Assembly: GCA_026396775.1 (NCBI GenBank)
Contig: JAPLWD010000067.1
Location: 1 to 8,732, forward strand
DNA from: Candidatus Gribaldobacteria bacterium
GTDB taxonomy: Bacteria > Patescibacteriota > Minisyncoccia > Minisyncoccales > CG1-02-41-26
Direction of reading: 5' to 3'
Length of the DNA: 8,732 bases
The notes beneath the pieces are model-generated. The model searched no databases and was not told where the DNA came from. It saw only the letters and a program-made list of their open reading frames with translations. The translations under genes were made by a program, and so were the position numbers. This document shows, one piece after another, positions 1-8,732 of this stretch (position 1 is the stretch's first letter; each line of letters opens with the position of its first letter).

Positions 1-2
1 TT

Positions 3-491
3 TTAATTTTTCTAGTTGTTTATTTGCTGTTTGGCTTTTTAACCGTGGGAGTGGTGGGCAATCAAATGACGGATCAAATTTTTGCAAGTCTCGCTCCTTT
101 TTTGGGTAGCGGGGTCATTTTGTTGGGAGGTATTTTGGGGTTATTGGCTGTGGCCACTTCTTTTGTGGTTACAGCTAATTATTTAAAACATATTTTTCAT
201 TATGATTGCAGAATACCTCTGAAGCTAGCTTTCTTTTTAACTATTTTAGTTCCCTTGGCTTTATTCGTGATAGGCTTTAACGAGTTTATTCCGGTAGTCA
301 GTGTGGTGGGTACTTTTGTAGGGTTGGCAGAAGGGGTGGCGATTAGTTTAATTTACCAAAAAGTTAAAAAAAATGGCGATAGAATCCCCGAATATTCATT
401 AAAACATCCTCGATTTTTAGTTTATTTTATTATTATTGTTTTAATAGCTGGTTCGGTGGCTGAAATAGTTAAAACCTTTATCAGGTTTTAG
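3..491 (+). CDS. HAAAP-type amino-acid permease, C-terminal part (5' end outside window)
   Basis: This is the 3' part of an integral membrane transporter gene. The frame is open to the left window edge (codons from position 3), so the TTG at 24 is not a convincing start and the gene begins upstream. About 162 residues are visible, with four or five strongly hydrophobic segments separated by short basic loops. The part around LLAVATSFVVTANYLKHIF, followed by a YD..(I/L)P element, resembles the C-terminal half of the aromatic/hydroxy amino-acid permease family (Trp/Tyr permease, within the APC superfamily). Such proteins import amino acids by ion symport across the cytoplasmic membrane, which would suit an auxotrophic reduced-genome bacterium. 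The substrate cannot be told from this fragment. The gene ends in TAG and the ATPase gene starts 19 bases later, so the two may be co-transcribed. The family call is from remembered resemblance, not a search. Confidence 0.65.
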   Translation, partial: LIFLVVYLLFGFLTVGVVGNQMTDQIFASLAPFLGSGVILLGGILGLLAVATSFVVTANYLKHIFHYDCRIPLKLAFFLTILVPLALFVIGFNEFIPVVSVVGTFVGLAEGVAISLIYQKVKKNGDRIPEYSLKHPRFLVYFIIIVLIAGSVAEIVKTFIRF

Positions 492-510
492 TTAGACAAT
501 TTTTTGAAGT

Positions 511-3039
511 ATGAATTTTTCAAAATTCACCAATCAAGCAATAACTGAAGTTTTAAATTCTTTGGAAACAACCGAGCAAGGTTTAAGTATAAAAGAATCC
601 AAGGTTAGGTTGTTAAAAATGGGGCTGAATGAAATTAAAGAAAAAAAGGCTCATTGGCTGAAAGTTTTAGTTCAACAGCTTAAGTCGCCCTTTTTTTATT
701 TATTGTTCGCGGCTGGTATTCTCGCTTTTTTAGTGGGTGAAATGGTAGATGGCTATGTAATTGTGGCTTTTATTCTCGTGAATGTGGTAGTTGGTTTTTT
801 ACAAGAATGCCGTTCGGAACGAGCCATTGCTTCGTTAAAAAAAATTATTGCTTCCCAAGCTAGAGTTTTAAGAGATGAAGAAGAGGTGATGATAGATAAA
901 AGATTCTTAGTGCAGGGTGATATTGTTTCTTTAGAAAATGGCAATATTGTTCCGGCAGACTTAAGAATACTTAAAGCCCAAGGTTTATTGGTGGATGAGT
1001 CTATTTTAACTGGAGAGTCAATCCCAGTGGCTAAAAGTTCAGAAAAATCAGTTCAAGAAATAGGAGAAATTTTTAAGGCTCAAAATATCCTTTTCAGCGG
1101 AACAGCGGTAACGGCTGGCAAAGCTCAAGGGGTAGTTTTAGCGATTGGTCAAAATACAACGGTGGGTGAAATTAGTAAAATGGCCAGTGGCTTAGTGCGT
1201 CAAAGTGCTTACGAAAAAGAGTTGTTGTTTGCTAGCAAGTTAATGATGAAAATAGTGGCTTCAGCCATTTTATTTATTTTCATTGCTAACTTATTGCTTC
1301 ATGGCACTGAAAGGTTTTCGGATTTTTTAATTTTTTGTATTGCTTTAGTGGTGAGCATCTTACCTGAAGCTTTGCCTGTAGTAGCTACTTTTGCTTTATC
1401 CAAAGGGGCAATGCAAATGGCGAAAGAAAAAGTGGTGGCTCGCCGACTAACAGCGATTGAAGATTTGGGTAATATTGATATTTTATGCGTTGATAAAACC
1501 GGCACTTTAACTCAAAACAAACTAACTTTAGAAAAAGTTTATTCTAACGAAATAGAAAAAACTGTCCTTTTTGGTTTAATTGCTTCCAACTATGCTAAAG
1601 AAGAGATAGATGCCACCATTAGCCCTTTCGATAGTGCTTTATTTGCTGTGGCCACTCCAAGTATTAAAAATAAATTAAATGATTATCAAGTCATCGCTGA
1701 AGTGCCCTTCGATTCTGTTCGGATGAGAAGTAGCTTTTTGGCGGTCAGCACTCAAGAAAAAATAATTGTGACTAAGGGAGCTGCCGAATTGGTTTTGAAT
1801 ATCTGTCAGCAATTTCCCGAAGGTAAAAATAAGGAAACTTTAGCTCAAGAGATTAAAGAGCAAGGGTTAGCGGGCAAAAGAATTTTAGCGATAGCCTATA
1901 AGCTTTCTGATTGCGAAAATGTCTGTAGCCAAGATGAGCAAGGAATGATTTTTTTGGGCTATTTAACTTTTTCCGATCCCTTAAAGCACACAGCTCGTCA
2001 GGCTTTAGATTTGGCTAAAAAATTAGGTGTGCAAGTAAAAATTATCACAGGCGATAGTGGTGAGGTAAGTGGTGGTATAGCTTTCAGTGTTGGGTTGATT
2101 AAGGATGTTTCTCAAGTAATTTTGGGCGCTAGGCTTGAAGCTTTAGGAGAAAGCGATTTTGATCAGGCTTGCCTTAATTTTTCGGTTTTTGCTAGAATTT
2201 CTCCCCAAACTAAGCTGAAAATTATTCGATCTTTACAGAAAAAATACGATGTGGGTTTTATGGGTGAGGGCACTAACGATGCCTTGGCACTTAAAGCCGC
2301 TAACGTTGGGATTGTGGTGATGGAAGCTTCGGATATTGCGAGAGAAGCTTCCGATATCGTTTTGACGGAAAAAGATTTACGAGTGGTGGTGAATGGTATT
2401 AAAAATGGCCGTTCTATCTTTTCTAACATTAACAAATATATTAAGTGCGCTTTAGCCAGCAACTTTGGCAATTTTTATTCGATTGCGATTATTTCTTTAT
2501 TTATTCCTTTTTTACCAATGTTACCGGTGCAAATTTTATTAGGTAATTTGTTATCGGATTTTCCATTGATTACGATTGCCACCGATTCGGTGGACCCAGC
2601 CGAACTAAAACGGCCTAAGGCTTATCGGTTAAGTCACATGGTTTCTTTAATCATTATTTTAGCTTTAGTTAGCACAATGTTTGATTTTATTTTTTTCGCC
2701 ATTTTTTATCACCGCATTGAGCCTGCTCAAATGCAAACCCTGTGGTACATTGAAAGTATTTTAACCGAAATTGCCTTAATTTTTTCGATTCGGACTTCGC
2801 AGTTTTTCTTAAAAGCCAAAAGGCCGTCCTGGCCCCTAGTGTGGTTTGCTATTTTTGATGCTATTTTGGTACTAGCTTTGCCATTTTTAGCCTTTGGGCA
2901 AACGGCTTTCCACTTTGTAGCTCCACCTTTGCAATATTTAGTTTTAGTACTTGGCCTGGTAGGTTGCTATTTCATCACCAGCGAACTAGCCAAACTAGCC
3001 TATTTTAAATGGTTAATGCCCCGCCATAAAATCTTATAA
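511..3039 (+). CDS. P-type cation-transporting ATPase, MgtA-like (P3B-type)
   Basis: This 842-residue membrane pump couples ATP hydrolysis to cation transport. The order is that of the family: an N-terminal cation-ATPase domain (about 1-50), M1-M2 (about 55-105), an actuator domain with TGES at 167-170, M3-M4 with PEALP at 285-289, the phosphorylation motif DKTGTLT with catalytic Asp at 328, a nucleotide-binding domain with KGA at 422, TGD at 513-515, a hinge motif near 585-590, and about six C-terminal helices. The region DIAREASDIVLTEK, then SNFGN and FIPFLPMLP, resembles the magnesium ATPase MgtA more than calcium or proton pumps, so Mg2+ or a similar divalent ion is the inferred substrate. 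The hinge reads GEGTNDALALK instead of the usual GDGxNDAPALK: Glu586 replaces the Asp that helps bind Mg2+ in the catalytic site. All other catalytic motifs are intact. No clear Shine-Dalgarno site precedes the ATG. Confidence 0.88.
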   Translation: MNFSKFTNQAITEVLNSLETTEQGLSIKESKVRLLKMGLNEIKEKKAHWLKVLVQQLKSPFFYLLFAAGILAFLVGEMVDGYVIVAFILVNVVVGFLQECRSERAIASLKKIIASQARVLRDEEEVMIDKRFLVQGDIVSLENGNIVPADLRILKAQGLLVDESILTGESIPVAKSSEKSVQEIGEIFKAQNILFSGTAVTAGKAQGVVLAIGQNTTVGEISKMASGLVRQSAYEKELLFASKLMMKIVASAILFIFIANLLLHGTERFSDFLIFCIALVVSILPEALPVVATFALSKGAMQMAKEKVVARRLTAIEDLGNIDILCVDKTGTLTQNKLTLEKVYSNEIEKTVLFGLIASNYAKEEIDATISPFDSALFAVATPSIKNKLNDYQVIAEVPFDSVRMRSSFLAVSTQEKIIVTKGAAELVLNICQQFPEGKNKETLAQEIKEQGLAGKRILAIAYKLSDCENVCSQDEQGMIFLGYLTFSDPLKHTARQALDLAKKLGVQVKIITGDSGEVSGGIAFSVGLIKDVSQVILGARLEALGESDFDQACLNFSVFARISPQTKLKIIRSLQKKYDVGFMGEGTNDALALKAANVGIVVMEASDIAREASDIVLTEKDLRVVVNGIKNGRSIFSNINKYIKCALASNFGNFYSIAIISLFIPFLPMLPVQILLGNLLSDFPLITIATDSVDPAELKRPKAYRLSHMVSLIIILALVSTMFDFIFFAIFYHRIEPAQMQTLWYIESILTEIALIFSIRTSQFFLKAKRPSWPLVWFAIFDAILVLALPFLAFGQTAFHFVAPPLQYLVLVLGLVGCYFITSELAKLAYFKWLMPRHKIL

Positions 3040-3051
3040 TTTAATATTTTT

Positions 3052-3762
3052 ATGAATAATCAAGAAAACACATTAAAAGAACCACAATTTCAAGGAAATC
3101 AATCTGAAAAAACAGGGTTAGGGGAAGAAAGATTAAGATCTCTTATAAAAGAAAGAGCTAAGTTGTCATTCGAGGAAGCGAAGGATCAGGACGAGAAGGT
3201 GAACTGGTTTGTTTCGATAGTAGATAAATTAAGTGAAGGAGGGTTTTTGGAGGATGATAGGGTTGTGCAAGATTTGTGGGAGTGCCGTTTAATTAATAAT
3301 AAAGAAGAGTTTGTTTCTAAAATTCTTAACATTATGCAACCCGTTTTCGATTTATGCATAGAGAGAGGAGGCGAAATTTTTAGAGCATTAGAACAACAGG
3401 CAGGTAAAATTGCTGTTAATGATTTTTTGTCATACGAAGTGCTATCGCCAGATAGTATAGCAATCCATCTAGGGCTTATGCCGAGAGTAGGTATTATTAA
3501 AGATTTTGAAGAGGGGCTAAAAGATTTAGCGGAGATTGTTAAGCAAAGCCCAGAGATAAAAAATATTTACGCTACATCATGGATTGTATTTAAACAGCCT
3601 AAGTTGATTGAGCGATTTGGGTTTAGAGTAATAAAGGAGTTATCAGAAGATGAGAAGAAAGATTTACCACCTCATCAAAGAAAGCAAGGAATTTCAGAGT
3701 CTGTCATTTCCAGAGAAGAGCTTCTGGAAAGATATGCCGTGCCAATAGAAAAATCTTCGTAA
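3052..3762 (+). CDS. Hypothetical soluble protein with a GNAT-like C-terminal part
   Basis: This is a 236-residue protein with no signal peptide or membrane segment. Residues 1-50 are polar, highly charged and probably disordered. Residues 50-125 look helical. Residues 150-193 run from a helical stretch into an ATSWIVFKQPKLIERFGF element, which resembles the last strand and helix of GNAT acetyltransferases, where a residue or two before a 'ERlGF' pattern closes the fold. I see no convincing acetyl-CoA-binding (Q/R)xxGx(G/A) loop, so enzymatic activity is doubtful and the resemblance may be only structural or accidental. The gene starts 12 bases after the ATPase stop, so it is probably on the same transcript, and an intrinsic terminator follows it. 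Arg codons here are mostly AGA and Ile is often ATA, unlike the ATPase gene. The function is unknown. Confidence 0.75.
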   Translation: MNNQENTLKEPQFQGNQSEKTGLGEERLRSLIKERAKLSFEEAKDQDEKVNWFVSIVDKLSEGGFLEDDRVVQDLWECRLINNKEEFVSKILNIMQPVFDLCIERGGEIFRALEQQAGKIAVNDFLSYEVLSPDSIAIHLGLMPRVGIIKDFEEGLKDLAEIVKQSPEIKNIYATSWIVFKQPKLIERFGFRVIKELSEDEKKDLPPHQRKQGISESVISREELLERYAVPIEKSS

Positions 3763-3802
3763 TCGTTTTTTTGTGATTGACAGAAGGTTTTATTTTAGAT
3801 AG

Positions 3803-3836
3803 CCTAAACTAGTTTAAAGTTTAGGATTTTTTATTT
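3803..3836 (+). terminator. Intrinsic terminator after the ATPase/hypothetical unit
   Basis: CCTAAACT (3803-3810) and AGTTTAGG (3818-3825) form a perfect 8-bp stem around a 7-base loop. It is followed at once by the T-rich run ATTTTTTATTTT. It lies 41 bases past the stop of the hypothetical gene and ahead of the next gene, so it probably ends the upstream transcript. Confidence 0.8.
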
Positions 3837-3860
3837 TCTAACCTAGCGTTCCGATATAAT

Positions 3861-3866
3861 AGGAGG
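3861..3866 (+). promoter_or_regulatory. Strong Shine-Dalgarno site AGGAGG
   Basis: A full consensus AGGAGG sits 8 bases before the ATG at 3875 and fixes that start. It stands out because most genes in this window have no recognisable Shine-Dalgarno site. A TATAAT (3855-3860) abuts it on the left, discussed elsewhere as a doubtful -10 box. Confidence 0.85.
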
Positions 3867-3874
3867 AAATTATA

Positions 3875-4495
3875 ATGAAAATCAGAGAGTTCTTGGCAAG
3901 AAATAAAATGATGATATGGATTATTATTTTGTCGCTTCCCAAGTTAATGTTTGTTGGGTTGGCCGTGTTCTTCTTATGTTTTGATCCGCCATTATTTTGG
4001 GGAGCAATAATAGTGATGATCATTTATGGGGTTTACGACATACTTGATGGCAATATCCCATTTACAAAAGAGTCTTCGGTGAGAAAAATATCAGATAACG
4101 CCCTTGATAAGATTTCAATAGGCGCGATACTTACAGCTACCGCAATAAAAATGGAACTGCCTACTTGGTTTTGGGTTCCATTTTCAGTTAAATATTTTCT
4201 TACACTTGTTGGCGGGATTTTACTCTTATCCAAGAGGAAGGAGCTTTGGCCGAGCTCGTTTAACAAAATAACTTTTGCTGCTCCGGTAGCTGCGTTTGTT
4301 GTTCTACGCAGTAGTCTTGCAGTGTATTGCTGGGTGATTGCTCTGGTTTTGGAGTATTTGTCTCTGATTGATTTGGCTGGAGTTTTTTTGAAAATATGGA
4401 ATCTTGGTTCGGGGCGTTATAAGCCCAAGTCATTCGAGGGATTATGGTTTATTATTAGTTTCCTCCGGCCATGCTGGAAATGGTTATGGAAGTAA
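3875..4495 (+). CDS. Divergent CDP-alcohol phosphatidyltransferase-like membrane protein
   Basis: This 206-residue protein has about five or six hydrophobic segments. Between the second and third is DILDG (55-59), followed by SDNALDKIS with Asp74 and Asp78. This matches both ends of the CDP-alcohol phosphatidyltransferase signature DxxDG...DxxxD, whose four aspartates bind the metal ions and the CDP-lipid in phospholipid synthesis. The middle is atypical: the usual Ala-Arg after DG is absent (Pro-Phe at that position), the Gly four residues before the third Asp is Arg, and the spacing is about two residues short. So the fold and metal site are likely, while the acceptor (glycerol phosphate, inositol, serine or other) is unknown and catalysis is uncertain. 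The length of about 200 residues is normal for the family. The gene is flanked by hairpins on both sides and so seems to be a single-gene unit. Confidence 0.6.
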   Translation: MKIREFLARNKMMIWIIILSLPKLMFVGLAVFFLCFDPPLFWGAIIVMIIYGVYDILDGNIPFTKESSVRKISDNALDKISIGAILTATAIKMELPTWFWVPFSVKYFLTLVGGILLLSKRKELWPSSFNKITFAAPVAAFVVLRSSLAVYCWVIALVLEYLSLIDLAGVFLKIWNLGSGRYKPKSFEGLWFIISFLRPCWKWLWK

Positions 4496-4504
4496 AAAAT
4501 ATAT

Positions 4505-4543
4505 TATACACACTCGATCTATTTTTTAGGTTGAGTGTGTATA
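4505..4543 (+). terminator. Long hairpin, probable terminator
   Basis: TATACACACTC (4505-4515) is perfectly complementary to GAGTGTGTATA (4533-4543). With G-U pairs the stem extends inward to 4521/4527, giving about 17 pairs around a TTTTT loop. The + strand lacks a strong T-run after the stem (AAATTTATAG). The minus strand has one, complementary to the A-run at 4495-4500. It could end the phosphatidyltransferase-like transcript or act in both directions. No minus-strand gene is visible nearby. Confidence 0.6.
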
Positions 4544-4563
4544 AATTTATAGAAAAACATACT

Positions 4564-4591
4564 TTGGTTTTTGGTGGGGATTGGGTATAAT
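4564..4591 (+). promoter_or_regulatory. Putative sigma70-type promoter for the DUF5661-rlmN unit
   Basis: A perfect TATAAT (4586-4591) is preceded by TTGGTT (4564-4569) with a 16-base spacer. The predicted start near 4598 would leave a leader of about 37 bases before the ATG at 4635. It lies just after a hairpin terminator and ahead of a tight gene pair, which is where a promoter is expected. The -35 box is imperfect. Confidence 0.55.
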
Positions 4592-4634
4592 GGAACAACT
4601 AAAGGTCATTAATATGAAGTATTAGTTTTTCATT

Positions 4635-4907
4635 ATGGAGAATAAAAAGGAGTTTACAATTGAGGAGGCTAAGGAAATTGGTGAGGGGTTGGGGGTTGAT
4701 TGGAGTAAGTTTGAGGTGGAGCAGTTTAAGTTTGGGATGGAGGTGGAGCTTGAGCATGGGCTACGGGATTCCCAAACCAATGTAACCAATGATGATTCGA
4801 TAATCACGGGTAAGATTGCCTTAGCGCATTTAAAAGAATTTCCGGATTATTATTTGCGTTTAAAAAAGTTAGAAGAAGAAGCTGAAAAATACTGGGAAAA
4901 TAAATAG
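4635..4907 (+). CDS. DUF5661 family protein
   Basis: This 90-residue acidic soluble protein has the pattern I associate with DUF5661: FTIEEAKEIGEGLGVDWSKF at 7-26, an ELEHG element at 39-42, TNVTNDD at 48-54, then a KIALAHLKEFPDYY segment at 60-73 and a charged C-terminal helix. The family is of unknown function and is often seen as a small stand-alone protein in candidate-phylum bacteria. The length looks complete. It is probably the first gene after the promoter at 4564-4591, and the rlmN start codon lies a single base after its stop, so the two are likely translationally linked. No Shine-Dalgarno site is visible before the ATG. The first 110 or so bases of the gene use GAG and GGG codons heavily, while the rest uses GAA and AT-rich codons like its neighbours. 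Confidence 0.75.
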   Translation: MENKKEFTIEEAKEIGEGLGVDWSKFEVEQFKFGMEVELEHGLRDSQTNVTNDDSIITGKIALAHLKEFPDYYLRLKKLEEEAEKYWENK

Positions 4908-4908
4908 T

Positions 4909-5974
4909 ATGGATTTAGAAAAATTAGCGCAAGCGTTAAAAGACGAGCCAAAATTTAGATTGCAACAAGCTAAACAGGCGATTTTTTTAAATTTAATTAG
5001 CGATTGGCAAGAAGCGATTAGTTTGCCTCAAATTTTGAGAGAAAAGCTCAATCAAGAGTGTCCTTTGGTTATTTCAACTCAAATTTTAACTTCTCAAGAT
5101 CAAAGATCAAAAAAAGCCTTAATAACTTTTGAGGATGGTTCATTAATAGAAACAGTTTTAATGGAGTATTTAGAGAGGGCAACAGTTTGTGTGTCTTCAC
5201 AAGTGGGTTGTGCGGTGGGGTGCTTGTTTTGTTCAACTGGCCAGCTGGGTTTGAAAAGAAACTTAACTAGTTGGGAAATTGTGGAACAAGTTTTGGTTTG
5301 GGCTAGAATTTTGAATAAAACTGGCAAGAGAGTTAGTAACGTGGTTTTTATGGGGATGGGCGAGCCTTTGTTAAATTACGAGAATGTTTTAGTGGCGGTT
5401 AAAAGCGGTTAAAATTTTAAATGCTAAAAGTGGACTAAATATCGGTATTCGGCATATTTCTATCTCAACCGTGGGAATATCGGATGGGATTAAAAGATTA
5501 GCCGATGAAAAAATTAGGCCCAACTTAGCCCTTTCTTTGCATAGCACCAATAATCAACTAAGAAGTCAGTTAATACCTGTAGCTCAAAACTATTCTTTAG
5601 TTGATTTAGCCAAGTCAATTGATTATTATATTAGGCAAACTAGGCAAAGAGTGATGTTTGAGTATTTAATGCTAGAGGGTTATAATGATAGTGAAGAGCA
5701 AGCGATGGAATTAGCTAGCTTTGTTAAGCAATTTAGAAAACCAGCCAGCTTTCCAAGCACTCGCAATTTTTATTTTGTGAATTTGATTGCTTATAACCTA
5801 GCTAGACTAGCTGGGGTGGAATCTTTGCAAGATTTTCGAGCGTCGGGGGTGGGGCAAATTAATAAGTTTAAAGAAATTTTACAAACGGAGGGTATTGAAG
5901 TGGTGCAACGCTATAAATTTGGTGAGGATATTAAAGGAGCCTGCGGGCAGTTGGCGGGAAAGGGAGCGAATTAA
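4909..5974 (+). pseudogene. rlmN: rlmN: dual-specificity RNA methyltransferase, split by a +1 frameshift
   Basis: RlmN is a radical-SAM enzyme that methylates C2 of A2503 in 23S rRNA and A37 in some tRNAs. The first frame (4909-5412, 167 residues) carries the CxxxCxxC iron-sulfur motif (Cys101, Cys105, Cys108), the mechanistic Cys94 and the GMGEP motif. It then stops early at TAA 5410-5412. The second frame (open from about 5402 to 5974) continues the same protein through ILNAKSGLNIG, the SLHS motif, the VNLIAYN strand and the C-terminal ACGQL cysteine that carries the methyl group. The shift comes from a 10-base tandem duplication of GCGGTTAAAA at 5395-5414. With one copy removed the reading is a seamless 351-residue RlmN of normal length, with the second mechanistic Cys at 342. 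No other damage is visible, so the lesion is recent, a reversible variant, or an assembly error. A GTG at 5471 could at best start a useless C-terminal piece. Confidence 0.92.
5395..5414 (+). repeat. 10-base tandem duplication causing the rlmN frameshift
   Basis: GCGGTTAAAA occurs twice head to tail (5395-5404 and 5405-5414). A unit of 10 is not a multiple of three, so the second copy shifts the frame and brings in the TAA stop. Reading through a single copy gives Val-Ala-Val-Lys-Ile-Leu-Asn, which fits the RlmN family at this point. Confidence 0.95.
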
Positions 5975-5975
5975 G

Positions 5976-6031
5976 GATTACGAGATTGCTTCGTCGCTCT
6001 GTCTGCTGACACAGTTCCTCGCAATGACACA
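5976..6031. repeat. REP-like palindromic intergenic repeat
   Basis: Right after the rlmN stop, 5976-6031 reads GATTACGAGATTGCTTCGTC, a variable core, then CCTCGCAATGACA. On the minus strand this is the CATTGCGAGG...GCGACGAAGCAATCTC pattern, which I recognise as a dispersed intergenic repeat found in many unrelated bacterial genomes. Short complementary arms are visible: ATTGC 5985-5989 with GCAAT 6021-6025, and an inner TGTC/GACA pair. It is more GC-rich than its surroundings. It is unlikely to encode protein and could act as a transcript-stabilising or terminating structure. Confidence 0.6.
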
Positions 6032-6064
6032 AAAATTTGTTTTGTAATTTAATAGATAAAAAAT

Positions 6065-6229
6065 ATGGAACAATTATTTAATTTAAGGTTTTTAAAAAGA
6101 AACCAAGAAAGTAAAACAACTAAAAAAGGATTGTTAAATAATTTTTTTAAGCGGGTGACTCGCCCGTTTAGTCTAGCGAAAAGGTTAGAACATATTAATA
6201 ATCGGGGCAAAAAAGGTAGGGGTAATTAA
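6065..6229 (+). CDS. Small basic hypothetical protein (54 residues)
   Basis: ATG 6065 to TAA 6229 encodes 54 residues beginning MEQLFNLRFLKRNQESKTTK. It is rich in Lys and Arg (about a quarter of residues) with no membrane segment and an amphipathic middle around LLNNFFKRVTRPFSLAKRL. It starts 91 bases after rlmN and ends 17 bases before ybaB, a position and spacing typical of a real operon member in this compact genome. The basic character would suit binding to nucleic acid or the ribosome, but that is inference. I recognise no family. It could be a chance ORF, since AT-rich DNA between two genes can stay open for 54 codons. Confidence 0.5.
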   Translation: MEQLFNLRFLKRNQESKTTKKGLLNNFFKRVTRPFSLAKRLEHINNRGKKGRGN

Positions 6230-6246
6230 AAAATTAAATTTTTTAT

Positions 6247-6504
6247 ATGTTTGATAAATTTAAACAAATGAAGCAGTTAATAGATTTGCAGAATCAAATG
6301 AAGCAAGAAAGGGCTGAAGTAGAAAAAAATGGAGTTAAGGTTGTGGTGAATGGTAAAATGGAGGTGTTGGAAATTCAGTTGAACGAACAAATTTCAGTTA
6401 AAGATCAAGAAAGGATTGTTAAAGATTGTATTAATGACGCCTTTAAGCAGGTGCAAACCAAAATGGCTGGTAAAATGTCTAATTTACCTGGTTTAGGGCT
6501 TTAA
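6247..6504 (+). CDS. ybaB: YbaB/EbfC nucleoid-associated protein
   Basis: This 85-residue protein has the YbaB/EbfC layout: an N-terminal helix rich in Met, Gln and Lys (MFDKFKQMKQLIDLQNQMKQ), a central two- to three-stranded sheet (VKVVVNGKMEVLEIQLNE), and a C-terminal helix ending in KMAGKMSNLPGLGL. The family forms dimers with tweezer-like arms that bind DNA and help organise the nucleoid. It is shorter than the usual length of about 100-110, mainly at the ends. In many bacteria ybaB sits between dnaX and recR. Here it is followed after only 4 bases by a nuclease-like gene, and a small basic ORF precedes it. No Shine-Dalgarno site is evident. Confidence 0.85.
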   Translation: MFDKFKQMKQLIDLQNQMKQERAEVEKNGVKVVVNGKMEVLEIQLNEQISVKDQERIVKDCINDAFKQVQTKMAGKMSNLPGLGL

Positions 6505-6508
6505 AATT

Positions 6509-7357
6509 ATGGCAATTCCTTTTGTAGTTAATTCTTCGGGTGAGCAGGAACCTTTTTCAATTAAAAAGGTAATTTCATCTGCTCAAAGGGCAGGTGCTTC
6601 CGGTAAGTTAGCTAATAAGATTGCTCAAGCTATTGCTCGAAATGTTTATTCGGGTATCAGTACCAAAGAAATTTTTAAACAGGTTAAAGCTATACTAGAT
6701 AATGATGCGCCACCCGTAGCCTTGAAGTTTAGCTTAAAAGAGGCAATGCATTTTTTAGGACCAACTGGGTTTCCGTTTGAACAATATGTGGCGGAAATTT
6801 TTAAGCATTGGGGCTTTAAAGTTAAAACTAACCAGCTAGTGTCGGGGCATTGTTGTTCGGGTTACGAAATTGATTTAGTGGTTGAAAAAGAGAGTACTTT
6901 AAAGCTGGTAGAATGTAAATTTAGACAGGCCACGCAAGGTATTGTTCAAATAGAAGTAGCTTTAGCTAACTATGCTCGTTTTTTAGATATCAAAAATCGG
7001 TTTGATTACCAGAAGGATAAACTAAACAAGCGAGAATTAAAAAGTTTATTAGTAACCAATACTCGTTTTTCTTCCAGAGCCATTCAATATTGTGAGTGCA
7101 GTGGTGTAGAATTGTTAGGCTGGAAATATCCTAAAGGCAAGGGCTTAGAATACTATATTGATAATGAAAATCTTTATCCCATTACTATTTTGCCGTCTTT
7201 TCAGAAAGAATGGGGGGATGTTTTTAGCCAACAAGGCTTAATGATGGTAAAAGATGTTTTTAAGGCTGACCCTCAAAGTCTAGCACAAAAATTGGGCATA
7301 TCAGCCAGCCGAATTAGTTCATTGATCAAAGACGCTGATTTACTATTAGCAAAGTAA
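6509..7357 (+). CDS. ATP-cone domain fused to Mrr-like nuclease domain and C-terminal HhH
   Basis: This is a 282-residue protein with three parts. Residues 1-85 resemble an ATP-cone, the nucleotide-sensing domain known from ribonucleotide reductases and NrdR (VVNSSGEQEPFSIKKVISSA and following helices). Residues 88-205 look like a PD-(D/E)xK restriction-endonuclease fold of the Mrr type: a helix with Glu91 or Glu96, Asp122 in EIDLVVE, and Glu135-x-Lys137 in LVECKF. Residues 245-280 (VFKADPQSLAQKLGISASRI) resemble a helix-hairpin-helix that binds DNA backbone. The inference is a nucleotide-regulated DNA nuclease, possibly for repair or degradation of foreign DNA, acting in the cytoplasm. There is no adjacent methyltransferase, so classical restriction-modification is unlikely. 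It begins 4 bases after ybaB and is probably co-translated with it. All catalytic residues needed for the fold are present. Domain calls come from motif reading, not from a profile search. Confidence 0.7.
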   Translation: MAIPFVVNSSGEQEPFSIKKVISSAQRAGASGKLANKIAQAIARNVYSGISTKEIFKQVKAILDNDAPPVALKFSLKEAMHFLGPTGFPFEQYVAEIFKHWGFKVKTNQLVSGHCCSGYEIDLVVEKESTLKLVECKFRQATQGIVQIEVALANYARFLDIKNRFDYQKDKLNKRELKSLLVTNTRFSSRAIQYCECSGVELLGWKYPKGKGLEYYIDNENLYPITILPSFQKEWGDVFSQQGLMMVKDVFKADPQSLAQKLGISASRISSLIKDADLLLAK

Positions 7358-7370
7358 AAGAAGTTGTTTT

Positions 7371-7539
7371 AAATTACGAAATGAGGCGAGGAAAGTATTT
7401 TCAAGGCGCACTTCGAGGGCTGTTTGCATGGTTCCGCCAGTAGGCGGAAAACAGCCCGAGAACTGAGCGAAGCGAGCCTGCTGGGCGAGCGAGCGTCGCC
7501 TTGAAAATACTTTCCGAGCCGACTTGCCTTTCGTAATTT
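7371..7539. repeat. 169-base imperfect inverted repeat with nested hairpins
   Basis: The outer arms AAATTACGAAA (7371-7381) and TTTCGTAATTT (7529-7539) are perfect complements. So are GGAAAGTATTTTCAAGGCG (7390-7408) and its partner at 7497-7515. Between them lies a GC-rich core with its own nested stems: GGGCTGTT/AACAGCCC (7417-7424 with 7450-7457) and TTCCGCC/GGCGGAA (7432-7438 with 7443-7449) around an AGTA loop. A GCGAG-rich tract (7465-7495) fills the right side. No ORF explains it, and its composition is very different from the AT-rich flanks. It could be a non-autonomous mobile element (MITE-like), a structured RNA or a transcript-end structure. No flanking target-site duplication is obvious. 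Confidence 0.75.
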
Positions 7540-7563
7540 GGAGTAAATTATTAATTATTTTTT

Positions 7564-7659
7564 ATGGCAGCAATTATTGAAATTTTAATTGGTTTGGGGA
7601 TTTTTATCTTGTCGGCTCGGATTGCTTTAAACGAACCAATTAGTCAGATCAAAGTTTAA
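7564..7659 (+). CDS. Small single-span membrane protein (31 residues), putative
   Basis: ATG 7564 to TAA 7659 encodes 31 residues. Residues 2-21 (AAIIEILIGLGIFILSARIA) could form one transmembrane helix, followed by a short polar tail NEPISQIKV. It ends 17 bases before the UMP kinase ATG, and a gene-like gap separates it from the upstream inverted repeat. Small hydrophobic proteins of this kind are common and often missed, but the ORF is short enough to be chance. No family is recognised, and no Shine-Dalgarno site is seen before the ATG. Confidence 0.4.
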   Translation: MAAIIEILIGLGIFILSARIALNEPISQIKV

Positions 7660-7676
7660 TTATTACCATTTTATTT

Positions 7677-8303
7677 ATGGAACAGTTTGTGATTAGCTTA
7701 GGCGGATCAGTGGCTTTTGATAATGGACCCAATCTTGATTTTTTGAAGGGTTTTTGCGCTGTTTTAAAAGAAGAAGTTCAAAAAGGTAATAAATTTGTGA
7801 TTGTGGTGGGTGGAGGGTTAGTTTGGATTGGAATTTATGCTACCCGCTTAAATGCCCAACTTTTGGTGGCAATTTTAAAAAGTTTAGAGATTGCAACAAA
7901 ATTTAATGATAATTTAGACTTGGCCGAGTTTGGTCAAAATTCAATTATTGTGGGCGGAGGAGGAGTGCCTGGACATTCTAGTGATTTTACCACGGTGCAA
8001 ATGGCAGTTAATTTTAAAATTAAAAAAGTAATTAATTTAGGCAAGCCCGATTATGTATATACCGCTAACCCCGACAAAGATCCAACAGCTAAACCGATTG
8101 AAAAAATTGCTTGGACAGACTATTTTAAAATAATTCCAACCGAATGGATTCCTGGGATGAATGTACCCTTTGACGCTTTGGCGGCTCATTTGGCTTTAGA
8201 GAATAATGTGGAGGTGGTGGTAGCGACCGGAAAAGATTTAAGTAACTTTCAAAGTATTCTAAGAAATGGAGATTTTAAAGGCACTAGAATGTATGGAAAG
8301 TAG
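7677..8303 (+). CDS. pyrH: UMP kinase, archaeal-type, with an internal in-frame deletion
   Basis: PyrH phosphorylates UMP to UDP with ATP, feeding all pyrimidine nucleotide synthesis. The protein belongs to the amino-acid kinase fold: the N-terminal ISLGGSV loop (6-12), VVGGG (43-47), WIGIYATRLNAQLL (50-63), the GGGGVPGHSSD segment (93-103), and the ATP-side DYVYTANPDKDPTAKP stretch (125-140) all match the archaeal-type enzyme common in candidate-phylum bacteria. The length, 208, is short for the family (about 225-240). The missing piece lies between VVGGG and WIGIYA, where relatives carry roughly 20-25 residues (a K/N-x-A/F-R element, a helix and a D just before the WxGI strand). Here only Leu48-Val49 remain. 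The lost residues correspond to the Arg and Asp that bind UMP and stabilise the E. coli enzyme, so activity is doubtful. The frame is intact. The stop codon overlaps the next gene. Confidence 0.8.
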   Translation: MEQFVISLGGSVAFDNGPNLDFLKGFCAVLKEEVQKGNKFVIVVGGGLVWIGIYATRLNAQLLVAILKSLEIATKFNDNLDLAEFGQNSIIVGGGGVPGHSSDFTTVQMAVNFKIKKVINLGKPDYVYTANPDKDPTAKPIEKIAWTDYFKIIPTEWIPGMNVPFDALAAHLALENNVEVVVATGKDLSNFQSILRNGDFKGTRMYGK

Positions 8304-8718
8304 AGAACAAGATAATTTAATAATGGCTCGGTTTTTTCCCGAAGACGATGTTTTAGGTGGCTTAAAAGAACTGGCCCTAAAGTATCAAATTAAAGCCGGA
8401 GTGATTTTATCGGGGATTGGGCAAGTTAAAGATGTTGAGCTGGGATTTTTTAAAGCCAAGGGTGATTATGCTCCACAAACATTTAAGGGCAATTATGAGT
8501 TGCTATCTTTAAGTGGCAATATTTTAGAGCAGTTAGGAAAATACGAATTTCATTTACATAGCGTTTTAGGGGATGCAGAAAAAAAGGTGATTGGGGGGCA
8601 CTTGTTAAAGGCGCAAGTATCGGTTACATTAGAAGTTGCCCTTTTGAAAACTAATCTAACTGTTCAAAGAGTGGTTGAAGAATCAACTGGACTTGCAGGG
8701 ATGTTTTTTGAGAAATAA
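8293..8718 (+). CDS. PPC/DUF296 domain protein
   Basis: This 141-residue protein matches the PPC (plants and prokaryotes conserved, DUF296) domain: the N-terminal strand DNLIMARFFPEDD, then AGVILSGIGQVKDVELGFF (35-53), the YELLSLSGNI strand (68-77), FHLHSVLGD with His87 and His89, and the GGH motif (101-103). In solved relatives these histidines bind a metal ion and the protein forms a trimer. In plants the domain is joined to AT-hooks; in bacteria it stands alone and its function is poorly known. I take ATG 8293 as the start because it gives the full first strand. A longer in-frame option at 8266 adds nine residues inside pyrH, and an ATG at 8323 would cut the strand. The chosen start overlaps the pyrH stop by 11 bases, indicating coupled translation. 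Confidence 0.82.
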   Translation: MESREQDNLIMARFFPEDDVLGGLKELALKYQIKAGVILSGIGQVKDVELGFFKAKGDYAPQTFKGNYELLSLSGNILEQLGKYEFHLHSVLGDAEKKVIGGHLLKAQVSVTLEVALLKTNLTVQRVVEESTGLAGMFFEK

Positions 8719-8719
8719 T

Positions 8720-8732
8720 ATGAATAAAACCT
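8720..8732 (+). CDS. Start of a further gene, cut by the window edge
   Basis: An ATG one base after the PPC gene stop begins Met-Asn-Lys-Thr and runs off the end. The one-base spacing is the same as at the DUF5661-rlmN junction, which makes a real start likely. Nothing can be said about its product. Confidence 0.4.

Follow-up and report, generated by a model that had tools for sequence, protein, structure and literature searches.

The exact 10-base repeat that splits rlmN in this Candidatus Gribaldobacteria draft genome is, in all probability, an assembly scar left where overlapping contig ends were joined without being merged. The window, the 8,732-nucleotide stretch of DNA analysed here, is the whole of contig C72 of the draft assembly G000 (88% complete; 749,637 bases distributed over 126 contigs). 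The assembly scar is favoured because an N-free 11-base duplication splits the only argS found in the same assembly, because three of the 15 N gaps found in this assembly have repeated flanks of 7–15 bases, because dnaX, rpsG, rpoB, and pyrH are also damaged, because the two of 17 exact tandem sites that break a frame by the predicted shift are those of rlmN and argS, and because both halves of rlmN look conserved in a gene that is unsplit in all strong-match relatives.

Repeat and split reading frame of rlmN

The residues 5395–5414 of the window form an exact two-copy, head-to-tail tandem repeat of the 10-base unit GCGGTTAAAA (TRF score, 40). As had been proposed in a sequence-only reading of the window, the duplication shifts the frame and creates a TAA (5410–5412), at which the first open reading frame (167 aa) terminates. 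The +1 frame is then open for 193 residues from stop to stop, with GTG at 5471 as its first listed start codon. The coordinates of the two parts of rlmN, the two copies of the unit, and the downstream pyrH gene are collected in the table.

Table. Features of the window bearing on the split rlmN gene and on pyrH
Feature	Positions	Strand	Remarks
rlmN, first part	4909–5412	+	167 codons and TAA; carries the Cys cluster and C94
GCGGTTAAAA, copy 1	5395–5404	+	In frame with rlmN first part
GCGGTTAAAA, copy 2	5405–5414	+	In frame with rlmN second part; likely duplicated overlap; single copy in G001
rlmN, second part	5405–5974	+	+1 frame; carries SLHS and C342
pyrH, archaeal-type UMP kinase	7677–8303	+	Lacks 20 residues between GGGLV and WIGIY (junction, 7821–7826); second lesion on the contig

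The N- and C-terminal halves match the RlmN profile TIGR00048 with 153.9 bits (profile positions 13–179) and 143.6 bits (177–345), respectively, and each alone falls short of the curated 290-bit cut-off, whereas 317.2 bits are reached by the intact gene of G001, a draft genome of the same genus. Thus, the gene resembles RlmN in the joint coverage of profile positions 13–345, in its cysteines, and in its synteny with the intact G001 gene, and differs from it in being distributed over two frames of this contig, with each half below the cut-off. The cysteines of the radical SAM CxxxCxxC cluster (C101, C105, and C108), together with C94 and C342, are all present in the translations, and we take these five residues to have the catalytic and cluster roles assigned to them in RlmN. 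TIGR00048 stands for a dual-specificity RNA methyltransferase, and the product is predicted to be an enzyme modifying ribosomal RNA. A residue count in the translations bears out the earlier statement that removal of one copy yields a protein of 351 residues containing C94, C342, GMGEP, and SLHS.

rlmN in relatives

G001, the sole same-genus relative available for comparison, has an intact and syntenic rlmN of 352 codons with one copy of the unit at the same place, and the genes downstream of rlmN follow in the same order as in the window (YbaB, a nuclease-like gene, pyrH, and a PCC gene). In a tblastn search with the G001 protein, each of the 25 strong-match relatives (L002–L026) gave a single stretch of rlmN free of internal stops; the stops counted in six of them are terminal and fall beyond the alignment. 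With these results, the sister-genome comparison suggested in the sequence-only reading has been carried out, and it finds the gene intact with a single copy in G001.

The earlier claim that neither half carries a second mutation also holds. The first part is 77% identical to its G001 counterpart at the amino-acid level (dN, 0.15; dS saturated) and the second part 70% (dN, 0.20; dS, 1.98); dN of five other genes of the contig ranges from 0.09 to 0.26. By these values, rlmN appears to have been maintained by selection until recently, or to be so still, as suggested by a measure that is rough given the high dS.

The gene is patchy in the family, being present in 3 of 23 family relatives (G001, G011, and G017), some of which are incomplete, with a weak match only in G013. 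No near-identical full-length RlmN was found among 120 listed proteins (of 1329) in a search that scored the 7999 candidates with the most shared words, the best being 72% identical (G001) and the next 67%. When the G001 RlmN was used as the query against genome contigs, 14 loci were obtained; one is the record of G001 itself and the other 13 are ≤53% identical, in a search that may leave out the genome of the window and genomes very near it.

N gaps and exact tandem repeats in the assembly

The census covered 40 of the 126 contigs of G000 (208,550 bases), 26 of them unmasked and readable with a total of 176,513 bases, and 41 contigs of G001 (375,491 bases; readable, 31 contigs with 347,464 bases). 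The readable sample of G000 contains 15 internal N gaps of 3 to 89 N each, and that of G001 none. Identical bases flank three of the 15 gaps (15, 7, and 7 bases), one of these gaps lying within argS and one splitting dnaX; one further gap is flanked by 4 identical bases. Upon permutation of the flanks, three identical ends of at least 7 bases were obtained in 2 of 2000 sets. The repeated ends at three of the 15 gaps therefore indicate that the assembly of G000 put overlapping pieces together without merging the overlap. The remaining 11 gaps have no repeated ends, and this counts against the scar.

A local assembly error of this kind, in which the flanks of a gap overlap, Ns are inserted, and sequence is thereby duplicated, is described in a guide to genome curation ('Accurate and complete genomes from metagenomes', Genome Res 2020; PMC7111523), which also states that incorrect protein-coding sequences are propagated into public databases when curation is omitted. 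In G000, sequence likewise occurs twice at the join, with Ns at three gaps and N-free in argS. The rlmN site differs from the described error in having zero Ns, and the N-free form is seen twice here (rlmN and argS). The rlmN site has the features of an unmerged overlap, in that a short exact duplicate is a single copy in G001 and similar errors are found elsewhere in the assembly (argS, dnaX, and the three N gaps), also in genes whose loss would be hard to bear.

Exact tandem sites with a unit of at least 8 bases number 17 in G000 (1–10 in ten simulated sets) and 20 in G001 (4–15 in ten simulated sets); with a unit of at least 10 bases, there are five in 176.5 kb of G000 versus four in 347.5 kb of G001. 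An exact tandem repeat near the 10-base size is in itself not rare, and the excess in G000 over G001 is only mild, which again counts against the scar. Repeat counts alone were rejected as a criterion, being too weak to decide, since many short exact repeats are found in G001 as well. We also asked of each site whether the frames on its two sides are open and offset from each other by the shift that the unit predicts, a test that rests on small numbers: this holds for 2 of the 17 sites of G000 (rlmN and argS), and 1 of the 20 sites of G001 agrees formally but is located at an overlap between the end of one open reading frame and the start of a different one. The two overlapping frames are presumably murD-like and ftsW-like.

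Damaged core genes in the same assembly

Six frame-split candidates were obtained in G000, of which four are genes (rlmN, argS, dnaX, and rpsG) and two overlap a longer open reading frame. The nine candidates of G001 comprise seven overlapping a longer open reading frame, one small gene containing a TAA, and a possible upstream leader, which we take to be infC-like. An exact, N-free tandem duplication of 11 bases splits argS (contig C81), whose parts match positions 4–509 and 506–569 of the TIGR00456 profile; a second argS was not found in G000. The break in dnaX falls at a 10-N gap flanked on either side by an identical 7-base sequence, and the other dnaX matches in G000 (C76 and C47) score ≤62.9 bits and were taken as other proteins. 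The rpsG gene is split at a 14-N gap. The names of argS, dnaX, and rpsG are backed by family profiles.

The ileS gene (L096, G000:C81, 3–1763), which shares its contig with the split argS, has 17 residues fewer than in G001. This in-frame gap was considered as a lesion and left uncounted, since the stretch may vary naturally.

Four further core genes (rpoB, alaS, dnaE, and secA) were selected before the results were known. Only rpoB is broken in G000, with two in-frame stops and ~63 bases missing versus G001; dnaE and secA are open over the matched length, and alaS is truncated by the contig start, with a remainder free of stops. Damage to the core genes of G000 is thus patchy, and the finding that only one of the four is broken counts against the scar, as does the fact that G001 is not error-free. 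G001 has two copies of rpoB, the closer of which carries a TAG and the other of which is open; this TAG, together with the TAA in the small gene mentioned above, suggests that G001 also contains errors. The rpoB stops of the two genomes are nearly co-located, just after GEKALTAE, where ~63 bases are missing in G000 (C34, L134) and one TAG is present in G001 (C18, L083).

The pyrH gene of the window is the only one found in G000, a search for other pyrH matches having yielded none. Of the 20 residues that it lacks, at least 19 are kept in 119 of 119 other homologs, and an arginine among them in 119 of 119 (120 listed of 136 matches, minus the window's own). UMP kinase is normally essential, and the gap is therefore likely another assembly lesion and not the real sequence of the cell, although it could be a real deletion. 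Altogether, a living cell without all of these core genes (argS, dnaX, rpsG, rpoB, and pyrH) is unlikely.

Other features of the window

The conserved protein encoded at 6509–7357, between YbaB and pyrH, lies beside YbaB both here and in G001; its domain matches are to an ATP-cone, an Mrr-like nuclease, and an AF1548-like C-terminus. A palindromic repeat with 24-base arms (92% complementary) is located at 7370–7560. A search with its 191 bases gave 32 matches in the genome, of which three lie in the window itself; 13 matches, the window's included, span at least 160 bases, and the other 12 are 71–93% identical to it. From these matches, the palindrome looks like a member of a REP- or MITE-like family.

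Origin of the repeat

In the proposed formation of the scar, thin read coverage would have broken the contig inside rlmN, and read pairs or a gap closer would have set both pieces side by side. An overlap of 10 bases may have been too short for merging, and would then have been written twice. Such an N-free join of unmerged ends would leave an exact tandem duplication, as in rlmN and argS. The living cell is predicted to have one copy of GCGGTTAAAA and an intact RlmN, as in G001.

The sequence-only reading had offered three explanations, namely an assembly error, a very recent loss, and a reversible switch. The assembly error gains support from argS, the N gaps, and the other damaged core genes. 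We consider it unlikely that the repeat is a real and very recent 10-base tandem duplication, produced by replication slippage and inactivating an rlmN that is on its way out of the strain. The otherwise conserved state of both halves is compatible with such a recent event, and a real loss might be tolerated because 20 of the 23 family relatives, incomplete genomes among them, yielded no rlmN. However, the same or similar lesions occur in core genes of the same assembly, where they are unlikely to be real losses; in addition, the 25 strong-match relatives have no internal stop in rlmN, and the single same-genus relative has one copy.

Far less probable is the switch, in which gain and loss of the 10-base unit by slippage would turn the gene ON and OFF, so that one population would contain cells having the rRNA methylation and cells lacking it; it found no supporting evidence. 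Phase-variable genes with tandem repeats are known as contingency loci, and the rlmN site is like them in that the copy number of a tandem repeat sets the frame. Moreover, the one-copy gene of G001 is in frame, and contraction of exact repeats is possible in principle. Unlike contingency loci, rlmN has just two copies of a long unit, which make no hypermutable tract, and G001 has one copy, hence no tract conserved with varying copy number in relatives. Nor did the 120 listed proteins, out of 1329, include a second allele (best, 72%; 7999 candidates scored), and the observation is already covered by the assembly explanation.

A programmed +1 frameshift joining the two halves in translation, for which the +1 frame of the second half and the stop codon at the shift recall bacterial RF2 with its +1 frameshift at a stop codon, was considered and rejected as scarcely credible, because rlmN is in one frame in all 25 strong-match relatives, G001 included, and the exact duplication accounts for the shift without recoding.

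Significance

Three signs that occur together in one assembly, namely short exact duplications breaking a frame, N gaps whose flanks repeat, and damage to essential genes, provide a simple test that can be applied without reads. In fragmented drafts, a split gene should be compared with repeated contig ends before it is classed as a pseudogene or a switch. For this bacterium, the 10-base duplication in rlmN is most likely no real biological feature.
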